A stretch of 64,000 nt of DNA from Psychroflexus salarius (GTDB taxonomy: Bacteria > Bacteroidota > Bacteroidia > Flavobacteriales > Flavobacteriaceae): positions 434,001-498,000 of the forward strand of contig NZ_FQTW01000001.1 of assembly GCF_900129035.1 (NCBI RefSeq), read 5' to 3'. A program made the position numbers and the translations under genes. The notes beneath the pieces were generated by a model. That model searched no databases. It was given only the letters and a program-made list of their open reading frames with translations, and was not told the DNA's origin. Positions 1 through 64,000 of the stretch are shown here, piece by piece. The number at the start of each line of letters is the position of its first letter. Position 1 is the stretch's first letter.

Positions 1-1744
1 TGTTAAACCCTAAATTTTGAGGATAATCATATCCCATTCTTCCTAAAGTAGAGTTTTGATAACCTGTTCCAACGGGAAAAGCATTGGTAATAGAAACTGG
101 CAAGCGACCTTGAGCTTTTGTAGCACCAAAAATAATTTCAGCAGCTACTTGTTGCGCATCATCAGCATTTTGGTAGGCTTGTAAAATCACTTCAATTGGT
201 AAAAATGAATTAAGGTCAAGCAATGCATACGGACTTGTAAAATTTACAAAAACTAACTTATGTTCTCTAGATATGGCATCTAATAATTTAATTTCAGATG
301 TTGTTAAGCTGTATGATTTCCAAGGGTTTTCATCAGATTTATGATGACTTATAATAACCTGATCTGCAAACTTCAACTCTTCTAAAAGATTAGGATTTTC
401 TATTGAAAATGAATTGATTTCAGCATAATTTGAAAGTGTTTCAATAAACTTGTTATTCTCTGCATCACCTAATTTTATATAAGCTATTTTAGAGTGTTGA
501 GTTTCTGCAATTGGAATACTATTTAAATCATTCTTAACCAAAGTTATCGCCTCTTTAAATGCCTTAAAACGAGTTGCCTTGTTTTTATCTGTATTAAGAT
601 CAGAAGCCAAATTTTTAAGTGATACAGGTTGATAGTTATTTAAACCAACCTTGTATTTAGCGTAAAGTATTTTTTTAACTGAGTGCGTTAATCTTGATTT
701 AGTAATTGTTCCGTTATTGTAGGCATTTTTTATTTGTTTAATAGCAGCTTCTAAATTGTTTGGTATAAGTAAAACATCATTTCCCGCTAAAAAGGCCTTT
801 AACTCAACAATGCCTTTATCTCCAAACTCACTAGCACCTTTCATATTTAAAGCATCGGTAAAAATTAATCCAGAGAACTGAAGTTGATTAATCAAAAGTG
901 AATCGACTACTTTAGATGATAATGAGGTTGGCAAACCTTCTTGCTCGGTTAATTTTGGAACATTTAAGTGGGCAACCATTACGCTGCTAAGTCCTTGTTT
1001 AAATAGCTTTTTATAGGGATATAATTCGACTGAATCTAAACGTTTTACATTAAAATCAAGACTTGGCAGGGTTTTGTGTGAGTCTTGATCAGTATCACCA
1101 TGACCTGGAAAATGTTTGGCATTTGCCAAGACACCTTCAGCTTGAAAGCCTTTAATTAAAGCCAGGGCTTTTTGGGTAACCTGATTACGATCTTCACCAA
1201 AAGAGCGGTTTCCTATAATAGGGTTTTTAGGATTAGTATTAATATCTACAACAGGTGCAAAATTTACATGAACACCAAGCCGCTTGCTGTGCTGAGCAAT
1301 TTGTTGTCCAACCTCAAAAACCGTATTATTATTGGTTATTGCGCCAAGTGTCATGTTATAAGGAAAAGAGAAAGTTTCATCTAAACGCATTGACAAACCC
1401 CATTCGGCATCCATTCCTATTAATAAAGGAACTTGGGCTAGTTGTTGAAATTCATTTGTAAGTTGTATTTGTTGTTTGGCAGTACCTTTAGAAAATATAA
1501 CACCACCTATATGAAATTTTTTTATTTTATTTTTAAGGCTATTAATTTCAGCTGAAGACGCACTTGAAAATACATCTACCATAAATAATTGACCTATTTT
1601 TTGCTCTAAAGTTAATGTATTATAAATACTATCAACCCATTTCCGTTGCTCCAAGTGATTTTCAGAAATAAGTGGTTTAACTTGTTGAGCGTAAAAAAAA
1701 TTGACTGCTAAAACAGCCAATAATAAAATAGTGTTTTTTTGCAT
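1..1744 (-). CDS. Glycoside hydrolase family 3 protein (beta-N-acetylhexosaminidase-like), 3' end cut by window
   Basis: The frame opens at ATG 1744 and runs off the left edge, so about 581 N-terminal residues are visible. A signal peptide (MQKNTILLLAVLAVNFFYAQ) is followed by a GH3 N-terminal TIM barrel with the NagZ-type signature KHFPGHGDTD and a downstream FTDALNMKG segment, which holds the expected Asp nucleophile. After the barrel comes a GH3 C-terminal alpha/beta domain. In Bacteroidota this type often carries a further beta-lactamase-like domain, which would lie outside the window. The protein is probably periplasmic and likely removes GlcNAc from peptidoglycan fragments, which fits the amidase gene at the other end of this minus-strand cluster. 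The gap to the next gene is only 3 bp, suggesting co-transcription. Substrate is inferred from family membership. Confidence 0.9.
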   Translation of the reverse strand, partial: MQKNTILLLAVLAVNFFYAQQVKPLISENHLEQRKWVDSIYNTLTLEQKIGQLFMVDVFSSASSAEINSLKNKIKKFHIGGVIFSKGTAKQQIQLTNEFQQLAQVPLLIGMDAEWGLSMRLDETFSFPYNMTLGAITNNNTVFEVGQQIAQHSKRLGVHVNFAPVVDINTNPKNPIIGNRSFGEDRNQVTQKALALIKGFQAEGVLANAKHFPGHGDTDQDSHKTLPSLDFNVKRLDSVELYPYKKLFKQGLSSVMVAHLNVPKLTEQEGLPTSLSSKVVDSLLINQLQFSGLIFTDALNMKGASEFGDKGIVELKAFLAGNDVLLIPNNLEAAIKQIKNAYNNGTITKSRLTHSVKKILYAKYKVGLNNYQPVSLKNLASDLNTDKNKATRFKAFKEAITLVKNDLNSIPIAETQHSKIAYIKLGDAENNKFIETLSNYAEINSFSIENPNLLEELKFADQVIISHHKSDENPWKSYSLTTSEIKLLDAISREHKLVFVNFTSPYALLDLNSFLPIEVILQAYQNADDAQQVAAEIIFGATKAQGRLPVSITNAFPVGTGYQNSTLGRMGYDYPQNLGFN

Positions 1745-1747
1745 AAG

Positions 1748-2233
1748 TTATTTAAGTAATCGCGCATGCCAACTTTCCTCTAATGGAATTTCCCAGAAAT
1801 CATCAAATTCAGCTTTTGTATTGACTAAATTATTGAAAACAATTGTTTGTCTAGAAACAGCTTTTTGCTTTACCATTTTTTTGAAGTCTTTCAAGTTTTT
1901 GTGAGCAACAAAATCACCTTGTTTGTAACTTACATTCATTTTATCTAGCAAATCAACTTTGTAATCTTCCTCTAAAAACTGAATAAACCTTACTGAAGCA
2001 TCTATCGAACAACCTGAAGCAGAACTAGTTGTTTGATCTAATCCTATAACTATAAAGCGATTATAAGGTATTTTGTATCCTGCATTTAAATCTTTACCAT
2101 GAGCTGTCCAATCTTTTAAAAAGGCTTCAATTTTTGGCTTAAGCGTTGTAAGTTCTTCTTCAGAAAAACCACGATTAGATTGATAAATCCAAATGCGAGC
2201 ATCATCTGGTAACGAATTAAAGTCTACTATCAT
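1748..2233 (-). CDS. Conserved Bacteroidota protein of unknown function (161 aa)
   Basis: A compact, apparently cytoplasmic protein without signal peptide or membrane segments. Homologues in Flavobacteria are frequently labelled ABC transporter ATPase, but no Walker A, Walker B or LSGGQ signature is visible here, so that name is not supported. It has an N-terminal stretch rich in acidic residues and aromatic positions (ARIWIYQSNRGFSEEE) and a single Cys in ASGCSIDAS. It sits between the iron-sulfur protein gene and the GH3 gene with gaps of 6 and 3 bp, so it is probably the distal part of one operon. No function can be given from sequence. Confidence 0.85.
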   Translation of the reverse strand: MIVDFNSLPDDARIWIYQSNRGFSEEELTTLKPKIEAFLKDWTAHGKDLNAGYKIPYNRFIVIGLDQTTSSASGCSIDASVRFIQFLEEDYKVDLLDKMNVSYKQGDFVAHKNLKDFKKMVKQKAVSRQTIVFNNLVNTKAEFDDFWEIPLEESWHARLLK

Positions 2234-2239
2234 AATTAA

Positions 2240-3031
2240 TTATAAATCTTCTGCATTAGCAATCATCTCAACAACATCAAGCACTTCAATATCGTCTTGT
2301 TTTTCTTTATTTTTTACGCCATCTGTCATCATGGTATTGCAAAACGGACAACCAGCTGCAATAGCCTCTGGTTTAGTTTCAAGCGCTTCTTCAGTTCTGT
2401 GAATATTTACTTCTTTGTCTCCTTTTTCAGCATCTTTAAACATCTGTGCACCACCAGCACCACAACATAAGCCTTTTTGCTTACAACTCTTCATCTCTAT
2501 TAATTCAACTTCTAGTTTACGAAGCAAATCACGAGGCGCTTCATATTCATCATTAGCACGACCTAAATAACATGGATCATGATAGGTAATGCGTTTTCCT
2601 TTAAATTTTCCACCTTCAATTTTAAGGCGACCTTCATTTAAAAGCTGTTTTAAAAACTGTGTATGATGAACCACATCATAATTTCCGCCTAATTCTGGGT
2701 ATTCGTTTTTAATGGTATTAAAACAATGTGGACAAGCAGTCACTATTTTTTTTACTTCATAAGCATTTAAAACTTCGATATTAGTCATTGCTTGCATTTG
2801 AAATAAAAATTCGTTTCCAGCGCGTTTTGCAGGATCACCTGTGCAAGACTCTTCTGTGCCAAGAACAGCAAAATCAACACCAATGTTGTTTAATATTTTT
2901 ACAAAGGCCTTAGTTATTTTTTTGGCTCTATCGTCAAAACTTCCTGCGCATCCAACCCAGAATAAAACTTCTGGTTGTTTACCTTCAGCTAAATATGATG
3001 CCATTGTTGGCACATGTAATTGTTTACTCAT
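2240..3031 (-). CDS. Cysteine-rich (CCG-domain) Fe-S oxidoreductase subunit, HdrD/GlpC-like
   Basis: 263 aa. Two CCG domains are visible: a first set (VGCAGSFD near residue 28, then TACPHCFNT near 100) and a second with SCKQKGLCCGAGGAQ and GCPFCNTMMTDG. These are the cysteine motifs that bind a noncubane [4Fe-4S] cluster in heterodisulfide reductase subunit B/D, GlpC and lactate-utilisation proteins. It has no 4Fe-4S ferredoxin motif of its own; those are in the membrane partner at 3471-4817. Together the two would form a split membrane quinone-linked Fe-S oxidoreductase. The electron donor is unknown. The two genes are separated by a HAD-like gene but lie on the same strand with short gaps. 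Confidence 0.88.
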   Translation of the reverse strand: MSKQLHVPTMASYLAEGKQPEVLFWVGCAGSFDDRAKKITKAFVKILNNIGVDFAVLGTEESCTGDPAKRAGNEFLFQMQAMTNIEVLNAYEVKKIVTACPHCFNTIKNEYPELGGNYDVVHHTQFLKQLLNEGRLKIEGGKFKGKRITYHDPCYLGRANDEYEAPRDLLRKLEVELIEMKSCKQKGLCCGAGGAQMFKDAEKGDKEVNIHRTEEALETKPEAIAAGCPFCNTMMTDGVKNKEKQDDIEVLDVVEMIANAEDL

Positions 3032-3035
3032 AGCA

Positions 3036-3467
3036 CTAATCTTTAAATACTTGTATAGTCACTTCTTTATCAACTAAATCCGTGAATTTTCCTTTATATC
3101 TTGTGGCTTTAACGAGATGATTATCAATCCAGTGATAATTCCCACCACGTGGTTTACCCATCAATAAATTATGGTATTTAAACCCATGTTTTTTTAACCA
3201 TTTTTCTGTAATTGCTCTATGATCTTCAGTTCTTGAAGTAAAGAAGCAAATTTGGTGACCTTCATCAAACCATTCATTGAGTGTTTTTAGAGCATCAGGG
3301 AATGGCTCGCAAGTTGCCATCCGTTCTGGTTCTTCATTAGGAACATCTTCAGTAATTGTACCATCAATATCAATGAGGTAATTTTTAATATGGTCTGGCA
3401 ATCCAGGACTAACCGTTTCACCGTTAATGCTTAGTTTTTGAAGTTGTTCATCTTTATTTTTAGTCAT
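3036..3467 (-). CDS. HAD-like protein (small phosphatase-like, 143 aa)
   Basis: A central IDIDGTITED segment matches the HAD motif I (DxDGT) nucleophile region, and FFTSRTEDH matches motif II (hydrophobic-T/S). A later WIDNH may correspond to the acidic motif. The protein lacks a large cap domain. Similar Flavobacterial proteins are sometimes called phosphoheptose isomerase, which the sequence does not support. It is placed between two genes of an Fe-S oxidoreductase with gaps of 3 to 4 bp, so it is translationally close to them. The substrate is unknown; a small phosphorylated metabolite is the family-level guess. Confidence 0.82.
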   Translation of the reverse strand: MTKNKDEQLQKLSINGETVSPGLPDHIKNYLIDIDGTITEDVPNEEPERMATCEPFPDALKTLNEWFDEGHQICFFTSRTEDHRAITEKWLKKHGFKYHNLLMGKPRGGNYHWIDNHLVKATRYKGKFTDLVDKEVTIQVFKD

Positions 3468-3470
3468 AAT

Positions 3471-4817
3471 TTAAGATTCATTAACCCAATTAAGACGGTC
3501 TTGTTGATTGTAAGGCCAAGGTGCAGCGTTGTTTTCTATGTTCGTCATAGCATTGTTTAATTCAGCTGGCGCCGCACTTTCTTCCATTACTAAATACTGA
3601 CGCATATCCATAATAATAGATAAAGGATCAATACCAACTGGACAAGCTTCTACACAAGCATTACAGGTTGTACATGCCCAAAGTTCTTCTCGTGAAATGT
3701 AGCCATCTAACAATTTTTTGTCATCATTTTCTGGTTGATGATCACTATTTTTGTTAAGAGATTCACCAATCGACTCCAGTCGGTCTCGCGTATCCATCAT
3801 GATTTTACGAGGCGATAATTTTTTACCCGTTTGATTTGCAGGGCATTCGGCAGTACAACGACCACATTCTGTACAAGTGTATGAACTCAACAACTGAAAC
3901 CAAGATAAATCGGTTACATCACTAGCACCGAATTTTTCAGGGATTTCATCTTCGCCTTCAGCTGGTTCTGCAAACGGATCAGCGTTTGGATCCATCATCA
4001 TCTTAACTTCACTAGTTACAGATTCTAAATTTCTGAATTCGCCTTTCGGATTCAAATTCGAAAAATAAACGTTTGGAAAAGCAAGCAGAATATGCAAATG
4101 TTTTGAATAATATAAATAATTCAAGAAAAATAAAATACCAATTATATGAAGCCACCAAGCTGCGCGTTCAACTACAATCAAGGTTGAAGTTGACAGGCCA
4201 TCTAAAACTGGCAGTAAATATTGACTAATAGGAAATGCGCCCATGATGCCTGCTTCACTTGCATAATGCTTAGCACCACTTAATTGAAGTTGGTAGTCTG
4301 CTGCATTCATGGTTAAGAAAAGTAGCATTAACACCACTTCAAAATATAAAATGTAGTTGGCGTCATTTTTAGGCCAACCTTTTAATTCTTTAGATAAAAA
4401 CCGTTTAATGTTCATTAGATTTCGACGTATCCAAAAAATAATAACACTTAATAAAACTAGTAATGCGAGGACTTCAAAGCTTCCAATTAAAAAATCATAA
4501 ACAGGTCCTAAAAAACTAAATAAACGGTGTGTCCCTAAAATACCATCAAGAATAATTTCTAAAACTTCAATATTAATGATTACAAAACCTACATAAACAA
4601 TAACGTGTAATGCTCCAGCAATAGGTTTGGTTACCATTTTAGATTGGCCTAAAGCCACACGCAACATTTTATTAAGACGTTTTTTCTTTTGATCAGAGCG
4701 ATTAACATCTTTTCCGAGATTTACATTACGTTTTAAGCGCTTTACATTTCTAACAAAAAAATAAACTGCGAAAGCAAAAACGGCTACAAATAATATTTGA
4801 GGTAAAAACTGCATCAT
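3471..4817 (-). CDS. Membrane Fe-S protein, NarI-like cytochrome b domain fused to dicluster 4Fe-4S domain
   Basis: 448 aa. About the first 250 residues carry several hydrophobic helices (for example LPQILFVAVFAFAVYFFV and VLALLVLLSVIIFWI) with histidines suited to haem binding, as in NarI/DsrM-type subunits. The C-terminal part has two ferredoxin motifs: CTECGRCTAECP and CTTCNACVEACP. This is the membrane half of a heterodisulfide-reductase-like complex; the CCG subunit is at 2240-3031. The likely role is electron transfer between a cytoplasmic donor and the quinone pool (family-based inference). The start (MMQ) overlaps the stop of the MCE gene by one base, which argues for translational coupling. 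Confidence 0.9.
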   Translation of the reverse strand: MMQFLPQILFVAVFAFAVYFFVRNVKRLKRNVNLGKDVNRSDQKKKRLNKMLRVALGQSKMVTKPIAGALHVIVYVGFVIINIEVLEIILDGILGTHRLFSFLGPVYDFLIGSFEVLALLVLLSVIIFWIRRNLMNIKRFLSKELKGWPKNDANYILYFEVVLMLLFLTMNAADYQLQLSGAKHYASEAGIMGAFPISQYLLPVLDGLSTSTLIVVERAAWWLHIIGILFFLNYLYYSKHLHILLAFPNVYFSNLNPKGEFRNLESVTSEVKMMMDPNADPFAEPAEGEDEIPEKFGASDVTDLSWFQLLSSYTCTECGRCTAECPANQTGKKLSPRKIMMDTRDRLESIGESLNKNSDHQPENDDKKLLDGYISREELWACTTCNACVEACPVGIDPLSIIMDMRQYLVMEESAAPAELNNAMTNIENNAAPWPYNQQDRLNWVNES

Positions 4818-5782
4818 TAGTCTTGGTTATTTTGATATGGTGTGTGCTTTTTCCCAAATAGAGAAAAATGAACATATCTTTTAGGGTTTTCTTTAATATC
4901 TTTAAACAACAACTCTAATTCTTTAGAAGACTTTTCTAGGTTTGTATATAAATCTTCATCATTTATCAATTTACCTAAACTTCCTTCTCCATCTGAAATT
5001 TTAGTTGTGACTTGATTTAAATTTAACAAAGTTTGATCGATATTAGCAACCAAAGCTTGATATTCAATCTGTGATAAACTATCGGTGATTTGAACTAAAT
5101 TTTCTGAAGTTTTATTAAAATTACTGATAGATTGGTTTAAATCTGAATCTTCTTGGTTTATATTTTTGTTGAGTGCATCAGCCGATAGACGTATTGATTT
5201 TAAAGTTAGTGTTAATTCTGCAACTGCGGTTTGAACTTCACTTCTGGTATTTGGATTCAATACCTGGTTAACGCTAGTAACTAAAGAATCTATACTAACA
5301 ACCGAACGTTCTATTTTAGCTTGAAGCGGTGTTAATTTGTCATTCACAAGTTCTAACAATCCATCATCAATATTGCCAATTAAAGTATCTCCAGAAACGG
5401 CTTTTGTGGGGTTTTTAAAATTTGGTTCAATCGCAATAGATTTGCCACCGATAAAATCGCCGCCAAAAATATTTACCACACTATTTTTTGAAAATTGAAA
5501 ATCGCTATTAATACTCAGCTCTACCAAAACCTTACCTGTTTCATTTAGAAATCTAATGTCACTAACTTGACCAACTTGTAAGCCGTTAATGGTAACTGGC
5601 GAAGAATTTCCTAAACCTTGCACATCGTCATAAACCGCGTAAAATGTACGTGATTTATTTAATAAGTTATTGCCTTTTAAGTAGTTATAGCCAAATACAA
5701 AAAGCGTAATCGCCACAATGGCAATTAGTCCTGCTTTAAATTCTTTTGATAGTTTCAAGTTTTGAATATTTTGAATGTTCAA
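4817..5782 (-). CDS. MCE-family (MlaD-like) lipid transport protein
   Basis: 321 aa. A single N-terminal membrane helix (FKAGLIAIVAITLFVFGYNY, residues about 15-35) anchors the protein. An MCE domain follows, with the typical YDDVQGLGNSSPVTINGLQV segment, and then a long helical region (about residues 140-300) predicted to form the tube seen in MCE proteins. Family members shuttle phospholipids between inner and outer membranes with an ABC transporter. No MlaE or MlaF gene is adjacent, so partners must be elsewhere. The gene lies 38 bp downstream of the amidase and overlaps the membrane Fe-S gene by one base. Confidence 0.92.
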   Translation of the reverse strand: MNIQNIQNLKLSKEFKAGLIAIVAITLFVFGYNYLKGNNLLNKSRTFYAVYDDVQGLGNSSPVTINGLQVGQVSDIRFLNETGKVLVELSINSDFQFSKNSVVNIFGGDFIGGKSIAIEPNFKNPTKAVSGDTLIGNIDDGLLELVNDKLTPLQAKIERSVVSIDSLVTSVNQVLNPNTRSEVQTAVAELTLTLKSIRLSADALNKNINQEDSDLNQSISNFNKTSENLVQITDSLSQIEYQALVANIDQTLLNLNQVTTKISDGEGSLGKLINDEDLYTNLEKSSKELELLFKDIKENPKRYVHFSLFGKKHTPYQNNQD

Positions 5783-5820
5783 ATGTAATAAAATAAGCTG
5801 TAAGATGAGAATAAATAAGC

Positions 5821-6906
5821 TTATTTGAGTGCTTCTTGAATACTAACTATTTGTCCTGATTTATTAAAAGCAACGATAAAAGCGCCTTTAAAAGACTTAG
5901 ACTCGGCTTTGTCTTTCAAGCTTTTGGCATCTAAGTAGTTTTTAGCTTCACCATAAAAATATTTATAAATGTTACCTACTTTTAAACGTGATATTAAATC
6001 TAAACCTTTGAAATTGTAGGGTTTTGTTTCAATTTTTTTTGAACTTGCTGCAAGTTGAACTTTAAATGTGTAACCTTGTTTGTCTTCAGTCAAATCCTTA
6101 GCTTCAACTTGCATCCCAGCTATTTGAGCATCTAAACTTTCTAAATTGATGATGTTTTTATAATTAATTAGTCCATCTACAATAGCTTCAGCCATCTTGG
6201 TTTGTCCTGTTTTTGAGTTTAAAAATCGGCCTTCAGCTTTATTGGTTAAAAAACCTGTTTCAACAAGAATACTTGGCATGTAAGTTTCTCTTAAAACTAA
6301 AAAACCTGCCTGTTTCACTTTTCGGTTTTTTCGGTTAAGCACGCCTGTAAACTGTTTTTGTACATAATTAGCTACCAAAATACTTTGATCAAGAAACTCC
6401 TCTTGCATCAAACTGAAAATAATGTAAGATTCGGGAGATTCTGGATTAAATCCATCATACTTTACTTTATAATCTTCTTCTAGCTTGATAACAGAGTTTT
6501 CTTTCATCGCTATTTCAAGGTTATCTTTGTTACGATGTAGACCTAGAACGAAGGTTTCAGCGCCATAAGCACTTGAAGTGTGTGCATTACAATGTACTGA
6601 AACAAATAAGTCGGCTTTAGCATCATTAGCTATATGCGCGCGCTTATGTAAAGGAATAAATACGTCGGTTTTACGGGTGTAAATCAGTTCTATATCTTGA
6701 TAATCTTCAAGTAATTGACCAACTTTTAAAACAATTTTTAAGGCAATATCCTTTTCATTGTAACCATTACCTGTATTACCAGGATCATCACCACCGTGAC
6801 CAGCATCAAGTACAATTTTGAAGGTTTCATTTTGTGCAAAAAGCTGATTACCAATTGGTGAAATAATTAAAAAAAACAGAAATAGTACAATATGTATTAA
6901 CTTCAT
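5821..6906 (-). CDS. N-acetylmuramoyl-L-alanine amidase (Amidase_3) with C-terminal SPOR-like domain
   Basis: 361 aa. An N-terminal signal peptide ends near LFAQ. The Amidase_3 zinc-hydrolase fold shows VLDAGHGGDDPG (first His ligand), the region around NEKD (Glu ligand), SVHCNAH (second His) and VETGFLTN (catalytic Glu). The last 80 or so residues (FKVQLAASSKKIE to the end) look like a SPOR-type peptidoglycan-binding domain. It cleaves the amide bond between MurNAc and the stem peptide in the periplasm, for daughter-cell separation or recycling. The gene is divergent from lptD and heads the minus-strand cluster that ends with the GH3 gene. Confidence 0.95.
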   Translation of the reverse strand: MKLIHIVLFLFFLIISPIGNQLFAQNETFKIVLDAGHGGDDPGNTGNGYNEKDIALKIVLKVGQLLEDYQDIELIYTRKTDVFIPLHKRAHIANDAKADLFVSVHCNAHTSSAYGAETFVLGLHRNKDNLEIAMKENSVIKLEEDYKVKYDGFNPESPESYIIFSLMQEEFLDQSILVANYVQKQFTGVLNRKNRKVKQAGFLVLRETYMPSILVETGFLTNKAEGRFLNSKTGQTKMAEAIVDGLINYKNIINLESLDAQIAGMQVEAKDLTEDKQGYTFKVQLAASSKKIETKPYNFKGLDLISRLKVGNIYKYFYGEAKNYLDAKSLKDKAESKSFKGAFIVAFNKSGQIVSIQEALK

Positions 6907-6972
6907 AAGTTGTGTTTTCAGGGCAAGTTTTGAGTTTTAATAAATATATGAGTTACATACTAAAATAATATG

Positions 6973-6980
6973 TAATTTTG
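6973..6980 (+). promoter_or_regulatory. Putative -7 element of lptD promoter
   Basis: TAATTTTG matches the Bacteroidota -7 consensus TAnnTTTG and lies 46 bp upstream of the TTG start of lptD. A convincing TTG at -33 is not seen at the 19-bp spacing, so the site is tentative. Confidence 0.4.
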
Positions 6981-7026
6981 GACTTTCAAAAATCAAGCCA
7001 GTTACACAAAAATAGTCTTATTAATC

Positions 7027-9690
7027 TTGCAAACAAATCAACTACAACTACTTTTTTTGTTTTTAATGGTTTCCATAATGGCAAGTCAGGCTCAAGTAAT
7101 CGATACGACTAAAACAACTCAAGATAGCAACAAAAAAGTAACTGACTCTATTAAGGTTGATTCAGTTAAAGTTAAAAAATCGCTTTTAACCGATATCATT
7201 GAAACTACAGCTAAAGATTATAAACGTTTTGCTAGAAAAGAAAACAAGCTTTACTTGTATAATGAAGCTGAAATAAATTATCAAGATTATAATATTAAAG
7301 CAGGGCAAATAGTAGTAAATAACAATAACAACATGGTCTTTGCAGCTGGAATTGTTGACTCAACTGGAAGTTATACACAACGACCTATTTTTGAGCAAGG
7401 CAGCAATGTTGTTGAGCCTGACAGCTTGGTATTTAATTTTGATTCCAAAAAAGCCATTGTTTATAACTCACGTACAAAACAAGGCGCTTTTAATGTTAAA
7501 AGTAGAGTTTCTAAACGGGTAAATGATTCGACTTATTATTCTGCAGATGCCATTTTTACGACCGATGACGACTTAGAAGATCCTGATTATTATTTTAGAG
7601 GACGAAAAATAAAGTTTGTCCCAGATAAGAAAATTGTAACAAGTTGGGTAAATATGTATATTGCTGATGTCCCAACACCGCTAGGTTTGCCATTTGGATA
7701 TTTCCCACTAACCGACAAACAAGCTTCTGGTTTTATTATTCCATCATTTGGTGAAAATGCCAACCGTGGCTTTTTCTTACAAAATGGCGGTTACTATTTT
7801 GCCATTAACGATTATGTTGATTTAGCTTTATTTGGTGATTATTACTCTAACGGTAGTTACGGTTTTAGAGCTGAAACTAATTATAATGTGCGTTACCGTT
7901 TTAACGGAAACTTCAACCTAAGAATTGAAAAATTATTAAGTGAAGAACGCGGATTCCCTAACTTTTCAGAACAAAGCATCTTCAATTTAAGATGGTCTCA
8001 CAACCAAGATTCAAAAGCGAGTCCAAATTCAAGATTTTCAGCTTCTGTAAACCTAGGTAGTAGCAATTTCTACAGGCAATCTGTTAACCAAAATAATACA
8101 GGTAACTTTTTAAACAACACCTTAAATTCTTCGGTTTCTTTTTCTAAAACCTTTGATGGCGAACCTCAAATGAATTTAAACTTAACAGCAACCCATAGCC
8201 AGAATACTAACACCCAACAAATTAATATGACTCTACCAACGCTACAATTTAGTGTTGGTAGAATTTTTCCGCTTGCACCAAAATCAGGTGTTAAAAAAGG
8301 AGCCATCGAAAACATTAACCTACAATATAATGTAAGAGCCGAAAACAGAATTAGAACAAGCGATTCCTTATTTTTTAAACCACAAATGTTTAGAGACGCT
8401 CAAGTTGGCGCAAGACACTCAATACCAATATCAACTAACTTTAAAATTTTTAAACACTTTAGCGTTAGTGCTTCTACAAACCTAGAAGAAGTTTGGACGC
8501 TTAAATCGATTAAACAAGATTTTAATCCAACAACACGTCAAGTTGTTAGAGACACTTTAAATAATTTTGACCGCTATTTAACCTATAACTTTAGTTCTAG
8601 TATCGGTACCACTGTATATGGTAAGGTAAATTTTGGTGATGACAAAAAAATAAAGGCTATTAGGCACGTCATGCGACCAAGTATTGGTTATAATATTAAT
8701 CCGGGTTTTGACCAATATTACGATGAATATATCAGACCTGGAATTGCAGGTGCTGAAGACGAAATTATTGAGTATTCACGTTTTGAAGGAACGCTTTATG
8801 GCGCACCAAATAACCGGTTTTCTAATGGTATTTCATTTAGTTTAACTAATGATTTTGAAGCCAAAGTGCGTAAAAAAGACTCAACTTTAACTGGAGAAGA
8901 TCGATGGGAGAAAAGAAAATTACTGAATAACCTAAGTTTTAGCACGAATTATGATATAGCTGCAGACTCGCTAAACCTAAGTGAAATAGCTGTAAGAGCT
9001 TCAATACCTGTCGTAAAAGATAAGTTAACCATTAATGCCATAGGATCTCTAAATATTTATGCCTTAGATAACAATAACCGTTTAATTGATAAGTTAAATA
9101 TTGAAAATGGCGGAAGCTTATTTCGTTTAACACGAGGAAATTTAAGCTTTAATTATGCCCTTGATAGCAGAACACTTTTTGGCAAAGATGATGAAGATGA
9201 TGATAAAAAATCAGATAATAAAACTTCAGAATCTGCTTTAAATGGCGGTCGAGACGATAATTTATTTGGTAGTAGTGAACCGCTCAACACTACAAATAAT
9301 CGCAAAAACAACAAAGATAAACCTAAGTCTGAAAAAGAAAATAAGCTTTACAATTACAACATTCCGTGGAGTTTAAATTTAGCCTACACCTTAACCTACA
9401 ATAATAGGGCAAGAGAAAATGAAATTGGCTCACATTCCATCATGTTCTCCGGCGATGTTGAATTATCACCAAACTGGTCAGTCGGTGTGTCTTCTGGTTT
9501 TGATTTAAAAGACAAAGGTTTCACATTTACACAATTTAGATTTTCTAGAGACCTTAATACCTGGCGAATGAACTTTAATTGGACGCCATTTGGCACCCGT
9601 AAATCTTGGTTTTTCTTTATCGGTATTAAAGCCTCAGTACTTAGCGATATAAAATATGACAAAAACCGAGAACGCGACAGACAATTATAA
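7027..9690 (+). CDS. lptD: LPS transport outer-membrane protein LptD-like
   Basis: 887 aa from a TTG start at 7027; the start was chosen because it gives a complete signal peptide (hydrophobic LLFLFLMVSIMASQAQ) and no upstream ATG is in frame. A downstream ATG at 7066 would cut the hydrophobic core. An N-terminal OstA/LptA-like jellyroll region (about residues 60-230, with YNEAEINYQDYNIKAGQIVV) precedes a long barrel of alternating aromatic strands ending in WFFFIGIKASVLSDIKY. In Flavobacteria this is the large LptD variant, which inserts lipopolysaccharide into the outer leaflet. An Asp/Lys-rich low-complexity stretch (DDEDDDKKSDN, near residue 720) is probably an exposed loop. Confidence 0.88.
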   Translation: MQTNQLQLLFLFLMVSIMASQAQVIDTTKTTQDSNKKVTDSIKVDSVKVKKSLLTDIIETTAKDYKRFARKENKLYLYNEAEINYQDYNIKAGQIVVNNNNNMVFAAGIVDSTGSYTQRPIFEQGSNVVEPDSLVFNFDSKKAIVYNSRTKQGAFNVKSRVSKRVNDSTYYSADAIFTTDDDLEDPDYYFRGRKIKFVPDKKIVTSWVNMYIADVPTPLGLPFGYFPLTDKQASGFIIPSFGENANRGFFLQNGGYYFAINDYVDLALFGDYYSNGSYGFRAETNYNVRYRFNGNFNLRIEKLLSEERGFPNFSEQSIFNLRWSHNQDSKASPNSRFSASVNLGSSNFYRQSVNQNNTGNFLNNTLNSSVSFSKTFDGEPQMNLNLTATHSQNTNTQQINMTLPTLQFSVGRIFPLAPKSGVKKGAIENINLQYNVRAENRIRTSDSLFFKPQMFRDAQVGARHSIPISTNFKIFKHFSVSASTNLEEVWTLKSIKQDFNPTTRQVVRDTLNNFDRYLTYNFSSSIGTTVYGKVNFGDDKKIKAIRHVMRPSIGYNINPGFDQYYDEYIRPGIAGAEDEIIEYSRFEGTLYGAPNNRFSNGISFSLTNDFEAKVRKKDSTLTGEDRWEKRKLLNNLSFSTNYDIAADSLNLSEIAVRASIPVVKDKLTINAIGSLNIYALDNNNRLIDKLNIENGGSLFRLTRGNLSFNYALDSRTLFGKDDEDDDKKSDNKTSESALNGGRDDNLFGSSEPLNTTNNRKNNKDKPKSEKENKLYNYNIPWSLNLAYTLTYNNRARENEIGSHSIMFSGDVELSPNWSVGVSSGFDLKDKGFTFTQFRFSRDLNTWRMNFNWTPFGTRKSWFFFIGIKASVLSDIKYDKNRERDRQL

Positions 9691-9691
9691 T

Positions 9692-10075
9692 ATGAAAAAG
9701 ATCTTCAACTCAAACCAAGCGCCTCAACCGATTGGTGCCTATAATCAAAGTGTGTTTATTAATAATATGCTCTACACCTCTGGCCAAATTGCTATCAATC
9801 CAAAAACAAACAAAACTGAATTTGGAGACATTAGCCATGAAACGCGTTTAGTTATGCAACATTTAGAAGCCATTTTAGCAGAAGCTGAATTAAGATTTGA
9901 ACATGTTATAAAAGTGAGCATTTTTGTAAAAGATATTTCAAACTTCGCTGAAGTAAATAAGGTCTATAGTGAATACTTTAATCAAGCTACGGCACCAGCA
10001 CGAGAAATGGTTGAAGTAGCCGACTTACCCAGGCATGCCAATGTAGAAATCAGTTTAATTGCCGCAAAATATTAA
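9692..10075 (+). CDS. ridA: RidA family reactive-intermediate deaminase
   Basis: 127 aa from ATG 9692, which lies 2 bp after the lptD stop. A longer frame from 9656 overlaps lptD and adds residues absent from the family, so it was rejected. The family signature is clear: APQPIGAYNQ at the N-terminus, YTSGQIAINP, and the C-terminal ARxxVEVADLPxxAxVEI pattern, whose Arg binds the substrate carboxylate. RidA hydrolyses reactive enamine/imine intermediates such as 2-aminoacrylate formed by PLP enzymes. Cytoplasmic homotrimer by family knowledge. The symporter gene follows 2 bp downstream. Confidence 0.95.
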   Translation: MKKIFNSNQAPQPIGAYNQSVFINNMLYTSGQIAINPKTNKTEFGDISHETRLVMQHLEAILAEAELRFEHVIKVSIFVKDISNFAEVNKVYSEYFNQATAPAREMVEVADLPRHANVEISLIAAKY

Positions 10076-10077
10076 AT

Positions 10078-11808
10078 ATGCAACTAGAGCCGATAGATTG
10101 GGGAATTTTAATCGCATTTTTTGCGATAAGCCTTGCTGTTGGCCTTATTGTTTCAAAATCAAGTGGCAAATCTTCTGAAAATTACTTTTTATCTGGCCGA
10201 AATATGCCATGGTGGCTACTTGGTATTTCAATGGTTGCAACAACTTTTGCTGCTGACACACCAGGGTTAGTGGCAGGTATTGTTCGTAAAAACGGTGTAA
10301 GTGGTAATTGGATTTGGTGGGCTTTTTTACTTACAGGACTATTAACCGTATTTTTTTATGCCAAACTTTGGCGACGAAGTAACATAACAACCGATTTAGA
10401 GTTTTATGAACTCAGATATGATGGTAAAAGCGCTGCCTTTTTACGTGGTTTTAGAGCCATTTATCTTGGTGTTATCTTTAATATACTCATCATGGCAACG
10501 GTTTGTTTAGCTGCAATAAAAATTGGTCATGTATTATTTAATTTTTCTGCTGTTGAATCTTTACTAATTTCCTGTAGTATTACAGTTTTATATTCAACCT
10601 TAGGCGGACTTAAGGGCGTTTTAATTACAGATTTTATTCAATTTGGAATAGCAATTACCGGTAGTGTTTGGGCTGCCATCTATATCGTAAATTTACCTGA
10701 AATTGGAGGTTTAGACACATTAATTACTACTGAAATTGTGCAAAAATCAACACCAATTTTTCCAGATTTTTCAAATCCAAGTGAATTTATACCGCTTTTA
10801 GTTATTCCGCTTGCAGTGCAATGGTGGAGCGTTTGGTATCCAGGTGCTGAACCTGGTGGTGGTGGCTATATTGTTCAACGTATGTTAGCTGCAAAAAATG
10901 AAAAACACGCTACCTTAGCCAGTCTTTTATTTAATATTGTGCATTATGCTGTTAGACCTTGGCCTTGGATTATCATTGCATTTGCATCTTTAGTTTTATT
11001 TCCGAATATCAATAGTTTAGCAGAAGCCTACCCAAACTTAAGTCCTGAATTTATAAAAGATGATTTGGCATACGCTGCAATGCTCTCTTATTTGCCTGCT
11101 GGTTTGTTAGGTTTAGTTATTACCTCTTTAGTCGCTGCATTTATGAGTACAATATCGACCCATTTAAACTGGGGCAGCAGTTATGTAGTCAATGATTTTT
11201 ATGTGCGGTTTATTAAACCTAAGGCTTCACAAAGTGAACAAGTTTTAATTGGCAGAGCTTCTACACTTATCATGATGGTTATTGCTGGTTTTTTAGCCCT
11301 CATTTTAGAAGAAGCTCAGGATGCCTTTAATTTATTACTTCAAATTGGCGCTGGTACTGGTTTACTATTTATTTTACGTTGGTTTTGGAAACGGATTAAT
11401 CCCTATAGTGAAATTACTGCAATGCTTGTTTCATTTTTAATTGCAGTTGTATTTTTTATAAACTCTAAACTCGAAGTGGCACTTTTTAATATTGCCCAAC
11501 ATTGGCAACTTGTTTTAGGTGTAATCATAACTACAATTTCTTGGGTTGCTGTAAGTTTAATTACTCAACCATCAAAGCCAGAGACTTTAGAAAAGTTTAA
11601 TGCGCTTATTTTTAAGCAAGATTCTAAATTTAAAGATGTAAGGTTTAAATTACTAGGCTTTTTTTTAAGTATGTTTGGTATCTACGCTGCGCTTTTTGGA
11701 ACAGGCTACTTCATTTATAATAACTTAATTTTAGCCTCAATTTCATTTTGTGTAAGCCTTGTTTGTGCGATAATTATTTATTTCAATTGGAAGAAAATTA
11801 TTCTTTAA
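10078..11808 (+). CDS. Sodium:solute symporter (SSS family)
   Basis: 576 aa with about 13 to 14 hydrophobic helices and the LeuT-like SSS fold: DWGILIAFFAISLAVGLIV at the start, then SGRNMPWWLLGISMVATTFAADTP (unwound helix 1 region) and a GGLKGVLITDFIQF segment typical of the family. The substrate is not predictable; Bacteroidota members of this length are usually annotated only as Na+/solute symporters. It follows ridA with a 2-bp gap. Its 3' end overlaps the convergent tamB 3' end by 11 bp, so the two transcripts must run into each other. Confidence 0.9.
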   Translation: MQLEPIDWGILIAFFAISLAVGLIVSKSSGKSSENYFLSGRNMPWWLLGISMVATTFAADTPGLVAGIVRKNGVSGNWIWWAFLLTGLLTVFFYAKLWRRSNITTDLEFYELRYDGKSAAFLRGFRAIYLGVIFNILIMATVCLAAIKIGHVLFNFSAVESLLISCSITVLYSTLGGLKGVLITDFIQFGIAITGSVWAAIYIVNLPEIGGLDTLITTEIVQKSTPIFPDFSNPSEFIPLLVIPLAVQWWSVWYPGAEPGGGGYIVQRMLAAKNEKHATLASLLFNIVHYAVRPWPWIIIAFASLVLFPNINSLAEAYPNLSPEFIKDDLAYAAMLSYLPAGLLGLVITSLVAAFMSTISTHLNWGSSYVVNDFYVRFIKPKASQSEQVLIGRASTLIMMVIAGFLALILEEAQDAFNLLLQIGAGTGLLFILRWFWKRINPYSEITAMLVSFLIAVVFFINSKLEVALFNIAQHWQLVLGVIITTISWVAVSLITQPSKPETLEKFNALIFKQDSKFKDVRFKLLGFFLSMFGIYAALFGTGYFIYNNLILASISFCVSLVCAIIIYFNWKKIIL

Positions 11809-14800
11809 TCGTGCGGCTAGTCGTTGTTCTTGGAAATTTAATATAAGACGGAATTTTAATTGAACTCTTTACAGTGTTTTCTTCCTCTTCTTCCCTATTG
11901 GCTTTAATTTCTTGGTTAAAAATTCGTTGTACTAACTCCTTAAAGCTATTGAAGTCTACAGTATATGATAAACCTACGCCTTGCGTATAACCCAACTCTT
12001 CACCAATAAACTGAATATTGCTTTCACGATTAAAAGCCGTTGCACGTAAACTACCACTTTCATTTAAAAGAAAGCTCACTTCAACATCTCCAAAAATAAC
12101 CGATTCTGTGGTGTTACCAACAGGAACACCAAAACGACTATTTACAAAAATTCGTTGACTTAGTTGGGTTTGAAGTGTAAACCCAAAACGATCGCCTGTT
12201 TGGTTTTGGGTTGGTGTACGTTGGGTTTGCACGTAATCTAAACCAAGTTTAAATTTATTATCATCATTAGAAATTATTTTATCAAAAATACCAGAAGCGC
12301 TTTCAATTAAATTTCCTGTTAACGCATTTTGACCCAACATTTGTTGACTATAAAATGTACCTTGTGTAATTAAACTTAAAGCTTGATACTCTAGATTTTC
12401 AGTACCTTGAATACGATATTCTAACTCAGATTTTACAACAGAACTCAAGTTTGGATAATTCAACTCAAAGGCAATTTCAGGTTGAATTAGTTGACCATTT
12501 AAATTAATTAAAACTTCTACTGGAATTTCACGGTTAATACTAGGGTTTTCTAGTATTGCTGCTGGATTAGCTGAAGTTGTATATTTAGCTTGAACATCCA
12601 TATTGGCTTGAACTGGATTACCATTCCAGGTTAAATTTGAACCTGGCACTAAATCAAAGCGCTTTTGAACTAAATTTCCTGCATATCTAAAATCGTAGTA
12701 ACCTTCATAAGCTACAAAATCGCCCCACATGTTAAATTTACCATTGGTATTGATTTCAATAAGCAGCGTTCCTGCACCTCGCCCATTAAGTTTACTTCCG
12801 GTAGATTGGTCGACAACAATTTCAACCTCAGCATCTCGGGTAATGTCAAGTTCAAAATTAAGTTGTAATCCTTTAACTTCTTCAATTTGAATATTTTTAC
12901 CACCATTTTGCTTGGCTTTTTCTTCAGGTGTTAAAAAATAGATGAAGGAATTATCTGCAAAAGATTCGGTATCATCTAAAGGAATTTTAAACACAGTATT
13001 TGGTTGTGTTTGTGCATTTACATTAATTGTAAGCTCATCAACTGGACCAAGAATTTCAGCATTACCGTTGATAAAGGCTGTTCCATAATACAAAGCGCCG
13101 CGTTCAAAATCAGTATCTAATACCAAAAGATTATCTGAACTAATATCTAAACCCATTTCCCAATCAGTCAAGCTATTATGAGTTATAGAACCGGATAAAA
13201 CACCTTTGGTTGTATGTTTAGTATCGGTTAAACCAATGTTTTCAAAAATAATATCTTTTTGATTGAAGGTTAAAAGTGCATCATCATCAAAATCGAAATC
13301 TACATTTAAATAAGGAATGTTTAAGCCTGCTTCATATAATTGTACTTCTCCGTTAATATTGGGTTCACTCAGTTTTCCTGTTAAGTTTAAATCACCATAT
13401 AAAGCGCCTCGAAAATTATTTACAACCTCACCGCCTAATGCACTTAAAGCTTTGATATTAAAATCTTTAAACGAAATATCTAAGTCGGCATATTGTGCAT
13501 TGTTTTTATTGGTAATATCACCTGTAATGTCGAATAAATAAGTTTCTTCTTTTAAAAGATTAGCTATGATAGAAAATTGATTTAAATCTTTACTACCGTT
13601 GGCTTCAAGCCTTAAATCTCCATAATTAAACTGGTTTACTAACAAACTATCAACCTTTAAATCTAAGTTGGGCTTGTAAAGTTGATTGGTTTGCAAAATA
13701 TTTAGTTGACCGTTTAATTTTCCTTCAAGCTTCAAACTATCTAAATTTGGAGTAATTTTATCAAGATCAACATTTGTAAATTGAAGGTCTAAATCTTTAT
13801 AAGTTGAGTCTCTAGTTTTACCTGCTAGCTTCATAACTTGATCTTGAAAGCGCATGGCTATCGAGTCTACTGTAAAGTTTTGAAAATTACGCTCTACTAA
13901 AATACGATTGTTAGCATTGTTATTTTTATTGATAAACCAAGTGTTATTTTTAAATTTTAGACTTGAACGTCTAAACCCAAAAATAGATTGGTTTTTATCA
14001 TTTAAGGTTTGGTATAAACTCAAATTATATTCGTCTTGACTTGCGTCTCCACCCTTAAATTCAGAACGAACAAAAATTGAATCGTTCAGACTGACATTAA
14101 TCATACTAAATTTTGAGATATCATAAACCTTGTTTGAAATACTGTCAACTTCAACATAGCTGTTATACAATGGATTTTTATTATCAACTTGTATATTGAT
14201 TTTCTCAAACCGATTTCCGTAAGCTTCAACTAAAGGCGATTTAAAATTCAGTTTAAATTCATTTTGATTAGCCACTAAACTACCTTTGAGGTAAGTATTG
14301 GCAGAAAGGTTAATTTCAGGAAAGAAAACTTCAACTACCTTGTTATAAATGTCAAAATTAAAATCAACATATTGGTATTGATTTTCCCCATAATCATCTT
14401 TTCTGAAATAGAGGTTTTTAAAGGCATCGCTAAATAATTCTGGTAAAGAAGTCAGTTTAAATTCACCACTTAATTCACCGTCGATAATGTCTGGTGAATT
14501 AATATTTATACGTTTAAATTTACCATTTAAAGTTGAAGTTAAATTCAATGTATCAAAGGCGTAGTTTTGAAAATCATCTTCGAATTTAAAATTTTGTAAT
14601 ACCAAACTTCCAACAGCATCATCAATAGAAGTGCCTTTAAAATCAGCTATAATTTTACCACTAAAATCAGCCTGATTAGTCCGCTTAATTAAATTCATTG
14701 CATTTAAATCTGCTTCAGCAATATCTAAATCAATTTTAAAAGCATTTAAAGGTCCTGTTGTATTTAAACTTCCAAAAAAATTAAATTTTAGTGCTTCATC

Positions 14801-16273
14801 ATCACTTGTAACAGTAGCCGTAAATTGAGGTGATTTAAAGTTGGCCTTTAGGTTTATAGAATTATAATCGTAATTTTTAATATTAAGCGAATTGATATTT
14901 AAATCTAAATCTGTATTTATTGAAGCTTGCGTAAAACCGCTTCCATTAATTTGTGCTGAAAAGTTAGCAGTTTTAACTTTATTTGAAGCCATCAGCTTTC
15001 CAACATTAAAACTAGTCGTTGATAAGCTTGCAGAATAATTAGCATTGATCGAATCACTTGGATTGTTAAGTTTTAATTTGGTCTTAAGGTTACCTAAGCG
15101 CGTATTGGCAATGCCATCAAATTGAACGGTTTTAGAATCTACAAACGAATTTCCTGTTAAGTTAATGTCTCCAAATTTATTTAAAATTGGTGGTAAGTTT
15201 GAATTTAATAAATCTGGTAAAAGTGCCTTTAAATCTTCACGATTAGATTGAAATGTTTCATGTTGTAATTCAATACTGAAGCCTTTTTCAGACTGAAAAC
15301 TATTAACCAAATGAGCTTCACCTTTGTACGAAGTTGATTTTAAACCTTGTATATTAAAATTAGTTAAGTTGAAGTTGTTAAGGCTACCATCTAGATTTCC
15401 AAAAAGTTGAAGCTCTCGTCCGTAAGCAAACTCCTTATAAAATCGTTTTAAATCTGAAGTAGAAACTTGACTCGTATCAAATTCAGCTTCAATTTGAACT
15501 TGATTTTCAAAATCTTTAAAATCTTCTCTAGTGTAAGTCATTTTAATGTCAGCATTCAAATTTGAATTTGCTGCTGTTTCTAAATTCAGCTGATTAACAA
15601 GCATCTGTGATGGTGAATAAGCAAAACGCATTTGCATGTTATCTATAACAATACCGCGTCCCATAACTGCTGAAAAACGCTTTAACTCTAAACGCACATC
15701 TGAGTTGATGATCTGTAAATCTGAAACATTTAAATTAAGATCATTAAGCTCTAAAACTTCAGGCGTAGAAAGATTTTCATTTGAAATATAAACACGAGAA
15801 TTTGATAATAAAATTTTACTGAATCGCGTAATTGAAGTTGTTGTATCAGTTGCTGTAGTATCTGATAATTTATTTAAAAATAAATCTAAATTATTATTTA
15901 CTTCATCTTTATAATGCTGAAGTTTAAAGGTTAAGTTTTCGGCTTCAGTAGTTGAAAAATCTAAATTTGAACTATCAAAATTCAATAAATCTAAAAGTGA
16001 ACTTGATAAGCGTTCCGCATAAATTAAGGTATCTTTCTTGTGGTCTTTAATAAAAACACCTTTTAACCTGATATTACCACTGTATGAAATTTGGAAACGT
16101 TCAAGATTAATATCTGTCTTGTAAGACTCATTTAAGGAATTGGTAATTTCTTTAGCGACATAGGTCTGTACACCTGGAATAGAAAACAGCAAAACAATAA
16201 TTATAAACAACAAAAGCAAGGCTACAACTAAGCGTTTGAGGTATTTAACAAATTGGTTTAGAGTGTTGCGCAA
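11798..16273 (-). CDS. tamB: Translocation/assembly module protein TamB-like (DUF490)
   Basis: 1491 aa. One N-terminal membrane anchor (VVALLLLFIIIVLLFSIPGV) is followed by an AsmA-like start and about 1300 residues of repetitive beta-strand sequence, the lipid-conducting groove of bridge proteins. The DUF490 C-terminus (residues about 1080-1450) ends in a beta-rich segment with FGDVEVSFLLNESG and YTVDFNSFKELVQRIF. Family members (TamB, YhdP, YdbH) span the periplasm and carry phospholipid to the outer membrane or help BamA-family insertases. No tamA neighbour is present. The gene is divergent from tsaD, and their -7 elements are only 2 bp apart. Confidence 0.92.
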   Translation of the reverse strand: MRNTLNQFVKYLKRLVVALLLLFIIIVLLFSIPGVQTYVAKEITNSLNESYKTDINLERFQISYSGNIRLKGVFIKDHKKDTLIYAERLSSSLLDLLNFDSSNLDFSTTEAENLTFKLQHYKDEVNNNLDLFLNKLSDTTATDTTTSITRFSKILLSNSRVYISNENLSTPEVLELNDLNLNVSDLQIINSDVRLELKRFSAVMGRGIVIDNMQMRFAYSPSQMLVNQLNLETAANSNLNADIKMTYTREDFKDFENQVQIEAEFDTSQVSTSDLKRFYKEFAYGRELQLFGNLDGSLNNFNLTNFNIQGLKSTSYKGEAHLVNSFQSEKGFSIELQHETFQSNREDLKALLPDLLNSNLPPILNKFGDINLTGNSFVDSKTVQFDGIANTRLGNLKTKLKLNNPSDSINANYSASLSTTSFNVGKLMASNKVKTANFSAQINGSGFTQASINTDLDLNINSLNIKNYDYNSINLKANFKSPQFTATVTSDDEALKFNFFGSLNTTGPLNAFKIDLDIAEADLNAMNLIKRTNQADFSGKIIADFKGTSIDDAVGSLVLQNFKFEDDFQNYAFDTLNLTSTLNGKFKRININSPDIIDGELSGEFKLTSLPELFSDAFKNLYFRKDDYGENQYQYVDFNFDIYNKVVEVFFPEINLSANTYLKGSLVANQNEFKLNFKSPLVEAYGNRFEKINIQVDNKNPLYNSYVEVDSISNKVYDISKFSMINVSLNDSIFVRSEFKGGDASQDEYNLSLYQTLNDKNQSIFGFRRSSLKFKNNTWFINKNNNANNRILVERNFQNFTVDSIAMRFQDQVMKLAGKTRDSTYKDLDLQFTNVDLDKITPNLDSLKLEGKLNGQLNILQTNQLYKPNLDLKVDSLLVNQFNYGDLRLEANGSKDLNQFSIIANLLKEETYLFDITGDITNKNNAQYADLDISFKDFNIKALSALGGEVVNNFRGALYGDLNLTGKLSEPNINGEVQLYEAGLNIPYLNVDFDFDDDALLTFNQKDIIFENIGLTDTKHTTKGVLSGSITHNSLTDWEMGLDISSDNLLVLDTDFERGALYYGTAFINGNAEILGPVDELTINVNAQTQPNTVFKIPLDDTESFADNSFIYFLTPEEKAKQNGGKNIQIEEVKGLQLNFELDITRDAEVEIVVDQSTGSKLNGRGAGTLLIEINTNGKFNMWGDFVAYEGYYDFRYAGNLVQKRFDLVPGSNLTWNGNPVQANMDVQAKYTTSANPAAILENPSINREIPVEVLINLNGQLIQPEIAFELNYPNLSSVVKSELEYRIQGTENLEYQALSLITQGTFYSQQMLGQNALTGNLIESASGIFDKIISNDDNKFKLGLDYVQTQRTPTQNQTGDRFGFTLQTQLSQRIFVNSRFGVPVGNTTESVIFGDVEVSFLLNESGSLRATAFNRESNIQFIGEELGYTQGVGLSYTVDFNSFKELVQRIFNQEIKANREEEEENTVKSSIKIPSYIKFPRTTTSRTIKE

Positions 16274-16324
16274 GCTTGTATAATTTAGTAATATTAATGT
16301 TTATAAATCTGTTTAATAAGATTA

Positions 16325-16342
16325 CAAATTTATTTAGATTTG
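16325..16342. promoter_or_regulatory. Back-to-back -7 elements for tamB (minus) and tsaD (plus)
   Basis: On the minus strand TAAATTTG occupies 16332-16325; on the plus strand TAGATTTG occupies 16335-16342. Both match TAnnTTTG and are separated by 2 bp. For tsaD a TTTA at 16312-16315 sits exactly 19 bp upstream of its -7. RNA polymerase can hardly occupy both sites at once, so the two promoters may exclude each other. The same geometry recurs at 60147-60164. Confidence 0.6.
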
Positions 16343-16374
16343 CGCTATTATAATCAATATTTGTGCCTAATCTT

Positions 16375-17409
16375 ATGCCTAAAGATCGTATTTTCATTTT
16401 AGCAGTCGAATCATCTTGTGATGATACCTCAGCAGCGGTCTTCGAAAATGAAAAGAAACTGAGTAATGTTACGGCAACTCAAAAAGTTCATGAAGCATAT
16501 GGTGGCGTTGTTCCTGAATTAGCTTCACGCGCTCACCAGCAGCATATTGTGCCTGTTATTCATGAAGCCTTAAGGCAAGCAAATGTTAAGATGAGTCAAC
16601 TTGATGCAGTAGCATTTACAAAAGGCCCAGGATTAATGGGATCTTTACTGGTTGGTAATGCCTTTATGAAATCTTTAGCCTTAAGTCTTAATATCCCACT
16701 AATTGGTGTCAATCATATGCAAGGCCACATTTTAGCTCATTTTATCAAAGATGAAGTTCAACAAAAAGCACCAAATTTTCCGTTTTTAGGAATTACGATT
16801 AGTGGTGGTCACACCCAAATTGTGAAAGTCAATAGCTATTTTGATATGCAGATTATTGGCGAAACGCTTGATGATGCTATCGGTGAAGCCTTTGACAAAT
16901 GCGGAAAAATGTTTGGACTAAATTATCCAGCAGGCCCAGAAATAGACCGTTTAGCTAAATCTGGAAACCCGTTGAAATATAAATTTGCTAAACCTCAAGT
17001 TAAAGGACTTGATTTTAGTTTCAGCGGCTTAAAAACTTCAGTTTTGTACTTTTTACAAAAGCAACTAAAAGAAAATCCAGACTTTATACAACAAAATATA
17101 GAAGATTTATGCGCTTCTTTTCAGCATGCCGCTGTTCAAATTTTATTAGATAAAATAAAAAAAGCAAGCCAACTTACAGGTATTAAAACTATTGCTATTG
17201 GCGGTGGCGTTTCAGCAAATTCAGGTATTCGTGAGGCATTAAAATCTCAATCTAAACAACAGCAATGGGAGGTTTTTATCCCTAGCTTTGAATACTGTAC
17301 AGATAACGCTGCAATGATAGCTATTGTGGCTTATTTTAAATATTTAGAACATCAATTTTCTGACTTATCAATCACTGCAAAAGCCCGTTTAAACTTAACC
17401 GATAACTAA
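16375..17409 (+). CDS. tsaD: tRNA N6-adenosine threonylcarbamoyltransferase TsaD
   Basis: 344 aa from ATG 16375. A GTG at 16363 would add four residues but leaves a very short leader from the predicted promoter, and family members begin near this ATG. Diagnostic segments: ILAVESSCDDTSAAV, ELASRAHQQH, FTKGPGLMGSLLVG, and the metal-binding HMQGH at residues 114-118. TsaD transfers the threonylcarbamoyl group to A37 of ANN-decoding tRNAs with TsaB, TsaC and TsaE, which are not in this window. It is the first gene of a plus-strand run of RNA-modification and envelope genes through 21103. Confidence 0.97.
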   Translation: MPKDRIFILAVESSCDDTSAAVFENEKKLSNVTATQKVHEAYGGVVPELASRAHQQHIVPVIHEALRQANVKMSQLDAVAFTKGPGLMGSLLVGNAFMKSLALSLNIPLIGVNHMQGHILAHFIKDEVQQKAPNFPFLGITISGGHTQIVKVNSYFDMQIIGETLDDAIGEAFDKCGKMFGLNYPAGPEIDRLAKSGNPLKYKFAKPQVKGLDFSFSGLKTSVLYFLQKQLKENPDFIQQNIEDLCASFQHAAVQILLDKIKKASQLTGIKTIAIGGGVSANSGIREALKSQSKQQQWEVFIPSFEYCTDNAAMIAIVAYFKYLEHQFSDLSITAKARLNLTDN

Positions 17410-17413
17410 TTTT

Positions 17414-18049
17414 ATGAAAAAAACTTTCTACTTATTTTTGTTTTTCAGCTTCATTTTTTGCCAATTTTTAAGTGCTCAACCCGAATTATTTAGAAATAAC
17501 TTTAATGAATACAAGGATTTTGGATTATCTAAGCGTCAAATACAAGAGCTAAAAAAAGAAGGTGAATTAATCATATTTAATCGTGATAAACATACAACAC
17601 GTTTTGCTAAAAAATTATTCAATAAAAAAGTTGGTAGAACTGTTAAAGAAAAAAGAAGAACCGGAAAAGAGGAATACGAAGTTATAGCCAGAAAAAAAAT
17701 ACTTCACTATCGTATTAATTATATCTTCTTTGATGGTGACAAAAATTCTTACAAGTCAATTGAAAAATCACGACAGCGTATGCTAAATTTACTTGAAAAG
17801 GATTATAACTTCGAAAGCATTGCTAGACAATATTCTATGGATCAAAATCGATATAAAGGTGGTGACTCTGGCTGGTTTAAGATTGAAAGTGTAAACGAAG
17901 ATTTTAAAAATGCTATTACGAATACAATGCGATACGCCGATGAAGTTTTTCGTGTTGATTTACCTGAACAGAATTGGTATTATCTGATAAAAAAAAGCTA
18001 CTCACCACAAAAAATTGAAGAAATTTTAGTGATTAAACGCAAAAATTAA
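17414..18049 (+). CDS. Parvulin-type peptidyl-prolyl isomerase, exported
   Basis: 211 aa with a signal peptide (FYLFLFFSFIFCQFLSAQ). The PPIC rotamase core lies in the C-terminal half: a helix-rich lead (SRQRMLNLLEKDYNFESIAR), then YSMDQNRYKGGDSGWF with the conserved G-G-D-x-G-W pattern, and AITNTMRYADEVFRVDLPEQNWYYLI after it. The first 100 residues resemble no named domain and are rich in Lys. It likely helps fold envelope proteins in the periplasm. Gap of 4 bp after tsaD and 1 bp before rsmE, so it is co-transcribed. Confidence 0.85.
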   Translation: MKKTFYLFLFFSFIFCQFLSAQPELFRNNFNEYKDFGLSKRQIQELKKEGELIIFNRDKHTTRFAKKLFNKKVGRTVKEKRRTGKEEYEVIARKKILHYRINYIFFDGDKNSYKSIEKSRQRMLNLLEKDYNFESIARQYSMDQNRYKGGDSGWFKIESVNEDFKNAITNTMRYADEVFRVDLPEQNWYYLIKKSYSPQKIEEILVIKRKN

Positions 18050-18050
18050 A

Positions 18051-18761
18051 ATGCAATTATTTTACCAGCCAGATTTTGAACAAAACGCTACTAACATTGT
18101 ATTTGATGCAAATGAAAGTAAACACATGTTTAAGGTGTTAAGAAAACAGGCTGGTGATTTAATTAAAGTCACAAATGGTCGCGGACTACTTGCTGAAGGA
18201 AAAATTTCAATCATTACTCAAAAACAATGTATTGTAAATGTTTCTGGATTTGAATTTAAAAGAAAAAAAGATTTTTATATTCACATAGCTATTTCACCGA
18301 CCAAATCTAACGACCGGTTCGAATGGTTTTTAGAGAAAGCAACTGAAATTGGCATTGATGAAATTACACCAATCCTTACAGAACATTCTGAACGTAAAAA
18401 ACTAAAACTTGATCGTGGTGAACGCGTTATTCAAGCTGCCATGAAACAGTCCTTGAAACTTTATAAACCTAAACTCAATGCGCTCACTAAGCTTGATGAT
18501 TTATTAAATATCGCAAAAGAAGACGAAAAATTTATAGCACACTGTGAAGATAGCCAATATAAAAAGCAACTGATTACTAGTTGTAAGAAACAAAAATCTT
18601 ATCTTGTACTAATTGGTCCTGAAGGTGATTTTGGCCCACAAGAAATTGAAAAAGCTATTACAAAAAATTATAAAGAAGTTAGCTTATCTGAAGAACGCTT
18701 AAGAACTGAAACTGCTGCAATAGTTTCTACACACAGTTTAAATATTTGTCAATTATTATGA
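18051..18761 (+). CDS. rsmE: 16S rRNA m3U1498 methyltransferase RsmE
   Basis: 236 aa. SPOUT-fold methyltransferase: an N-terminal PUA-like domain (MQLFYQPDF to about residue 70) then the knotted domain with AISPTKSNDRFEWFLEKATE, ITPILTEHSER, IGPEGDFGPQEIE (the SAM-binding knot) and SLSEERLRTETAA. RsmE methylates N3 of U1498 in the decoding region of 16S rRNA. Its stop overlaps the start of the DUF4159 gene in an ATGA junction, implying translational coupling. Confidence 0.96.
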   Translation: MQLFYQPDFEQNATNIVFDANESKHMFKVLRKQAGDLIKVTNGRGLLAEGKISIITQKQCIVNVSGFEFKRKKDFYIHIAISPTKSNDRFEWFLEKATEIGIDEITPILTEHSERKKLKLDRGERVIQAAMKQSLKLYKPKLNALTKLDDLLNIAKEDEKFIAHCEDSQYKKQLITSCKKQKSYLVLIGPEGDFGPQEIEKAITKNYKEVSLSEERLRTETAAIVSTHSLNICQLL

Positions 18762-19399
18762 GATTTAATCTAAATTTATTTTTAATATTATTTGCTTCTT
18801 TTGCTTTCTCGCAAAATATAGCGGTGTTAAAATATAATGGCGGTGGTGATTGGTATAGCAACCCAACAGCACTACCAAATTTAGTTAAATTCAGTAATGC
18901 TCAAATCAACACTAAAATAAACCCTCAAATTGCTGAAGTAAACCCAAATAGTCCAGAATTATTTAGTTTTCCATATATTTATATGACTGGTCATGGTAAT
19001 GTATTTTTTAACTCAGAGGATATTAAAAATTTAAGATTATATTTAAAATCTGGTGGATTTTTACATATTGATGATAATTATGGCTTAGATCAATACATTA
19101 GGCCAGAACTTAAAAAACTATTCCCTAACAAAACCTTAGAAATTTTACCAGCAAATCACCCTATTTTTAGTCAGGTATTTAATTTCCCGAATGGATTACC
19201 AAAAATTCATGAACATGATGGCAAACCACCTCAAGCTTTTGGTATTTTTGAAGATAACCGGTTAATTTTGTTATATACATACGAAAGTGATTTAGGCAAT
19301 GGCTGGGAAGACCAAGCTGTACATAACGACCCAGAAGAAGTTCGATTAAAAGCTTTAAAAATGGGCGCCAACATCTTACATTATATTTTTGTAAAATGA
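18758..19399 (+). CDS. DUF4159 domain protein, exported
   Basis: 213 aa from ATG 18758. A TTG start at 18746 was rejected because the ATGA overlap with rsmE is a standard coupling arrangement. The protein has a signal peptide (FLILFASFAFSQ), then a DUF4159 fold with YNGGGDWYSNPTALPNL at the start, YIYMTGHGNVFF, GGFLHIDDNYGLD and a C-terminal NDPEEVRLKALKMGANIL. The family resembles the glutamine-amidotransferase-like domains found near MoxR/BatA genes, but its biochemical role is not established. It overlaps the following RNA methyltransferase by 4 bp (ATGA). Confidence 0.88.
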   Translation: MRFNLNLFLILFASFAFSQNIAVLKYNGGGDWYSNPTALPNLVKFSNAQINTKINPQIAEVNPNSPELFSFPYIYMTGHGNVFFNSEDIKNLRLYLKSGGFLHIDDNYGLDQYIRPELKKLFPNKTLEILPANHPIFSQVFNFPNGLPKIHEHDGKPPQAFGIFEDNRLILLYTYESDLGNGWEDQAVHNDPEEVRLKALKMGANILHYIFVK

Positions 19400-19908
19400 G
19401 TCAACAACTTGAACATCATCAGGTTGGCCATATACCAACAAAAGCAAAATTAACTTTGGTCATTCCGGAGTTGTCAAGTCCAGCCAATTTAGGTTCAATA
19501 TTTAGAATTGCCGATGCTTTTGGTGTTCAATGTATATTTTTAACTGAAAATGTACAACAACTCATGCAAAGCAATCGGTTTAAACGCACATCAAGAAGCA
19601 CTGAGCAATACTTGTCTACAAAACAATATTCATCTACTGAAGATTTGTTAAAACAACTTCAAGACTCAGGAAGTCATTTAGTAGCTTTAGAACTGACTAA
19701 TAAAAGCCAAGATATTTCAACCTATCACTTTAAAAATCCAAATATGGCTTTAATTATTGGTCATGAAAAAATAGGTCTTTCTGAAGATATATTAGAGCAA
19801 ATTGAAACCCATTTACACATAAATATGTATGGGAATAATAGTAGCTTAAATGTTGCTCAATGCCTAGGAATTGGCCTTTATGAAATTTCAAAACAAAGCA
19901 ATGCCTAA
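19396..19908 (+). CDS. TrmH/SpoU-family RNA 2'-O-methyltransferase
   Basis: 170 aa. The SpoU signature is complete: LVIPELSSPANLGSIFRIADAF (motif 1, with Asn and Arg), LIIGHEKIGLSEDIL (motif 2) and NMYGNNSSLNVAQCLGIGLYE (motif 3). Size matches minimal TrmL-like enzymes without an N-terminal substrate-binding domain. The RNA target (tRNA or rRNA) cannot be decided from sequence. It overlaps DUF4159 by 4 bp upstream and the next methyltransferase gene by 8 bp downstream. Confidence 0.92.
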   Translation: MSQQLEHHQVGHIPTKAKLTLVIPELSSPANLGSIFRIADAFGVQCIFLTENVQQLMQSNRFKRTSRSTEQYLSTKQYSSTEDLLKQLQDSGSHLVALELTNKSQDISTYHFKNPNMALIIGHEKIGLSEDILEQIETHLHINMYGNNSSLNVAQCLGIGLYEISKQSNA

Positions 19909-21103
19909 GTTTGAAGATTTTTTAGCTGAAACTATTCAAGATTTTATAGCTGAACATTATAACACTTCTATTGAAGCCTTAGTCTTTAAAAAACAAATTT
20001 TCAACAAGATTTCTAACCAAGCATTAGCACAACAGATTAAAGCTAAACAAAAAGCTAGGTTGAAGCTACCAAACTTATTTAAACGTCGGGATATCATTTA
20101 TCCACAAGATTTAAATTTACAGCAAACTTCATCTGAGCTGACTGCACAATACAAAACAAAATTTATAGAAAATGCTTCTATAATAGCCGATTTAACTGCT
20201 GGTTTTGGGATTGATAGTATGGCTTTTGCTAAAAAAGCCAAACAGGTTTATCATATTGAACAGAATAAAGATTTATCAGAACTTGCGACATTTAATTTTA
20301 AACAGTTACAACTTAACAACATATCTGCAATTAACACGACTGATGTCCAGTTTTTGAACAGCTTTGAAGCAAAGCTTGATTTGCTTTATATCGATCCGTC
20401 TAGGCGAGACCAAACACTTCAAAAAGTGTTTTTGCTAGAAGATTGTTCACCAAATATTCTTAAAAACTGGACACTTTATGCTGAAAAATCAAAACAAGTT
20501 CTACTTAAATTATCCCCTTTATTCGACTTAAAAAAACTAATTTCAGATTTAGACCACGTTAAGCAAATTGATGTGTTAAGTGTAAAAAATGAAGTTAAAG
20601 AACTTCTAGTGCTTATCGATTTTAAATTTAGTGGCGAATCAAATATTAAATGCGTTAATTTATTAAATGAAACTGAAGAAGTAGTATTTGATTTTAACTT
20701 TAAAAAAGAAACTGACTTAAGTGCTAGATTGGGTCAGCCAAAAGTTGGTGAAATTTTAATCGAACCTATGGCAAGTGTTTTAAAAGCTGGTGGTTTTAAA
20801 AGTTTTGCTGATTACTACCATCTCAATAAGCTGCATATCAATACGCATCTATATACTTCAACTAAACCCTTAAGTGTAGCTATTGGGAGACAGTTCAACA
20901 TTACTAAAATCGAAGCCTATAAACCCAAGTCACTCAAAAAGTTGTATAGAAATAAAAAAGCTAATGTGAGTAGCCGCAATTTTCCGCTAAGCGTAAATGA
21001 TATCAAGAATAAATTAAATATCAGTGATGGTGGTGAAACCTATTTATTTTTCACCACCAACTATAAAAATCAACGTATAGTTATCGAAGCAAATAAATTA
21101 TAA
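19901..21103 (+). CDS. Class I SAM-dependent methyltransferase, THUMP-like C-terminal domain
   Basis: 400 aa from ATG 19901. Upstream TTG 19871 and ATG 19880 are in frame but lie deep inside the preceding gene. Residues about 80-200 show a Rossmann methyltransferase core: IADLTAGFGIDSMAFAKKA (SAM motif I), YHIEQNKDLSELATFN (acidic loop), and LDLLYIDPSRRD, where the conserved acidic Pro-containing catalytic loop is expected. The C-terminal 150 residues resemble the THUMP-like domain that accompanies this family in Bacteroidota. Probably an RNA methyltransferase by association; the substrate is unknown. Confidence 0.85.
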   Translation: MPKFEDFLAETIQDFIAEHYNTSIEALVFKKQIFNKISNQALAQQIKAKQKARLKLPNLFKRRDIIYPQDLNLQQTSSELTAQYKTKFIENASIIADLTAGFGIDSMAFAKKAKQVYHIEQNKDLSELATFNFKQLQLNNISAINTTDVQFLNSFEAKLDLLYIDPSRRDQTLQKVFLLEDCSPNILKNWTLYAEKSKQVLLKLSPLFDLKKLISDLDHVKQIDVLSVKNEVKELLVLIDFKFSGESNIKCVNLLNETEEVVFDFNFKKETDLSARLGQPKVGEILIEPMASVLKAGGFKSFADYYHLNKLHINTHLYTSTKPLSVAIGRQFNITKIEAYKPKSLKKLYRNKKANVSSRNFPLSVNDIKNKLNISDGGETYLFFTTNYKNQRIVIEANKL

Positions 21104-22417
21104 TTAATCGAATCTTGTAATTTTTGCGCCGATAGCACGTAAGCGTGTATCTATATTTTCGTAACCGCGATCAATTTGTTCTATATTGTGAATTGTAGAA
21201 GTTCCTTTTGCTGAAAGTGCTGCAATTAAAAGTGAAATACCAGCGCGGATATCAGGACTTGTCATCGTAGTGGCTTTAAGCTGTGACTGAAAATCATGAC
21301 CAATAACTGTTGCACGGTGAGGATCACATAAAATAATTTTTGCACCCATATCTATTAACTTATCGACAAAAAACAAGCGACTTTCAAACATTTTTTGATG
21401 TATTAAAACACTACCTCGCGCTTGTGTTGCAACAACTAACATGATACTGAGAAGGTCAGGCGTAAAACCAGGCCACGGCGCATCGCTAATGTTCATGATA
21501 GAACCATCTATAAAACTAGCAACTTCATAACCATTAGTATGTGCTGGTATGTATATGTCATCTTTACGCTTTTCAACAGTAATTCCTAATTTTCTAAAGG
21601 TTTCTGGAATAATACCAAGATCGTTCCAACTCACATTTTTAATGGTAAGTTCACTTTTAGTCATGGCAGCAAGCCCAATCCAAGAGCCAATTTCAATCAT
21701 ATCAGGTAAAACTGAATGATCACAACCTGAAAGTTTATCGACACCTTCAATATGTAGTAAGTTTGAGCCAATACCATTAATATTTGCGCCCATAGCTACC
21801 ATCATTTTACATAACTGCTGAATGTAAGGTTCACAAGCAGCGTTGTAAATAGTAGTTTTACCTTTTGCTAAAACAGCAGCCATTATAATATTAGCAGTTC
21901 CTGTAACTGAAGCCTCTTCAAGTAACATATCAGCGCCTTTTAAGCCTTTAGGTGCTTCTACGCCGTAAAATCGTTCTTCTTTATTATACCTAAAATCGGC
22001 GCCCAATTTTATAAATCCGCCAAAATGCGTATCTAAACGGCGTCTACCTATTTTATCGCCACCAGGTCGAGGAATGTAACCTTTACCAAACCTTCCTAAA
22101 AGCGGACCAACAATCATTATAGAACCTCGGAGGCTACTGCCTTCATCTTTAAACTGCTGACTTTCTAAATACTCTAAATTAAGCTCATCACTTTTAAATG
22201 AGTAATTTCCTTTGCCAAGTTTTTGAATTTTAACGCCTAGATTACCTAATATTTCTATGAGCTTATTAACATCACGAATATCAGGTACATTGCTAATATG
22301 TACTTCTTCATCGGTTAATAAAACAGCACATAAAATTTGTAGAGCTTCATTTTTGGCACCTTGAGGCGTAATTTCGCCTTTGAGTTGGTGACCGCCTTCA
22401 ATTTGAAAAGTCGCCAT
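21104..22417 (-). CDS. murA: UDP-N-acetylglucosamine 1-carboxyvinyltransferase MurA (Asp in place of catalytic Cys)
   Basis: 437 aa, full length. The EPT/RTPC fold is clear: KGEITPQGAKNEALQILCA at the N-terminus (Lys-Asn pair of the active site), SSLRGSIMIVGPLLGRFG, DMIEIGSWIGLAAM and SPDIRAGISLLIAALSAKG. It catalyses the first committed step of peptidoglycan synthesis. In the flexible active-site loop, IPRPGGDKIGRRRLDTHF has Asp121 where E. coli MurA has Cys115, the residue alkylated by fosfomycin. Asp at this site is known to be functional and to give intrinsic fosfomycin insensitivity. The gene lies 3 bp after DUF4290 and is convergent with the methyltransferase, abutting it. Confidence 0.97.
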   Translation of the reverse strand: MATFQIEGGHQLKGEITPQGAKNEALQILCAVLLTDEEVHISNVPDIRDVNKLIEILGNLGVKIQKLGKGNYSFKSDELNLEYLESQQFKDEGSSLRGSIMIVGPLLGRFGKGYIPRPGGDKIGRRRLDTHFGGFIKLGADFRYNKEERFYGVEAPKGLKGADMLLEEASVTGTANIIMAAVLAKGKTTIYNAACEPYIQQLCKMMVAMGANINGIGSNLLHIEGVDKLSGCDHSVLPDMIEIGSWIGLAAMTKSELTIKNVSWNDLGIIPETFRKLGITVEKRKDDIYIPAHTNGYEVASFIDGSIMNISDAPWPGFTPDLLSIMLVVATQARGSVLIHQKMFESRLFFVDKLIDMGAKIILCDPHRATVIGHDFQSQLKATTMTSPDIRAGISLLIAALSAKGTSTIHNIEQIDRGYENIDTRLRAIGAKITRFD

Positions 22418-22420
22418 GAT

Positions 22421-23068
22421 TTACTTGCGTTTACGGTTATTTCGGTTATTATTTCGGTAGTTCTTTTTATTAGATTTTTGACGCTTGGAATATGAGGTAA
22501 ACTTAACTAAGTCAGCTGCATCACTTAAATGATCTTCATCAGCTTTAATACTAAGCTTGCCATTGCTTAACTCAAATAAATGATCAAGTATAACTTTATC
22601 TTCAACGCTATCTCTATTCCAGTTTAAGTAGCATTTTTTCATATGATTAGCAATAGTCAAGACTAAACCTTCTTTTAAGTCACCATCTTCAAGCTTGATC
22701 GCTTCATCTATCATACGCTTAATGTTATTTCCATAAAATCTGTATTTAGGGAAATTTTGAGGATATTCAAGCGGTTCAGGTTTTTCATACAGCAACTCTG
22801 GTGTTGGCTTCGGAAAGGGTGAATCTACATCGAGTTTAAAATTGCTTATAATAAAAAGTTGGTCCCACAATTTATGTTGAAAATCTGGAACATCACGCAA
22901 ATGGGGCTGCATGTTACCCATAACAGCTATAATTGCCTTTGCTGTTTCGTTTCGTTTTTGTTGATCGCTAATTGTAATGGCGTGTTCAACCATTTTTTGA
23001 ATATGTCTACCATATTCTGGAATACGCAATAATGTACGCTCTGAGTTGTATTCTAAATTATATGTCAA
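22421..23068 (-). CDS. DUF4290 domain protein
   Basis: 215 aa, cytoplasmic, no signal peptide. Recognised as the Bacteroidota DUF4290 family from its N-terminus (YNSERTLLRIPEYGRHIQKM) and two similar segments of about 60 residues, one around LLRIPEYGRHIQKMVEHAI and one around YRFYGNNIKRMIDEAIKLED, which look like an internal duplication. The C-terminus is a basic Arg/Asn/Lys tail (NKKNYRNNNRNNRKRK) suggestive of nucleic acid binding. It always sits near murA in this group (from general knowledge), but no function is established. It probably shares a transcript with murA, 3 bp downstream. Confidence 0.88.
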   Translation of the reverse strand: MTYNLEYNSERTLLRIPEYGRHIQKMVEHAITISDQQKRNETAKAIIAVMGNMQPHLRDVPDFQHKLWDQLFIISNFKLDVDSPFPKPTPELLYEKPEPLEYPQNFPKYRFYGNNIKRMIDEAIKLEDGDLKEGLVLTIANHMKKCYLNWNRDSVEDKVILDHLFELSNGKLSIKADEDHLSDAADLVKFTSYSKRQKSNKKNYRNNNRNNRKRK

Positions 23069-23127
23069 AATTATAAATTTAATCGCTTTGGTTGCAAATT
23101 ACACAATAATATTAAGGTAATAAGTTT

Positions 23128-23418
23128 TTATAATGAAATAACGCCCTTAACTTTATTTCCCACTTCTCTGTATCTAGAAATAACATGATCTGGCGATTTC
23201 ATTTTCACATGAATAGAAACACTAGTATATTTGCCTTTTGAAGATTGTTTAGTGGTTATTACAGCGTCTGTGTTTTTAAAAATTAAAGTTAGCTTTTCGA
23301 GTTCAGCTTCGTTTTGTGTAGGCAATATAAATTTAAAAAGGTATAAAGATGGCCAATCGGTTGATTTTTTTAATTGCTTTTTAAGTTTTTTATAAAACTC
23401 ATCTGAGTTTGATTGCAT
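23128..23418 (-). CDS. DUF493 family protein (YbeD-like)
   Basis: 96 aa. The small ferredoxin-like fold of the DUF493/UPF0250 family is recognisable: WPSLYLFKFILPTQNEAE, TKQSSKGKYTSVSIHVKMKSPDHVI and a final YREVGNKVKGVISL. Family members such as E. coli YbeD have an ACT-like structure and a suspected regulatory role; nothing more is known. A TATATTTG -7 element lies on the minus strand at 23440-23433, 15 to 22 bp upstream, so it has its own promoter, divergent from the ATPase gene. Confidence 0.88.
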   Translation of the reverse strand: MQSNSDEFYKKLKKQLKKSTDWPSLYLFKFILPTQNEAELEKLTLIFKNTDAVITTKQSSKGKYTSVSIHVKMKSPDHVISRYREVGNKVKGVISL

Positions 23419-23488
23419 ACTTTTTTTTTTGGCAAATATACTTGTAATCTATTAAATATCTAAATACATTTTACAATACATTTAATTT

Positions 23489-24022
23489 ATGCAACCACAG
23501 AAGATTGTTTTAATTGGCGGACCAAGTACTGGAAAATCGACTTTAATTGAAGCGCTAACACACTTAAAATATCAATGCTTACCCGAAATTTCAAGAGAGG
23601 TAACCCGAAAGGCTAAAGAAGATGGTTTTGACCAACTATTTCTGAGTGATCCTTTAAGGTTTAGTGAGTTACTTCTTGAAGGCAGAATTAGTCAGTTTAA
23701 AGCAGCTCAAACACTTTCTACAAAATATGTATTTATAGATCGTGGTATTCCTGATATTACAGCTTACATGGATCATTTTAAACAAGATTATCCCAAAAAT
23801 TTCACTGAAGCAAACTCAAAATACATTTACGACAAAGTTTTTATTTTACCTATTTGGAAATCGATTTACACAAAAGACGATGAACGATTTGAAGCGTTTG
23901 AACTAGCTAAAGAACTTCAAGATGCGTTGATAGCAACCTACACAAAATTAGGCTATAATTTAATTGAAGTACCAAAAGATAATGTAAAAAACCGTGTAGA
24001 GTTTATACTTTCACATCTTTAA
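23489..24022 (+). CDS. Small P-loop ATPase (AAA_28/NadR-like kinase fold)
   Basis: 177 aa. A Walker A motif GGPSTGKST lies at residues about 9-17, and YVFIDRGIPDITAY near residue 80 matches the Walker B / DRG region of this family. The fold resembles nucleoside- or NAD-related kinases such as the C-terminal domain of NadR, but no substrate-specific motif identifies the reaction. It is 12 bp upstream of recQ, probably in the same transcript (ATPase, recQ, fmt). Confidence 0.82.
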   Translation: MQPQKIVLIGGPSTGKSTLIEALTHLKYQCLPEISREVTRKAKEDGFDQLFLSDPLRFSELLLEGRISQFKAAQTLSTKYVFIDRGIPDITAYMDHFKQDYPKNFTEANSKYIYDKVFILPIWKSIYTKDDERFEAFELAKELQDALIATYTKLGYNLIEVPKDNVKNRVEFILSHL

Positions 24023-24034
24023 AATATAGCCATC

Positions 24035-25921
24035 ATGACGCCAAAAAACGCATTAAAAAAATACTGGGGTTATGAGACATTTTTACCTAATCAAAACAGC
24101 GTTATTGCTAATATTTTAAAGCAGAAAGACACATTAGCTATTTTACCAACAGGTGCAGGTAAATCGGTTTGCTACCAAGTACCGGCTGTAATTTCAAAAG
24201 GAATTTGTTTAGTTGTATCGCCGCTACTAGCCTTGATGCAAGATCAGGTTGTTAACCTCAATAATCGCGGCATAAAAGCTACTTATATCAAGTCGCAAAT
24301 GCGCTTAAATGAAGTTCATAGAACGCTCGACAATTGTCAGTTTGGTAATTACAAGCTACTGTATATATCGCCTGAACGCTTAAAAAGACAAGAAATTTTT
24401 GAACATATTTTAAATTTGCCTATTTCTTTTGTAGCCGTTGATGAGGCACACTGTATTTCTCAATGGGGTCATGATTTTAGACCTGCTTATCGGGAGATCT
24501 CACGTTTACGAGAATATAGACCTGACTTAAAATTTTTAGCCTTAACAGCTACGGCAACTTCAACTGTTGCAAAAGATATTATTGAAAACCTAAAATTAAA
24601 TTCACCTAAAGTTGTAAAAGACAGTTTCAAAAAAGAGCAAATTTCAATTTTTAAAAAAGAATCACCAGATAAGCTGTATTCTATTTTAAAAATTATAAAA
24701 AAAGAAAAGGGTTCTGGGATAATTTATGTAAGAAAACGTCAATCAACTCATGATATTAGTCAATTTTTAAATTATCATCATATCACCTCAGCTGCCTTTC
24801 ATGCGGGAATTGATCAACCGAAAAAAGACTTGATTTTAAAAGATTGGTTGACCAACAAAATTCAAGTCGTTGTAGCAACAACTGCCTTTGGTATGGGCAT
24901 TGATAAGCCTGATGTTCGTTTTGTAATTCATTATCATTTACCAGAAAGTTTAGAGAGCTACTATCAAGAAATTGGTCGTGCTGCACGTGATAGGCAACCT
25001 GCAAAAGCAGTTTTATTGTATAATCAAAGTGATATTATTCGTTTAAAAAACGTGCATTTAAAATCGATAATTACACCTAAAGATGTAAAATTGGTCTACA
25101 AAAAACTGTTACAATATTTTAGAATTGCATTTGGTGAAGGCGAATTTTTTGAAGTTGATTTAAACTTTACGAAGTTTTGTGAAAAATACAAACTAAACAC
25201 TCATACAACCTACCAATCACTTCAGATGTTAGACAAGATTGATGTAATTAGACTGTTTAAAAGCTTTAAACGTACCACAAAAATTCAGTTTAAAAGCAGT
25301 AGTAAAATCCTCTTAAATTACCTTGAGAAGCATAAAAAATACGATCCATTAGTTAGCACTATACTGAGAACCTATGGTGGAATTTTTGATCATAAACTCA
25401 GTATAAACACCGAATTAATTGCGCATAAAGTTAAATTAACAGAATTTGAAGTCATCAAACAATTAGAAGAACTTTCAGCCCAAGATTTGGTTGAAGTTGA
25501 AAGTTTTAAACATGACTTAAGTTTAGTTTTCTTAGTTCCACGTGAAGATGAGACAAGCATTAATCCTTTTAAAAAAATAATTCTTCAAAATGGTGAGCAT
25601 AAAAAAAATCAAATTCAAGCTGTGATAGATTTTACTACAGAAAACAAGACATGTTTACATCAAAAAATACTAAATTACTTTGGTGAAATGGACTCAAAAC
25701 CTTGTGGCAGATGCAGCAACTGTAAGAAAAGTAATAGAATTCATGAAAATTTAAATAAAGAAATTTTGAACTTGCTAAGCCATCACAATGAGTTAAGTTC
25801 TCAAGAAATTGTAAGTTTATTAAATTATAATGAACAAGAGGTTTTAAATACAATTAAATCACTTTACATCAATCATCAAATTAAGTTAACACCCAAAAAA
25901 AACTATATAATAAATGCGTGA
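24035..25921 (+). CDS. recQ: ATP-dependent DNA helicase RecQ
   Basis: 628 aa. Superfamily 2 helicase motifs in order: Walker A TGAGKS at residues 39-44, DEAH at 136-139 within AVDEAHCISQWGHDFRPAYR (including the RecQ aromatic loop), LALTATAT (motif III), TAFGMGIDKPDVRFVIHYHLP (motif V) and YYQEIGRAARDRQPA (motif VI). A zinc-binding segment CLHQKILNYFGEMDSKPCGRCSNCKKS follows near residue 540. A clear HRDC domain is not seen, so this resembles the shorter RecQ paralogue type. It unwinds branched DNA in repair. Its end overlaps fmt by 8 bp. Confidence 0.95.
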   Translation: MTPKNALKKYWGYETFLPNQNSVIANILKQKDTLAILPTGAGKSVCYQVPAVISKGICLVVSPLLALMQDQVVNLNNRGIKATYIKSQMRLNEVHRTLDNCQFGNYKLLYISPERLKRQEIFEHILNLPISFVAVDEAHCISQWGHDFRPAYREISRLREYRPDLKFLALTATATSTVAKDIIENLKLNSPKVVKDSFKKEQISIFKKESPDKLYSILKIIKKEKGSGIIYVRKRQSTHDISQFLNYHHITSAAFHAGIDQPKKDLILKDWLTNKIQVVVATTAFGMGIDKPDVRFVIHYHLPESLESYYQEIGRAARDRQPAKAVLLYNQSDIIRLKNVHLKSIITPKDVKLVYKKLLQYFRIAFGEGEFFEVDLNFTKFCEKYKLNTHTTYQSLQMLDKIDVIRLFKSFKRTTKIQFKSSSKILLNYLEKHKKYDPLVSTILRTYGGIFDHKLSINTELIAHKVKLTEFEVIKQLEELSAQDLVEVESFKHDLSLVFLVPREDETSINPFKKIILQNGEHKKNQIQAVIDFTTENKTCLHQKILNYFGEMDSKPCGRCSNCKKSNRIHENLNKEILNLLSHHNELSSQEIVSLLNYNEQEVLNTIKSLYINHQIKLTPKKNYIINA

Positions 25922-26858
25922 ATTACGAATATTATTTATGGGAACACCCGATTTTGCAGTGAAAACCTTAAAATCGATTCGAGACAACTTTGAGGTTTGT
26001 GGCGTTGTAACTGCACCAGACAAGCCAGCTGGTCGCGGGAGAAAACTCAACAAATCAGCTGTAAAAGTCTATGCAGAAGCTAATAATTTAAAAATCTTAC
26101 AACCAACCAATCTTAAGTCTGAGAAATTTCAAAATGAACTAAAATGTTTAAACCCAAATTTAATAGTGGTTGTTGCCTTTAGAATGCTACCCAAACAAGT
26201 ATGGAATTTTCCAAAATATGGCACGTTTAATATTCATGCTTCATTATTACCAGAATACAGAGGCGCAGCACCAATTAATTGGGTAGTTATTAATGGTGAA
26301 CATAAAACAGGCGTAACGAGTTTTTTTATAGATGATAAAATTGATACTGGCGAGATTATCAAACAAAAAGAAATTTTAATTTCTACAGATGATACGGCAG
26401 GAAGTTTACACGATAAACTAATGCATTTAGGCGCTGAACTAGCTGTTGAAACTTGTAAAGCAATTCAATCAGAACAAGACAACACAACTAAACAACCAGA
26501 ATTAAACCCAAAACAAGCACCAAAACTCACCAAAGAAAATACACAAATTGATTGGAATAAACCTAGCGAGGACATTATAAATTTAGTAAAAGGATTAAAT
26601 CCTTATCCTATATCCTGGACAATTTTTAATGAAGATGGTTATGAAAAATCAGTAAAAATATTAGAACTTTCGAAATCAGATGAAATAATTAAGGCTGAAC
26701 CTGGTGAGGTCATACTTAACAAAAAACAATTCCTTGTAAAAACAAAAGATCATTGGGTTGAAATTAAAAAGCTGAAGTATCCAGGTAAAAAGGCGCTACA
26801 TATTAAAGACTTTTTGAATGGCTATAACAGTCCAGATCAGCTAAAATTAAACGCTTAA
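25914..26858 (+). CDS. fmt: Methionyl-tRNA formyltransferase
   Basis: 314 aa. The formyltransferase core shows RILFMGTPDFAV, TAPDKPAGRGRKL and the active-site segment FNIHASLLPEYRGAAPINW with the Asn-His pair, followed by TGVTSFFIDDKIDTGEII with the catalytic Asp. The C-terminal domain (from about 205) has QIDWNKPSEDIINLVKGLNP, which contacts tRNA. It formylates the initiator Met-tRNA. Overlaps recQ by 8 bp. Confidence 0.97.
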   Translation: MRELRILFMGTPDFAVKTLKSIRDNFEVCGVVTAPDKPAGRGRKLNKSAVKVYAEANNLKILQPTNLKSEKFQNELKCLNPNLIVVVAFRMLPKQVWNFPKYGTFNIHASLLPEYRGAAPINWVVINGEHKTGVTSFFIDDKIDTGEIIKQKEILISTDDTAGSLHDKLMHLGAELAVETCKAIQSEQDNTTKQPELNPKQAPKLTKENTQIDWNKPSEDIINLVKGLNPYPISWTIFNEDGYEKSVKILELSKSDEIIKAEPGEVILNKKQFLVKTKDHWVEIKKLKYPGKKALHIKDFLNGYNSPDQLKLNA

Positions 26859-26943
26859 AATTGTTAGAATAGCTAAATTCAGCATTAAAACATAAAAAAA
26901 TGAGGTTTTTTAGGGTTTTTCAAAGGATTTATCTTCAAAATGC

Positions 26944-26973
26944 TTGCACAATTAGAATTTACATATAAATTTG
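26944..26973 (+). promoter_or_regulatory. Promoter of the HU gene
   Basis: TTG at 26944-26946, a 19-bp spacer, then TAAATTTG at 26966-26973: a full match to the Bacteroidota TTG-n19-TAnnTTTG pattern. It lies 49 bp upstream of the ATG at 27023, within the 164-bp gap after fmt. Confidence 0.75.
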
Positions 26974-27022
26974 TAATGTATTAACAAAATTTTTAATCAA
27001 CAAAATTCAAAATTTTTTAGTT

Positions 27023-27295
27023 ATGAACAAAACAAACTTAATTGATGCAATGGCTGAAGACGCTGGCATCTCAAAAGCTGATGCAAAAAAAGCTTTAGAA
27101 TCTTTTTTAGGAAATGTAGAAGGTGCTTTAAAAAAAGGTGACCGTGTTTCTTTAGTAGGATTTGGTTCTTGGTCTGTATCAAAAAGAGCAGCTCGCGAAG
27201 GTAGAAACCCACAAACTGGAAAAACTATCAAAATAGCTGCTAAAAACGTTGTTAAATTTAAAGCTGGTTCAGATTTACAAAAATCTGTTAACTAA
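27023..27295 (+). CDS. HU-family DNA-binding protein
   Basis: 90 aa, the standard size. MNKTNLIDAMAEDAGISKADA starts the helical body, and the beta arm carries the HU signature GFGSWSVSKRAAREGRNPQTG. HU homodimers bend and compact DNA. The gene stands alone, with its own promoter (26944-26973) and a strong terminator (27319-27342), which fits an abundantly expressed nucleoid protein. Confidence 0.96.
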   Translation: MNKTNLIDAMAEDAGISKADAKKALESFLGNVEGALKKGDRVSLVGFGSWSVSKRAAREGRNPQTGKTIKIAAKNVVKFKAGSDLQKSVN

Positions 27296-27318
27296 ACTTT
27301 AAAATTTAAAGCTTATTG

Positions 27319-27342
27319 AAAGGCCTTCTTAGGCCTTTTTTT
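27319..27342 (+). terminator. Rho-independent terminator after HU gene
   Basis: Stem AAAGGCC (27319-27325), 6-nt loop TTCTTA, stem GGCCTTT (27332-27338), running into a T tract. It lies 24 bp after the HU stop. Confidence 0.85.
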
Positions 27343-27364
27343 GATTAATTTAAGTAACAATTAT

Positions 27365-27928
27365 ATGAAAGATGATTTTCCAAAACAAGGTGAAATCTTG
27401 ATTTCAGACCCATCATTGTTAGGTGATGATATATTCACACGATCAGTCATTTTAATCAATTATATTGACGAAGTTGATGTTGTTGGCTTTATTTTAAATA
27501 AAGCAGCCGATATGAAACTTAAAGAAATTTTGCCGTCTATTAAAAATGATTATGACATTTACATAGGTGGCCCAGTAGAACAAGATAGTTTATATTTCAT
27601 ACATACTGTTCCAGAGTTAATTCCTAATAGTGTAGAAGTAAATCATGGCATTTATTGGGGCGGTCAGTTTGAAGCAATAGAAGATTTACTTAACAATAAT
27701 ACAATTACGCCTCAACAGATTAAGTTTTTTGTAGGCTATACCGGTTGGAAAAAAAACCAACTTAAACAAGAACTAAGTGTAAAAAGTTGGATCATTAACA
27801 GGCCATTAAATTTAGGAGAAATCTTTTCAACTGATAAATTGCGTGAATTCTGGAAAGAAAAAATGCGATTAATTGGTGGTGAATATTTAATTTGGTCTAA
27901 TGCACCTGATAACCCAAATTACAATTAG
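27365..27928 (+). CDS. YqgE/AlgH family protein (UPF0301)
   Basis: 187 aa from ATG 27365. A TTG at 27341 lies inside the terminator T tract and was rejected. The family is recognised from PKQGEILISDPSLLGDDIFTRSVILI at the start, VVGFILNKAAD, IYIGGPVEQDSLYFIHTV and FFVGYTGWKKNQLKQEL. The YqgE family is widespread and its structure is known, but its molecular role is unresolved; AlgH was first linked to alginate regulation in Pseudomonas. It is convergent with the aminotransferase gene, 3 bp apart. Confidence 0.92.
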   Translation: MKDDFPKQGEILISDPSLLGDDIFTRSVILINYIDEVDVVGFILNKAADMKLKEILPSIKNDYDIYIGGPVEQDSLYFIHTVPELIPNSVEVNHGIYWGGQFEAIEDLLNNNTITPQQIKFFVGYTGWKKNQLKQELSVKSWIINRPLNLGEIFSTDKLREFWKEKMRLIGGEYLIWSNAPDNPNYN

Positions 27929-27931
27929 CTT

Positions 27932-28774
27932 CTACTCTGCTAATCTCGCCTGAGCATTTAACTTACCTATAAATTGCTTCGCTAGAGTTGTACTATATGT
28001 TTTTTTCCGGTATTGATTAATACTCTTAATACCAACAATTGAATTGGTCAAAAACAACTCATCTGCTTTTTGAAGTTCAAACGGAGAAATTGAAGTTTCT
28101 TCTAATGTATAATCGTCTAGTTTTTTAAGCATCTTTATCAATTCACCACGAATAATTCCTTTTAAACAACCATCACTTAATGGTGGCGTTTTAATAATAT
28201 TTCCTTTAACTAAGAATAGATTTCCATTAGTAAATTCAACGACTGACTTTTTTTCATTTAAAAGAATGCAATTATCAAAGCTATTTTCTTCAGCAAAGAT
28301 TGATGCTAAAACTTGAGTAACCTTATTTGTTGTCTTTAATGTTGATAACATTCCAGCTAAGACAAAATGATCCTTAAATAAATCTACCACGTAGTTCTCT
28401 GTGTTGTGAACGAAAAAGGCATTTTCAATAGCTTCAACGCTTATTACGACATCAACCTCACGAGATTTTGGTAGATATAGACCACCATCTTTTCTATAAA
28501 CTAACAGCTTCACTTTTACAGGACTACTAGTTAAATTATTTGCTTTTATGGTATCCTTTATTTGATTTTCTAATTTTTCAGGAGAAAAACTCATCGGGAT
28601 TTCCATGCGAAGCATTCTCATAGAAGACATTAATCTGAAGTAATGTGCTTCCCAAAACATAATAGAATTATTGATTACCCGAATGGTTTCAAATAAAGCA
28701 TCACCATAATTAAGACCTCTATTTTTGGTTGTAATCGGGACATTTTCAACCAGATTCCCATTAAAATTTATCAT
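27932..28774 (-). CDS. Class IV aminotransferase (branched-chain aminotransferase / ADC lyase-like)
   Basis: 280 aa. PLP fold type IV: NRGLNYGDALFETIRV near the N-terminus, the catalytic Lys probably in TLKTTNKVTQVLASIFAEE (residues about 150-165), NSFDNCILLNEKKSVVEFTNGN, and PPLSDGCLKGIIRGELI near the phosphate-binding end. This size and pattern fit 4-amino-4-deoxychorismate lyase or a small branched-chain aminotransferase; the two cannot be separated by eye. It is 9 bp downstream of the START-like gene. Confidence 0.9.
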   Translation of the reverse strand: MINFNGNLVENVPITTKNRGLNYGDALFETIRVINNSIMFWEAHYFRLMSSMRMLRMEIPMSFSPEKLENQIKDTIKANNLTSSPVKVKLLVYRKDGGLYLPKSREVDVVISVEAIENAFFVHNTENYVVDLFKDHFVLAGMLSTLKTTNKVTQVLASIFAEENSFDNCILLNEKKSVVEFTNGNLFLVKGNIIKTPPLSDGCLKGIIRGELIKMLKKLDDYTLEETSISPFELQKADELFLTNSIVGIKSINQYRKKTYSTTLAKQFIGKLNAQARLAE

Positions 28775-28783
28775 AAAAAAAAC

Positions 28784-29176
28784 TTATGCAGACCCTAGAA
28801 CATGTTTTAATTCAGCTACCATATTATCCCAAAGCATTTTGCTTTCATCAAGTTCATCTTCTTCAGCAAAATCTGTAATCATTAAAGAAACATCTTTTGT
28901 GATTTCATCAACTTGAATTCTTAATTCAAAATAGTAACTCTCATCTTCATCTTCATCTGCTAACCAGCGTAGTTTAATTTTATCATCAGATTTTTTGGTA
29001 AGAAGTCTCGCTTGCTCTTCACTACCTTCCCAAATAAAGGTAAAAATCTCACCTCTAGAATTCACATTATCTGCATACCATTCGCTTAAACCTGAAGGTG
29101 TAGAAATATATTGATATAGCAAATTAGGAGAAACTTGAATTGGAAATTCTAACTCGTATTTTATTTTTTCACTCAT
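28784..29176 (-). CDS. START-like (AHSA1/SRPBCC-type) domain protein
   Basis: 130 aa, very acidic. The pattern YELEFPIQVSPNLLYQYIST, then GLSEWYADNV and FIWEGSEEQARLLTK, is the START-like/SRPBCC helix-grip fold, with the long C-terminal helix ESKMLWDNMVAELKHVLGSA. It is a conserved Bacteroidota gene often next to the class IV aminotransferase, as here. A hydrophobic ligand is expected for the fold but none is known. Confidence 0.85.
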   Translation of the reverse strand: MSEKIKYELEFPIQVSPNLLYQYISTPSGLSEWYADNVNSRGEIFTFIWEGSEEQARLLTKKSDDKIKLRWLADEDEDESYYFELRIQVDEITKDVSLMITDFAEEDELDESKMLWDNMVAELKHVLGSA

Positions 29177-29261
29177 GTTGAATGTTTCAAATTAAAAAAA
29201 GCAATATATGTAATTATAACTTAAGAATGAAAAAAACTTCTAGAAATTCAATGAAAAGTTA

Positions 29262-29292
29262 TTTGTTTCAGAACAATTATATTTTATCTTTG
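29262..29292 (+). promoter_or_regulatory. Promoter of tRNA-Met
   Basis: TTTG at 29262-29265, 19-bp spacer, TATCTTTG at 29285-29292: a perfect Bacteroidota promoter. Transcription would start near 29299, giving a precursor leader of about 54 nt that contains a hairpin (29316-29340) and a 10-nt copy of the tRNA 5' region (CGAGGTAGCT, 29310-29319). Confidence 0.75.
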
Positions 29293-29352
29293 CAAACTCA
29301 AAAATGACGAGGTAGCTTCCCAAAACATCGGGACAAGCAACTTCCCAATTCT

Positions 29353-29426
29353 GGCGAGGTAGCTCAGTTGGTTAGAGCGTCGGATTCATAACCCGGAGGT
29401 CGGCAGTTCGATTCTGCTCCTCGCTA
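29353..29426 (+). tRNA. tRNA-Met (CAT anticodon), elongator type
   Basis: Complete cloverleaf of 74 nt. Acceptor GGCGAGG pairs with CCTCGCT (first pair G-U), the D arm has AGCTCAGTTGGTTAGAGC, the anticodon loop is TTCATAA with CAT, and the T arm is GGCAG-TTCGATT-CTGCT. The variable loop has five bases. Discriminator is A; CCA is not encoded. The paired first position argues for an elongator rather than an initiator. Tandem codon context suggests no neighbouring tRNA. Confidence 0.95.
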
Positions 29427-29438
29427 CAAATTTCTAAG

Positions 29439-29470
29439 AAACCTCAAACTATATAGCTTGAGGTTTTTTT
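29439..29470 (+). terminator. Rho-independent terminator after tRNA-Met
   Basis: Stem AAACCTCAA (29439-29447), 10-nt loop, stem TTGAGGTTT (29458-29466) ending in a T tract. The remaining part of the 29177-29645 gap, downstream of this site, shows only a putative -7 element TAGTTTTG at 29615-29622 for the next gene. Confidence 0.85.
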
Positions 29471-29645
29471 ATTCCTGACAGCATCAAGTTTCATTTAGCA
29501 TAACATCACTTGTTATCTTCATCTAAGCATGTAAATAAACATCTTGTTTTATTCACTTCAGTTTAAAAAAGAAGATTTAAGATAAGATAAACACCTAAAA
29601 AGAACTTTAATAATTAGTTTTGAACCAAATTTGAAATTAAAATTT

Positions 29646-31499
29646 ATGGCCTTTAAAAAGCTTAAACTTACCATAGAACAAGTATTAGCAAAGCTACCAA
29701 ATGATTGGTTAAATTTAACCACACATCGGTTAGATATTTATAATGAAGCCCTAGCTAAAACTGAATTTTTAGAGCATTTTGAAGAATTGTATAAAAACAA
29801 TTCGATCACTAAAGACACCTTAGCTCAATTACCGACGGCCTACGACTATATTAGATTAGGGCATCCATTATCGAGCATTTTAGAATGGGCTTTAGCTAAA
29901 AATTACGATTTACCACAAGAACATGTCATTGCATTTTCGTCTAAAACGATGGGCATTTTTGCTATTCTTAGAGAAAATTCTATTAGAGGTAAATCAACTC
30001 AAATTATCTATCAAAATGAAGAACTACCTAATAAGCTTAATCCTCAATTAATAAAAAAAGTGTACAATTACGATGTGAATTTCACATCTGTAGATGATCG
30101 AGAGGCTATCTTAAATTTTGAGGGCTCAACTATTTATTTATCACAAAATGAAGATTTAAAAGAAATTGAATTACAACCTAATATTGATTTTTACATTTCA
30201 ACATTAGATGATTTGGGCAGCCTTGTTTTTGTAAATCAATCACATAGTGATTATGTGCCTGCAATTCAACATGTTCGCCGTCGGGAAAGCATTGCGATGA
30301 CACCTCAAAATAGTTATAAGGCTTTACAAACTTTGATAGACCAAAAGCCAGAAGCTGTTGATCATCGTCAAAAACAGAAAGATCTCACTAATGTTAGAAG
30401 CTTAATCAATTCTATTACTGATACTAAAACTAAACCTCTTTTAGGTTCATGTGGATTATCAGTTCAGTATGCTATTATGATGGGATTAATTCACGAATCA
30501 CGAGAACGATATCCAGAAAAGTCTATCAAAATTATTGTACCTCCTAATTGTTATGGCGGTACTAACGATCAAGCTAGACGTGTTGCTGCTAGTCAAGAAG
30601 GCGTTGATATTGAAGATTTACCTGTTGATGGTGACAATGATATGGTTAAAAGCACTGATACTGTGCTTAACAAAGTGGCAAAACTTGATGCTGTGCCGAT
30701 TATCATTGCTGAAATTCCCACCAATCCACGCGTTGAAGTTCCAAATTTAAATAACTTAAAAGAAGCTTTGTCTAAAAACAGGTTAACATCTTCAGGAAAT
30801 AAAGCTGTAGCACCAATATTTATTTTAGACCAAACTTTTTGTCCAGATTATAATTTTTTAGGTGAACAACAACTTTTAGCTGATGTAAAAACAATTTCTT
30901 ATGTAAGCGGCTCAAAATTTCCTAGTGGCGGAAAATGCACTGCTGGTTATTTAGTAAGCAATGCTAAAGCAAGTTATCTTATAGACTATATTGAAACAAA
31001 TTTAAATTTATGTGATAATACTGCAACTGCTTTACAGTTACATTACTTAGCAGAACAATTGCCATCTATGAAAACTCGCATTAAGAATGCGTATAAAAAC
31101 ACGCGACAATTTGTAAACTTTATTAATAAAGTTCTACCTGAGGCAGGTATAAATTTTGTTTCGGAAGAAGTCTCAAATCAAGGGTTTACACCTTCTGTAT
31201 TTTCGCTAGACTTACCTACTAAAGGAGCAACTCCTGAAGAACGTGAGGCCTACAAACGTGAATTAAACTTAAAGCTGATTAACAAAATGATAACCGAAAT
31301 ACCTTCTGAAAGTAAGTATTGCGTAAGTTACGGTCAATTAAAAGGTTGTTATTGGACTATTCCAGCCACCTCAACGCAAGGCACGACTAAAGAAGAAGAT
31401 AAAGATTATATTGCTAGGGTCTCAGTATCGCCAGAACTTGACTTAGAAAAACATCAATTAGTCTTCAAAGAATTTGTAAATCAAGAAATTAAAGCTTAA
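29646..31499 (+). CDS. PLP-dependent Cys/Met-metabolism-type enzyme with long N-terminal extension
   Basis: 617 aa from ATG 29646 (a TTG at 29631 was rejected; TAGTTTTG at 29615-29622 is a -7 element in suitable distance). Residues about 265-610 have the fold of cystathionine gamma-synthase/beta-lyase enzymes: LGSCGLSVQYAIMMGL (cofactor pocket), IIVPPNCYGGTNDQARRV, IPTNPRVEVPNL, and SGSKFPSGGKCTAGYLVS with the likely PLP Lys424. The N-terminal 250 residues include AYDYIRLGHPLSSILEWALA and make the protein about 230 residues longer than the usual 390. Reaction not determinable: lyase, synthase or sulfhydrylase are all possible. Confidence 0.85.
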   Translation: MAFKKLKLTIEQVLAKLPNDWLNLTTHRLDIYNEALAKTEFLEHFEELYKNNSITKDTLAQLPTAYDYIRLGHPLSSILEWALAKNYDLPQEHVIAFSSKTMGIFAILRENSIRGKSTQIIYQNEELPNKLNPQLIKKVYNYDVNFTSVDDREAILNFEGSTIYLSQNEDLKEIELQPNIDFYISTLDDLGSLVFVNQSHSDYVPAIQHVRRRESIAMTPQNSYKALQTLIDQKPEAVDHRQKQKDLTNVRSLINSITDTKTKPLLGSCGLSVQYAIMMGLIHESRERYPEKSIKIIVPPNCYGGTNDQARRVAASQEGVDIEDLPVDGDNDMVKSTDTVLNKVAKLDAVPIIIAEIPTNPRVEVPNLNNLKEALSKNRLTSSGNKAVAPIFILDQTFCPDYNFLGEQQLLADVKTISYVSGSKFPSGGKCTAGYLVSNAKASYLIDYIETNLNLCDNTATALQLHYLAEQLPSMKTRIKNAYKNTRQFVNFINKVLPEAGINFVSEEVSNQGFTPSVFSLDLPTKGATPEEREAYKRELNLKLINKMITEIPSESKYCVSYGQLKGCYWTIPATSTQGTTKEEDKDYIARVSVSPELDLEKHQLVFKEFVNQEIKA

Positions 31500-31591
31500 T
31501 AAGTTTCAACTTTAATACTTAAAATTTATAAATTAAATAGAATTAATATTGTAAATAGAATTTAACTATAGCCTGAAATAAACAAATCATT

Positions 31592-31738
31592 TTACTTGGC
31601 TTTAGATTTTCTTTCTAATTGTTGATTTATACGTCTAAGTTGTGCTTCTTTGCGCTTTTTTTTAGCTAACAAGCTATTACTAAATCTAACACCATCATCA
31701 TGCATGTCGGCTAATTGTATTTCTCTTTCTCTTTTCAT
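31592..31738 (-). CDS. Small basic protein, 48 aa, unknown
   Basis: A short frame inside the 316-bp gap between 31500 and 31815. Its product begins MKREREIQLADMHDDGVRFS and ends in a Lys/Arg-rich helix (KKKRKEAQLRRINQQLERK). It has a good start context for this group (A-rich upstream), a highly charged but non-random composition and a predicted helix, so it may be a real small gene. No family is recognised. The rest of the gap shows nothing else convincing. Confidence 0.5.
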   Translation of the reverse strand: MKREREIQLADMHDDGVRFSNSLLAKKKRKEAQLRRINQQLERKSKAK

Positions 31739-31815
31739 TTTTTATTTAAATTTAGAATTTTAAAAAAAGAAATTATTACCAAAAGCAATATTTTTAAATA
31801 AATTTTAAACCCTTT

Positions 31816-32541
31816 TTATTCTTTTACTAATTTTTTAACTGAATCATTAACTTTAATAAAATAAATACCTGAAATTAAATGAGAGGTATTGATGGTTAAC
31901 TCAGGTAAGCTTGAAGTTTCACTATGAAGAATTTGGCCATATGAATTATAGATTTTTACATCATATGCCGATGAAGTTATCATTTTAATATGAAGTTGAT
32001 TTTTAATAGGATTAGGATAGAATGAAAATATAAGGTTTGAAGTTGAAGTTATGCTTAAACTTTCACAATTTTCACTAAATTGAGTTTGAGAGTCTATGAA
32101 CAGTAAATTAGCATTCGCATACGAAACATCATCTACATCTATACAAGTTAAATTAGGGTTTAATTGCGCATTAAATGACAATATGTTGTATAAATTTCCA
32201 TTCTTGATATTGAGCGTGTTTAAATTATTGTTATAAACATCTATACGCTCTAAATTAATGTTTTGACTCAAATCTAAATCTTCTATAAAATTTCCAGTTA
32301 AATCAATCAAATTTAGTCCAACAAAATCCTCAATACCTGTCATATCAACAATAGACTTATTTTCAAGAAAAAGTGATGTAATAGACTCGATAGAACTCGT
32401 TAGCACATAATCATCAAGCGGCGGGCTATCATAACCTAAATCAATTAAACCTTGCTCAAAATTATCATCAGGAACATAGGTTTGTTGAGCCGTAACTTGT
32501 AGACTAAAAAAGACAATAATTAAACAAAATATAATTCTCAT
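31816..32541 (-). CDS. Secreted leucine-rich-repeat-like protein with T9SS type A sorting domain
   Basis: 241 aa. A signal peptide (IIFCLIIVFFSLQVTAQ) precedes YVPDDNFEQGLIDLGYDSPP, the common start of Bacteroidota LRR-like surface proteins. A few degenerate leucine-rich repeats follow (ITSLFLENKSI, LNLIDLTGNFIEDLDLS, INLERIDVYNNNLNTLNI). The last 75 residues are a type IX secretion sorting domain: FSFYPNPIKNQLHIK, YDVKIYNSYGQIL, SGIYFIKV and KKLVKE at the end. It should be exported and attached to or released from the cell surface. The gene begins 2 bp after hisS; this is unusual for a surface protein and may reflect read-through. Confidence 0.88.
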   Translation of the reverse strand: MRIIFCLIIVFFSLQVTAQQTYVPDDNFEQGLIDLGYDSPPLDDYVLTSSIESITSLFLENKSIVDMTGIEDFVGLNLIDLTGNFIEDLDLSQNINLERIDVYNNNLNTLNIKNGNLYNILSFNAQLNPNLTCIDVDDVSYANANLLFIDSQTQFSENCESLSITSTSNLIFSFYPNPIKNQLHIKMITSSAYDVKIYNSYGQILHSETSSLPELTINTSHLISGIYFIKVNDSVKKLVKE

Positions 32542-32543
32542 TA

Positions 32544-33917
32544 TTAAGATGTGAAAATTTGAACAAGTTGATCTAAAGTATAATTGGTTTGTTCTCCAGT
32601 CACCAGGTTTTTAAGCGAAAATTTATCTTCAGCCATTTCAGATTCACCGGCAATAAGTACGTGATTAATCTGTCTCTTTTCTGCATATTGCATTTGCTTT
32701 TTAAACTTAGCTTGATCAGGATACAGCTCAACATTTACACCTGCAGACCTTAACTTGTTTATGGCAAGCATCATATATTTAGACTCCTCGTAACCAAAAT
32801 TTAAACACAGTAAATCTGTGGTATTTTTTAATGTTTCTGGAAATAGATCGAGTTCTTCAAGGACCAAATAAATACGGTCAAGACCAAAAGAAATCCCAAC
32901 GCCGCTCATATTTTTGAGTCCAAAAATACCAGTTAAATCGTCGTAACGACCGCCACCGCCAATAGAGCCGAGCTTTACTTGACTTGGAGCTGCTATTTCA
33001 AAAATTGCACCTGTGTAATAATTAAGTCCGCGAGCTAATGTAACATCTAAATCTAATTGAGAAGATTGAAATTGATAATTACTTAAGGCATCATTTAAAA
33101 ACTCAAGTTCTTCAATACCTTTCAGACCAATTTCAGAAGATGATAAGATTGATTTGAGTTGTTTTATTTTTTCATTGAAACTACCTGAGAAACTAAAGAT
33201 AGGTTGTATTTTCTGAAGTGCTTCAGCTGAAATACCTTTTTCAAGCATTTCATCTTTTACACCTTGCTCACCAATTTTATCTAACTTATCTAGGGCAACA
33301 GTAAAATCGATTAATTTATCTTGTTCTCCAATCACTTCAGCAAAACCCGATAATATTTTTCTATTATTCAATTTGATCGTAACACCTTCAAGTTTTAAAC
33401 CGTTAAAAACTTGGTCGTAAAGTTGAATAAAGTCGACTTCTTGCCATAAACTATCACTTCCAATCACATCAGCGTCGCACTGTACAAACTCCCTAAAACG
33501 ACCTTTTTGTGGCCGGTCAGCTCTCCAGACAGGCTGAACTTGGTATCGCTTAAACGGAAAAACCAATTCGTGCTGGTGTTGAACCACATAACGCGCAAAA
33601 GGAACGGTTAAGTCGTATTTTAAGGCTTTTTCGGCAATTGAAGCGGAAATTTTAGCGGAATTCTTATTAGATAAGTCTTCATCATTAGCTTTTTTTAAAA
33701 AGTCTCCAGAATTTAAAATCTTAAAAATAAGCCGATCACCTTCTTCACCATATTTACCTAATAAAGTTGATGATTTCTCAAAACTTGGTGTTTCTATAGG
33801 TTGAAAACCAAAACGTTTAAAATTAGATTTGATTGAGTTTATAATATAATCACGTTTAGCTACTTCAGCTGAAGAAAAATCACGTGTACCTTTTGGAATC
33901 GAAGGTTTTTGGGCCAT
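32544..33917 (-). CDS. hisS: Histidyl-tRNA synthetase
   Basis: 457 aa. Class II synthetase with IPKGTRDFSSAE at the N-terminus, motif 2 VWRADRPQKGRFREFVQCDAD, the histidine-specific LARGLNYYTGAIFEIA, and GGGGRYDDLTGIFG with GVGISFGLDRIYLV (motif 3). The C-terminal anticodon-binding domain covers about residues 365-457. It charges tRNA-His. The preceding DUF6495 gene is 3 bp upstream. Confidence 0.97.
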   Translation of the reverse strand: MAQKPSIPKGTRDFSSAEVAKRDYIINSIKSNFKRFGFQPIETPSFEKSSTLLGKYGEEGDRLIFKILNSGDFLKKANDEDLSNKNSAKISASIAEKALKYDLTVPFARYVVQHQHELVFPFKRYQVQPVWRADRPQKGRFREFVQCDADVIGSDSLWQEVDFIQLYDQVFNGLKLEGVTIKLNNRKILSGFAEVIGEQDKLIDFTVALDKLDKIGEQGVKDEMLEKGISAEALQKIQPIFSFSGSFNEKIKQLKSILSSSEIGLKGIEELEFLNDALSNYQFQSSQLDLDVTLARGLNYYTGAIFEIAAPSQVKLGSIGGGGRYDDLTGIFGLKNMSGVGISFGLDRIYLVLEELDLFPETLKNTTDLLCLNFGYEESKYMMLAINKLRSAGVNVELYPDQAKFKKQMQYAEKRQINHVLIAGESEMAEDKFSLKNLVTGEQTNYTLDQLVQIFTS

Positions 33918-33920
33918 AAA

Positions 33921-34397
33921 TTAGTTATTATCTACAAGTTCTTCAAAATAAGTGTATAATTCGCCTTTTGTAATGTTAGCGCCTTTTCTAATAAGTGCAA
34001 AAATATCTGTATTGCGCTCCTCACCGATTGGTTTAGTTGACGTAAAAATATCGACATCATCGTTCATTAGATTTTTACGCAGCCACTGATAACCTTCAGT
34101 AGTTGTAATATCTACAGCTTGGTTATCTATTTTAATAGCAATTAAATTGATATCGGTTTCGGTAAACTGAAATAAAAACAACTGCTGTGGTGAAAAATGT
34201 TCTAAATACTTTACATTATTTAAAACACCTTCCCAGACTAAGTCACTAAAAACATCTAATTCTTGCTCTGCAACTTGAGGTTTAGTAGTTTTAATTTCTT
34301 CCCATTCACTTGCTGTAATTGATTGGGTAGCCAAGAAATTAATAAATTCTTGGTGCATTTCTTCAAACTGTTCTTTAGTTAGTCTTTCGTACTTCAT
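33921..34397 (-). CDS. DUF6495-type conserved Flavobacterial protein
   Basis: 158 aa, acidic, cytoplasmic. It resembles the Flavobacterial family I recall as DUF6495, from the N-terminus KYERLTKEQFEEMHQEFINF and the following EWEEIKTTKPQVAEQELDVF. No catalytic motif is visible. It is 3 bp upstream of hisS and separated from rplI by a strong terminator, so it likely starts its own transcript with hisS. The family name is from memory and should be treated as moderately sure. Confidence 0.75.
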   Translation of the reverse strand: MKYERLTKEQFEEMHQEFINFLATQSITASEWEEIKTTKPQVAEQELDVFSDLVWEGVLNNVKYLEHFSPQQLFLFQFTETDINLIAIKIDNQAVDITTTEGYQWLRKNLMNDDVDIFTSTKPIGEERNTDIFALIRKGANITKGELYTYFEELVDNN

Positions 34398-34404
34398 AAG
34401 TGCA

Positions 34405-34440
34405 AAAATAAAAAAAGATCGGCAGTAAACTACCGATCTT
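34405..34440 (-). terminator. Rho-independent terminator after rplI
   Basis: Read on the minus strand, an 11-bp stem (34440-34430 with 34425-34415; one G-U pair), loop of 4 nt, then a long T run to about 34405. It closes the rpsF-rpsR-rplI operon. Confidence 0.88.
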
Positions 34441-34462
34441 AAATTTTAAAACTTTAGCTAAA

Positions 34463-34912
34463 TTAAGCTTCGCCAATAACGTCAAAAGTAATCTCTTCAA
34501 TTACTTCACGATGAAAACGCAACTTAGCGGTATATTGTCCTAATCGCTTGATGTTACCACCAAAAATGCTAATAAATTTTTTATCAAGTTCAATACCTTC
34601 TTTAGCCAAAACATCTGCTAAATCTGCAGCTGTTATGCTTCCAAAAAGTTTATCTCCAGCTCCAGATTTAGAAGTAATGGAAATCGATAAGCCTTTAACT
34701 TTTTCAGCTAATTGCTTCGCTTCTGCGATTACTTTTTCTTCTTTATGAGCACGTTGTCTTAAATTTTCTGCTAATACTTTTTTTGCTGAAGGTGTTGCTA
34801 TAACAGCATAACCTTGTGGAATTAAAAAGTTTCTACCGTAACCATTTTTAACAGTTACAAGATCATCAGCAAAACCTAAGTTATCTACATCTTTTTTTAA
34901 TATAATTTCCAT
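34463..34912 (-). CDS. rplI: 50S ribosomal protein L9
   Basis: 149 aa. The N-terminal RNA-binding domain MEIILKKDVDNLGFADDLVTV-KNGYGRNFLIPQGYAV is diagnostic; a long connecting helix and the C-terminal domain (KLFGSITAADLADVLAKEGI) follow. Third gene of the conserved rpsF-rpsR-rplI operon, closed by the terminator at 34405-34440. Confidence 0.98.
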   Translation of the reverse strand: MEIILKKDVDNLGFADDLVTVKNGYGRNFLIPQGYAVIATPSAKKVLAENLRQRAHKEEKVIAEAKQLAEKVKGLSISITSKSGAGDKLFGSITAADLADVLAKEGIELDKKFISIFGGNIKRLGQYTAKLRFHREVIEEITFDVIGEA

Positions 34913-34924
34913 GGTTTTTGCTTT

Positions 34925-35221
34925 TTATTTTAATAAATCACCAACATAAGGCATTAAAGCCAGGTGTCTTGAGCGTTTAATTGCTTGAGAAACTTTTCGC
35001 TGGTACTTTAATGATGTTCCTGTTAAACGTCTTGGTAAAATTTTACCCTGAGGATTTACAAATTCCATCAAAAAATCTGGATTTTTATAATCGATGTATT
35101 TAATACCAGCTCTTTTAAAACGGCAATAACGTTTTTTAGAAGCTGTCTCAATATCTAATGGCGTTAAATATCTAATTTCGCCGTCATTCTTTCCTTTCGA
35201 TTGTTCTTCGATACTTGCCAT
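34925..35221 (-). CDS. rpsR: 30S ribosomal protein S18
   Basis: 98 aa. The S18 core [19 protein letters not shown] and [20 protein letters not shown] with [13 protein letters not shown] is clear. The N-terminus has a Flavobacterial extension ([20 protein letters not shown]). Placed between rpsF (4-bp gap) and rplI (12-bp gap); S6 and S18 bind together on the platform of the 30S subunit. Confidence 0.98.
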
Positions 35222-35225
35222 ATCC

Positions 35226-35564
35226 TTAAGATTTAGATTTTGTACGTTTAACTCTTTCTTTAGCCCATTCTACAGCATGCTTATCTAGTTTTACAGTTAG
35301 ATAACGCATCATGCGCTCGTCTCTTCTAAACATCACCTCTAAAGGCTCAATCGCTGTACCGTTGACTTGGTACTCAAATAAGTGATAAAATCCACTTTTT
35401 TTGTGCTGAATTGGGTAAGCTAATTTTTTTAAGCCCCAATTTTCTTTGTTAATCATCTTAGCGCCCTTAGAAGTCAAAAATTCTTCGTACTTCTGAACTG
35501 TCTCCTTTATCTGATCTTCAGATAAAACGGGATTCAAGATGAAAACAGTTTCATAATGGTTCAT
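35226..35564 (-). CDS. rpsF: 30S ribosomal protein S6
   Basis: 112 aa. [20 protein letters not shown] opens the ferredoxin-like fold; [20 protein letters not shown] and [19 protein letters not shown] complete it. First gene of the rpsF-rpsR-rplI operon. A minus-strand -7 element TACTTTTG lies at 35597-35590, giving a leader of about 20 nt. Confidence 0.98.
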
Positions 35565-35613
35565 AATTCGATTTTTAAATTAATGTTTGCAAAAGTAATG
35601 CTTTTATTTTGAA

Positions 35614-36783
35614 CTACATATTATTTTTCAAAATAGATTTTAGCTTCAATTTAATATCATTTGCGGCATCTATTAACATCATTTCATTAGTAGGATAATC
35701 TACAAATTGACCTTGTAAAAGCTGACGGTCTGCTTTGGTTAATGCTCTTATATCTCCTTGATAAGTAGCAAATTTATTTTCAAAAACAAAAAGGCTTCGC
35801 ATAGGTTTTGATAAAACTTGCTGCTGATTTAAAGCATCTATAAATTTCACATTTGCTAAAACTTCAACTTCTTTAGATTGTATAGTTTCAAAAAGGAGCG
35901 CTTTAACTACAACCACTCGATCTTCCTTAACTCTATTTCCATCTTCATCTAAAACATAATCACCTTTACGATTTAACTTATATTGCCAACCATCAACGAC
36001 TTCACGCTCAAGGTTAATTTCACGTTCTAGCAATCGTTCAGGAGAATAATTAAATTGCTGAAAATCAACAATAATTTCACGATCATATGAAATGTTTGGT
36101 AATTTTGAGTTATGATAAACTGTCCAAAAATCGTTTAAATTATAGGTGTTTAAAGATAAAAGTGACTCCTGAAATGCTTTTGGAAGAACCATCTGAGTTG
36201 AATTTTTTAGATTCATATATACAAATGAAAGTCCGTTGTTATAAGCTATTTCTATAGTTTCTTCTAATTTAGGGTAACTCGGCTCTAAGTTTTTAACTTT
36301 TTGTAGTTGATTATAAGCCGTGCGGCTCTCTGAAATTTGTTGGGTTTCAAGTAAGTTAATTGCTGAGTTAAAAAGTGCATCAGCGTAAGTAGACTTTGCT
36401 TTTATTAATTTAGAATTAACCTCAACAAAATTAAAATCTAAGCTGCCATTAGTCCCTTCAAGCGGTAATAAAGGTTTAATTTTTTGCTGATTTCCTTTAA
36501 GTGTTTTATAAGCTGAGAAAATTCTTTCAGCGTTATTAAAAGCATCATCTTGTTTTAAATAATTAACTTGATCAAGTAGTTGAGATTGATACTTATGATA
36601 AGCTTCAAATAACAAATCTGCGTAAGCCTTTGCCTTTTTTGAATATTTATCTTTAGCTATTTTATTGACAGAATTATGAATAGCTGACGAATAATCACCA
36701 CTATTTATTTCTTGTTGAGTGCCTTTTATGGTGGTACAACCTATTAATAAGACAACCAAGCATACAGATATTATAGACTTCAT
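35614..36783 (-). CDS. Lipoprotein of unknown function (389 aa)
   Basis: Start taken at ATG 36783, which yields a short signal peptide with lipobox (SVCLVVLLIGC, Cys at about residue 16); a frame beginning at 36813 adds ten residues that would spoil the signal. The N-terminal 200 residues are helical and tetratricopeptide-like (YSSAIHNSVNKIAKDKYSKK, AKSTYADALFNSAINLLE). The C-terminal half is beta-rich with REVVDGWQYKLNRKGDYVLDEDG. No family is recognised. It stands alone between rpsF and the divergent TonB receptor; a role at the outer membrane is only inferred from the lipobox. Confidence 0.8.
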   Translation of the reverse strand: MKSIISVCLVVLLIGCTTIKGTQQEINSGDYSSAIHNSVNKIAKDKYSKKAKAYADLLFEAYHKYQSQLLDQVNYLKQDDAFNNAERIFSAYKTLKGNQQKIKPLLPLEGTNGSLDFNFVEVNSKLIKAKSTYADALFNSAINLLETQQISESRTAYNQLQKVKNLEPSYPKLEETIEIAYNNGLSFVYMNLKNSTQMVLPKAFQESLLSLNTYNLNDFWTVYHNSKLPNISYDREIIVDFQQFNYSPERLLEREINLEREVVDGWQYKLNRKGDYVLDEDGNRVKEDRVVVVKALLFETIQSKEVEVLANVKFIDALNQQQVLSKPMRSLFVFENKFATYQGDIRALTKADRQLLQGQFVDYPTNEMMLIDAANDIKLKLKSILKNNM

Positions 36784-36835
36784 TCCTACTATATTTTTAA
36801 AGCAAATTAACAAAAATAAATTTTAACAATTGTTG

Positions 36836-36889
36836 TTTGAAATTAATCTAAATAAAGCATTGTCGAATTTAAAATCAGACCTATATTTG
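36836..36889 (+). promoter_or_regulatory. Promoter of the TonB-dependent receptor, with a possible upstream operator
   Basis: TTG at 36860-36862, 19-bp spacer, TATATTTG at 36882-36889. Just upstream, 36836-36852 (TTTGAAATTAATCTAAA) is an imperfect inverted repeat resembling the AT-rich boxes often seen before Flavobacterial iron-uptake receptors; a Fur site is possible but unproven. The promoter itself is a good match. Confidence 0.6.
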
Positions 36890-36922
36890 CACTCAATTTT
36901 TAATAAATCTAAATAAGTTATA

Positions 36923-39154
36923 ATGTCAAAATTAAAGTTTAGTTTACTTTTAATCATGTTATCCCTCATTGGTTTTGGACAAACTCAAAATCAGAAAAAA
37001 TCAAAAAAAGATAGCATTAACAACTTAAGCGAAGTAACCATTGTTGCTAATAAACTTCTTGGTAGTAAGTTTGAAGCAAAAAACCGAACAGGTTCAGCCT
37101 TTTTTATTTCAAAAAAAGATATTCAAAAGTTTAATTATTTTGATGTCAACAATCTTTTAGGTCAGGTTCCTGGCGTTAATATTTATCAAGAAGATGGTTT
37201 TGGTTTACGACCAAACATCAGCTTACGCGGAACTTCTCCAGAGCGTTCTAGTAAAATTACTTTAATGGAAGACGGCGTTTTAATAGCTCCAGCACCTTAC
37301 AGTGCTCCAGCAGCCTACTACTTTCCTACAATTTCAAGAATGCAAAATGTTGAAGTTTTAAAAGGAAGTAGCCAAATACAATACGGACCGTTTACCACAG
37401 GTGGCGCTATTAATTTTGTGTCGACTGAAATCCCAAATGATTTTGAACTTAATCTAAGAGCTAACTATGGCTCATATGATACAGGCAATTTTTATGCTAA
37501 TATTGGCGATTCTAAGAAAAATTTCGGGTATTTATTAGAATATAACAATATTCAATCTGACGGATTTAAAAATCTTGATAACAATGGTAATACAGGATTT
37601 AATATTAACGACTTTGTTGGTAAATTCCGAGTTAACACCAATCCAGATGCCAAGGTTTACCAATCACTTGAATTCAAATTCCAATATTCAGATGAATTAT
37701 CTAACGAGACCTATTTAGGCTTAACACAAAATGATTTTAACGAAACGCCTTTTAGACGTTATGCGGGTTCACAGGTTGATAATATGGACACTGAACACAC
37801 GCAGTTTATGCTAACTCATACCGCTAAATTTAGCGACTTTTTACGCCTAACAACAACCGCCTACCGCAACAACTTTAAACGTAATTGGTACAAACTTGAT
37901 AAAGTTAACTTTAACAATGTTCAAGTTGGTATTAGCGATTTGCTTGAAAACCCTAATCAATTTCCAAATCACTTCAACTTAGTTAATGGTAATGATTCTA
38001 CCAACGACGGCGCTTTAGCTGTAAAGAATAATAACCGTGAATACTATAGCCAAGGTATCCAAACTAAATTTGATTATCATTTCTACACAGGAGATTTTTC
38101 TCATGATCTAGAAGTTGGCCTTCGTTATCACCAAGATGAAATTGATCGTTTTCAATGGGTCGATGACTACAATATGTTAAGCGGAAATATGAATTTAGTT
38201 AACCAAGGAATTCCAGGGACAGAATCAAACCGTGTTCAAGATGCTGAAGCTTTAGCAACCTACATATTGTACAAGTTGAAGTTTAACAAACTAACTTTAA
38301 CGCCAGGTCTTCGTTACGAATCTATCAAACTTACACGCTCTAATTACGGCACTAATGATGTTAACAGAACTGGAAGCGATTTAAGTTATAGAGAAAATAC
38401 ATATAATGAATTAATTCCTGGATTAGGCGCCAACTACAAAATCAATAGAGAAATTGCTATTTTCGGAGGTATTCATAAAGGTTTTGCGCCTGGCGGTACG
38501 CGCCCAGAAGAAGAAGCCGAACAAAGTATTAATTATGAACTGGGAACCCGTTTTAACTTTAATGGTTTTAGCGGTGAAATTGTTGGTTTCTTTAATGATT
38601 ATAGCAATTTACTGGGTAGCGACCTTAATGCAACAGGCGGTACTGGAAGTCTCGAACAATTTAATGCTGGTGAAGTAAATGTGGCCGGATTTGAATTGTT
38701 ACTAAACTACAACTTACTCCAAAATAATTCAAAATTCGATTTACCGCTTAATTTTGCCTATACTTATACCGATACCGAATTTCAAAACAATTTTGAAAGC
38801 GGTGTTGGGATTTGGGGCGAGGTTTCTGCTGGTGACGAAATGCCTTACATCTCTAAACACCAATTTAACTTTGGCGCCAGTTTTATAACTGATAAATTTC
38901 AAATTAATGCTAATGCGCGTTATAGAGGCGAGTTTAGAACCCAAGCTGGCACAGGTTCAATACCACAAAACCAAAAAGTTGGCAGCAACTTTGTAATTGA
39001 TCTTTCAGGAGAATATCAACTTACAAACAACTTTAGCTTAACCGCTAATATGATTAATTTGCTAGACAACTCCTATGAAGTTGCTCGAGTTCCTGCAGGA
39101 TTAAGACCTGGTCATCCTTTTGGGATTTATGGTGGATTTAAATTCAGTTTATAA
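36923..39154 (+). CDS. TonB-dependent receptor, FecA-like
   Basis: 743 aa. Signal peptide (LLLIMLSLIGFGQ), no carboxypeptidase-like N-terminal domain, then a plug domain with FDVNNLLGQVPGVNIYQEDG, RPNISLRGTSPERSSKITLM and QNVEVLKGSSQIQYGPFTTG. The 22-strand barrel ends in the typical aromatic terminus (GIYGGFKFSL). The sequence is most like ferric-citrate/siderophore receptors of the FecA group. The gene stands alone with its own promoter and terminator; the expected iron regulation is inference. Confidence 0.92.
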   Translation: MSKLKFSLLLIMLSLIGFGQTQNQKKSKKDSINNLSEVTIVANKLLGSKFEAKNRTGSAFFISKKDIQKFNYFDVNNLLGQVPGVNIYQEDGFGLRPNISLRGTSPERSSKITLMEDGVLIAPAPYSAPAAYYFPTISRMQNVEVLKGSSQIQYGPFTTGGAINFVSTEIPNDFELNLRANYGSYDTGNFYANIGDSKKNFGYLLEYNNIQSDGFKNLDNNGNTGFNINDFVGKFRVNTNPDAKVYQSLEFKFQYSDELSNETYLGLTQNDFNETPFRRYAGSQVDNMDTEHTQFMLTHTAKFSDFLRLTTTAYRNNFKRNWYKLDKVNFNNVQVGISDLLENPNQFPNHFNLVNGNDSTNDGALAVKNNNREYYSQGIQTKFDYHFYTGDFSHDLEVGLRYHQDEIDRFQWVDDYNMLSGNMNLVNQGIPGTESNRVQDAEALATYILYKLKFNKLTLTPGLRYESIKLTRSNYGTNDVNRTGSDLSYRENTYNELIPGLGANYKINREIAIFGGIHKGFAPGGTRPEEEAEQSINYELGTRFNFNGFSGEIVGFFNDYSNLLGSDLNATGGTGSLEQFNAGEVNVAGFELLLNYNLLQNNSKFDLPLNFAYTYTDTEFQNNFESGVGIWGEVSAGDEMPYISKHQFNFGASFITDKFQINANARYRGEFRTQAGTGSIPQNQKVGSNFVIDLSGEYQLTNNFSLTANMINLLDNSYEVARVPAGLRPGHPFGIYGGFKFSL

Positions 39155-39176
39155 GTTATTAAACCTTATTTAAGAT

Positions 39177-39212
39177 AAAAAGGAACTTCAAGTATGGGGT
39201 TCCTTTTTTTTA
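39177..39212 (+). terminator. Terminator after the TonB-dependent receptor
   Basis: Stem AAAAAGGAAC (39177-39186), 12-nt loop, stem GTTCC followed by a run of T (39199-39212). It lies 22 bp after the stop and just before the convergent pyrF stop, so it may work in both directions. Confidence 0.8.
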
Positions 39213-39230
39213 GTTGAAATACTTCCGATT

Positions 39231-40043
39231 TTACAAATACTTTTTCATGACCAATTGAAGTCGTTGAGCTTCATCTGCAGCAGCTTCAGCAAAATCTAAA
39301 GAATTAGACTTATAAATAATTCCTCTTGAAGAATTAATTAAAAGTCCAAAATTGGTATTCATTCCGTATTCACAAACCTCTTCTAAACTACCGCCTTGAG
39401 CACCTATTCCAGGAACTAATAAAAAAGCCTCAGGAACTAATTGCCTTATCATTTTAAAATACTCAGGTTTTGTTGCGCCAACAACATACATTAGTTGGTG
39501 CGAATTTTGCCAAGATTTAGAGCGTTCTAAAACTTTTTCAAAGAGATAATTCCCATCGCTTAACTTTTCAAGTTGAAAATCTTTTGCGCCAGGATTAGAA
39601 GTTAAACCTAACATTATGGTTTGTTTATTTTTAAATGCTAAAAAGGGCTCAACAGAATCTTTACCCATGTAAGGTGCCACAGTAACCGCATCAAATCCAA
39701 GATCATCAAAAAAAGCCTTGGCATAACGTGAAGCAGTATTACCAATATCACCACGCTTTGCATCAGCGATTGTAAAAACTTCTGGGTAATTCTTATTTAG
39801 ATATTCAATGGTTTTTTCAAGTGCCAACCAACCTTTTAAACCATAAGCCTCATAAAAAGCTAAATTAGGTTTGTAAGCTACTGAAAACTTAATGGTGGCA
39901 TCTATAATAGCTTTGTTAAACTCAAATATTGGATCTTCAAAATCAAGTAGATGTTTGGGGATTTTTTCTAAATCGACATCTAAACCAACGCACAGCATTG
40001 ACTTTTTTAATTCAATTTGCTGCTTTAAAATATTGGTATTCAT
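39231..40043 (-). CDS. pyrF: Orotidine 5'-phosphate decarboxylase (type 2)
   Basis: 270 aa from ATG 40043. A longer frame from 40100 runs into prfA and was rejected. Key segments: [54 protein letters not shown] (the DxKxxDI catalytic motif) and [10 protein letters not shown]. The length and the motif match the larger, bacterial-type-2 enzymes. It converts OMP to UMP, the last step of pyrimidine synthesis. It begins 13 bp after the prfA stop. Confidence 0.96.
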
Positions 40044-40056
40044 ACTTGTAATGAAG

Positions 40057-41133
40057 TTAAAGTGAGTCTGAAATATTTTTAAGCTTTTCAGTATTATCAA
40101 CTAGCTTCAACTCATCAATCACTTTATCAAGATCACCATTAATAATGTTATCTAAATCGTAAAGTGATAAATTGATTCTGTGATCGGTGACACGACCTTG
40201 AGGCCAGTTATAAGTTCTAATTTTGGCACTTCTATCGCCACTTGTTACCATATTACCTCGCTTTTCGGCATCTTCGGCTTGCTTTTTAGCTAATTCCATT
40301 TCATATAATCTGGAGCGCAATACTTTAAAAGCTTTCTCTTTATTTTTATGTTGCGATTTCTGGTCTTGGCATTGTGCAACTATTCCGGTAGGTTCGTGTG
40401 TTAATCTAACGGCTGAATAGGTTGTGTTGACAGATTGACCACCTGGCCCAGACGAACAAAAATAATCGATGCGAACATCTTTTGGGTTAATTTCAACATC
40501 AAATTCTTCAGCTTCAGGAAATACCATAACTGTTGCAGCACTTGTGTGAACGCGACCTTGTGTTTCAGTTTGTGGTACACGTTGCACACGATGCACACCA
40601 GCTTCATATTTTAAAGTGCCATAGACATTTTCCCCAGAAACTTCAAATTGAATTTCTTTAAAGCCACCATTAGTTCCTTCACTGTAATCTACAGTGCTTA
40701 CTTTCCAACCTTTATTTTCAGAATAACGTGTGAGCATCTTGTAAATGTCACCAGCAAAAATACTAGCTTCATCACCGCCTGTGCCAGCACGAACTTCAAC
40801 TACTGCATTTTTAGCATCTTCAGGATCTTTAGGAATCATCATGTACCTAATTTTTTCTTCAAGTGCTTCAAGCGCTTCTTTAGATTCTTCTAATTGAAGC
40901 TTTGCCATTTCAAGCATTTCATCATCACTGCTATCATTTATAATAGCTTCGGCTTCTTGAATATTATTATTGAGAGCGATATATTTTTCGCGCTCATCCA
41001 TGATATCTTTTAAGTCTTTATATTCTTTTGAAAGTGTAGCATAACGTTTTTGGTCTGAAATAATATCAGGTTGAATGATAAGATCATTCACTTCATCAAA
41101 ACGTTGTTTTATGATATTTAACTTATCTAACAT
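40057..41133 (-). CDS. prfA: Peptide chain release factor 1
   Basis: 358 aa. The GGQ loop is [20 protein letters not shown]. The stop-codon recognition PxT-type region lies upstream, near [19 protein letters not shown]. The N-terminal coiled coil covers about residues 1-110. It reads UAA and UAG. A minus-strand -7 element TAAATTTG at 41161-41154 lies just upstream. Confidence 0.97.
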
Positions 41134-41203
41134 AGTGGAATTTAAAATGTGTTCAAATTTACAACTATTTCACTGAACTATGAAGTTATCAGTTAAGTTG
41201 CTT

Positions 41204-42256
41204 TTATAATTCTACAATAACACCAATACCGAGTTGCTGTTTCCATTGAACTTTTGGTCCACCTTCAACGACCTCGCCATTTTCATTTTCGTTACTGATT
41301 CTCACATCATCATCATAGCGCAAATGAGAGCCAAATGAAGCTTTAATAAAGCCATTAACTTTAAAGTCGAAGTTAAGTTCCCAATCGATATCAACATTAC
41401 CAAATTTGTTAAGGTAATCTGTATATAAACGCAGATGGCTATTCATATTAACATTTTGAAAAACTTCGCGCTTGTACTCATTTGTGACCAGTATACCAAT
41501 TTCCATTCGAGTACGTTTACCATTTTTAATGATATTACCATCATCGTCCAAAATGGCTTTTTCAACTCCAAAAGCACCTTGATTAGCTAGGCGCTGATTA
41601 AGCACAAAGGTGGATTTCATGGTTACTGGCGAAAGGTAAATCTGATTGTTTTTGTCTTCGGTAGTATATTCTGAACCAACCCCAAGAAATAAATACCCTG
41701 GTGCCATAAAGTCTGAGATTGAAACATCGCGATTGGGATAGTTATAACCCCTTGAAAATTGTGAACTAAAACTGAATTTCCCAGAATAATACCAATTTGA
41801 GTTTTCAGAAACCCGATATCCAAAGGTTGAAATAAATTCTAAATCATCATCGGTTTTGCGTAAATCTTGACTTTCTTGTTGATTAACGCCGTAACGCATT
41901 CTAAGTTCATTATTCCATTTTAAAGCATTTCTAACAAATAAGCGTTTAAAATGCGCACCAAATAAGCCTGAAACAGAATTAGAACCACCAGCATTCCAAT
42001 TTACAAAAGCAACCTCACTTAAGTCAAATGTAAATTTATTGCTTTTGTCCCAATAGCTTGTTGGCCCAACAACTCTAATTAAATCTTTGGTATTAAAATC
42101 ATGTACATAATCAGTATCGATGGTTGTTGTAATCAGTTTTTTTGGTCCTCGTGAAAAAAAATATTCAGCCACAGAAATTTGCTTTTGAATTTCTCCAAAA
42201 GATTGTGCTAAACTTGCCAGCGGCAAGCAAATAATCAGAAGTTTAAATAATTTCAT
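41204..42256 (-). CDS. DUF3078 domain protein, exported
   Basis: 350 aa with a signal peptide (LLIICLPLASLAQS). The DUF3078 signature is FDLSEVAFVNWNAGGSNSVSGL, followed by beta-rich, aromatic segments (WNNELRMRYGVNQQESQDLR, WYYSGKFSFSSQFSRGYNYP) that suggest a small outer-membrane barrel. The family is restricted to Bacteroidota and uncharacterised. It starts 2 bp after the purM stop. Confidence 0.87.
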   Translation of the reverse strand: MKLFKLLIICLPLASLAQSFGEIQKQISVAEYFFSRGPKKLITTTIDTDYVHDFNTKDLIRVVGPTSYWDKSNKFTFDLSEVAFVNWNAGGSNSVSGLFGAHFKRLFVRNALKWNNELRMRYGVNQQESQDLRKTDDDLEFISTFGYRVSENSNWYYSGKFSFSSQFSRGYNYPNRDVSISDFMAPGYLFLGVGSEYTTEDKNNQIYLSPVTMKSTFVLNQRLANQGAFGVEKAILDDDGNIIKNGKRTRMEIGILVTNEYKREVFQNVNMNSHLRLYTDYLNKFGNVDIDWELNFDFKVNGFIKASFGSHLRYDDDVRISNENENGEVVEGGPKVQWKQQLGIGVIVEL

Positions 42257-42258
42257 GA

Positions 42259-43434
42259 TCAGTAAGTGAATTGTCCAAACTCAGACTTTATATGTAAAGA
42301 TTTCTCTTTGGCAGCTTCAACATGACCGATAATTTGAGCAGGAATATTAAAGCTTTCAGAAATTTTTATAATTTCATCTGCAATGGCTTCATCTACATAA
42401 AATTCAAGTCGGTGACCCATGTTAAAAACTTGATACATTTCTTGCCAAGACGTCCCACTTTCATCTTTAATAAGTTTAAATAACGGCGGTAAATCAAACA
42501 TATTGTTTTTAATAATTTTTAATTGATCTACGAAGTGTAAAATTTTAGTCTGCGCGCCTCCACTACAGTGCACCATACCATTAATGCGATTTGCACCCGT
42601 ATTTTCTAAAACTTTTTTTACGACAGGTGCATAAGTTCTTGTTGGGGACAAAATCAGTTTTCCAGCGTCTAAAGGTGATCCTTCAACTTGACTGGTTAAT
42701 TGTTTAGAACCTGAATAAATCAAGTCTTGAGGAACTTTAGGATCAAAACTTTCAGGATATTTTTCAGCTAAATATTTACTCAAAACATCGTGACGGGCTG
42801 ATGTTAAACCGTTACTTCCCATTCCGCCGTTATATTGAGATTCATAAGTTGCCTGACCTGATGAGGCTAAGCCTACAATTACATTTCCTGATTTAATATT
42901 AGCGTTATCAATCACTTCATTGCGTTTCATACGACAAGTCACCGTTGAGTCAACTATAATGGTACGAACTAAATCGCCAACATCAGCTGTTTCGCCACCA
43001 GTTGTATGAACTTGAACGCCATGTTTTGAAAGTTCTTCACAAAGTTCTTCAGTACCATTAATAATTTCTGAAATTACTTCGCCAGGGATAAGATTTTTGT
43101 TGCGGCCGATTGTTGACGAAAGGAGAATATTTTTGGTAGCACCTACACAAAGCAAATCGTCTAGATTCATGATTAAAGCATCTTGAGCAATACCTTTCCA
43201 AACCGACAAATCGCCTGTTTCTTTCCAATACATATAGGCTAGAGATGACTTAGTCCCGGCACCATCAGCATGCATAACTACACAATGTTGATCGCTACCA
43301 GTTAAGTGGTCTGGGATAATTTTACAGAATGCCTTTGGAAACAATCCTTTATTTACTTTAGAAATAGCCTTATGAACATCTTCCTTTTGAGCTGAAACAC
43401 CACGTTGACTGTATCGATTTGTTGAAGTAGACAT
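42259..43434 (-). CDS. purM: Phosphoribosylformylglycinamidine cyclo-ligase (AIR synthetase)
   Basis: 391 aa. PurM fold: SQRGVSAQKEDVHKAISKVN at the start, HADGAGTKSSLAYMYWKE (ATP-binding), MNLDDLLCVGATKNILLSST, and GMVHCSGGAQTKILHFVD near the end. It converts FGAM to AIR in purine synthesis. The length is above the 340-350 of E. coli PurM, as in other Bacteroidota. A -7 element TACTTTTG lies on the minus strand at 43456-43449. Confidence 0.93.
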   Translation of the reverse strand: MSTSTNRYSQRGVSAQKEDVHKAISKVNKGLFPKAFCKIIPDHLTGSDQHCVVMHADGAGTKSSLAYMYWKETGDLSVWKGIAQDALIMNLDDLLCVGATKNILLSSTIGRNKNLIPGEVISEIINGTEELCEELSKHGVQVHTTGGETADVGDLVRTIIVDSTVTCRMKRNEVIDNANIKSGNVIVGLASSGQATYESQYNGGMGSNGLTSARHDVLSKYLAEKYPESFDPKVPQDLIYSGSKQLTSQVEGSPLDAGKLILSPTRTYAPVVKKVLENTGANRINGMVHCSGGAQTKILHFVDQLKIIKNNMFDLPPLFKLIKDESGTSWQEMYQVFNMGHRLEFYVDEAIADEIIKISESFNIPAQIIGHVEAAKEKSLHIKSEFGQFTY

Positions 43435-43474
43435 GAAAAAAATTTTAGCAAAAGTAATGAAAATATATGGGTAA

Positions 43475-43510
43475 AATAAAAGCCCAAGTTGGGATACTCG
43501 GGCTTTTATT
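43475..43510 (-). terminator. Terminator after glnN
   Basis: Perfect 11-bp stem AATAAAAGCCC (43475-43485) with GGGCTTTTATT (43500-43510), 14-nt loop. A/T runs on both sides make it usable in either direction; it follows the glnN stop by 18 bp. Confidence 0.8.
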
Positions 43511-43527
43511 TTTAGATGTATATCAAT

Positions 43528-45714
43528 TTATTTAGTAAATAATAATTCTCTGTATTTGGTGAGTGGCCAAATTTCATCATCGACTAACAATTCTAGCTTA
43601 TCACAGTGGTACCTGATGTCTTCGAAGTAAGGTTTTACTTCATCACAATATAAATGTGCTCTTTTGGTAACATCATCTGTATGATTAGCTTTTTTACGTG
43701 CTTCTATCATATTATTAATTCCGGCATTAATTTTCTCAATATGCGTTGAAATTCGCTCGATGATCGCTAATTGTTCAGTTGCCATCGATTTAAACTGATC
43801 GCCATAAATATCTTTTAAACCTTTTACGTTTTTAATTAATACATTTTGATATTTAATGGCTGTTGGAATGACGTGATTTCGAGCAATATCACCTAATAAG
43901 CGACCTTCAATTTGAATATGTTTTGAGTAATCTTCAATCTCGATATCAAACCTGGCTTTAACTTCAACTTCATTCATGATGTTAAGCTCAGTAAATAAAT
44001 CAATCGCTTTTTTAGAAATTTTTGCTTGTAAAGCTTCAGGTGTTGTTCTGTAATTACTTAAGCCACGTCTTTTAGCTTCTTTCTCCCAAGCTTCACCATA
44101 ACCATCACCTTCAAATCTGACACTTTTAGATGCCTTAATATATTCACGCAATACATTAAAAATAGCATCATCTTTTTTCATTTTTTTATCTTTCACAAGT
44201 GCATCGACTTCAACTTTAAATTCTTTAAGTTGTTTAGCTACAATGGCATTTAAAACCGTCATTGGGTCTGCACAATTAGCGGTTGAACCTACCGCTCTTA
44301 ATTCAAATTTATTGCCTGTAAATGCAAAAGGTGACGTTCTATTTCTATCGGTATTATCTAGTAGAATTTCTGGAATTTTACCCACTACATTTAATTTAAG
44401 GTCTGTTTTTTCTTGAGGCGATAACTTACCATCGGTTACCTTTTCTAATTCATCAAGAACTTTGGTGAGTTGCGATCCTATAAATACAGATATAATAGCC
44501 GGCGGAGCTTCATTAGCGCCCAAGCGATGATCATTTGAAGCTGAAGCTATCGTCGCTCTTAATAATTCTTCATTTTCATAAACCGCCTTAATAGTATTGA
44601 CAAAAAACGTTAAAAAGCGTAGATTACGCATAGGTGTTTTTCCTGGACTTAATAAGTTAGAACCTGAGCTTGTAGCTAAAGACCAGTTGTTATGTTTACC
44701 ACTACCATTAACATCTTTAAATGGCTTTTCGTGAAATAAAACTTTAAAGTAATGGCGTTCGGCTACCTTATCCATTACATCCATAATTAATGAATTGTGA
44801 TCTACCGCTAAATTAGCCTCTTCAAAAATTGGCGCTAACTCAAATTGGTTTGGTGCTACTTCGTTATGTCTTGTTTTAACTGGAATACCCAATAACATAC
44901 ATTCTTTTTCAAGCTCTCTCATAAAGTCTAAAACCCGTTTTGGGATAGAGCCAAAATAGTGATCGTCTAATTGTTGACCTTTTGCAGGTGCGTGACCTAG
45001 TAGAGTTCTACCAGACATCATTAAGTCAGGACGAGAAGCTGCTAAAGCTGTATCGACAAGAAAATACTCTTGTTCCCAACCTAAAGTGGCAATGACTTTA
45101 GATTCTTTTTTATCGAAGTACTTAACCACATCGGTGGCTGCCTTATCTAAAGCTGAAATTGATTTAAGTAAAGGTGTTTTATAGTCTAAAGCTTCACCTG
45201 TGTAAGCCACAAAAATAGTAGGAATGCAAAGTGTCGTTCCCCAGACAAAAGCTGGTGAAGTAGGATCCCAAGCAGTGTAACCACGCGCTTCGAACGTATT
45301 TCTGATACCGCCATTAGGCAAACTTGAAGCATCAGGCTCTTGTTGCACTAATTGTCCACCGCCAAATTTTTCGATTGAGCGGCCATCACTAGTCGTTTCA
45401 AAAAAAGCATCGTGCTTTTCGGCTGTCGAACCTGTTAAAGGTTGAAACCAATGCGTGTAATGAGTCGCACCTTTAGAAATTGCCCATTCTTTCATCCCAG
45501 TTGAAATATGGTCGGCTAAATCTCGGTCGATTTTAGAGCCATTTTCTATAGCATCCATAATACTATCAAACGAGTCGCTTGTTAAATATTGACGCATCGC
45601 TTCTTTGTTAAATACGTTTTTTCCAAAAAGTTCAGACCTTCTGATACTTTCGTCTACAGGAACTGGTTTTCGGTTAAGGGATTCTTTAATTGCATTAAAT
45701 CTTAGGATAGCCAT
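43528..45714 (-). CDS. glnN: Type III glutamine synthetase
   Basis: 728 aa from ATG 45714; a frame opening at 45735 adds seven residues and was rejected. GSIII is a large dodecameric form found in Bacteroidota and cyanobacteria: N-terminal MAILRFNAIKESLNRKPVP, then AWDPTSPAFVWGTTLCIPTIF, ATLGWEQEYFLVD (metal ligands), NEVAPNQFELAPIFEEAN, and NRTSPFAFTGNKFELRAVGS. It makes glutamine from glutamate and ammonium. A -7 element TATGTTTG is present on the minus strand at 45740-45733. Upstream lies the accessory region. Confidence 0.96.
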   Translation of the reverse strand: MAILRFNAIKESLNRKPVPVDESIRRSELFGKNVFNKEAMRQYLTSDSFDSIMDAIENGSKIDRDLADHISTGMKEWAISKGATHYTHWFQPLTGSTAEKHDAFFETTSDGRSIEKFGGGQLVQQEPDASSLPNGGIRNTFEARGYTAWDPTSPAFVWGTTLCIPTIFVAYTGEALDYKTPLLKSISALDKAATDVVKYFDKKESKVIATLGWEQEYFLVDTALAASRPDLMMSGRTLLGHAPAKGQQLDDHYFGSIPKRVLDFMRELEKECMLLGIPVKTRHNEVAPNQFELAPIFEEANLAVDHNSLIMDVMDKVAERHYFKVLFHEKPFKDVNGSGKHNNWSLATSSGSNLLSPGKTPMRNLRFLTFFVNTIKAVYENEELLRATIASASNDHRLGANEAPPAIISVFIGSQLTKVLDELEKVTDGKLSPQEKTDLKLNVVGKIPEILLDNTDRNRTSPFAFTGNKFELRAVGSTANCADPMTVLNAIVAKQLKEFKVEVDALVKDKKMKKDDAIFNVLREYIKASKSVRFEGDGYGEAWEKEAKRRGLSNYRTTPEALQAKISKKAIDLFTELNIMNEVEVKARFDIEIEDYSKHIQIEGRLLGDIARNHVIPTAIKYQNVLIKNVKGLKDIYGDQFKSMATEQLAIIERISTHIEKINAGINNMIEARKKANHTDDVTKRAHLYCDEVKPYFEDIRYHCDKLELLVDDEIWPLTKYRELLFTK

Positions 45715-45830
45715 AATAATTGAAATTTTACACAAACATAGAGTTATTTTTAATTTACCCCTATATTTTTAGTGTTAAATTTAGATTATTTATATGAAAA
45801 ACATTTTTACCCCTAAAAATTATGACCCAA

Positions 45831-45980
45831 GCGCCAAAACAACACATATTAAATAAGGAATTAAAATTAAAGCGCCTTCATAATGATCGATGGAATGCTG
45901 TTTTGGTAATAGCACCTAACCTCTCATAAAACAAGTCAATTAAATTAACAAAAAAATGACTTTTTCGCACTTATAAGCGG
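45831..45980 (-). pseudogene. Decayed remnant of the Na+/Ca2+ antiporter 3' end (copy A)
   Basis: 45831-45911 matches the last codons of the complete antiporter at 52628 (shared run TATTAAATAAGGAATTAAAA at 45848-45867), and 45932-45980 matches a segment about 165 bp further upstream in that gene. The stretch between has been deleted relative to copy B (47434-47709). No usable frame is left. It directly precedes leader copy A. This explains much of the 585-bp gene-free gap 45715-46299; the rest of the gap is leader. Confidence 0.8.
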
Positions 45981-46128
45981 TTTTGAAAAGAATATTTTAA
46001 AAATAGACAGCACATTATTATGAAAAAACAATTTTAACATTATAGTTAAGGCTGTTTGTATTTTTTTTTTTTAGGTTCGTATCATAATCAATTAAAACCG
46101 CTATGTTTTCTTAGTTAATCATTAAAAA

Positions 46129-46263
46129 GAGAAAGCTCCTACAAGGTAGAAGCTTCTCCCGAAAGATGCATGAAAAACTTACATCTCACTCAACAATGCA
46201 AATGTAAGGTTTTCATGAGACCTGAACAGCCTCTTGAGCTGAAAAACACCATCCGTTAAGATG
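46129..46263 (+). ncRNA. Structured leader RNA, copy A (four hairpins)
   Basis: Four hairpins: H1 46129-46158 (GAGA/TCTC, AGCT/AGCT and CTAC/GTAG stem segments), H2 46169-46217 (CATGAAAA/TTTTCATG plus CTTACAT/ATGTAAG, 15 bp around one A-G mismatch, 17-nt loop), H3 46227-46241 (CAGC/GCTG) and H4 46250-46263 (CATC/GATG). The four differences from copy B fall in loops of H3 and H4 or between and after hairpins; no stem base differs. It could be a cis-regulatory RNA; no known class is recognised. Confidence 0.55.
46170..46259 (+). CDS. Possible leader small protein, copy A (29 aa, frameshifted)
   Basis: ATG 46170 opens a frame for MKNLHLTQQCKCKVFMRPEQ and nine more residues, with a CxC motif at residues 10-12. 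It ends early at TAA 46257-46259 because a run of five A (four in copy B) shifts the frame after residue 25. In the copy-B frame, the two substitutions would be conservative (Leu/Phe, Val/Ile). It overlaps hairpins H2 to H4, so the conservation could equally be due to RNA structure. Existence as a protein is uncertain. Confidence 0.3.
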   Translation: MKNLHLTQQCKCKVFMRPEQPLELKNTIR

Positions 46264-46299
46264 ATAAACTGACAATCTAATTTTTTTAATTTTAATATC

Positions 46300-47037
46300 A
46301 TGAAAATAATAAAAAAGTTTTATTTTGCTTTGTTGATAAGTTTTATTTCTTGTTCAACAAGTGATGATGAATTTTCTACATTCAATCATAGTAATGAAAA
46401 TACGCAGTCTTTAGAATTAACAAAAAAAAATAACATTCATAAAACAACTAATGTAATTAGTATATTACTATTTAAATTGGGTGTTGAAAAAATAATAGTT
46501 GATAAAACAAATAATGACCTTATAAGATACAACTTTAAAACTTTTAAAAGTTTTATAACTAAAGGGGAATTTATAGACCTCTCTAATTATACAATTATAT
46601 TGGAATCGGGAACTCTTTATTTAGAATCTGAACCAAATTATAAAATTAGCCTAAATAACGGCGAAATCTATTTAAGAACTAGCCCTGATAGTGAACTAAT
46701 TAAACAAAATAACATAAGCGACAACATTAGTATTAGAATCCTTAAATCTTTCCTTATAGAAATGACAGCTTCTAATGAAGTAAAGATGAACTTTCAAAAT
46801 CATATTGATAATATTGTTACTGAAAAACGCGTTGGTTGTTCATTTTGGGACACTTATGTTGTTTTTAGTGGCGTTATGCCTTCTAGTAGTCATAGTTTAG
46901 CCGAAGCTAACCTACAAGACGAAATAGCAGCTTACGCATCTGAATTATCAGGTTGTAGGAAAGTTGGTGGTGTTGATACATCTTGTGTTTCGGGAAATCA
47001 CGCTTGTTGGTCTACTCAAAACTATTGTTGTGATTAG
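46300..47037 (+). CDS. Lipoprotein with Cys-rich C-terminal tail, unknown
   Basis: 245 aa. The N-terminus (FYFALLISFISCSTSDDEF) is a lipoprotein signal with Cys near residue 18. The middle is polar, with strand-like repeats of hydrophobic/charged residues (YTIILESGTLYLESEPNYKI). The last 70 residues contain six cysteines: VGCSFWDTY, LSGCRKVGG, DTSCVSG, NHACWSTQ and NYCCD at the very end. This resembles disulfide-rich secreted peptides such as the C-termini of Bacteroidota NVEALA-type precursors, but no match is claimed. It is preceded by leader copy A and followed by its own terminator. Confidence 0.72.
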   Translation: MKIIKKFYFALLISFISCSTSDDEFSTFNHSNENTQSLELTKKNNIHKTTNVISILLFKLGVEKIIVDKTNNDLIRYNFKTFKSFITKGEFIDLSNYTIILESGTLYLESEPNYKISLNNGEIYLRTSPDSELIKQNNISDNISIRILKSFLIEMTASNEVKMNFQNHIDNIVTEKRVGCSFWDTYVVFSGVMPSSSHSLAEANLQDEIAAYASELSGCRKVGGVDTSCVSGNHACWSTQNYCCD

Positions 47038-47052
47038 TATAATCAAAGTTAT

Positions 47053-47096
47053 AAACAACTTCTCAAAGCTAGTATTTTGGGAAGTTGTTTAAAATA
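47053..47096 (+). terminator. Terminator after the Cys-rich lipoprotein gene
   Basis: Stem AAACAACTT (47053-47061) with AAGTTGTTT (47082-47090), extended by CTCAAA/TTTGGG, giving about 15 bp including one wobble pair. It follows the stop by 16 bp and separates the lipoprotein from the small membrane protein. Confidence 0.75.
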
Positions 47097-47170
47097 ATCA
47101 AATTAATAACTAAAATTAGTTAAATTCCGTATTATTATTTAATAAATTTAAGTCAAAAAAATATACAGTT

Positions 47171-47398
47171 ATGAATTTAGTTTATGGGTTGATAACCCCT
47201 ACAGTAAGTCTTTTAATTGGAGTGATATATGCGATAGTACTAATTTATTCAATTTTTATTATTGTTAAAAACGAAAAAAGTATTAATGCGCTATTGTGGT
47301 TAATTTTTGCGCTTTTTATTCCTTTTTTTGGAAGTTTAATTTACATAGCTAGACATTTCTTGTACAACAAGAAGAATAATTTTGAATTAAACAATTAA
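47171..47398 (+). CDS. Small two-helix membrane protein, PLDc_N-like (75 aa)
   Basis: Two membrane helices: VSLLIGVIYAIVLIYSIFII and ALLWLIFALFIPFFGSLIYI. The W-x-x-F-x-x-F-x-P-F-x-G-x-x-x-Y pattern in the second helix is that of PLDc_N (cardiolipin-synthase N-terminal) domains, which also occur alone in small proteins, some beside bacteriocin genes as putative immunity proteins. An inverted repeat TAACTAA-AA-TTAGTTA at 47107-47122 lies upstream and may be an operator. Its stop is followed 13 bp later by the antiporter remnant B. Function unknown; an immunity role is only a hypothesis from position. Confidence 0.65.
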   Translation: MNLVYGLITPTVSLLIGVIYAIVLIYSIFIIVKNEKSINALLWLIFALFIPFFGSLIYIARHFLYNKKNNFELNN

Positions 47399-47433
47399 GT
47401 GATAAGTTAATTTTACAAGCTATAACTTAGCAT

Positions 47434-47709
47434 TTAAAATCTCAGCGCTAAAAAAACAAATATTAAATAAGGAATTAAAATTAAAGCCCCTTTATAACGA
47501 CCGATGGTGTGCCGTTTTGGTAATAAGGCTAAAATCAAGATCAATACGGCAAAGCCAATCATCCAAAATATATCAACACTTAAAACAGATTTAGTTTGCA
47601 ACGCAATAGGCTTAATCATAGCCGTTATACCTAACACAGAGGCGATATTAAAAATGTTAGAGCCAATTAAATTACCTAAAGAAATGGCTTTTTCGTACTT
47701 AAAAGCGTT
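47434..47709 (-). pseudogene. Remnant of the Na+/Ca2+ antiporter 3' end (copy B)
   Basis: Matches the complete gene at 52628-53575 with about ten base differences over 270 bp. The frame remains open for about 91 codons (KYEKAISLGNLIGSNIFNIA to the stop), but no start or membrane N-terminus exists, and the homology stops abruptly at 47709 where the leader-cassette sequence begins. The repeat extends leftward to 47412 and includes TTTACAAGCTATAAC, the last codons and stop of the barrel-protein gene, matching 52606-52620. Together with the leader it fills the gene-free gap 47399-48029. Confidence 0.85.
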
Positions 47710-47858
47710 TTTAAAAAGAATATTTTAAAAATAGACAGCACATTATTATGAAAAAACAATTTTAACATTATAGTTAAGGCTGTTTGTATTTTTTTTTTTT
47801 TTAGGTTCGCATCATAACCAATTTAAATCGACATGTTTTCTTAGTTAATCATTAAAAA

Positions 47859-47992
47859 GAGAAAGCTCCTACAAGGTAGAAGCTTCTCCCGAAAGATGCA
47901 TGAAAAACTTACATCTCACTCAACAATGCAAATGTAAGGTTTTCATGAGACCTGAACAGCCTTTTGAGCTGAAAACACCATCCATTAAGATG
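47859..47992 (+). ncRNA. Structured leader RNA, copy B (four hairpins)
   Basis: H1 47859-47888, H2 47899-47947, H3 47957-47971 (loop CTTTTGA) and H4 47979-47992 (loop CATTAA). All stem bases match copy A. The ATG of the 71-residue protein lies 38 bp after H4. Confidence 0.55.
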
Positions 47993-48001
47993 ATAAACTG
48001 A
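47900..48001 (+). CDS. Possible leader small protein, copy B (33 aa)
   Basis: ATG 47900 opens a 33-codon frame, MKNLHLTQQCKCKVFMRPEQ plus 13 residues ending KMIN. It has no shift, unlike copy A, and is the more likely ancestral form. Residues 10-12 are CKC. It ends 28 bp before the next ATG. It overlaps the hairpins, and neither reading can be excluded. Confidence 0.35.
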   Translation: MKNLHLTQQCKCKVFMRPEQPFELKTPSIKMIN

Positions 48002-48029
48002 CAACTTAATTTTTTTAAATTTTAATATC

Positions 48030-48245
48030 ATGAAAAAAGTATTTTCAATTATTGCAATCGGTGCAATGACCCTAAGTTTAAGTAGTTATAGCTTACCTGA
48101 AACGCCATCAGATTGCGTTAGAGAATCATTAGCTATTGTAGAATCAGTTGCTGATGAATTTGGAGATGATTTAAATGGCGAATTTAAAAACTTTTATATG
48201 GCAGAATATTTAGATATGTATGAAAGTTGTGTAAATTCTCTGTAA
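48030..48245 (+). CDS. Small exported protein (71 aa), unknown
   Basis: A signal peptide KKVFSIIAIGAMTLSLSSYS is followed by a mature part of about 48 acidic residues: LPETPSDCVRESLAIVESVA and ending EYLDMYESCVNSL. Two cysteines (after LPETPSD and near the C-terminus) could form a disulfide joining two helices. No family is recognised. It follows leader copy B and is closed by its own terminator, so it forms a single-gene transcript in the same position as the Cys-rich lipoprotein after copy A. Confidence 0.72.
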   Translation: MKKVFSIIAIGAMTLSLSSYSLPETPSDCVRESLAIVESVADEFGDDLNGEFKNFYMAEYLDMYESCVNSL

Positions 48246-48257
48246 ATCAAATTTATT

Positions 48258-48288
48258 AACCGCTTGAAATTATTTTAAGCGGTTTTTA
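48258..48288 (+). terminator. Terminator after the 71-aa protein gene
   Basis: Stem AACCGCTT (48258-48265), 11-nt loop, stem AAGCGGTT (48277-48284) running into T. It follows the stop by 12 bp. Confidence 0.83.
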
Positions 48289-48303
48289 CTTAAATATTTT
48301 AAA

Positions 48304-49011
48304 ATGAAGAATTTGATTTTATATACTTGTTTAGTTTTTAGTTACTTTTTTTATGCTCAAACTAACAATATTTATGAGGTAGATTACGTCTTACAACTGG
48401 ATCATGAGGTTTTAAATAAATCTCTAAAAACGATGAAAAACCAAAAAGTAAAACATTTTATAGCCAAACATGCTGATACCTTTGAAGAAGTCCAAGCCAA
48501 GTTAATTTTTAATGCTAAGGCTGCTAAATATGCTGTTCGAAAACAACTGCAAAATGATTTTAATCAAAAGTCTAATTTTTTTGAAAAGCATGCAGGAGGA
48601 AAGTCAACCTACTATTATGATAATGAAAAAAAAATAGCCTATTACACTTCTACTTTGATAAATAAAACAAATGTAGTGTATGAAAGAGAATGGAAAATCT
48701 TAAAAGAAAGTGAAGAGATTTTAGGTTTTAGATGCTACAAAGCTGAATTAATTCTTGATCAAGAAGGAAAAATGTTTGTGTGGTTTACCAATGAAATACC
48801 TTATCCTTATGGACCATTGCGATTTAATAATTTACCGGGTTTAATTTTAAAAGCAGAGGTAAAAAACGGTTTAATCACTTATTTAGCGACTAATATAAAG
48901 ACAAAAAGAAAAAACAAACCGATCATTGAAGAAACCGATCATCGGTTTATGAGTGAGGAAGAATACATGAAGGAATTGAAGAAAAACAACCCACTATTTG
49001 AGGGTTTTTAA
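48304..49011 (+). CDS. GLPGLI-family protein 1, exported
   Basis: 235 aa. Signal peptide (LILYTCLVFSYFFYAQ). The family motif is present as NLPGLI at residues 176-181, within the wider pattern VWFTNEIPYPYGPLRFNNLP. An upstream LGFRCYKAEL segment is also typical of GLPGLI proteins. The family is a Bacteroidota paralogous set of unknown function, often beside outer-membrane barrel genes, as here. It differs from its neighbour at 49103 by a substituted first motif residue (N instead of G). Confidence 0.88.
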   Translation: MKNLILYTCLVFSYFFYAQTNNIYEVDYVLQLDHEVLNKSLKTMKNQKVKHFIAKHADTFEEVQAKLIFNAKAAKYAVRKQLQNDFNQKSNFFEKHAGGKSTYYYDNEKKIAYYTSTLINKTNVVYEREWKILKESEEILGFRCYKAELILDQEGKMFVWFTNEIPYPYGPLRFNNLPGLILKAEVKNGLITYLATNIKTKRKNKPIIEETDHRFMSEEEYMKELKKNNPLFEGF

Positions 49012-49024
49012 AAATAAAGTTTAA

Positions 49025-49093
49025 ACCTTTTTCTATCTCGAAATTTGTGAAGATTCAGACGGAATACCAGAAGATGTAGCTATTATCGACTAA
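49025..49093 (+). pseudogene. Possible 20-codon relic of a coding sequence
   Basis: In one frame the gap reads FFYLEICEDSDGIPEDVAII then D and stop (TAA 49091-49093), with a stop just before it. It looks like the C-terminal end of a secreted domain left behind by a deletion. It may be chance. Confidence 0.25.
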
Positions 49094-49102
49094 ACAACAA
49101 TT

Positions 49103-49849
49103 ATGAATTACAAACGACTTTACATTTTAGTATTATTATTAAATTTTACTTTAGCCCACGCACAATCTGATTTTAAAGTAACTTACAAAAAAAGAGTGCT
49201 ACCAGAATATTTTCAAATTTCGGACTCTGTGAGTGACGTTAAAAAATCAAGATATTTGAAAGTAAGAAATAGCGTAAAACGAAATATTGGTAAATTTAAA
49301 TATACTTTACAAATAGATACGGAGTCTAATATTTCTGAGTTTAAGGTGATTGAAACCATGAGTGTTGATGGCAACGAAAGGTTTAACAACAATTTGAAAG
49401 GTATGTTAGGCGGTCGTTTTCCGATATATAATCATTTAAAAAAAGATAGTGTTTTTGAAAATGCTGATTTCAGAGGAAAGATATATTTTACAAGTTACAA
49501 AAGCCCGCGATACAAATGGCGTTTAACAAAGAAAACGAAAGACATTCTTGGTTTTAAGTGTTATTTGGCTGTTACTGAAGAGAGCACAGACAAAACGGTT
49601 ATTTTTAATTTTCAAAAAGATAAAAAGGAAGCTTTTCATGCTTGGTACGCACCGAGTTTACCCGCTAAATATGGACCATCATTTTTTACAGGTTTACCAG
49701 GATTAGTATTGCAAGCTGGAAATAAGAAAATGGAAATTTATGCCCTAGATATAAAAAATGTTAGCAATGTAGAGGTTGAATTTCCTGACAAAAAATCAAT
49801 TACAGAAGAACAAAAAAATAAACAACTTAAAGCCTTGATTGGCAGGTAA
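49103..49849 (+). CDS. GLPGLI-family protein 2, exported
   Basis: 248 aa. Signal peptide (LYILVLLLNFTLAHAQ). Motif GLPGLV at residues 197-202 inside HAWYAPSLPAKYGPSFFTGL; ILGFKCYLA upstream is the second conserved block. A second copy of the same family as 48304, with limited identity, so an old duplication. It is separated from the barrel gene by a perfect terminator hairpin. Confidence 0.9.
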   Translation: MNYKRLYILVLLLNFTLAHAQSDFKVTYKKRVLPEYFQISDSVSDVKKSRYLKVRNSVKRNIGKFKYTLQIDTESNISEFKVIETMSVDGNERFNNNLKGMLGGRFPIYNHLKKDSVFENADFRGKIYFTSYKSPRYKWRLTKKTKDILGFKCYLAVTEESTDKTVIFNFQKDKKEAFHAWYAPSLPAKYGPSFFTGLPGLVLQAGNKKMEIYALDIKNVSNVEVEFPDKKSITEEQKNKQLKALIGR

Positions 49850-49874
49850 AATAAATGTAAAATCGTTTGTTTTA

Positions 49875-49905
49875 TTTAACCCTCATTTTTGAGGGTTAAA
49901 TTTTT
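49875..49905 (+). terminator. Terminator after GLPGLI gene 2
   Basis: Perfect 10-bp stem TTTAACCCTC (49875-49884) and GAGGGTTAAA (49891-49900), loop ATTTTT, then T run. Confidence 0.85.
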
Positions 49906-49940
49906 ATGATAATTGATACAAAAAAAATTTAAATTTATAT

Positions 49941-52619
49941 ATGAATCAACTATTCAAAATATTTCTATTAATCCTCATCCCACTGACCAGTTTTCCCCAA
50001 ACCCACGAACTTGAAGGCAAAATTCAAGATAGTCTTCAGAACGGCATTCCCAACACCAATATCATAGCCACACCTTTAGACACAGATGATGAAATCACCT
50101 TTTCCATCAGCGACCAAAAGGGCAGATACCGCTTAATACTGAGTGAGCATTCAAGATATCTGGTAGAAATCACACACTTGGGCTTTAAAAAAATTTCAGA
50201 TACCATTCAGATTTCAGAAGATCAAACACAGAATTTCACCTTACAAGAAAGTACAGAAAGCTTAGAAGAAGTCTTAATTCGTCAGGAAATGGCAGTTATT
50301 GTGAAAGAAGACACCATCACTTACCGCACCGACCAATTCAAAACAGGAGAAGAACGCAAACTGCGCGATGTGCTCAAAAAACTTCCCGGCGTCGAAGTCG
50401 ATCGGGAAGGCAACGTGAAAGTCAATGGAAAATCAGTCACTAAACTCATGGTTGATGGCAAAACCTTTTTTACCGGCGACGAAAAATTGGGTGTCAACAA
50501 TATTCCTGCCGATGCGGTCGATGAAGTCGAAGCCCTGGACAATTACAATGATGTGGCTTTTCTGAAAGGTTTGGAAGACAGCGACAAAATGGCGCTGAAC
50601 ATCAAGCTGAAAGACGGCAAAAAGAAATTTGCCTTTGGCGATGTAGAAGCCGGCGCAGGCATTGAAAACCGGTATTTGCTGCATCCTAAACTCTTTTATT
50701 ACAGCCCAAAAACCGCCGTCAATCTTATAGGCGATTTCAATAATGTAGGTCAGAAATCCTTTACCGTGCAAGACTATTTAGATTTTGAAGGCGGATTTGG
50801 TTTGGCGCTAGAAGACCCGTCAACCTATTTCAATTTATATTCAGACGAGTTTGCCCAATTTCTTCGAGAAGATGAATTTACCTACAGTAAAAACGATTTT
50901 GCAGCCGCCAGTTTGTATCAAGATTTAGGCAGGAATTTTAGTTTAGATGCGTACAGTATTTTCAACAAAGGCAAACTGCGCACCAAAACCGTTCAAGATA
51001 TTTCCTACCAATCGAGCAGTCAGGCAGACGAATTTCGGAATAATACCGGTCAAAACGATCTGTTGTTTAGCATCAACAAAATAAAACTGCGCTACGACAA
51101 TATGGACAATGTCGATTTGCGTGCCAACACCACCATAAAATACAACGATGGCGAATCGCAAAGCAATTTGAGTTCGTTGGTTCAAAACAATGAGGAATTT
51201 GTAAACACCAACAACCAACCGAGACAGCTGGAATTTACACAAACCTTGAATTTAAACACACAATTTTCTTATAAACATACCACAAAAGCAGAAATCACGT
51301 TCAAACATAGTGAAAGCAACAACAATCGCCTATGGGATTTCAACGAAGCTTTGTTTACCGATATAATGCCTTTGGTCGTTGAAGACGATAGTTTTCAGTT
51401 GGAGCAAGACCATACAACCAAACTGAATAACATCAAACTCAATGCGAAACATTATTGGGTGTTGGCAGATTTCCATCACATTTATCCTGTTGCTGGATTC
51501 AATTATTTCAACACGGAATTCAACACTCTAGACCGTCAAATATTGAACGATGGAAGCATCAACAGTTTTGAAGATGCGGGTTTCAACAACCGTTTGGATT
51601 TCAGTTTATTGGATGCGTATGTCGGTTTTCAGTACAAAACGCAAATCGACGATTTGGTGCTGCGTCCAGGTCTTGTTGTTCATAATTACAATTGGAATGT
51701 GGCGCAATTCAGCAATGAAATTGCCAACGAGAATAAGATGATGCTTTTACCAGAGTTTTTTGCTGAATATGAATTCAATTCTTCAAAAAAAATAAAACTA
51801 GAATACAATCGCTATTCGAATTTCAGCAAAATTTCGCAGTTTGCCAACCGCTTACGTTTGCAAAGTTTCAACCAGTTGTATCGTGGAAACAGCGAGTTAG
51901 AAAATCAAATTTATAATCGCATTCGTTTAAATTATCGGAATTTCAATATGTTCAGAGGCCTGATTTACTTTATCAACTTAAGTTACAGCCATCGCGAACA
52001 GAGCATCAGAAACCTCACGGAAATAGACGGCATCGACCAAATCAGCACAAGTATTTATACCGATTTACCAGAAAATACGTACAGCATTTCAGGAAATATC
52101 AACAAGCGCATTTCAGATTATAGGCTCAGTTTTGGGACTAATTTTAGTTTTTCAGATTATTCCAGAATTATCAATAATGAAACCTTAGATTACCAAAATA
52201 ACAACTATGGCTATAATCTAAAAGTGCAGACTAGATACGACGAATGGCCAAATTTGGAAGTCGGTTTTCGGCATTCATTTTCAGAATTGAGTTCAGAAAA
52301 TTCCACGAATGAATTTATGCGAATTACGCCATTTGCCATTTTAGAATATGATTTTTTCGAGGATTTCATTTTCAAATTCAATTATGATTATAATTATTTT
52401 GAAAACCAAAGCACCAACAATATCAACCGATTTGAAATTGCAGAATCCAGTCTGTTTTACAGCAAAGAAGACTCCGCGTGGGGTTTTGAAATTCAAGCCA
52501 CCAACTTATTTGATGTCAGTTTCAAAAGAGAAAACTCCGTCAATGAATTTATCGTCGCCGATCGGCGCATTTTTCTTCAACCCAGAACCATTTTATTCAA
52601 ATTGATTTACAAGCTATAA
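49941..52619 (+). CDS. Outer-membrane beta-barrel protein with carboxypeptidase-like regulatory domain (TonB-receptor-like)
   Basis: 892 aa. Signal peptide (FKIFLLILIPLTSFPQ), then a carboxypeptidase regulatory-like domain (residues about 22-105: HELEGKIQDSLQNGIPNTNI). Next is a plug-like domain with LRDVLKKLPGVEVDREGNVK and VNGKSVTKLMVDGKTFFTGD, and finally a barrel of the OMP_b-brl_3 type ending in ILFKLIYKL. Base and codon use differ from the flanking genes: Leu is often TTG or CTG, and two sampled 60-bp lines are 43% and 47% G+C. This suggests transfer. It is the GLPGLI partner by position; the ligand is unknown. It converges with the antiporter gene. Confidence 0.88.
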   Translation: MNQLFKIFLLILIPLTSFPQTHELEGKIQDSLQNGIPNTNIIATPLDTDDEITFSISDQKGRYRLILSEHSRYLVEITHLGFKKISDTIQISEDQTQNFTLQESTESLEEVLIRQEMAVIVKEDTITYRTDQFKTGEERKLRDVLKKLPGVEVDREGNVKVNGKSVTKLMVDGKTFFTGDEKLGVNNIPADAVDEVEALDNYNDVAFLKGLEDSDKMALNIKLKDGKKKFAFGDVEAGAGIENRYLLHPKLFYYSPKTAVNLIGDFNNVGQKSFTVQDYLDFEGGFGLALEDPSTYFNLYSDEFAQFLREDEFTYSKNDFAAASLYQDLGRNFSLDAYSIFNKGKLRTKTVQDISYQSSSQADEFRNNTGQNDLLFSINKIKLRYDNMDNVDLRANTTIKYNDGESQSNLSSLVQNNEEFVNTNNQPRQLEFTQTLNLNTQFSYKHTTKAEITFKHSESNNNRLWDFNEALFTDIMPLVVEDDSFQLEQDHTTKLNNIKLNAKHYWVLADFHHIYPVAGFNYFNTEFNTLDRQILNDGSINSFEDAGFNNRLDFSLLDAYVGFQYKTQIDDLVLRPGLVVHNYNWNVAQFSNEIANENKMMLLPEFFAEYEFNSSKKIKLEYNRYSNFSKISQFANRLRLQSFNQLYRGNSELENQIYNRIRLNYRNFNMFRGLIYFINLSYSHREQSIRNLTEIDGIDQISTSIYTDLPENTYSISGNINKRISDYRLSFGTNFSFSDYSRIINNETLDYQNNNYGYNLKVQTRYDEWPNLEVGFRHSFSELSSENSTNEFMRITPFAILEYDFFEDFIFKFNYDYNYFENQSTNNINRFEIAESSLFYSKEDSAWGFEIQATNLFDVSFKRENSVNEFIVADRRIFLQPRTILFKLIYKL

Positions 52620-52627
52620 CTTAGCAT

Positions 52628-53575
52628 TTAAGATCTCAGCGCTAAAACAACAAATATTAAATAAGGAATTAAAATTAAAGCCCCTTTATAACGACCGATG
52701 GTGTGCCGTTTTGGTAATAAGGCTAAAATCAAGATCAATACGGCAAAGCCAATCATCCAAAATATATCAACACTTAAAACAGATTTAGTTTGCAACGCAA
52801 TAGGCTTAACTAAAGCCGTTATGCCTAACACAGCCGCAATATTAAAAATGTTAGAGCCAATTAAATTACCTAAAGAAATGGCTTTTTCACCTTTAAAAGC
52901 GGCAATTAATGAAGCTGCTAACTCTGGAACGCTGGTTCCAAAAGCAATCATAGTTACTGATATTACTAATTCACTAACACCAAGTGTCTTAGCAATTTCT
53001 ACAGAACCTTGTACAAGCCAATCAGAACCAAAATACAAACCAAGACCACCAATAATTAACCAGACTACTATTTTAAAGGTTGAGACTTCTTTTAATTGCT
53101 CATCGACTTCTTCACTTGTAAAAGATTTTTTACCACGCACCTTTCTAACCAAAATAAATAAGTAAACAAACAAGCAACTTAACAAAACCAAGCCTTCTAA
53201 GGCTGAAATTACTTCACCAGACTTTAGCATAAAATACAATAAGCCTGAAAACAACATCATCACTGGCCAATTTAAACGGTAAAAGTCTTTATCGATCCCA
53301 ATACTCGAAATTAAGCTTGTTACTCCTAAAACTAAGCCGATGTTGGCAATATTAGAGCCGACTACATTACCCAATGAAATATCAGAAAAACCTTCTAAAG
53401 CCGCCTGTAAACTCACAATCAATTCTGGAGCCGAAGTCGAAAAAGACACAACGGTTAATGCAATGATCATTTTAGAAATCTTTAATTTAAATGATAAAGC
53501 AACAGATGAACGTACTAAAAATTCACCGCCAATAACTAAAGCTGCTAAGCCTATTAAAACTAAAATTACATTCAT
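52628..53575 (-). CDS. Na+/Ca2+ antiporter (CaCA family, YrbG-like), complete
   Basis: 315 aa, about ten membrane helices in two inverted halves. The alpha-1 repeat is TVVSFSTSAPELIVSLQAAL with NVVGSNIANIGLVLGVTSL; the alpha-2 repeat is MIAFGTSVPELAASLIAAFK with NLIGSNIFNIAAVLGITAL. This is the complete copy; its last third is present twice more as remnants at 47434-47709 and 45831-45980. It exports Ca2+ in exchange for Na+ or K+ (family knowledge). Confidence 0.94.
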   Translation of the reverse strand: MNVILVLIGLAALVIGGEFLVRSSVALSFKLKISKMIIALTVVSFSTSAPELIVSLQAALEGFSDISLGNVVGSNIANIGLVLGVTSLISSIGIDKDFYRLNWPVMMLFSGLLYFMLKSGEVISALEGLVLLSCLFVYLFILVRKVRGKKSFTSEEVDEQLKEVSTFKIVVWLIIGGLGLYFGSDWLVQGSVEIAKTLGVSELVISVTMIAFGTSVPELAASLIAAFKGEKAISLGNLIGSNIFNIAAVLGITALVKPIALQTKSVLSVDIFWMIGFAVLILILALLPKRHTIGRYKGALILIPYLIFVVLALRS

Positions 53576-53606
53576 TAGCTCATAATTTTCTGCGAAAATA
53601 GAACTT

Positions 53607-53769
53607 ATACCAAATATCCCATAAAATAAGACAGATAAATAGTTTCTAATTGTCTTTCTCTTCGTTAAAAAAAAATGAAACGTAGCTTTGGCTATGCTTA
53701 ATTTTTTTGCCTTGATTAAGACAATTATAATTCAATTTCATTTATCTTATCCTATAGAATATTTGGTAT
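53607..53769. repeat. Foldback (MITE-like) inverted-repeat element, about 163 bp
   Basis: Nested inverted repeats: ATACCAAATAT (53607-53617) with ATATTTGGTAT (53759-53769); AGATAAAT (53633-53640) with ATTTATCT (53740-53747); AATTGTCTT (53648-53656) with AAGACAATT (53718-53726); tip CGTAGC-TTTG-GCTATG near 53681-53696. The whole stretch can fold into one long imperfect hairpin. No transposase is present. It lies in the 284-bp gap between the antiporter and blaI; the remainder of the gap is the blaI promoter. Confidence 0.65.
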
Positions 53770-53805
53770 TAATTTCTGGTTTGTGAAAATGTTAAAAACT
53801 ATTTT

Positions 53806-53840
53806 TATAGTTGTATAACTATATTTATAGTTTACATTTG
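53806..53840 (+). promoter_or_regulatory. blaI promoter with overlapping BlaI/MecI-type operator
   Basis: TTG at 53811-53813, 19-bp spacer, TACATTTG at 53833-53840. The inverted repeat TATAGTT-GTAT-AACTATA (53806-53823) covers the -33 element, the expected position for a repressor, and is like BlaI/MecI operators in size and symmetry. It suggests autoregulation of the blaI-blaR pair. Confidence 0.6.
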
Positions 53841-53859
53841 ATCATTGAAATATATAGTT

Positions 53860-54222
53860 ATGAATAAAAATTTACCACATTTAACAGCCAAAGAAGAAGA
53901 AATCATGACTTGTTTATGGTCGCTCGAAAAAGCTTTTGTTAAAGAAATTGCAGCCCATTTAGATCAAAACTTGCATTACAACACCGTTTCTACAATTGTG
54001 AGGAATTTAGAAGAAAAAGGCTTTGTTGAACATCAAGCTTTTGGTAAAACCCATCAATATTACCCAAAAATTTCTAAAGAAGTATATAGCGAGCAAGTGC
54101 TAAACCTAAATTCTCAACGCTTTTTTAACGGCTCTTATAAAGATATGGTTTCATTTTTTGCTAAAAAAGAGCAAATTTCTAAAGAAGACCTTGAGGATAT
54201 TTTAAAACTAATCAATAAATAA
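53860..54222 (+). CDS. BlaI/MecI/CopY-family transcriptional repressor
   Basis: 120 aa from ATG 53860 (TTG 53845 would extend it by five residues). The winged-helix domain is typical: PHLTAKEEEIMTCLWSLEKA, FVKEIAAHLDQNLHYNTVST (recognition helix) and VEHQAFGKTHQYYPKISKEV. The C-terminal dimerisation helix is FFNGSYKDMVSFFAKKEQIS. It is followed 1 bp later by the M56 metallopeptidase gene, the usual BlaI-BlaR pairing. Confidence 0.92.
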   Translation: MNKNLPHLTAKEEEIMTCLWSLEKAFVKEIAAHLDQNLHYNTVSTIVRNLEEKGFVEHQAFGKTHQYYPKISKEVYSEQVLNLNSQRFFNGSYKDMVSFFAKKEQISKEDLEDILKLINK

Positions 54223-54223
54223 T

Positions 54224-56335
54224 ATGGAACTTTTAATTTATTTCGTAAAAGCCTCGCTCCTACTCAGTCTATTTTGGGTTTTTTATAAAATATTTCTTGA
54301 AGGCGAAACTTATAATCAACTTAAGCGGTATTACTTATTAATTGGCTATATCGCTAGTTTAAGCTTACCATTAATTCAGTTTACCAGAACAAACATCATT
54401 GAACCCACAACTTCAGCATTAATAGCAAATTCAACTCTAGCAAATAGTGATATTTCAACGGAATTAACCACTGCAGAATTGATGCATCAAGTCATACAAG
54501 ATTATTATTTAATTGAACTGTTACTTTTAGGTGTGGCGGTGTTCTTTCAGTTGAAGTTTCTACGCCAATTAGTTCGATTAGTTTCCCAGTTGAAGTCAGC
54601 CCAAAAACACACCAAAAACGGGATTCATTATATCTCCTCAAGAAGTGAAGATACAGCCTTTTCATTTTTAAACTATGTGGTTTATAATCCTGAAAAATTA
54701 ACGCCTACTGAACTTGAACTTATTTTAAAACATGAAGAAGCGCACGTTAATCTAAAACATAGTTTAGACAATTTGGTGGCGCATATTTACACAAGTTTAT
54801 TCTGGTTTAATCCTATAGCGTGGTTTTACAAAAATTCTATTACAGAAAATTTAGAATTTCAAGCCGATGCTTACGCCACTTCAACTGATTCTTTAAAATC
54901 ATATCAGCAAACTTTATTTAAAGTAGTTGAACAACGCTACAATCATCAACTTCAACAGGCTTTCAATCAAAATTCAATCAAAAAACGAATAATTATGTTA
55001 CAAAAATCAAATTTCAAACCCTCTAAAAATTACTTCAAATTGGTTTTAATTACACCTTTTTTAGTGGCTTATCTGCTTTTATTTCAAATTGAAACTATTG
55101 CACAAGTTCAATCAAACCAAGTTAAAGAAACAACTGCTCAAATTACAAAAGTAGAACTTACTTATGGTGCAAAAACTAGCTTTGAAAATCTAAGAAAAGA
55201 CATTGAATTTTTGAAAGAAGAGTTTGATGTTGACATGTCATACCGCAACGACACTCGAACAAAAGACGGCTTTATTAAAGGTATAACTTTAGACATCAAC
55301 ACAAATACAGGCTTTTCAGGTTCTGTAACTTCGCCTGACTTAGCCCAAACACCTGTTTATGTTTACTACCATCCAAACGAAGATGTAGAAAGTCCGTTTG
55401 GTGTTGGCACAGGCACAAACCCAGACAACAAAACATCTACATATGATGAAATAAAAAATACAGAAAAAATAAGAATTGACGGTAAGACTTACAAAAATGA
55501 AGAGCTAAAAGGAAAATATATCGCTTTTGAAACAGTGAGTTACAATCCAGAAACCAAAACAGTATCAATTAAACGACCAGCTCAATTTACAAATGAAGAA
55601 TTTGATGACATAAAATCCTTCTTTTCAAAATTAAAAGAAGAAAAAGCTAAAAACTTAACCTACGAATTTATCAGTATTTCAGATGAGGCAAAAATAATTC
55701 TAGGCAAATACGAGAAAGGCGAAAAAACTGAACTAAAGGCAGTTTCAAAAACATCATCATTTTCTTTTGATGCCTCTACGACTGAAAATCCGAAGGAAAT
55801 TTCAACCAAAGACTTGAAAGATGCTGAAGTTTTGATCATCAACGGAAAGAAATTTTCTAAAAAAGAATTAGTCAACAAAAATATAATCGTTGAGCAAGCC
55901 GCTTATGATAGCTCAACTAAAACTTTAAATATAAAAACGCCTGAAGCGTTTGGCGAAGGTATTTTTGATGGGTTTAAACAATTATTGAAGGAAACGAAAG
56001 CAATTTACGGCAATGAATTAAAAGAAGAATTTCGTTTTATCAACATCTCAAAAAAACTTGATGCGCTTTTAATTACTGTTAATAATATGAATATAAACAA
56101 TAATCCTGAAAATGCCTCTCAAAATAAAATTGTTAAAAATTCCTTGATTAAAAACCAAAATGTTTTATGTTTAGTTGATGGTGAAAAAATGAGTCAAGAT
56201 GAACTTAAAAAGATTAATCCTAACAGAATAATTTCTGTAGATGTGATTAAGAATCCTAAAGAAGTTAAAAAACACACCTCTAATGAAGAAGAATATGAAG
56301 GTGTTATTTTAATTACTACTTCAAATAAAAAATAA
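54224..56335 (+). CDS. BlaR1-like M56 metallopeptidase with repeated C-terminal sensor-like region
   Basis: 703 aa. Four membrane helices lie in the first 290 residues. The zinc motif HEEAH is at residues 170-174 within LILKHEEAHVNLKHSLDN, followed by ENLEFQADAYAT, an M56 glutamate region. The extracytoplasmic part holds two similar segments of about 85 residues (about 414-495 and 533-618; IDGKTYKNEELKGKYI versus INGKKFSKKELVNKNI) and a final TonB-plug-like piece (CLVDGEKMSQDELKKINPNR, then GVILITTSN). No penicillin-binding sensor domain is present, so the signal is not necessarily a beta-lactam. No beta-lactamase gene is in the window. Confidence 0.88.
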   Translation: MELLIYFVKASLLLSLFWVFYKIFLEGETYNQLKRYYLLIGYIASLSLPLIQFTRTNIIEPTTSALIANSTLANSDISTELTTAELMHQVIQDYYLIELLLLGVAVFFQLKFLRQLVRLVSQLKSAQKHTKNGIHYISSRSEDTAFSFLNYVVYNPEKLTPTELELILKHEEAHVNLKHSLDNLVAHIYTSLFWFNPIAWFYKNSITENLEFQADAYATSTDSLKSYQQTLFKVVEQRYNHQLQQAFNQNSIKKRIIMLQKSNFKPSKNYFKLVLITPFLVAYLLLFQIETIAQVQSNQVKETTAQITKVELTYGAKTSFENLRKDIEFLKEEFDVDMSYRNDTRTKDGFIKGITLDINTNTGFSGSVTSPDLAQTPVYVYYHPNEDVESPFGVGTGTNPDNKTSTYDEIKNTEKIRIDGKTYKNEELKGKYIAFETVSYNPETKTVSIKRPAQFTNEEFDDIKSFFSKLKEEKAKNLTYEFISISDEAKIILGKYEKGEKTELKAVSKTSSFSFDASTTENPKEISTKDLKDAEVLIINGKKFSKKELVNKNIIVEQAAYDSSTKTLNIKTPEAFGEGIFDGFKQLLKETKAIYGNELKEEFRFINISKKLDALLITVNNMNINNNPENASQNKIVKNSLIKNQNVLCLVDGEKMSQDELKKINPNRIISVDVIKNPKEVKKHTSNEEEYEGVILITTSNKK

Positions 56336-56353
56336 AAACTCGGTACATATATT

Positions 56354-56394
56354 AATAAAGCCTTTATAAGTTGACTTACAAAGGCTTTATTTTA
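56354..56394. terminator. Bidirectional terminator between blaR-like gene and aldo/keto reductase
   Basis: Stem AATAAAGCCTTT (56354-56365) with AAAGGCTTTATT (56380-56391), extended by TAAGT/ACTTA; loop of 2 nt beyond a mismatch. A/T tracts flank both sides of this convergent gap. Confidence 0.85.
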
Positions 56395-56411
56395 ATAGCT
56401 ATGAACAACTA

Positions 56412-57362
56412 TTATTCATCATAAATGTTATGGTATTTTCCATCGGAGGTTTCAAAAAACTTTCCATTTACATAGCGATAATGTTTATCAAGCTCTTTAA
56501 GCTGATTTAAATCGCTCTGCTCAAGTTGAAATTCTAATGAACTTAAATTTTGCTCAATTCTACTCGGCGTAACTGATTTTGGAATAGTAATACAGCCTCG
56601 AGATACATGAAAGTTAATAAGCACTTGTGCTGCTGTTACCTTATGTTTTTCGGCAATTGTATTGACCATTTGATTATCTAATAGAGTAGGCTCATCATTA
56701 GCTTTCATTTCAGGTGTTCGGTCTTGACTACCTAAAGGTGAATAAGCTGTAATTAAAATTTGGTGTTTATTGCAAAAATTCAACATTTCCTCTTGTTGTA
56801 AGTAAGGATGCAGTTCAATTTGATTCATTTCTGGTGCTGTATCCGACTTATTCATTAAATCTTCTAGTTTTTTAATACTAAAATTTGATACACCAATATG
56901 TTTGACTAAACCTTGATTTTTAGCCTCAACCATTGCTTCCCAAGTTTCAATAAGTGGCACTTCATCAAGAGATAAAAAGTCATCATTACTTTCAGGAAAA
57001 CCATATAAACCAGACTTAAAAGCAACTGGCCAGTGCATTAAATATAAATCTAAATAATCTAATTGTAAATCACTTAAAGTTTGTTTTAATGCAGGTATAA
57101 CATCTTCTTTTCTATGTGCATTATTCCATAGTTTTGAAGTTATAAAAATATCATCTCTTTTAATATCTGAATTTTTAAATATATCGGTTAAAGCTTCTCC
57201 TATTTCGGCTTCATTACCATAAATAGCAGCACAATCTATGTGGGTATAACCTGTTTTTAAGGCATGTTTTACAGCTTCTCCAACTTTATTTTCTTCAGAT
57301 TTCCATGTCCCTAATCCGACTTGAGAAATTCGATCTCCATTATTAAATTTTAAATACGACAT
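56412..57362 (-). CDS. Aldo/keto reductase
   Basis: 316 aa, TIM barrel. Catalytic Tyr in HIDCAAIYGNEAEIGEAL, Lys in FITSKLWNNAHR, His in LDLYLMHWPV, plus IGVSNFSIKKLEDLM and the NADPH-binding segment ITIPKSVTPSRIEQNL. It reduces carbonyl compounds with NADPH; the physiological substrate is not predictable. It is a lone gene with terminators on its 3' side. Confidence 0.94.
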   Translation of the reverse strand: MSYLKFNNGDRISQVGLGTWKSEENKVGEAVKHALKTGYTHIDCAAIYGNEAEIGEALTDIFKNSDIKRDDIFITSKLWNNAHRKEDVIPALKQTLSDLQLDYLDLYLMHWPVAFKSGLYGFPESNDDFLSLDEVPLIETWEAMVEAKNQGLVKHIGVSNFSIKKLEDLMNKSDTAPEMNQIELHPYLQQEEMLNFCNKHQILITAYSPLGSQDRTPEMKANDEPTLLDNQMVNTIAEKHKVTAAQVLINFHVSRGCITIPKSVTPSRIEQNLSSLEFQLEQSDLNQLKELDKHYRYVNGKFFETSDGKYHNIYDE

Positions 57363-57436
57363 AATTTTTATAATAAAAATAAGCCTTAAAGAAGGCTTAT
57401 TAAAATATCTGCAGATGTTTAAACTAATTTTAACCC

Positions 57437-58933
57437 TTAAAAAGCAAAACTAACGCCTGCTGTAATATTATGTTGATTAGCATTTATATTAACTGGACTT
57501 TGAAGCCCTGATCTAATAATTTGTTCACGACGATCTTGTTGGGTATTAACATAAGAGATGTCAAATCGTGTATTTCCTAATACGTAACCTAATCCAAAAG
57601 TAAATCTTTCAATATCAGTTGCATTGACTTCATCTGAAAACGGACTCTCATGATAATTATAACCGGCGCGAAGACTAATGTTTTTGATACGATATTCGCC
57701 ACCAAAATTTAATTCAGTTGCGGTTTGCATAAGTGTTGAAATCTCTTCATTAGCTTGTTGAAAACCATTTGAATTAAATTTCATATTAGTATAGTTTCTG
57801 CTTGTGAAATCTGCGCTTAACAATAAATTTTTATTCAATATTAAAGCTAAACTTCCCGTAAGAGTTGAAGGTGTTCTAAACTTATAATCAGGAAAAATAT
57901 TAAAAATTTCAGGATTTGCATTAACAAAACCATTATCTTGACTATTAGTGCTTATTTCATGAAACAACTCTTCTTGAATATTCATCCATGTTGGTGTTTT
58001 ATAACTTAAACCTATTCTGACTTCATTTATAGGTTTGTAAATCGCACCAAAATCAAATGAAATCCCACTACCTCTAACATTTAATAGATTATCAAATACA
58101 ATTCTATTAACGCCATTGGTTTCGCCACTTTGTTCGTCAAAACTAGTTGCACGAGAATAGTCAACAAAATAACCATTAATATTAATACCTAACATCAACT
58201 TATTGGCAACATCTATCGCTGAGTTAAAACTAACCTTACCACTATTCCCATCTAAACCATAAGCATATTGCTGGGTTAAGTTATTTGCAAAAACATTAGA
58301 TTCGTATGTGGTACTGCCTAAATCATTTGGGTTTGTAGAATTAATCACAAAGCTTTCGTAAGCTAAGTAAGCTTCTTGACCAGATAAGCCGTATTCATTT
58401 CCAATACCATCATAGCGCTCAAAAAAAGATTCATTGGTAAAAGGGGTTAAATTGTCAAGTGGAATACCATTGGCTTGATTCACAAAGTAATTAGCAATTG
58501 AATTACTGTTTTGTCCAAATGCAAAAAACTCGTCATTTAAATTACTAGCTCGGTTGTAATTTATGCCAAATGTAATTTTCTTGACTGGAACATTTTCATT
58601 ATTAGCCTTAAAAACAAACATTACACCAGCTTGTGAAATATCTAAGTCGCTAGAATTAGTTTGCGTATTATTTTGCCTAAATAAATTATTATTGTGATTA
58701 TGTTTAAAATCAAGTGTAAAAGTAGCTTGATTAGTTGCAAAAATAGCACTACCAGCAGGATTGATTTTTAGGGCTGATAAATCGCCACCAACAGCTCCAA
58801 AAGCACCGCCCATTCCCATAAATCGGGCGGTTCCTTGTAAGTCTTCTCTGCTAAAGAGCAGTGCATCGTTAAAATCTTGGGCATTAGAACTCATGCCCAA
58901 GATAAATATGATAAGAAATAAACTTTTTTTCAT
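57437..58933 (-). CDS. FadL/TodX-like outer-membrane transport protein
   Basis: 498 aa. Signal peptide (SLFLIIFILGMSSNAQ), then LQGTARFMGMGGAFGAVGGD and LSALKINPAGSAIF, the conserved N-terminal hatch/plug region of FadL-type channels in Bacteroidota. The barrel follows and ends in ITAGVSFAF. Some homologues are called hemin receptor; a hydrophobic substrate is the family expectation. It lies 18 bp downstream of the Ser/Arg-rich lipoprotein gene, so the two may be co-transcribed. Confidence 0.87.
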   Translation of the reverse strand: MKKSLFLIIFILGMSSNAQDFNDALLFSREDLQGTARFMGMGGAFGAVGGDLSALKINPAGSAIFATNQATFTLDFKHNHNNNLFRQNNTQTNSSDLDISQAGVMFVFKANNENVPVKKITFGINYNRASNLNDEFFAFGQNSNSIANYFVNQANGIPLDNLTPFTNESFFERYDGIGNEYGLSGQEAYLAYESFVINSTNPNDLGSTTYESNVFANNLTQQYAYGLDGNSGKVSFNSAIDVANKLMLGININGYFVDYSRATSFDEQSGETNGVNRIVFDNLLNVRGSGISFDFGAIYKPINEVRIGLSYKTPTWMNIQEELFHEISTNSQDNGFVNANPEIFNIFPDYKFRTPSTLTGSLALILNKNLLLSADFTSRNYTNMKFNSNGFQQANEEISTLMQTATELNFGGEYRIKNISLRAGYNYHESPFSDEVNATDIERFTFGLGYVLGNTRFDISYVNTQQDRREQIIRSGLQSPVNINANQHNITAGVSFAF

Positions 58934-58951
58934 AATTAAAATTTAAAATAA

Positions 58952-60118
58952 TTATCTTCCTCCACGTCTACCTCCAGAACTTCGGCCACCAGAGCTTCTG
59001 CCACTTGATCTTGAACTGCCAGAACTTCGAACGCTTGAACTACTTGAACTTGATCGTCTTGTTGTAGTAGATGATGACCTTCTAACTGAAGAAGATCTCA
59101 CGCCTGAAGATGTACCTCTTCTAGAAGATGAACTACCTCTAATTGAACGCCTGTTATTAGATGAAATCACAGAAGAACGTGTTGATCTTGCGCTTATATT
59201 TCTGGGATTTCTTACGCGAACTGAATTATTAGAACCTACTGAAGACCTTGAACGAGATGAAATATTAGAACTCCTTAATGCATTGACACGTCTAAGATTT
59301 AATGCTCTATTTCTTGAAAGGTTAGAACGGTTAGAACGGTTAGACCTAGTATATGAAGATCTTTGACCTCTGGTTGCATATGAAGATCTCAAATTTCGAT
59401 TATAATTACGATAAGCATAACCATAATTATTTCTACCTCTAAACCAAGGATTATAATAACCTCTGTAACCGTAGAAGCCACCATAACCATAGGCAAATCC
59501 AGGTCCATAATACCCGTTAAAATAAGGATTAAAGCCCCAGCCAAAATTATTCCATCCAGCGTAACCCCAGCCAGCATTAAAACCCCAGCCGAAATTTCTC
59601 CAAGAATTAAAACCAAACGGACTATAAAATCCTGTTCTCCAACCCCAATTATTCCAACCAGCATTATAAAACCAAGGATTATTATTATAAATATTTACAG
59701 AAACACTAGTTGGGTTAGAACCCCAAGCTGGATTAGAATTTTCATAATTTTGAGTCTCATCTTGATAAACGATTTGGTCTTTAGAACCTTGCGTATTTGT
59801 AGATGAATACTCATCAATATTAGTAAAAACATTATTTTTACTTCTAGCTTCTTCAATTAACTCTCCTTGACTTTTAAAGTAATCTGTATATTCAGCATTA
59901 TCCTCGTTAACGGATTGTTTCACGTACTTCTCATTCTGCTTTTCGACTTGTTGAACTTGTTGACGCTTTTGAGTTTGAGTTTGTGCAACATCTTCGTTGT
60001 AAATTCCATCTGTATATGAAGACACGTTCGAATAAGAACCGCATGAAGTCATAAAAACCACAGACAAAACAGCCGAAGCTTTCATTAGTAAATTTGAATT
60101 ATTTTTGATCTGTAACAT
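58952..60118 (-). CDS. Low-complexity lipoprotein, Trp/Gly and Ser/Arg-rich
   Basis: 388 aa from ATG 60118; an internal ATG 60085 (MKASAVLSVVFMTSC) would place the lipobox Cys closer to the start and may be the true start. A Gln/Lys-rich region (residues about 40-75) is followed by an aromatic stretch rich in Gly, Trp, Asn and Tyr (NAGWNNWGW, GYGGFYGYRGYYN; about 145-225). The last 150 residues are almost only Ser, Arg and Gly. It is probably surface-exposed and may bind polysaccharide or DNA, but this is speculation; no family is recognised. Confidence 0.75.
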   Translation of the reverse strand: MLQIKNNSNLLMKASAVLSVVFMTSCGSYSNVSSYTDGIYNEDVAQTQTQKRQQVQQVEKQNEKYVKQSVNEDNAEYTDYFKSQGELIEEARSKNNVFTNIDEYSSTNTQGSKDQIVYQDETQNYENSNPAWGSNPTSVSVNIYNNNPWFYNAGWNNWGWRTGFYSPFGFNSWRNFGWGFNAGWGYAGWNNFGWGFNPYFNGYYGPGFAYGYGGFYGYRGYYNPWFRGRNNYGYAYRNYNRNLRSSYATRGQRSSYTRSNRSNRSNLSRNRALNLRRVNALRSSNISSRSRSSVGSNNSVRVRNPRNISARSTRSSVISSNNRRSIRGSSSSRRGTSSGVRSSSVRRSSSTTTRRSSSSSSSVRSSGSSRSSGRSSGGRSSGGRRGGR

Positions 60119-60146
60119 AACTTGTGGTTTTAAATTAAACTTATAA

Positions 60147-60164
60147 CAAATTTAATTAGTTTTG
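60147..60164. promoter_or_regulatory. Back-to-back -7 elements for the lipoprotein (minus) and proS (plus)
   Basis: TAAATTTG on the minus strand at 60154-60147 and TAGTTTTG on the plus strand at 60157-60164, 2 bp apart. This is the same geometry, with 14 of 18 identical bases, as 16325-16342. Confidence 0.55.
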
Positions 60165-60218
60165 TGCCAATTAAATAGTCATTAACAATAAAACAATATT
60201 TGTGCCAAAAGATATATT

Positions 60219-61697
60219 ATGGGTAAAAGCTTAACAAAACGCAGCGAAGATTATTCAAAATGGTATAACGAACTCGTTGTTAAGGCAGACTTAGCTGAAA
60301 ATTCTTCGGTGCGAGGCTGTATGGTAATAAAACCTTATGGTTACGCAATTTGGGAAAAAATTCAAGCTGAACTTGACCGACGCTTTAAAGAAACAGGTCA
60401 CCAAAACGCTTATTTTCCACTGCTAGTACCTAAAAGTATGTTTGAAGCTGAAGAAAAAAACGCCGAAGGCTTTGCTAAAGAGTGTGCTATAGTTACACAT
60501 TATAGATTAAAAACCGATGAAGATCAGGCTGGAAAGCTCAAAGTTGATGAAAATGCAAAACTAGAAGAAGAGCTTATTATTAGACCAACTTCTGAAGCTA
60601 TTATTTGGAATACGTTTAAAAACTGGATACAGTCCTACCGTGATTTACCATTAAAAATTAATCAATGGGCAAATGTTATGCGTTGGGAAATGCGTACTAG
60701 ACTATTTTTAAGAACAGCTGAATTTTTATGGCAAGAAGGCCACACAGCTCATGAAACTAAAGAAGAAGCGCTAGAAGAAGCCAAATTAATGAATAGTATT
60801 TACGCCAATTTTGTAGAAAATTACATGGCTATACCTGTTATTAAAGGTGTAAAAACTGAATCTGAACGCTTTGCAGGTGCCGATGAAACCTACTGCATAG
60901 AAGCGCTAATGCAAGATGGTAAAGCATTACAAGCAGGTACATCTCATTTTTTAGGTCAAAATTTCGCAAAAGCCTTTGATGTAAAATACACCTCTAAAGA
61001 AGGTAAACAAGATTTTGTATGGGCAACGAGTTGGGGCGTCTCTACAAGACTTATGGGTGCATTGATTATGACGCATAGTGATGATCATGGTTTAGTTTTA
61101 CCTCCAAAATTAGCCCCTTTTCAAGTTGTAATTGTTCCTATTTTCAAAAATGAAGAACAATTTAAGCAAGTAAGTAAAAAAGCGACTGAAATTAAAACAG
61201 AGCTTCAAAATAAAGGTATATCAGTTAAATTTGATAATCGTGATACACATAAACCTGGTTGGAAGTTTGCTCAATATGAATTACAAGGTGTTCCACTTCG
61301 AATTGCTATTGGACCTAAAGACCTTGAAAAGGGTACAGTTGAGTTAGCGAGAAGAGACACATTAACTAAAGAATTTATTCAAGAATCTGAATTAAGCCAA
61401 ACAATTATTCAAAGCTTAGAAAATATCCAAGACAATCTTTTTAATAAAGCGCTTAGCTTCAGAGATTCTCATATTACTGAAGTCGATAGTTATGATGAAT
61501 TTAAAGAAATTTTAGAAACAAAAGGCGGTTTTGTTTCAGCCCACTGGGATGGCACTGCCGAAACTGAGGAAAAGATTAAATCTGAAACAAAAGCAACCAT
61601 AAGATGTATACCTGATAATGCATGTAAGAATGATGGTAATTGTATTGTTACAGGTGAACCATCTCAACAAAGAGTTTTATTTGCTAAAGCATATTAA
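60219..61697 (+). CDS. proS: Prolyl-tRNA synthetase (type 3, archaeal/eukaryotic-like)
   Basis: 492 aa. Class II motifs: [36 protein letters not shown] (motif 2) and [20 protein letters not shown] (motif 3). It lacks the insertion domain of the long bacterial ProS and has the C-terminal zinc-binding-like domain ([19 protein letters not shown]) of the short, archaeal-type enzyme. It charges tRNA-Pro. Promoter elements are at 60157-60164. Confidence 0.96.
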
Positions 61698-61713
61698 TTT
61701 TTATCAATAAAAA

Positions 61714-61744
61714 TTTGCAGAAATGTAATTATTATCTATTTTTG
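61714..61744 (+). promoter_or_regulatory. Promoter of the tRNA-Glu pair
   Basis: TTTG at 61714-61717, 19-bp spacer, TATTTTTG at 61737-61744. The first tRNA begins 19 bp after the -7 element; no separate promoter is seen for the second tRNA or rpsT. Confidence 0.75.
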
Positions 61745-61762
61745 CAACCGCAAATGAAACAA

Positions 61763-61834
61763 GGTCCGTTCGTCTAGGGGTTAGGACGCTAGGTTTTCAT
61801 CCTAGTAACAGGGGTTCGAATCCCCTACGGACTA
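61763..61834 (+). tRNA. tRNA-Glu (TTC), copy 1
   Basis: 72-nt cloverleaf; acceptor GGTCCGT pairs with ACGGACT (first pair G-U), anticodon loop TTTTCAT with TTC, T arm with GGTTCGAATCC. CCA is not encoded. Identical to copy 2, 26 bp downstream. Confidence 0.96.
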
Positions 61835-61860
61835 CTAAACTATAATTGAAATATTAAATT

Positions 61861-61932
61861 GGTCCGTTCGTCTAGGGGTTAGGACGCTAGGTTTTCATCC
61901 TAGTAACAGGGGTTCGAATCCCCTACGGACTA
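61861..61932 (+). tRNA. tRNA-Glu (TTC), copy 2
   Basis: Same sequence as 61763-61834. It lies 14 bp before rpsT, so the tRNAs and rpsT are probably on one transcript. Confidence 0.96.
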
Positions 61933-61946
61933 CAAAACATTTTATA

Positions 61947-62198
61947 ATGGCAAATCACAAATCAGCATTAAAAAGAATTCGTAATAGCGAAACTAAACGA
62001 TTAAGAAATCGTTACCAGCACAAAACTGCTCGTACTATTATCAAGAATTTAAAGTCGACTACAGATAAAGCAGAAGCTGAAAAAAAATTAGCTGAAGTTT
62101 ATTCAGTTGTTGACAAATTAGCGAAGAAGAATATTATTCACAGTAATAAAGCTGCTAATTTAAAATCTAGCTTAACTAAGCACGTTGCATCTTTATAA
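61947..62198 (+). CDS. rpsT: 30S ribosomal protein S20
   Basis: 83 aa of basic helices: MANHKSALKRIRNSETKRLR at the start and KNIIHSNKAANLKSSLTKHV at the end. S20 binds 16S rRNA early in assembly. Closed by a strong terminator. Confidence 0.97.
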   Translation: MANHKSALKRIRNSETKRLRNRYQHKTARTIIKNLKSTTDKAEAEKKLAEVYSVVDKLAKKNIIHSNKAANLKSSLTKHVASL

Positions 62199-62224
62199 AT
62201 TTGCAATTTAATTAGGTAAAATAT

Positions 62225-62250
62225 AAGGCGGTTTTTATAACCGCCTTTTT
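62225..62250 (+). terminator. Terminator after rpsT
   Basis: Stem AAGGCGGTT (62225-62233) with AACCGCCTT (62239-62247), 5-nt loop, T run. Confidence 0.87.
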
Positions 62251-62255
62251 AAGTT

Positions 62256-62285
62256 AAAGTTGGTAAGAATTATCTTACCAACTTT
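62256..62285 (-). terminator. Hairpin at the 3' end of ettA
   Basis: A 12-bp perfect inverted repeat AAAGTTGGTAAG (62256-62267) and CTTACCAACTTT (62274-62285), 6-nt loop. It contains the last codons and stop of ettA. The T run is weak, so it may stabilise the 3' end rather than terminate; the rpsT terminator lies just beyond. Confidence 0.55.
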
Positions 62286-63958
62286 TTGTATTTAATTCGC
62301 TTTGGCATTAAATCTCCACCTAAACGCTGACGTTTATTTTCTTCATAATCACTAAAACTTCCTTCAAAAAAGTAAACTTGCGAGTCTCCTTCAAAGGCTA
62401 AGATATGTGTGCAAATACGATCTAAAAACCATCGATCGTGAGATATCACAACTGCACAACCTGCAAAATTCTCAAGCCCTTCTTCTAATGCTCTTAAGGT
62501 ATTCACATCAAGATCATTAGTTGGCTCGTCTAACAACAATACATTTCCCTCTTCCCTTAATGTCATTGCTAAATGCAAACGATTACGTTCACCTCCTGAG
62601 AGCGTACTTACTTTTTTATTTTGCTCACTACCTGAAAAATTAAATCGGCTTAAGTAAGCACGTGAATTAACTTTTCGGCCACCCATCATAATAAGTTCTT
62701 GACCATCACAGAAATTTTCCCAAATACTTTTATCTGGATCAATATTGCTGTGAGCCTGATCTACGTAAGCAATCTTAGCAGTTTCACCAACTTCAAACTC
62801 ACCTTTATCAGGTGTCTCTTCACCCATAATCATTTTAAAAATGGTTGTTTTACCAGCACCATTAGGACCTATAACACCAACAATACCTGCTTGCGGTAGT
62901 TTAAAGTTTAAATCTTCATAAAGTAATTTACTATCAAAAGCTTTACTAACGCCTTTTGCTTCAATTACGTTTGTACCAAGCCTTGGACCGTTAGGTATGT
63001 ATATTTCAAGTTTTTCATCAAGTTTTTCTTGATCTTGACTCATGAGTTTATCATAATTTTTTAAACGTGCCTTTTGCTTTGATTGTCTTCCTTTAGGTGC
63101 CATTTTAACCCATTCTAATTCACGCTCAAGTGTTTTTTGACGTTTAGAAGCTTGTTTCTGCTCTTGTGACATTCGTTTTGACTTTTGATCAAGCCATGAT
63201 GAGTAATTACCTTTCCATGGAATACCTTCTCCACGATCTAATTCTAAAATCCATCCTGCAACATTATCTAAAAAGTAACGGTCGTGTGTCACGGCAATAA
63301 CTGTACCTTTATATTGTTGCAAGTGATGTTCTAACCAATGTACAGATTCTGCATCTAAATGGTTAGTTGGCTCATCAAGAAGTAAAACATCAGGTTCTTG
63401 TAGTAGTAATCTACATAATGCAACACGTCGCTTTTCACCTCCAGATAATACTGAAATTTTCTTATCGGCATCAGGTGTTCTTAAAGCATCCATCGCAACT
63501 TCAAGCTTATTATCAAGTTCCCAAGCATTAGTAGCATCAATCTTATCTTGCAAGTTGGCTTGCTTATCCATTAACTTTTGCATTTTATCTGGGTTTTCAT
63601 AAACCTCAGGCAAAGCAAAATCATCGTTAATTTTATTATATTCATCTAAAATAGCAACCACATCGGCAACACCTTCTTTAACTACTTCAAGTACAGTTTT
63701 ATCAGGATCTAGTTCAGGTTCTTGTTCTAAATAGCCAACAGAGTAATCCTGAGAAAAAACCACGTCACCTTGATAGTTTTTTTCTTGACCTGCTATAATT
63801 TTCATTAAGGTAGACTTACCCGAACCATTAAGACCAAGTATCCCTATTTTAGCACCATAGAAAAAGCTGAGGTAAATATTTTTTAGTACAGGTTTATTTG
63901 CACCTGGATAAGTTTTACTCACCCCAGACATTGAAAAAATTACTTTTTTATCTTCCAT
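62270..63958 (-). CDS. ettA: Energy-dependent translational throttle protein EttA (ABC-F ATPase)
   Basis: 562 aa with two ABC domains: Walker A GLNGSGKST and GPNGAGKTT, signatures LSGGEKRRVALCRLL and LSGGERNRLHLAMTL, Walker B LLLLDEPTNHLD and VLLLDEPTNDLD. The linker (about residues 245-320, ASKRQKTLERELEWVKM) is the P-site tRNA-interaction motif. EttA gates the first elongation step on ribosomes according to ADP/ATP. The length matches the family. Confidence 0.97.
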   Translation of the reverse strand: MEDKKVIFSMSGVSKTYPGANKPVLKNIYLSFFYGAKIGILGLNGSGKSTLMKIIAGQEKNYQGDVVFSQDYSVGYLEQEPELDPDKTVLEVVKEGVADVVAILDEYNKINDDFALPEVYENPDKMQKLMDKQANLQDKIDATNAWELDNKLEVAMDALRTPDADKKISVLSGGEKRRVALCRLLLQEPDVLLLDEPTNHLDAESVHWLEHHLQQYKGTVIAVTHDRYFLDNVAGWILELDRGEGIPWKGNYSSWLDQKSKRMSQEQKQASKRQKTLERELEWVKMAPKGRQSKQKARLKNYDKLMSQDQEKLDEKLEIYIPNGPRLGTNVIEAKGVSKAFDSKLLYEDLNFKLPQAGIVGVIGPNGAGKTTIFKMIMGEETPDKGEFEVGETAKIAYVDQAHSNIDPDKSIWENFCDGQELIMMGGRKVNSRAYLSRFNFSGSEQNKKVSTLSGGERNRLHLAMTLREEGNVLLLDEPTNDLDVNTLRALEEGLENFAGCAVVISHDRWFLDRICTHILAFEGDSQVYFFEGSFSDYEENKRQRLGGDLMPKRIKYKKLVR

Positions 63959-64000
63959 ATTGTATATTTTTTAAACGCGGCCTTTTAAAGCATTAAACAC

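What the first reader, a model, noticed from the sequence alone, without database searches (positions are those of the whole stretch)
45831..52903. Tandem-amplified locus with three copies of an antiporter 3' end fused to duplicated leaders
The complete antiporter (52628-53575) has two partial copies (47434-47709 and 45831-45980). Both remnants join, at the same antiporter codon, to the same leader sequence of about 330 bp. Copy B also keeps 15 bp of the barrel-protein 3' end (47412-47426), exactly as beside the full gene. The simplest history is tandem duplication of a unit running from leader through cargo and barrel gene into the antiporter, followed by deletion of the barrel gene in one unit and loss of a leader and cargo in another. 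The cargo genes have diverged or been swapped. Such amplification is typical of loci under pressure to diversify.
Basis: partly seen in the sequence, partly recalled or inferred. Interest (0 to 1): 0.7.

Follow-up and report, generated by a model that had tools for sequence, protein, structure and literature searches.

The report
Duplicated secreted-peptide cassettes with built-in sRNA
In a Psychroflexus genome a cassette for small secreted proteins was copied in tandem, and its repeated start region appears to carry a previously undescribed small RNA gene that points away from the protein gene and overlaps its message, so it may keep an arsenal of interchangeable secreted peptides in check.

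Summary
In detail: three copies of the antiporter 3' end and two 95%-alike leaders share one junction. Relatives explain it. Five of seven genomes looked at have an empty site; the nearest has one cassette already flanked by two antiporter ends. Unequal crossing-over between those repeats gives the window's two-unit form; no lost third unit is needed.

The larger finding is the "leader". The collected loci of 16 Psychroflexus genomes hold 53 copies; 44 are followed within 60 nt by a signal-peptide-like start (random positions: 63 of 4000). On the opposite strand it reads as a small RNA gene: -7-like box (50 of 53), about 69 nt, two hairpins, a terminator stem that covaries. Weaker matches in other genera also stand before secreted-protein starts (8 of 10, against 5% at random). 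Paralogous peptides keep leader and signal but swap mature parts, which travel with a GLPGLI gene (Mantel r 0.84).

Reading: antisense-sRNA-controlled, polymorphic, bacteriocin-like secreted peptides. Sequence signals and linkage are shown; transcription and function are inferred.

The parts
45820..45980 (-). antiporter 3'-end remnant A, internally deleted; most simply the original 3' end left beside the glnA-like gene
45975..46300 (+). leader 1 (5' region of cargo 1)
46124..46206 (-). sRNA gene 1: -7 box TACATTTG at 46206-46199, predicted 69-nt RNA 46192-46124 (start assumed 6 nt past the box), terminator stem 46156-46132
46300..47037 (+). cargo 1: 245-aa lipoprotein-like protein with Cys-rich C-terminus, no family above cut-off
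47171..47398 (+). 75-aa hydrophobic protein (PLDc_N, E 6.5e-6), immunity-like position
47412..47707 (-). barrel-gene end plus antiporter 3'-end remnant B
47703..48030 (+). leader 2
47854..47936 (-). sRNA gene 2, identical to sRNA gene 1 over 83 nt; predicted RNA 47922-47854, terminator stem 47886-47862
48030..48245 (+). cargo 2: 71-aa secreted-type two-Cys peptide; low-confidence model with two helices
48304..49011 (+). GLPGLI family protein next to the peptide (TIGR01200 E 2.7e-34)
49103..49849 (+). second GLPGLI family protein (TIGR01200 E 7.5e-32)
49941..52619 (+). outer-membrane barrel-like protein (CarboxypepD_reg; weak Plug, below its cut-off)
52628..53575 (-). intact Na/Ca-exchanger-family antiporter whose 3' end is the third copy

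Best explanation
A cassette [leader - secreted peptide - GLPGLI - outer-membrane barrel] entered between a glnA-like gene and an antiporter, leaving a direct repeat of about 270 bp of the antiporter 3' end on both sides. Unequal crossing-over between these repeats doubled the cassette in the window's lineage; unit 1 then lost GLPGLI and barrel and holds another cargo. Each leader carries a divergent small RNA gene (TAnnTTTG-like -7 box, about 69 nt, 5' hairpin, intrinsic terminator) that is antisense to the inferred 5' UTR of the peptide mRNA. Most likely the RNA pairs with that 5' UTR, and with near-identical leaders in trans, and holds down expression until the sense promoter is activated. 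The peptides are swapped as [mature part + cognate GLPGLI] behind a constant leader and signal peptide, most likely as bacteriocin-like effectors, with GLPGLI as cognate periplasmic carrier or immunity protein and the barrel as outer-membrane gate. Shown: repeats, empty and single-unit sites, sRNA-gene signals, covariation, peptide-GLPGLI linkage. Inferred: transcription, pairing, secretion, killing and immunity.
For: History: empty site in 5 and single unit in 1 of 7 genomes looked at; remnants 95.2% like their own full gene in both species but 86-88% across species, with a shared junction; in G301 barrel 5' fragments stand before three of four leaders, and in G304 L122 before one. sRNA: antisense strand folds better in 33 of 34 leaders; -7-like box by an anchored search expression in 50 of 53, 49 of them TAnnnTTG (background 1 in 467 per position, about 8 positions allowed), T-run in 49 of 53; at least 5 A in the 8 nt before hairpin 1 in 34 of 34, at least 5 T after it on the sense strand in 0 of 34; terminator stem 95.8% paired against 80.5% shuffled and 49-64% slid, 97 double-change cells against 39.7; wobble on this strand 46 GU against 13 AC; z -3.3 to -8.0 in 8 of 8 predicted RNAs, two of them identical; sRNA gene more conserved than the rest of the leader in 6 of 6 close pairs, p below 0.01, pairs not independent; 52 of 52 model hits of the genus lie in leaders. 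Outside the genus 8 of 10 weak hits stand before a signal-like start (257 of 5000 at random). Cargo: 44 of 53 against 63 of 4000; 26 leader pairs of 85% identity or more: median signal score 0.79, mature 0.10; mature peptide against GLPGLI r 0.84, 0 of 5000 permutations.
Against: No expression data. A -33 TTG was found for only 16 of the 50 antisense boxes, and not in the two window copies. The sense promoter is weakly supported: a loose -7 pattern in 33 of 52 against 31% in AT-matched background, the strict TAnnTTTG in only 6 of 52 against 5%. Linkage alone can produce part of the peptide-GLPGLI correlation; only 43 of 81 GLPGLI ORFs had a peptide that passed my filter. Six of 11 leaderless genus genomes still have a barrel match, so the sRNA is dispensable for the barrel family. 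Nine of 53 leaders failed the cargo test. The 95% within-genome similarity of the antiporter ends needs later gene conversion, or separate events. No toxin or immunity activity is shown; GLPGLI and peptide models are of low confidence.
Confidence: 0.6

Rival explanations
1. The leader is only a structured 5' UTR of the peptide mRNA (a cis-acting RNA element such as a riboswitch or stabiliser); there is no antisense sRNA.
For: The leader lies directly before the start codon; hairpins H1 and H4 covary when read on the sense strand; H4 wobble favours the sense strand, 10 GU against 3 AC.
Against: The antisense strand folds better in 33 of 34; 34 of 34 have the T-run on the antisense strand and 0 of 34 on the sense strand; H1 wobble favours the antisense strand 46 to 13; a -7-like box sits at a fixed place in 50 of 53. 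H3 and H4 may still act in the sense mRNA.
Confidence: 0.2
2. The peptides are signals (pheromones or kin-recognition tags) and not bacteriocins; GLPGLI and the barrel are the receiving side.
For: Peptides are polymorphic and paired with a partner gene; 23 of 53 leaders have the palindrome ACGGTnnnACCG upstream (pattern chosen after seeing the sequences), which also occurs near a lipopeptide - histidine kinase - response regulator operon.
Against: Type-b cargo resembles bacteriocin plus small membrane immunity protein (by eye). No receptor domain was found; the barrel is an outer-membrane protein type.
Confidence: 0.25
3. One reading: three tandem units, one of which lost leader and cargo.
For: Three antiporter ends.
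Against: G315 has a single unit with two ends; remnant A keeps the glnA-side context.
Confidence: 0.07
4. The leader is a mobile DNA element (MITE-like) that inserts upstream of genes.
For: Many copies at unrelated places.
Against: 44 of 53 copies stand at a short distance from a secreted-protein start. Target-site duplications were not searched for.
Confidence: 0.05

Closest known systems
Type I toxin-antitoxin loci with divergent antisense sRNA (zorO/orzO, shoB/ohsC, tisB/istR-1; recalled)
   Same: small RNA gene upstream of and divergent to a small-protein gene, with complementarity to its 5' UTR, in several paralogous copies
   Different: product starts with a signal-peptide or lipoprotein-like N-terminus and has a swapped mature part, not a small inner-membrane toxin; complementarity here rests on an inferred sense promoter; no Rfam match on either strand
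Bacteroidetocins (PMC6671954, passages seen)
   Same: small Cys-containing peptides of Bacteroidota
   Different: bacteroidetocins have 15-16-aa GG leaders and a nearby ABC transporter/peptidase; these peptides have about 20-aa Sec-type signals and GLPGLI/barrel partners
GLPGLI family proteins (TIGR01200, PF09697)
   Same: the partner genes belong to it
   Different: three papers in the library mention the name (listing only); here they stand directly behind polymorphic peptides and co-vary with them
Gene amplification by unequal crossing-over between flanking direct repeats (recalled)
   Same: n units with n+1 repeat copies and one shared junction
   Different: the repeat is a duplicated antiporter 3' end that already flanks the single-unit form

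Membership tests
Type I toxin-antitoxin system | antisense or divergent small RNA gene with own promoter and terminator overlapping the toxin mRNA | tested here: inconclusive
   promoter-like box, terminator and covariation found; overlap with the mRNA depends on a weakly supported sense promoter; no transcripts
Type I toxin-antitoxin system | toxin is a small hydrophobic membrane peptide that harms its own cell | tested here: inconclusive
   signal-like start by a regular expression and a mostly hydrophilic rest by eye; no signal-peptide or membrane predictor was run, toxicity not tested; not filed as a member
Bacteroidetocin | 15-16-aa leader with GG cleavage site | tested here: not met
   the 42 listed peptides start with about 20-aa signals without a GG at that place (by eye); definition from PMC6671954
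Bacteroidetocin | nearby ABC transporter/peptidase gene | tested here: inconclusive
   none among the seven window genes scanned; not searched in other loci
GLPGLI (TIGR01200) | score above the NCBIfam cut-off of 50 bits | tested here: met
   118.9 and 110.9 bits
Known RNA family (Rfam 15) | score at or above a family's gathering threshold | tested here: not met
   only tRNAs in the window; nothing overlapping the sRNA even at E 5, both strands
Tandem duplication by unequal crossover | single-unit form flanked by the same direct repeats in a relative, and an empty site in others | tested here: met
   G315 single unit; G302, G307, G323, G310, G301 empty; G319 contig ends there (7 of the 26 other genomes looked at)

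The most novel reading that the evidence does not exclude
Psychroflexus, and in simpler form other Flavobacteriaceae, carry a new kind of interbacterial competition system: polymorphic secreted peptides, each with a cognate GLPGLI partner (carrier or immunity) and a shared barrel exporter, silenced by a family of divergent antisense small RNAs that act on paralogous leaders in trans, with cassettes amplified and swapped by recombination in the constant leader and flanking repeats.
Probability: 0.3. Interest if true: 0.85.

Novelty: new variant of a known kind. Interest (0 to 1): 0.65.

Why it matters
It gives a concrete context for the GLPGLI proteins, whose role I found described in none of the library listings: they stand directly behind hypervariable secreted peptides and co-vary with them, so a function as cognate carrier or immunity protein becomes directly testable. 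It also adds a candidate small-RNA family with no Rfam match, placed where it could control secreted effectors as antisense RNAs control type I toxins, and it shows how such cassettes multiply: the insertion is flanked by copies of its neighbour's end, which then serve as the repeat for amplification.

Tried and rejected
First taken as a structured 5' UTR (R1, R2); given second place after the antisense strand folded better and proved to hold promoter and terminator signals. A whole-collection pattern for hairpin 2 gave 37 stretches: 9 are leaders (7 of named Psychroflexus, 2 of a Flavobacteriaceae MAG); 23 are Bacteroidales, and by eye these fit promoter sequences and not leaders, because the pattern contains the -7 motif. 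Matches of R3 outside the genus (9 loci in 8 of 397 family genomes, E 1e-4 to 8e-4): one search printed only four of the nine because of its filter, and I first set them aside; the alignments and a test of the gene in the sense direction changed that: with L022 (from R1) 8 of 10 stand before a signal-like start. In three of them (L229, L230, L232) the box overlaps the start codon, so it may be mere start context; five (L231, L234, L235, L236, L022) have the box 111-130 nt before the start; L233 and L239 fail. A short uORF in the leader was considered by eye and dropped because its frame is not kept between copies. Defence search (PADLOC, six proteins): only a weak hit of the lipoprotein, E 0.0038. 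GLPGLI model (pLDDT 59) resembled the PNGF-II enzyme (E 1e-5) and, weakly, LolA and MucB (E 9e-4, 5.5e-3); too poor to carry weight. Literature; of PMC6671954 I saw passages, of all others only search listings.

Full report
OBSERVATION. The antiporter 3' end is present three times in the interval: intact at 52628-53575, copy B at 47412-47707 (96% over 296 nt with the stretch 52606-52901) and copy A from 45820 to 45980 with an internal deletion. A search of the whole genome (G000, 2.53 Mb in 47 contigs) finds no copy elsewhere at E 0.001. The two leaders, 45975-46300 and 47703-48030, are 95% identical and both follow a remnant at the same antiporter position. What it could not see is that the leader has four further copies in the same genome.

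HISTORY OF THE LOCUS. I looked at the antiporter neighbourhood in 7 of the other 26 genomes of the genus. In five (G302, G307, G323, G310, G301) the aligned ends of the glnA-like gene (name recalled) and of the antiporter lie only about 120-315 bp apart, too close for a cassette. In G319 the contig ends just past the antiporter. In G315, the nearest relative (antiporter 96% identical), there is one cassette, leader - 78-aa peptide - GLPGLI - barrel, flanked on the left by an antiporter remnant and on the right by the intact gene. So one unit goes with two ends, and the window's two units with three ends. Unequal crossing-over between the flanking direct repeats makes this in one step and explains the identical junction. 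The left remnants still carry the glnA-side context, and by eye resemble the 3' flank of the genomes without cassette, so the left copy is most simply the original end and the right copy came with the cassette. Within each genome remnant and gene are 95.2% alike (260 of 273 for copy B in the window and for G315), across species 86-88%; the older copy A is 72% (115 of 159) to each of winB, winFull and the G315 remnant. This points to continuing recombination between the repeats or, less simply, to separate events. Other arrays behave in a like way: in G301 (L116) barrel 5' fragments stand before three of four leaders, in G304 (L122) before one. How the first insertion made the 270-bp repeat is not settled; homology-assisted illegitimate recombination with donor DNA that carried cassette plus antiporter end would do it (inference).

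THE LEADER IS A GENUS-WIDE ELEMENT. Covariance model R1 from the six own copies, then R2 from 34 copies, finds it in 16 of 27 genomes of the genus and rarely elsewhere: 3 of 299 family genomes with R1, two of them of the genus, and 7 of 395 order genomes with R2, three of them of the genus and four marginal at E about 1e-3. In the 39 sources that I collected there are 53 copies at E 0.001. In 44 of 53 an ORF with a signal-like start (regular expression, no predictor) begins within 60 nt; at random places in the same loci the rate is 63 of 4000. Of the nine failures, one is an artefact of the match running past the start codon, three have the frame broken near the start (L108, L122, L127), and five have no such ORF within 60 nt.

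THE SMALL RNA. Folding both strands of 34 leaders gave a mean z of -2.36 on the sense strand and -3.97 on the antisense strand, the latter lower in 33 of 34. On the antisense strand a -7-like box (Bacteroidota consensus TAnnTTTG, recalled) follows the CATGAAAA arm within eight bases in 50 of 53, 49 of them TAnnnTTG; with the RNA start assumed 6 nt past the box, 49 of 53 have a run of at least four T further on, and the predicted RNA is 65-74 nt long in 45 of these 49. Background of TAnnnTTG is 1 in 467 per position; at least 5 A stand in the 8 nt before hairpin 1 (a T-run after it on the antisense strand) in 34 of 34, a T-run after it on the sense strand in 0 of 34. The terminator scan finds both window sites (2 found, 0.8 expected). 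On an alignment of 41 such genes (A6; 12 of the 53 copies are missing: no match to the search expression, duplicates or odd terminators) the terminator stem is paired in 95.8% of cells against 80.5% after shuffling and 49-64% when slid, with 97 double-change cells against 39.7. Wobble pairs tell the strand: 46 G-U against 13 A-C on the sRNA strand (cells are not independent). Eight predicted RNAs, two of them identical, fold with z between -3.3 and -8.0. Between close copies the sRNA gene is more conserved than the rest of the leader (83 of 83 against 224 of 241 between the two window leaders; six of six close pairs p below 0.01, not independent; two distant pairs show no difference). Model R3 gives 52 hits in the same 16 of 27 genomes, each inside a leader. 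Rfam has no match there on either strand.

OUTSIDE THE GENUS. R3 gives nine more loci in 8 of 397 family genomes at E 1e-4 to 8e-4, where about 0.4 would be expected at E 0.001 per genome (rough calibration); R1 had given L022 in G078. In eight of these ten a box of the form TAnnTTT, such as TATCTTTA or TAATTTTG, stands at the model's first position and the terminator stem often reads CUACC-U-GUAG as in Psychroflexus. In 8 of 10 the gene in the opposite direction has a signal-like start within 140 nt, against 257 of 5000 random positions in the same loci. In L229, L230 and L232 the box overlaps the start codon and may be start context only; in L231, L234, L235, L236 and L022 it lies 111-130 nt before the start, much as in Psychroflexus; L233 and L239 do not fit. 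L022 stands before two Cys-rich secreted-type proteins. So the RNA gene with its place before secreted-protein genes is probably wider than the genus; this is why I raised my confidence from 0.58 to 0.6 and interest from 0.62 to 0.65 on checking.

WHAT THE sRNA WOULD DO. It is transcribed away from the peptide gene. The sense promoter is inferred to lie beyond the sRNA terminator: a loose -7 pattern in 33 of 52 against 31% in AT-matched background, though the strict TAnnTTTG only in 6 of 52 against 5%, and in 23 of 53 a palindrome ACGGTnnnACCG within 160 bp upstream, while the 482 kb of loci hold only 38 in all (pattern chosen after seeing the sequences; absent before the window's own leaders). 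If so, the mRNA 5' UTR is fully antisense to the sRNA, as in type I toxin-antitoxin loci (recalled). H4, between the sRNA promoter and the start codon, covaries too and its wobble favours the sense strand (10 to 3), in keeping with a sense mRNA. The window's two sRNAs are identical over 83 nt, so each could act on both mRNAs (inference).

THE CARGO. Type a: peptides of about 55-100 aa with a conserved signal (MKKVFSIIALSAMTLSLSSF in many) and a variable, usually two-Cys mature part, followed by GLPGLI genes and in most arrays a barrel. Type b: proteins of 137-517 aa with lipoprotein-like starts, five of seven followed by a 61-100-aa protein with hydrophobic stretches by eye; window cargo 1 is of this type. 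Among 26 leader pairs of at least 85% identity (36 short-peptide leaders) the median signal-peptide score is 0.79 and the median mature score 0.10; 19 of 26 mature pairs fall below 0.15. Of 81 GLPGLI ORFs in the loci 43 had an upstream peptide that passed the filter, 42 unique; two were dropped (a membrane protein in L008 and a one-Cys peptide of G309, a close relative of the window's peptide). In the remaining 40 pairs mature similarity follows GLPGLI similarity with r 0.84, 0 of 5000 permutations, also between different genomes (0.85) and without close pairs (0.80); in 16 of 22 the best peptide partner is also the best GLPGLI partner. Leader against mature gives r 0.31, leader against signal 0.50, both 0 of 3000. 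So [mature part + GLPGLI] behaves as the swapped unit and [leader + signal] as the more constant one. Linkage alone produces some correlation; the lower leader-mature value suggests that adjacency is not all.

FUNCTION. No family matches the peptides above cut-off. Swapped mature parts with a partner gene, several alleles per genome and repeated amplification fit effector-immunity or effector-carrier pairs best. GLPGLI proteins hit PNGase_F-II_N and Porph_ging; a low-confidence model resembles PNGF-II and weakly LolA and MucB, which would suit a periplasmic carrier but proves nothing. I put bacteriocin-like function at about 0.45, signalling at about 0.25.

AGAINST. No transcript or activity data; a -33 TTG was found for only 16 of 50 antisense boxes and not in the window copies; six of 11 leaderless genomes of the genus still have a barrel match, so the sRNA is not needed for the barrel family. 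The library searches listed no description of this arrangement; most subscription papers and all preprints are outside that library.

Noticed in passing
L136:4256-5108 and 5152-7832 (G310); L144:7290-10225; L224 (own genome, C33): Small lipopeptide gene (58-59 aa; four identical tandem copies in G310) before a TPR histidine kinase and a response regulator; palindromes ACGGTnnnACCG lie near it in L136 and L144 and before 23 of 53 leaders. Looks like a peptide-sensing regulatory operon.
   Followed up: partly
L163, L167, L170, L171, L173, L175, L176, L179 and other Bacteroidales loci: In 21 of 23 Bacteroidales hits TCTCATGAAAA stands exactly five bases before TAnnTTTG(C/T)A (some loci near-identical); a possible promoter-proximal element that the Psychroflexus antisense promoter resembles with spacing 3-4 in the pattern hits.
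   Followed up: partly
L231, L234, L235, L236 and L022 (other genera of the family): Like boxes and terminators at like spacing, divergent to signal-like ORFs 111-130 nt away; L229, L230 and L232 have the box on the start codon of lipoprotein-like genes.
   Followed up: partly
L143:9594-9701 and L141: Hairpin 1 carries an insertion with a C-run/G-run palindrome in two genomes.
   Followed up: no
L116 (G301), L121 and L122 (G304): Barrel 5' fragments repeated before leaders, further instances of tandem amplification.
   Followed up: partly
L108, L122, L127: Three leader-borne genes have the reading frame broken within or near the signal peptide; whether decay, phase variation or assembly error is open.
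   Followed up: no
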